Part shown: positions 1-11,157 of the stretch, piece by piece
Numbering within the stretch: position 1 is the first letter of the stretch
Layout: each line of letters starts with the position of its first letter
Source of the DNA: Bacillota bacterium
GTDB lineage: Bacteria > Bacillota > Sulfobacillia > JAJZYS01 > JAJZLH01
Direction of reading: 5' to 3'
NCBI GenBank assembly: GCA_021850485.1
Contig: JAJZLY010000017.1
Span: 1-11,157 of the forward strand
Length of the DNA: 11,157 nt
The notes under the pieces: model-generated
Told to the model about the DNA's origin: nothing
Databases searched by the model: none
Seen by the model: the letters and a program-made list of their open reading frames with translations, nothing else
Position numbers and translations under genes: made by a program

Positions 1-54
1 CCCGTTCATGTGATCGGTCCCAGTCCTTCTGATGGACCGGACGAAGAGGTCTAA
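1..54 (+). CDS. C-terminal end of an upstream gene, probably RecA (partial)
   Basis: Frame 1 is open from the left edge to a TAA at 52-54 and encodes a 17-residue tail ending SDGPDEEV. An acidic C-terminal tail is typical of RecA, and recA is the usual gene directly upstream of recX, so this is most likely the end of recA. RecA itself would be the recombination and SOS filament protein that RecX restrains. Only 17 codons are visible and no RecA core motif is present, so the identity rests on position and acidity. The favoured recX start lies one base after this stop, which fits a recA-recX operon. Confidence 0.5.
   Translation, partial: PVHVIGPSPSDGPDEEV
44..49 (+). promoter_or_regulatory. 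Ribosome binding site deciding the recX start
   Basis: AAGAGG lies 6 bases before an in-frame GTG at 56-58. The alternative ATG at 32 has no purine-rich Shine-Dalgarno stretch in front of it and would overlap the upstream gene by 23 bases. The site lies inside the last codons of the upstream gene, which would couple recX translation to it. Confidence 0.5.
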
Positions 55-55
55 G

Positions 56-493
56 GTGGCGCAAAGCCCAGTCGGCGTTGCCCTCAAGCGGCTTGGGCAG
101 CGCCCCTACACCAGCCGGGAGATCAGCGACTACCTGACCCGTAAGCAGTACCTGCCAGAAGACGTCCAGGCCACCATCAGCCGGCTGACGGAACTGGGCT
201 ATCTCAACGACTTCGAGGCCGCCCAAGCCACCATTCGCTACCGACTACGCCATCCGCGCGGCCGCCGCCTGGTCGCCCAGGAGCTTCGCCACCGCGGGCT
301 TGATCAGGAGACAGTGGACGCGGCCCTCAGTGCCTACGACGAATCGGCGCTGGCTGAGCAACTGGCAAGCCGTCTGGCCGCCCAGGGCAAGAGCAAAGAG
401 GCCGTGCAGCGGGCCTTGGCAAGCCGGGGCTTTGCCTCCTCCAGCGTATTCGCTGCCACCGCCGACCTAGCGGCTGACGGTGACCTTTCTTGA
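56..493 (+). CDS. recX: Regulatory protein RecX
   Basis: RecX binds RecA filaments in the cytoplasm and modulates, usually limits, recombinase and coprotease activity. The product is 145 aa from the GTG at 56, or 153 aa from an ATG at 32, which is normal for the shorter RecX proteins. The protein is built from three-helix repeats. The N-terminal part contains an RPYTSREISDYL stretch that matches the family's usual RPYSRAELRRKL-like helix. It is followed by a TELGYLND segment corresponding to the conserved LGYLDD and an RHPRGRRLVAQELRHRGL segment corresponding to the basic K/R-G-xx-xI-xxELxxKG repeat. The GTG start is preferred because of its ribosome binding site and because it follows the upstream TAA by one base. 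A promoter-like sequence for the next gene overlaps the stop codon. Confidence 0.88.
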   Translation: MAQSPVGVALKRLGQRPYTSREISDYLTRKQYLPEDVQATISRLTELGYLNDFEAAQATIRYRLRHPRGRRLVAQELRHRGLDQETVDAALSAYDESALAEQLASRLAAQGKSKEAVQRALASRGFASSSVFAATADLAADGDLS

Positions 494-519
494 CAGAGCG
501 GGGTCCGGTTCCCGACAAT
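490..519 (+). promoter_or_regulatory. Probable sigma70-type promoter for rny
   Basis: A perfect TTGACA -35 box at 490-495 overlaps the recX stop codon. A GACAAT -10-like box at 514-519 matches TATAAT at 4 of 6 positions, with an 18-base spacer. Transcription would begin near 525-527, about 55 bases before the rny ATG. The position, in the largest gap of the left part of the window, is where an internal promoter for the downstream operon would be expected. No experimental evidence is available. Confidence 0.5.
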
Positions 520-526
520 ACCAACA

Positions 527-553
527 GAGGAACACCTCGGCGCCCTTGGGCGC
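527..553 (+). promoter_or_regulatory. Two small tandem hairpins in the rny 5' leader
   Basis: GAGG (527-530) pairs with CCTC (535-538) across an AACA loop. One base later GCGCC (540-544) pairs with GGCGC (549-553) across a CTTG loop. If transcription starts near 526, the first hairpin would sit at the very 5' end of the mRNA. There is no T-tract, so this is not an intrinsic terminator. A role in mRNA stability or in feedback on RNase Y is only a guess. Confidence 0.35.
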
Positions 554-580
554 TTGTACAGACCGCAGAGCAAGAAGGGA

Positions 581-2125
581 ATGAGTTCGACGAACGCCAC
601 TGACATCATCGTCGTGGTCGTTGTCGCCCTACTCGGACTTGTCGGTGGATTCATCCTCCGTCGAGTGCTGTCCGAAGGTGGGTTGAACGCGGCCCGCGAC
701 CAGGCCCGCAAGATCCGGGAAGGCGCGGAGAGAGACGCTGCCGAGCGTCTGCGAGAAGCGGCTATCGAGGCCCGGGAAGAACTGCACAAGTTGCGCCAAG
801 ATGTCGAGCACGAGTTGAACATCCGGCGTACCGAACTGCAGGAGCGAGAGCGTCGGCTCACCCAGCGCGAAGAGGGGCTTGACCGTAAGGGCGAGGCTCT
901 GGAGACCAGGGGACAAGCCTTGGACGCCAGAGAGAAGGAATTGGAGTCTGAGCGCGACGCCCTGCGCCAAGGCGAGAGCCAGATCCGAGAGCGACTGGAA
1001 CAGGTCTCTCAGATGACCACCGACGAGGCCAAGGCCAGGCTGTTGGCCGAGGTTGAGGAAGAGCTCGGCGGGGAGATCGCACGCCGGGTGCGGGAGGCAG
1101 AGGCCCAGATCAAGGAAGAGGGCGACCGCAGGGCGCGCAGCATTCTGGCTACGGCCATTGAACGCTACGCCGCCGATCACGTGGCGGAAGCCACCATCTC
1201 GGTGGTCAAATTGCCCTCCGATGAGGTCAAGGGCCGCGTGATCGGCCGTGAGGGCCGAAACATCCGCTCTTTTGAGATGCAGACCGGAGTCGATCTGATC
1301 ATCGACGACACGCCGGAAACGGTGGTGCTTTCCAGCTTCGACCCGGTGCGCCGCGAGGTGGCCAGACTCTCCTTGGAACGCCTGATCACCGACGGCCGGA
1401 TTCATCCCGGGCGGATCGAGGAAGTGGTCGAGAAGGTCAAAAAGGACGTCGACGAGCGGATCAAGGCGGAGGGCGAGCAGGCCGCATACGATGTCGGCAT
1501 TCACGACCTGCATCCCGAGTTGATCAAGCTGATGGGCCGGCTCAAATTCCGCACCAGCTACGGGCAAAACGTCCTGGCGCACTCTGTTGAGGTGGCGCAT
1601 GTCGCCGGCATGATCGCCGCCGAGTTGGGGTGTAACGTCGCCATCGCCAAGCGCGGCGGCTTTTTGCACGACATCGGCAAGGCCGTCACCCACGAGTCTG
1701 AAGGTACCCATCTGGAGTTGGGTGTCGAGCTGCTCACCAAGTACCAGGAGAGCCAAGAGGTCATCTGGGCGATGGAGGCCCATCATGGAGCCGAACCCAA
1801 GTCGGTGGAGGCGGTGATCGTGACCGCGGCCGACGCGGCGTCGGCAGCCCGCCCGGGAGCTCGGCGGGAGTCCTTGGAACTCTACGTGAAGCGCCTGCGT
1901 AAACTGGAAGAGATCGCCGACACCTTCGAAGGTGTGGAGAAGTCCTATGCCATTTCCGCTGGCCGTGAGGTGCGGATCATCGTCAAGCCGGACAAAATCG
2001 ATGACCTGGCCGCCACCCGGCTGTCCCGGGACATCGCCCGCAAGGTGGAGAAGGAGCTGACCTACCCCGGTCAGATCCGAGTCACGGTGATCCGTGAGGT
2101 GCGTGCCGTCGACTACGCCCGCTGA
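581..2125 (+). CDS. rny: Ribonuclease Y
   Basis: RNase Y is a membrane-anchored endoribonuclease that starts mRNA decay and processing in Bacillota and relatives. Counting from the ATG at 581, the product is 514 aa, close to the family's usual 510-520. Residues 8-26 form a hydrophobic N-terminal membrane anchor. Residues about 30-190 are a long Glu/Arg/Lys-rich coiled coil. A KH RNA-binding domain follows, with its loop GRVIGREG at 218-225. The HD metal-dependent catalytic domain has His334 and the His363-Asp364 pair in LHDIGK. The C-terminal end, with the [11 protein letters not shown] and [12 protein letters not shown] segments, is typical and complete. An upstream in-frame TTG at 554 would add nine residues (523 aa). 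The ATG is preferred because the anchor then starts near the N-terminus, although its AAGAAGG motif is only about 2 bases away. A probable promoter precedes the gene. Confidence 0.96.
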
Positions 2126-2126
2126 G

Positions 2127-2141
2127 CGAAAAGGACTTTCG
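2127..2141 (+). repeat. Small inverted repeat after rny
   Basis: CGAAA (2127-2131) and TTTCG (2137-2141) form a 5-base-pair stem with an AGGAC loop directly after the rny stop. Flanking AGCG and CGCT could extend it imperfectly. It has no following T-tract and is too weak for a terminator. It may be chance. Confidence 0.25.
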
Positions 2142-2181
2142 ACGCTGGTCGGCCAAGCCCACTGGCAAAGGGGGTATCGAC

Positions 2182-3639
2182 ATGAGCCATCAGGTGTCGG
2201 AACTCCTCAGCCGCTATGTATCCAATACCGATCGCAACGTCTACACCATCACCAATTTGCCGGAAGAAGTCATCGCCGTCATCTTTGCCTATGTGTCTCG
2301 CTCCCAGGCCAGCTTCCGGGATAATCTCGTGCATCTGCTGACGGACCAGGAGCTGGCCGAGGTGGCGCCTACGGCTGAAGATTCAACCAGCCAGCGGCGG
2401 GTGGCGCGGGCCAGTGAGCAGGCCCGCAAGTTCCACGAGAAGTGGGTGGTCGGATACGGCCACTCCTCGGTAGCCGAACATGGCGTCGTGCACGTAGGCA
2501 TCGAGCGTATCTCCAGACTGGCTTCGGCCGCCCTGGAACTCGCCAATCCGTTTCTCTCTTTTACCGAATACTCGCAGCGCTACCAGCGCCCGGGACGAGA
2601 CCGCTATGTACTGCCAGCGGAACTCGATCGCTGGCCTGTGCAGAAAGAAACCTTAGAAGGGCTTCAGCACCTGACCTTCGATGCCTACGAGCGAATCGAA
2701 GAGGGACTGTTCGGTTATCTGGCCGAAACCAACCCGCCCCGGGCCAACGAGGACGACGAGGCCTATCGGCGGCGCATCGGCCGGCTGGGGTTTGAAGATG
2801 CCCGCTACGTTCTGACTTTGGCTGTGGAGACCAACCTGGGTATGACCGCCAACGGCAGGGCGCTGCGGGACGGACTGATTCGCCTGCTGGGCGATGCGCA
2901 CCTGGAGGTCCAGAGCCTGGCGGCCGCCATCGAGCAGGAGGCGGCCCACGTCTTGCCCACCTTGCTTCGCCACATCAAGGCACCGCTGCTGCGGCCGGCA
3001 ACCGGCGCCCAGATGGCTAGTAGCGCGTCCGCCCCAGCCGTGCGGCTTGTGGCAGCCACCGGTGACCATGATCCAGATCCGTTGCAGGCGGCCCTGACGC
3101 TGATGGTCGGCGGCGCCGCTCTGGCCAGCGGGCGCCAGGCGCCCCAGCTGGCGATCGAGACCTACCGCCAGCTGTTTCAGGCCACAACAGACTACGATCT
3201 GATCCCTGACGAGGCGCATCAGGTCAGCTACCGATTTCAACTGCAGATTTCCGAAGCGGCGTGGCACCAATTGCTCCGCCATGTGCGGCGGATCACGTTT
3301 GTCGCGGCACCGCCAGGTGTCGCCGGCGGCGTTGTCGTGCCGCCGACCATTCGCCAAGCTGGGCTGGAGCCGATGTTTCGAGCCACCGTGCGGGCGGCCG
3401 AGAAGGCGCACGCCGAGATCGCTGCCGTCAGCCCAGAAGCTGCCCATTATGCGGTCACGAATGCCCATCGCCGGCTGGTCGAAGCCACGGTCTCGCTGGG
3501 GGAGATGGCTCACCTGATGCGGGTGCGAGGCGCTGCCAATGCCCAGTGGGAGATCAGGGATCTGGTCACGGACATGGCCGGTGAAGTCGACCGCGTGCAC
3601 CCAGGACTGCTGGCCCCCTTGATTGGACCTGCTCAGTGA
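2182..3639 (+). CDS. Tandem ThyX-like protein (FAD-dependent thymidylate synthase family, divergent)
   Basis: Canonical ThyX uses FAD, NADPH and methylenetetrahydrofolate to make dTMP from dUMP and is about 220-250 aa. This protein is 485 aa and appears to contain two ThyX-like halves. The first (about 20-250) has GHSSVAEH at 92-100, a segment SFTEYSQRY ending at Tyr134 and an ETNLGMTANGRAL stretch. Aligned to the ThyX signature RHRxxSxxxxSxR, Ser126, Ser131 and Arg133 are kept but RHR is replaced by Ala121-Asn122-Pro123. The second half (about 290-475) has WHQLLRHVRR with Arg366-His367 and an ending with AQWEIR at 454-459, like the ThyX C-terminal helix, but no SQRY. The two halves keep different parts of the signature, so they may form one composite site or have taken another role. 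GGGG at 2170-2174 lies 7 bases before the ATG. The gene overlaps ymdB by 4 bases. Family membership is fairly sure; thymidylate synthase activity is not. Confidence 0.8.
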   Translation: MSHQVSELLSRYVSNTDRNVYTITNLPEEVIAVIFAYVSRSQASFRDNLVHLLTDQELAEVAPTAEDSTSQRRVARASEQARKFHEKWVVGYGHSSVAEHGVVHVGIERISRLASAALELANPFLSFTEYSQRYQRPGRDRYVLPAELDRWPVQKETLEGLQHLTFDAYERIEEGLFGYLAETNPPRANEDDEAYRRRIGRLGFEDARYVLTLAVETNLGMTANGRALRDGLIRLLGDAHLEVQSLAAAIEQEAAHVLPTLLRHIKAPLLRPATGAQMASSASAPAVRLVAATGDHDPDPLQAALTLMVGGAALASGRQAPQLAIETYRQLFQATTDYDLIPDEAHQVSYRFQLQISEAAWHQLLRHVRRITFVAAPPGVAGGVVVPPTIRQAGLEPMFRATVRAAEKAHAEIAAVSPEAAHYAVTNAHRRLVEATVSLGEMAHLMRVRGAANAQWEIRDLVTDMAGEVDRVHPGLLAPLIGPAQ

Positions 3640-4421
3640 AGGTGCTGTTCGTGGCCGACGTGAATGGCAAGCCGGGGCGGCGCGCCCTGCATGAGGGCCT
3701 GGCCGGCCTGATTTCGGTGCATGCCGCTGACGTGGTGATCGTCAACGGCGAAAACGCCGCCGGCGGCGTCGGAATCACGGCTGACACCTACCAGGAAATT
3801 GTGCGCTCTGGTGCCCGGGTGGTGACGCTTGGCAACCACACCTTCGACAAGCGAGGCACGGAGGAGCTGCTGGACCAAGAGCCTTGGCTGCTGAGACCGG
3901 CCAACTACCCGCCTGGTACGGCCGGGCGGGGCTGGCTGACAGTGACTGTGGCGGGTATCCGGCTGCTGGTTGTGAATCTGCTCGGCCGGGCCCTGATGGG
4001 ATTTTCGCCAGACTGCCCCTTTCGGACCATGGACGCTATCTTGGAGGATCAGGCGGGCCAGTCCGATGCCGTCTTTGTGGACTTTCACGCCGAAGCCACC
4101 AGCGAGAAACGAGCGATGGTGCACTATCTGGACGGGCGGGTGGCGGCGGTGGTGGGGACCCATACCCATGTCCAAACCGCCGACCTGGCGATCAGTGCCC
4201 AGGGCACAGCGTCCATCACCGACGTCGGCATGACCGGCCCCCAGAACTCGGTGATCGGGGTGGACCCCAAGGCTGCGCTGGAGCGGTTCTTGACCCAGCG
4301 CCCGGTGCGCTTTGAGTCGGCTACCGGACCCTGGCAGCTGGATGCGGTAGCAATCTCCATCGAAGAAGGGAAGGCGACTCGCGCAGATGTCATCCATCTT
4401 GTCGAAGCGTCCGATCGTTGA
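3636..4421 (+). CDS. ymdB: YmdB family metallophosphoesterase (2',3'-cAMP phosphodiesterase-like)
   Basis: YmdB is a cytoplasmic dinuclear-metal phosphodiesterase. In Bacillus subtilis it hydrolyses 2',3'-cyclic AMP, affects biofilm versus motility decisions and is encoded next to RNase Y. The 261-aa product has the normal family length and all its motifs: an N-terminal FVADVNGKPGR, the NGENAAGG block, GNHTFD (usually GNHTWD), DFHAEATSEK, GTHTHVQTAD and TDVGMTGP. These supply the Asp, Glu, Asn and His metal ligands. It starts with GTG at 3636, which overlaps the upstream stop as GTGA. There is no strong Shine-Dalgarno site, so it is probably translated by coupling. It is separated from rny by the ThyX-like gene, whereas in B. 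subtilis the two are adjacent. Its 3' end overlaps the dipeptidase by 35 bases. Confidence 0.93.
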   Translation: MKVLFVADVNGKPGRRALHEGLAGLISVHAADVVIVNGENAAGGVGITADTYQEIVRSGARVVTLGNHTFDKRGTEELLDQEPWLLRPANYPPGTAGRGWLTVTVAGIRLLVVNLLGRALMGFSPDCPFRTMDAILEDQAGQSDAVFVDFHAEATSEKRAMVHYLDGRVAAVVGTHTHVQTADLAISAQGTASITDVGMTGPQNSVIGVDPKAALERFLTQRPVRFESATGPWQLDAVAISIEEGKATRADVIHLVEASDR

Positions 4422-5337
4422 CGCGCACTGCGACACCTGGCTGAGACTTTTGGAAAACGGATCGACGGACTTCACCAAGACCGACGGCCACATCGACCTA
4501 GAGCGCTTGATGGCGTCTCCGGTTGGCATCCAGGTGTTCGCCCTGTTCACGCCGCCGAAGTGGGGAGAAGACCGCGGCTTGCGGCACCTGATGCGCCTTT
4601 TGAACCTGTCACGGGACCTGATGGTCCGCCACCGGCAGGATCTGCGGCCGATCCTGACCAGCGGCGACGTCGATGGCCCAGGTGTGGGCGTGCTGCTGGC
4701 CGTAGAGGGCCTGGACGTGTTGAGTGAGGATCTAGACCTGCTCGAATTGTTCTTTCACCTCGGTGTGCGCTCGGCGATGCTCACCTGGAACGGCAGAAAC
4801 CGCCTGGCCGACGGTGCCACCAACCAGGAGTCTGGCGGTGGACTGAGCCGGCTCGGCCGGCAGGTGATCAGGCGCATGGTGGAGTTGGGAATGGTCGTGG
4901 ACGTCTCCCACCTGGCCGAGCGTGCCTTTTGGGATGTGCTGGATGAGACAGACGGGCCCTTGATGGCCTCTCACTCCAATGCCAAGGCCCTGTGCGACCA
5001 CCCGCGCAACCTGACCGATGCCCAGTTGCGGGCACTCGGCGAGCGCGGCGGCGTGATCGGCATCAACTTCTACAGCCAATTCCTGGTCGCCGAGGGCGAG
5101 AGCAGAAGCGAGGATCTGCTGCGCCACATGGCCCACGTGCTGGACGTCGCCGGTCCTGCGTCTGTCGGGTTTGGCTCGGACTGGGATGGCATCGAGTCCT
5201 GGCCGGTGGATGTGGCCGGAGTGGCCGGCATGGCCGGACTGGCTGAGCGGGTCAATGCCCGCTTTGGCGAGAGTGCCCCCGGCATCTTGGGAGACAATTT
5301 CCGTCGCCTGTTCCGGGCCGTCTTGCCTCAGTCCTGA
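4387..5337 (+). CDS. Membrane (renal) dipeptidase family protein, peptidase M19
   Basis: M19 enzymes are dinuclear zinc dipeptidases of the amidohydrolase fold. They hydrolyse dipeptides, often with tolerance for a D-residue at the second position. The 316-aa product has the metal-binding set in order: His14 and Asp16 in VDAHCDT, the bridging Glu107 in AVEGLD, His175 in DVSHLAE, His196 in ASHSNAK and Asp265 in GFGSDWDG. The C-terminal GDNFRRLF is typical. No signal peptide is visible, so a cytoplasmic location is likely despite the family name. The ATG at 4387 overlaps ymdB by 35 bases and the nearest AAGG lies 12 bases upstream, so initiation may be weak or coupled. Its neighbours suggest peptide turnover, possibly of murein-derived dipeptides. 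The true substrate cannot be read from the sequence. Confidence 0.92.
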   Translation: MSSILSKRPIVDAHCDTWLRLLENGSTDFTKTDGHIDLERLMASPVGIQVFALFTPPKWGEDRGLRHLMRLLNLSRDLMVRHRQDLRPILTSGDVDGPGVGVLLAVEGLDVLSEDLDLLELFFHLGVRSAMLTWNGRNRLADGATNQESGGGLSRLGRQVIRRMVELGMVVDVSHLAERAFWDVLDETDGPLMASHSNAKALCDHPRNLTDAQLRALGERGGVIGINFYSQFLVAEGESRSEDLLRHMAHVLDVAGPASVGFGSDWDGIESWPVDVAGVAGMAGLAERVNARFGESAPGILGDNFRRLFRAVLPQS

Positions 5338-5354
5338 GAGGAGGAATCACGCCA

Positions 5355-6836
5355 GTGAGGATTGCCACTGAGATATCGAATCTGACCAACGCTACGCCGA
5401 CCGATCTGCTGATCGTCGGCCTGGCCGAGGGGACGGGCGTCCAAGAAGGTGCCATCGGCAGCGTAGACCGTGCGCTCAACGGGGCCATCAGGCGCGCCGT
5501 CACCGACGGCCTGATCACCGGCAAGTTGGGCGAGACCTACCTCCTCTCGACAGCTGGCGCCCTACCTCAGCCGGTGGTGCTGGTGGTGGGATTGGGCAGC
5601 CCTGCGAAGTGCGATGCGCACCATGTGCGCCAGGCCGCACAGGCCGCTGGGGCGGCCGCCTTGGCGCTGAAGCCGAGGACTGTCAGCACCGTTGCGCATG
5701 GCGTGGGCACCAATGAGCTGGCCGCCGCAGCGGCGGTTGAGGCCACCTTAGTAGCTACCGCATACGGCCTGTACCGATACACCGCCTACCACAGTGAGCC
5801 AGCGGTCAGGGTCGAGGCCTTGCATCTGGTGTCAGACGATGCCGGAGCCCAGGTCACGGCGGCGTTGCGTCGCGCCAGGGCCACCTGGGACGGCGTGGAA
5901 GTGGCCCGTGACCTGGTCAATACGCCGCCGGCCGACAAGCGGCCGATGGCCCTGGTGGCTCGCATTCAAGAGCTGGGGCAGCAATTTGGCTTCGCCGTCG
6001 AAGTCTGGGATGAAAAGAGACTGCGCGAGATCGGGGCCGGGGGTATTTTGGCAGTGGGCCGCGCCTCCAGTGCACCGCCAGCGGTGGTGCTGATGCGGCT
6101 TACCGGGAGCGAGGGAGAACCCCTAGGGCTGCTTGGCAAGGGCATCACCTTCGATGCCGGCGGCTTGCAGATCAAGACAGCCGAGGGCATGCGAACCATG
6201 AAGTCGGACATGGCAGGAGCCGCAGCCGTGATCGGCGCCATGGTCGCTCTCGCCCAACTCGAGCGCAAGACGCCAGTGGTGGCCGTGGCCATGTGTGCCG
6301 AGAACATGATCTCGGGAGATGCTTTTAGACCCGGTGACATCCTGCGCATGTTGTCCGGGAAAACTGTGGAGATGGCCAACGCCGACGCCGAGGGCCGGCT
6401 GGTGCTGGCCGATGGGGTTGAGATCTTGCGCCGGGAGAAGGTGCGGGGCGTGGTCGACCTAGCCACCCTGACCGGCGCCCAGGTTGTGGCCCTGGGCGAC
6501 GTGCGGGCTGGTGCCATAAGCAATGATGCAGCCCTCATGGAAGACGTCCGCCAAGCCTCCGAGTTGGCAGGGGAGCGGATCTGGGAGATGCCACATGATG
6601 AGGACTACCGACACCTGCTAGATAGCCGTCTCGCAGATATTCGTAACGTCGGCAGCCACGGTCCGGGAGCGGGCATGATCACCGGCGGACTGTTCGTCGG
6701 CGCCTTCAGCGAGGGACTGCCGTGGGTGCACCTGGACATCGCCGGCCCCTCGTTCAAGGAGACTGAGAAGGCAACCGGCACGCCTGGCGGCACCGGTTTC
6801 GGTGTCCAGACCCTGATCCGTTTGCTCACTGACTGA
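5355..6836 (+). CDS. pepA: Leucyl aminopeptidase (cytosol aminopeptidase), peptidase M17
   Basis: This is a cytoplasmic dinuclear-metal aminopeptidase that removes N-terminal residues from peptides and is usually hexameric. At 493 aa it has the standard length. Residues 1-160 form the N-terminal macro-like domain, and residues about 170-493 the catalytic domain, starting near RDLVNTPPADKRP. Metal and catalytic residues are present: Lys262 and Asp267 in GKGITFDAGG, Asp285 in MKSDMAGAA, and Asp344, Glu346 and Arg348 in NADAEGRLVL. The family signature is normally NTDAEGRL, so Thr is replaced by Ala343, which is not a metal ligand. The start is a GTG at 5355 with AGAGGAGG at 5337-5344, 10 bases upstream and overlapping the dipeptidase stop. 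It follows the M19 dipeptidase by 17 bases, so the two peptidases are probably co-expressed. Confidence 0.95.
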   Translation: MRIATEISNLTNATPTDLLIVGLAEGTGVQEGAIGSVDRALNGAIRRAVTDGLITGKLGETYLLSTAGALPQPVVLVVGLGSPAKCDAHHVRQAAQAAGAAALALKPRTVSTVAHGVGTNELAAAAAVEATLVATAYGLYRYTAYHSEPAVRVEALHLVSDDAGAQVTAALRRARATWDGVEVARDLVNTPPADKRPMALVARIQELGQQFGFAVEVWDEKRLREIGAGGILAVGRASSAPPAVVLMRLTGSEGEPLGLLGKGITFDAGGLQIKTAEGMRTMKSDMAGAAAVIGAMVALAQLERKTPVVAVAMCAENMISGDAFRPGDILRMLSGKTVEMANADAEGRLVLADGVEILRREKVRGVVDLATLTGAQVVALGDVRAGAISNDAALMEDVRQASELAGERIWEMPHDEDYRHLLDSRLADIRNVGSHGPGAGMITGGLFVGAFSEGLPWVHLDIAGPSFKETEKATGTPGGTGFGVQTLIRLLTD

Positions 6837-6840
6837 GGTC

Positions 6841-7683
6841 ATGCTGCGCGGCGATCTGCACACCCACACCCTGGCCTCGGATGGCACATTCGCCACACCG
6901 GCGCTGTGTCAGTTGGCCCGCCAGCAGGGCTTGGCCGTGCTGGCCATCACCGACCATGACACGGTGGCCGGCTGGCCGGCAGCGGGGGCGACATGGCCGC
7001 AGGTGGTCGGTGGCGTCCAGATCACCACCAGTTGCGAGGGACAGGCCATCGATCTGCTCGGCTACTATCGGCAGCTGCCGCAGATCACCAATTTGCTCTT
7101 GGTCGACCTGCAGGCTGCCAGGCGCAAACGGGTGGCCCAGATGGTGCTGCAACTGCAAGCGGCCGGCGCCGATATCTCCCACCTCGTGCCGTCGGGGGAC
7201 GCACTCGCTGAGCTCGGACGGCCGCATCTGGCTCAGCTGCTGGTGCGTGCTGGCCATGCTGTGTCGGTGCTCGATGCCTTCGACCGCCTCTTGGACAAAG
7301 GTCGGCCCGGCTTTGTGCCGCGCGCCGAGATCCAAACTCGTGACGTGATCGAAGCGATGCACGCCGATCATGGCTTGGCCGTCTTAGCCTTCACGCCAGG
7401 CGTGTCCGAGGAACTGCTCAGCCAGTTGGTGGAGTGGGGTGTGGACGGACTGGAGGCCTATCATCCGAAGGCGACTCCGGCCGAGAGTCTGGTCCAGCTG
7501 GATCGGGCCGATCGGCTGAAACTGTTGATCACCGGCGGCAGTGACTTCCACCGGCCGGAGGCAGCACAACTGGGCGTTCCCGCCCTGCCTGAGCAGCCTC
7601 TGTTGGTGTTTCTGGCCGCCTTGGAGCGGCGGCAGATGGTCGCCAACGGCGAAACCCGGCGCCGGCGCAAGCGCACCCAGTGA
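6841..7683 (+). CDS. PHP domain protein with altered metal site
   Basis: PHP domains are metal-dependent phosphoesterase barrels. The closest-looking group is the stand-alone YciV/RNase AM type, which acts on nucleotides or RNA ends. The 280-aa product has that group's length. Visible motifs are DLHTHTLASDG (His7, His9, Asp14), ITDHDT (His39), GRPHLAQLLV, GLEAYHP and GGSDFH (Asp235, His237). Three usual ligand positions differ. The Glu of GxEI is Gln60 in GGVQIT. The His before LLGY is Asp71. The AHPG motif reads AFTPG at 183-187, with no His. The protein may therefore bind fewer metals, use Asp71 instead, or be inactive. It begins 4 bases after pepA, with GAGG only 2 bases before the ATG. 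The C-terminus is very basic (ETRRRRKRTQ). Confidence 0.82.
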   Translation: MLRGDLHTHTLASDGTFATPALCQLARQQGLAVLAITDHDTVAGWPAAGATWPQVVGGVQITTSCEGQAIDLLGYYRQLPQITNLLLVDLQAARRKRVAQMVLQLQAAGADISHLVPSGDALAELGRPHLAQLLVRAGHAVSVLDAFDRLLDKGRPGFVPRAEIQTRDVIEAMHADHGLAVLAFTPGVSEELLSQLVEWGVDGLEAYHPKATPAESLVQLDRADRLKLLITGGSDFHRPEAAQLGVPALPEQPLLVFLAALERRQMVANGETRRRRKRTQ

Positions 7684-7698
7684 ACGGGGGCGATCGCC

Positions 7699-8145
7699 GT
7701 GGATGAGACAGTGGTGGCGCGGGCCGAGGTCTTGCGGCGGCTGGCGGTCAGTCCCAGCCGATTGCGCGAGCTGACGGCGTGCTATCGGCCGATGCTGGGC
7801 GCCCTGCCCCGCACTGGCCTCACCGAGGCCCAAGTGGCGAGGCTCGCTGAAATCCTGGCGGCCGAGGAGCACGGACACACCAGCCAGCAGATTCTCTCGG
7901 AGATGGAACCGCTGGATGCTGCGATCTCGCTGCAAGAGGGTAGCTGGCGAGAGGACCAAGAGCACTTTTCACAGGCGGACGCCGCCAGTTGGCAAGAGGC
8001 CCTCCAACGGCTGTCTCGTCAGCAAGAGGAGGAGAGCGCCAGACTTCTAGCAGCGATCGTGCGCCTGCAGCAGGAGGTCAGCCAACTGCGCAGAGTTGTG
8101 GAGGAGATCAGTTCCAGGCGCGCCAGAAAAGGCGGCCGCTGGTGA
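7699..8145 (+). CDS. Small MerR-like helix-turn-helix protein with coiled coil, unknown function
   Basis: I do not recognise a named family. The 148-aa product starts at GTG 7699 with a GGGGG stretch (7685-7690) about 8 bases upstream. Residues about 10-70 look like a MerR-type winged helix-turn-helix: LRRLAVSPSRLRELTACY resembles the recognition segment, and LTEAQVARLAEILAAEEHGH resembles the following helix and wing. Residues about 95-140 are rich in Gln, Glu, Arg and Leu with heptad-like spacing (SRQQEEESARLLAAIVRLQQ and onward) and probably form a coiled coil. The end is basic. This HTH-plus-coiled-coil layout resembles the chromosome-anchoring protein RacA and other small MerR-like proteins, but no orthology is claimed. 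Its stop overlaps the start of the carboxypeptidase gene (GTGA), so it may regulate or act with that gene. Confidence 0.72.
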   Translation: MDETVVARAEVLRRLAVSPSRLRELTACYRPMLGALPRTGLTEAQVARLAEILAAEEHGHTSQQILSEMEPLDAAISLQEGSWREDQEHFSQADAASWQEALQRLSRQQEEESARLLAAIVRLQQEVSQLRRVVEEISSRRARKGGRW

Positions 8146-9353
8146 GAGCGGGCCGCTGGCTGGCCGTGAGTGGCGCCGTTATCCTCTCGCTGATCAGCGG
8201 GATGCCGGCGCTGGCCGCCTCCCCGCCCGTGCCGCCGCCTCCGCCAGTGATCGCCGGCACGGCCGCCATTTTGGAAAACCTGACCACCGGTCAAGTGCTC
8301 TACGCCAAAAATCCCAACTTGCCGCTGGCTCCGGCCAGCATCACCAAGATCATGACCGCCCTAGTGGCCCTGCGCTACGGGCCGCCCCTGGCTCAGATGA
8401 TCTCGGTCCCAGCCGCCGCCTACCACACCCCAGGCTCGACCGTGTACCTGGTTCCGGGCCAGCGGATGACCTTTGGCGATCTGCTCTATGGCCTGATCTT
8501 GCGGTCCGGCAACGACGCTGCCGTGGCGGTGGCCATTTTGACCGCCGGCTCGGTCCAGCGGTTTGTGGCGATGATGAACGCCACCTGCCACCAACTGGGC
8601 TGCACGGGGACGACATTCAAGAATCCAGACGGATTACCGGCTGCCGGTCATCTGGTGACCGCCCACGACATGGCGCTGATCACGCGGGCGGCGATGGCGT
8701 CAGCCGCCTTCCGCCGCATCGTCGCCACCCGTGCCTGGCTCTTTCCAGGCTTTCCATCGCCAGTCACCCTGGTCAATGAGGACCAAATGCTGTGGCGCTA
8801 CCCCGGAGCTATCGGAGTGAAGATCGGCTGGACCACGCCGGCCGGAGAGACCATCGTCTCGGTGGCCCGCCGCAACGGCATCACCTTGGTGGCCGTGGTC
8901 TTGCACTCCATCTACCGCAGGCTGTGGGCAGACCCCACCGCCTTGTTGAACTGGGGATTTGCGAACTTTCGCCAGGTGCCGTTGGTACGCCAGGGCCAGG
9001 TGGTGGCGACGGAGACAGTAGCCGGCCAGGTCGAACCGCTAGTGGCCGACCAATCCTTGCCCTGGCTGCTGCCAGCTGGTCAGAGCGTGGGGGCGGTTCA
9101 GACCCGGCTGGTGGTGGGCCCGGCCAGCCACGGCCGCGGTGTGCTGGCGGTGGCGATCGGTGGGCAATCGCTGGGCACCGTGCCGGTCAGCATTGCCGGC
9201 GGCGGGTCCAGGACGCCGGGCTGGCACCGTCCGGCCGCTGTCGTTCTCTTGACGGCGGTGGGATCATGGATGGTGTGGCCGCACCGGCGCCAACGGCGGC
9301 GGTGGCGGCGGCGGCGGGTAAAGCGGACTGCGGGTGAGGAGTTGTTGGAGTGA
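8142..9353 (+). CDS. D-alanyl-D-alanine carboxypeptidase (DacF/PBP5-like), peptidase S11
   Basis: S11 enzymes remove the terminal D-Ala from murein pentapeptides at the outer face of the membrane. From the GTG at 8142 the product is 403 aa. Residues 1-25 form a signal peptide (basic start, hydrophobic core, likely cut after Ala23-Leu24-Ala25), followed by a short proline-rich linker. The catalytic Ser66 and Lys69 lie in SITK, and the second motif Ser122-Gly123-Asn124 is intact. The third motif, normally KTG, is Lys227-Ile228-Gly229. A PBP5 C-terminal-like beta region follows. Residues 365-379 are hydrophobic and end in a very arginine-rich tail, so the C-terminus is probably a membrane anchor. 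The frame is open upstream to 7989, but that part only shadows the previous gene. The GTG start overlaps the previous stop, has AAAGG 9 bases upstream, and places the signal peptide correctly. The stop overlaps dapF. Confidence 0.92.
   Translation: MRAGRWLAVSGAVILSLISGMPALAASPPVPPPPPVIAGTAAILENLTTGQVLYAKNPNLPLAPASITKIMTALVALRYGPPLAQMISVPAAAYHTPGSTVYLVPGQRMTFGDLLYGLILRSGNDAAVAVAILTAGSVQRFVAMMNATCHQLGCTGTTFKNPDGLPAAGHLVTAHDMALITRAAMASAAFRRIVATRAWLFPGFPSPVTLVNEDQMLWRYPGAIGVKIGWTTPAGETIVSVARRNGITLVAVVLHSIYRRLWADPTALLNWGFANFRQVPLVRQGQVVATETVAGQVEPLVADQSLPWLLPAGQSVGAVQTRLVVGPASHGRGVLAVAIGGQSLGTVPVSIAGGGSRTPGWHRPAAVVLLTAVGSWMVWPHRRQRRRWRRRRVKRTAGEELLE
9294..9317 (+). repeat. GGC/CGG trinucleotide run in the carboxypeptidase tail
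   Basis: Eight near-perfect CGG units, with one T interruption, encode much of the arginine-rich C-terminal tail of the carboxypeptidase. Such runs can slip during replication. Here the reading frame is intact. Confidence 0.55.
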
Positions 9354-10180
9354 GCGAGCTTGTCTTCGTGAAAATGGAAGGCGCCGGCAATGACTATATC
9401 TACATCGAAGCCGACCGAGCCGACGCCGACTGGACCAACTTGGTGCCGTGGCTAAGCGATCGTCACTTTGGCATTGGTGGCGACGGGGTGATCCTGATCG
9501 CTCCCTCCAAGGTGGCGACTGCTCGCATGGTGATGTTCAACGCCGACGGCTCCGAGGGCGCCATGTGCGGCAACGGAGTTCGGTGCATCGCCCACTACTT
9601 GCACGAGCGCGGCCGCACCGACGAGGTGACCACCATTGAAACGGTCTCGGGTGTGGTGAAGGTGCGCCGACTCGGTACTGAGGGAGATCGCTACGAGGTG
9701 GCGATGGGGCTGCCGCAGCTTGAGCCCGACGAGGTGCCGGTGGCGGCGCAGGTATCCGAGAGTGGTTTCGTGCGGGTCAGTTTGGAGTTGGCCGATCAGC
9801 GACTGGCCGCTGTGGCGCTTTCGATGGGTAACCCGCATGCCGTCACGTTTTGGCCGCAGCTGGATGGCTTGGATGTGGGCCGCCTTGGGCCTGCCATCGA
9901 GCACCACCACCTGTTTCCCGAGGGCGTCAACGTGTCATTTGCCCAAGTCTTGAACCGGGGCGAAGTCGCCCTCAGGGTGTGGGAGAGGGGAACCGGTGAG
10001 ACCTTGGCTTGTGGCAGCGGAGCGTGCGCCACGGTGGTGGCGGCCGCACTCAGCGGCCTCAGCGAGCGTCAGGTCACGGTCCATGCCCGAGGCGGCGATT
10101 TGGCGGTGCGCTGGGAGTCCGACTCCGTGTATCTGGCGGGTCCAGCCCGCACCGTATTCTCGGGGACCGTCACCATCTGA
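9350..10180 (+). CDS. dapF: Diaminopimelate epimerase
   Basis: DapF interconverts LL- and meso-diaminopimelate in the cytoplasm without a cofactor, supplying meso-DAP for peptidoglycan and lysine. The 276-aa product has the standard length and two pseudo-symmetric halves, each giving one catalytic cysteine: Cys73 in GAMCGNGVRC and Cys221 in TLACGSGACAT. Other family blocks are MEGAGNDYIYIE near the N-terminus, FNADGSEG, MGNPHAVTF, EGVNVSF and the RVWERGTGET substrate loop. The GTG start at 9350 overlaps the carboxypeptidase stop as GTGA, and GAGGAG at 9336-9341 lies 8 bases upstream. The next gene makes LL-diaminopimelate, the substrate of this enzyme, so the pair forms the end of the DAP pathway. 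Confidence 0.97.
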   Translation: MSELVFVKMEGAGNDYIYIEADRADADWTNLVPWLSDRHFGIGGDGVILIAPSKVATARMVMFNADGSEGAMCGNGVRCIAHYLHERGRTDEVTTIETVSGVVKVRRLGTEGDRYEVAMGLPQLEPDEVPVAAQVSESGFVRVSLELADQRLAAVALSMGNPHAVTFWPQLDGLDVGRLGPAIEHHHLFPEGVNVSFAQVLNRGEVALRVWERGTGETLACGSGACATVVAAALSGLSERQVTVHARGGDLAVRWESDSVYLAGPARTVFSGTVTI

Positions 10181-10191
10181 CCGCCAAATGT

Positions 10192-10198
10192 AAGGAGG
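10192..10198 (+). promoter_or_regulatory. Strong ribosome binding site of dapL
   Basis: AAGGAGG is a perfect Shine-Dalgarno sequence located 7 bases before the ATG at 10206, the strongest in the window. It fixes the dapL start. Confidence 0.8.
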
Positions 10199-10205
10199 TT
10201 CCTGG

Positions 10206-11157
10206 ATGCCCCAGCCGGCTCGGCGTCTAGATCGCATCCCTCCCTATTTGTTCGCCGAATTAGATCGCCAGAAGCGGCTGGTGGAAGCAGGCGGCCGGTC
10301 GGTGGTCTCGTTTTCGATTGGCGACCCCGACCTGCCGACAGCCGATGCGGTGGTCGCCCGGCTGGTGGCTGAGGCAGCGCGCCCAGAACACCACCGGTAT
10401 CCACCGTATGAAGGGACGGCCGGCTTCCGGCGGGCGGTTTCTGAGTACTATGGGCGACGCTTTGGGGTTGCGCTCGATCCCGACCAACAGGTGGTGGCGG
10501 CCATCGGCTCCAAGGAGGCCATCTCCCATCTGGTGTGGGCCTATGTCGACCCCGGTGATGTGGTGATCGTGCCAGAGCCCGCATACCCCGTGTACGCCAA
10601 CCAGACGCTGCTCGCCGGCGGCGACGTTCATGTCCTGGCCCTGACCGCTGATCGTGGCTTTGTGGCCGATCTGGAGACGATCCCGCCGGCCGTGGCCAAG
10701 CGTGCCAAGCTGCTGTTTTTGAACTATCCCCACAATCCGACCGGCGCCCTGGCAGATCTGGCCTTCTTTCACCGGGCGGTCGCCTATTGTCGGCGCTACG
10801 ACATCTTATTGGTTTCCGATGCGGCATACGTGGAGATGACGTTTGGCGCCCAGGCACCCTCCGTCCTACAAGTAGCTGGTGCCGACGATGTCGCCGTCGA
10901 GTTTTACTCCCTGTCCAAGCCGTTCAACATGACCGGCTGGCGGCTCGGTGCAATGGTCGGTCAGCCGGCTGCCGTAGCGGCGCTCAAGGCGGTCAAGGCC
11001 AACACAGACTCCGGGCAGTTTTCGGCGATCCAGGCTGCCGGGCAAGAAATCCTGACCGCTGGCGCCGATCGGTTCGTGGCCAAGATGAACCAGGTCTACC
11101 GGGCCCGCCGGGATCTACTGGTGGGCGGCTTGCGCCGTCTGGGCTGGAACGTGCCCG
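10206..11157 (+). CDS. dapL: LL-diaminopimelate aminotransferase (3' end missing)
   Basis: DapL is a PLP-dependent class I/II aminotransferase that converts tetrahydrodipicolinate plus glutamate directly to LL-diaminopimelate, bypassing the acylated pathway. The frame is open from the ATG to the right edge: 317 codons are visible of an expected 385-400. Motifs are RIPPYLFAELD near the start, SIGDPDLPT, HRYPPYEGTAGFRRAV, GSKEAI, NYPHNPTG with Asn177, SDAAY with Asp205 and Tyr208, and the PLP lysine Lys238 in SLSKPFNMTGWRLG. NMTGWR and the overall pattern match the Moorella-type DapL rather than plain aspartate aminotransferases, and the position after dapF supports this. Assignment to another class I aminotransferase is the main alternative. 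The gene is cut by the window end, not broken. Confidence 0.9.
   Translation, partial: MPQPARRLDRIPPYLFAELDRQKRLVEAGGRSVVSFSIGDPDLPTADAVVARLVAEAARPEHHRYPPYEGTAGFRRAVSEYYGRRFGVALDPDQQVVAAIGSKEAISHLVWAYVDPGDVVIVPEPAYPVYANQTLLAGGDVHVLALTADRGFVADLETIPPAVAKRAKLLFLNYPHNPTGALADLAFFHRAVAYCRRYDILLVSDAAYVEMTFGAQAPSVLQVAGADDVAVEFYSLSKPFNMTGWRLGAMVGQPAAVAALKAVKANTDSGQFSAIQAAGQEILTAGADRFVAKMNQVYRARRDLLVGGLRRLGWNVP

Follow-up and report, generated by a model that had tools for sequence, protein, structure and literature searches.

Flavin-dependent thymidylate synthase (ThyX or FDTS; PF02511, TIGR02170) is a homotetramer in which each active site is built from three subunits, as reviewed from the structures of the Mycobacterium tuberculosis (Mtb) and H. 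pylori enzymes (PMC6514825). In Mtb numbering, subunit A contributes the RHR motif (residues 95-97) and R199, subunit B contributes S71 and R190 to FAD, and subunit C contributes R87, S105, R107 and the lid residue Y108 around dUMP (PMC6514825). Dihydrofolate reductase (DHFR) is commonly absent from organisms that use ThyX, because the enzyme yields tetrahydrofolate directly (PMC1971073). Elongation of a gene by internal duplication has been described for other enzymes such as HisA and HisF, in which two modules of a single chain were duplicated in tandem and then diverged (PMC7284861). Here we describe a ThyX-like protein in which two such domains are fused, encoded within a window of 11,157 nucleotides, which is the whole stretch of Bacillota DNA that was analysed (contig JAJZLY010000017.1).

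Gene structure and fold of the two halves

The gene begins with an ATG at position 2182, preceded by a GGGGG ribosome-binding site, and ends with a stop codon whose last base is 3639, in agreement with the coordinates, strand and length of 485 amino acids given in the initial annotation (Table 1). The minus strand holds stops in the register of tandem thyX, and a spurious open frame opposite the gene was ruled out accordingly. Sequence recognition of the neighbouring genes gave the order recX, rny, tandem thyX, ymdB, dipeptidase and leucyl aminopeptidase. The YmdB-like reading frame starts with a GTG that overlaps the stop codon of tandem thyX by four bases (GTGA, 3636-3639), which suggests a rny-thyX-ymdB operon with translational coupling of tandem thyX to ymdB. 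The order rny-tandem thyX-ymdB-dipeptidase was also found in six near relatives (L033, L034, L063 and L068-L070), and was absent around the remaining homologue loci compared.

Table 1. Features of the tandem thyX gene, in positions of the window (aa, amino acids of the encoded protein; fractions are counts among 78 aligned tandem proteins).
Feature	Position	Strand	Observations
Tandem ThyX-like gene, 485 aa	2182..3639 (stop included)	+	Two PF02511 matches; no other Thy1 gene in the genome
N half, aa 1-265, Thy1	2182..2976	+	95.7 bits; VIA Z 13.1; dN/dS 0.09; dUMP-side (subunit C) and FAD-partner (subunit B) residues
N-half G93-H94-S-S96-V-A-E-H100	2458..2481	+	S96 = Mtb S71 (FAD, subunit B role); G93, H94, S96, E99 and H100 78/78
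N-half A121-N122-P123 replacing RHR	2542..2550	+	Arg at R95 position 0/78, His at H96 position 0/78 N halves
N-half T128-E-Y-S131-Q-R133-Y134	2563..2583	+	S131, R133, Y134 = Mtb S105, R107, Y108 (dUMP, subunit C role); T128, E129, S131, R133 and Y134 invariant, 78/78 N halves
N-half N224-G-R226	2851..2859	+	R226 = Mtb R190 (FAD, subunit B role); N224 and R226 78/78
Linker between halves, aa 266-284	2977..3033	+	Low pLDDT block; against the closest relatives, 32-47% identity, dN/dS 0.5-0.6
C half, aa 285-485, Thy1	3034..3636	+	56.2 bits; VIA Z 15.7; dN/dS 0.13-0.16; flavin-side (subunit A) residues
C-half R366-H367-V-R369	3277..3288	+	= Mtb R95-H96-R97 (FAD and dUMP, subunit A role); R366 78/78, H367 77/78, R369 78/78
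C-half R449	3526..3528	+	= Mtb R199 (dUMP, subunit A role); 78/78

The Pfam Thy1 profile (PF02511) matched the protein twice, each half scoring above the gathering cut-off of 24.8 bits, whereas the score against the TIGR02170 equivalog, at 78.1 bits, fell below the cut-off of 87.9. An AlphaFold2 model of the tandem protein, computed from an alignment of 78 sequences, had a pLDDT of 88.6 and a pTM of 0.88, and its top Foldseek matches were the ThyX proteins of M. tuberculosis and T. maritima. When the halves of the model were superimposed separately with VIA-align, the C half (residues 282-485) matched T. maritima ThyX (3g4a) over 188 residues with an rmsd of 2.4, and the N half (residues 18-273) matched Mtb ThyX (3gwc) over 202 residues with an rmsd of 4.4. 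The predicted fold of both halves is hence that of ThyX. A single-sequence phmmer search of the PDB did not detect the C half as ThyX; a C half unrelated to ThyX was ruled out by its Pfam score of 56 bits and the fold comparison (Z 15.7). The initial annotation had named a second half without ThyX homology as the outcome that would overturn its reading, and both profile and structure instead match ThyX in that half. In comparisons with the nearest relatives, both halves were found to be under purifying selection and the linker far less so (Table 1).

Allocation of active-site residues to the halves

Both halves of 78 tandem proteins, including that of the window, were aligned with T. maritima ThyX, 26 single-domain relatives and Mtb ThyX, the sequence of which was verified against 3gwc. 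The four subunit A residues are retained in the C halves (Table 1); amongst the N halves R97 occurs in 38 and R199 in 16, and neither R95 nor H96 occurs in any. The subunit B residues S71 and R190 are found in every N half, the latter also in 37 C halves. With regard to subunit C, S105, R107 and Y108 are present in all N halves and R87 in 66 of them, and a deletion removes the R107-Y108 stretch from each of the 78 C halves. The N half also retains, in 78 of 78 proteins, the positions of H69 and R172, which we take to be among the ThyX site residues. At the position of Q103 the tandem proteins have an invariant Glu, as does T. maritima ThyX. Roles A, B and C are thus all represented across the two halves at 77 to 78 of 78, with the exception of R87.

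The contiguous motif RHR-x7-SxR is found in neither half of the window protein, the C half having RHxR without SxR and the N half SxR with Ala-Asn-Pro in place of RHR. Across the 78 tandem proteins the C-half motif takes the form RHxR in 26 and RHR (once RNR) in 52. Amongst the single-domain relatives, L026-L028, L031 and L032 carry an insertion of about 20 residues between the RHR and SQRY parts, and L017, L020 and L021 have RSR in place of RHR. In the N half, S126, S131, R133 and the Ala-Asn-Pro at 121-123 are as the initial annotation described them, and H94, S96, R208, N224 and R226 are retained in addition. Its account of the C half, namely that R366-H367 and the AQWEIR segment are kept and the SQRY segment is lost, was borne out, but it had overlooked R369, the third residue of the RHR motif, and R449.

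A further 24 tandem members were identified on viral contigs, some of them plasmid-like, with 22-40% identity. All 24 retain R366, H367, R369 and R449 together with H94, S96, S131, R133 and R208, and exceptions were confined to Y134, R226 and N224 (one member each) and H100 (five members). Judged on these alignments, the partition of site residues between the halves is not a product of chance, since it is invariant over 78 sequences and near-invariant in the 24 phage and plasmid homologues.

Distribution of the family and supply of dTMP

Homologues with 25-83% identity to the window protein were found in the Bacillota, Chloroflexota, Thermodesulfobacteriota, Dadabacteria and Myxococcota, the Bacillota including isolates of Thermoactinomyces, Laceyella and Marinithermofilum, and in several archaeal candidate phyla. 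One archaeal genome (G083) encodes two tandem ThyX genes (L083 and L090). The gene is also carried by plasmids in PLSDB, from Bacillus licheniformis and others, where it is annotated as an FAD-dependent thymidylate synthase; these include plasmids of 200-230 kb in Bacillus and Paenibacillus. The Paenibacillus rhizovicinus plasmid, at 228841 bp, is of the same size as the viral-collection contig of another homologue (L116), and the plasmids of this size class may therefore be phage-plasmids.

In a tree of the separated halves, all N halves formed one clade and all C halves another, with an SH-aLRT value of 100 on the separating branch, which is consistent with a single old duplication behind the family. 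A recent duplication or an assembly artefact was ruled out, in that the two clades of halves extend across phyla and the same gene is found in two congeneric genomes.

The genome that encodes the window protein (1.61 Mb, 97% complete) was searched for a second Thy1 gene, ThyA, thymidine kinase and DHFR_1, and none was found; the initial annotation had proposed a check for thyA or a second thyX. Amongst 61 relatives of the same class, 23 encode the tandem gene, 32 a single-domain ThyX and six neither, and no genome encodes both. The chance of zero overlap under independence is 1.3e-11, a figure inflated by the kinship of the genomes. Four of the 61 encode ThyA, none of them together with the tandem gene. 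Within this class the tandem gene hence takes the place of single-domain ThyX from one genome to the next. One relative that is 99% complete (G006) shows no gene for ThyX or ThyA, whereas members of its own genus carry the tandem gene; this is probably an assembly gap, and it illustrates that absence from a draft assembly is no proof.

In all 36 genomes behind the homologue loci, the Thy1 genes are exclusively tandem (one genome has two). Genomes relying on tandem ThyX, cultured thermoactinomycetes included, show no other thymidylate synthase, ThyA being absent from 34 of the 36; the exceptions are a 101-bit match in G067 and a partial match of 65 positions in G093. The former, in Paenactinomyces guangxiensis (C11:359310-359969), is a divergent ThyA-like gene with a 317-aa frame in a genome that also encodes tandem thyX, and perhaps encodes a hydroxymethylase of biosynthetic or phage type. 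Thymidine kinase is present in many of the homologue genomes, but in neither the genome of the window nor its two congeners. On the gene content of its genome, the tandem protein appears to be the organism's only route to dTMP.

Proposed assembly, alternatives and comparison with known enzymes

We consider it very probable that the tandem protein is a working flavin-dependent thymidylate synthase, the homodimer of which acts as a pseudo-tetramer with two composite active sites. A ThyX gene would have been elongated by tandem duplication, with role A falling to the C half and the other two roles to the N half. In the assembly of two chains, C halves would occupy positions A and D and N halves positions B and C, and one chain may supply either A and B or A and C. 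Two of the four sites would be complete, a single C half and both N halves contributing to each so that both chains take part, and the other two would be dead. In a tetramer of D2 symmetry with subunits labelled A-D, site A uses A, B and C, site B uses B, A and D, site C uses C, D and A, and site D uses D, C and B; with the halves placed as above, sites A and D would be complete, whilst sites B and C would be without essential contacts. No site could be formed by one kind of half, because three subunits are needed and only two N halves and two C halves are available. Given this geometry, the observed partition is one of few block divisions that leave two sites intact. Were eleven residues allotted to the halves at random, 6 of the 2^11 outcomes would fit any such division; this is a rough yardstick and not a p-value, as the residues are not independent. 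At each live site FAD, dUMP and methylenetetrahydrofolate would be bound, and dTMP and tetrahydrofolate would be the products. It is unlikely, though conceivable, that the two vacated pockets of an obligate C2 pseudo-tetramer have turned regulatory, for instance by binding dTTP or flavin, and provide a built-in allostery.

Points that count against this reading are the spare copies kept in some lineages (R97 in the N half of 38 proteins, R190 in the C half of 37), the shortfall against TIGR02170, and G006 with no visible thymidylate synthase. Since the contiguous motif is missing and the equivalog cut-off is not reached, the protein is placed in the Thy1 superfamily without being filed as a canonical ThyX, though it would be expected to work like one. 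The initial annotation had entertained either a composite site or a nucleotide or flavin sensor, and the former is strongly supported, in that the retained residues are split by the subunit that supplies them and the ThyX fold is predicted for both halves. A catalytically dead descendant of ThyX that senses dUMP, dTMP or flavin would be in keeping with the lack of a complete motif in either half and with the TIGR02170 score. It was rejected as highly improbable, because purifying selection maintains the role residues together, invariant across bacteria, archaea and phages, and because neither this genome nor its two congeners has a visible alternative source of dTMP, be it another thymidylate synthase or thymidine kinase; the genome-by-genome substitution for single-domain ThyX argues in the same direction.

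The better conservation and higher Pfam score of the N half could indicate that activity, of a new kind, resides in this half by itself, the C half lending structural support to the assembly. This reading is highly improbable, as R366, R369 and R449, which contact flavin and dUMP and would be needless in a scaffold, are among the few residues invariant in the C half. A change of chemistry at the composite site, either in the group transferred or in the substrate (UMP, as in the PolB-type UMP/dUMP methylases, or a hydroxymethylated product), is highly improbable, though some of the phage relatives might show it. In its favour, a UMP/dUMP methylase with the ThyX fold (PolB) does exist and its structures (4p5a and 4p5b) match the model, members are encoded on large contigs of phage-like character as well as on Bacillus plasmids of about 200 kb, and an invariant Glu replaces Q103. 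That Glu is shared with T. maritima ThyX, however, and cellular genomes offer no candidate source of dTMP besides the tandem gene, which means that dTMP must be the product of at least the members encoded there.

If the protein is indeed a composite-site thymidylate synthase, it represents a clean natural case in which two fused copies share out, by subunit role, an active site that takes three subunits to build. The division apparently arose once, anciently, and later became fixed in bacteria, archaea and large phages alike. Profile-based annotation of the tandem proteins is probably right in name, yet blind to their architecture.

A literature search on tandem, fused or duplicated ThyX retrieved nothing that describes this architecture, nor a paper showing homologues of this length to be ordinary thymidylate synthases, the finding that according to the initial annotation would have told against it; a chlamydial enzyme remains as a lead and possible precedent. 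The ThyX of Chlamydia trachomatis is reportedly a flavin-dependent thymidylate synthase studied biochemically by Griffin et al. in 2005, and may be about 530 aa long. Should it prove to be tandem, it would be the nearest precedent with shown activity, and the novelty of the present protein would be lower. Thy1 of Thermus thermophilus (PDB 6j61) has a C-terminally enlarged ThyX fold, but at 270 aa and from its title it is a single Thy1 with an extra C-terminal domain that is not a second Thy1. The 491-aa protein A0A7D4 of Microcystis phage LMM01, an example of a phage tandem ThyX, aligns with the model across both of its domains (TM 0.62), but shares only 18% identity over the alignment and is named simply 'thymidylate synthase'.

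Relative to ThyX itself (3gwc and 2af6 of M. tuberculosis, 1o26 of T. maritima), the tandem protein has the same fold in both halves, all of the three-subunit contacts of the FAD/dUMP site, and the genomic role of the thymidylate synthase. It differs in being composed of two fused domains, neither of which holds the motif whole, in the RH-x-R form seen in Bacillota members, in its score below the TIGR02170 cut-off, and in its expected symmetry, which would be C2 for a homodimer with a pair of sites, against D2 for the four-site homotetramer. HisA and HisF have other folds, and it is the divergence of the tandem ThyX halves that follows the subunit roles of a three-subunit site. A single chain of this kind would allow the roles of ThyX to be mutated one by one, which is impossible in the homotetramer.
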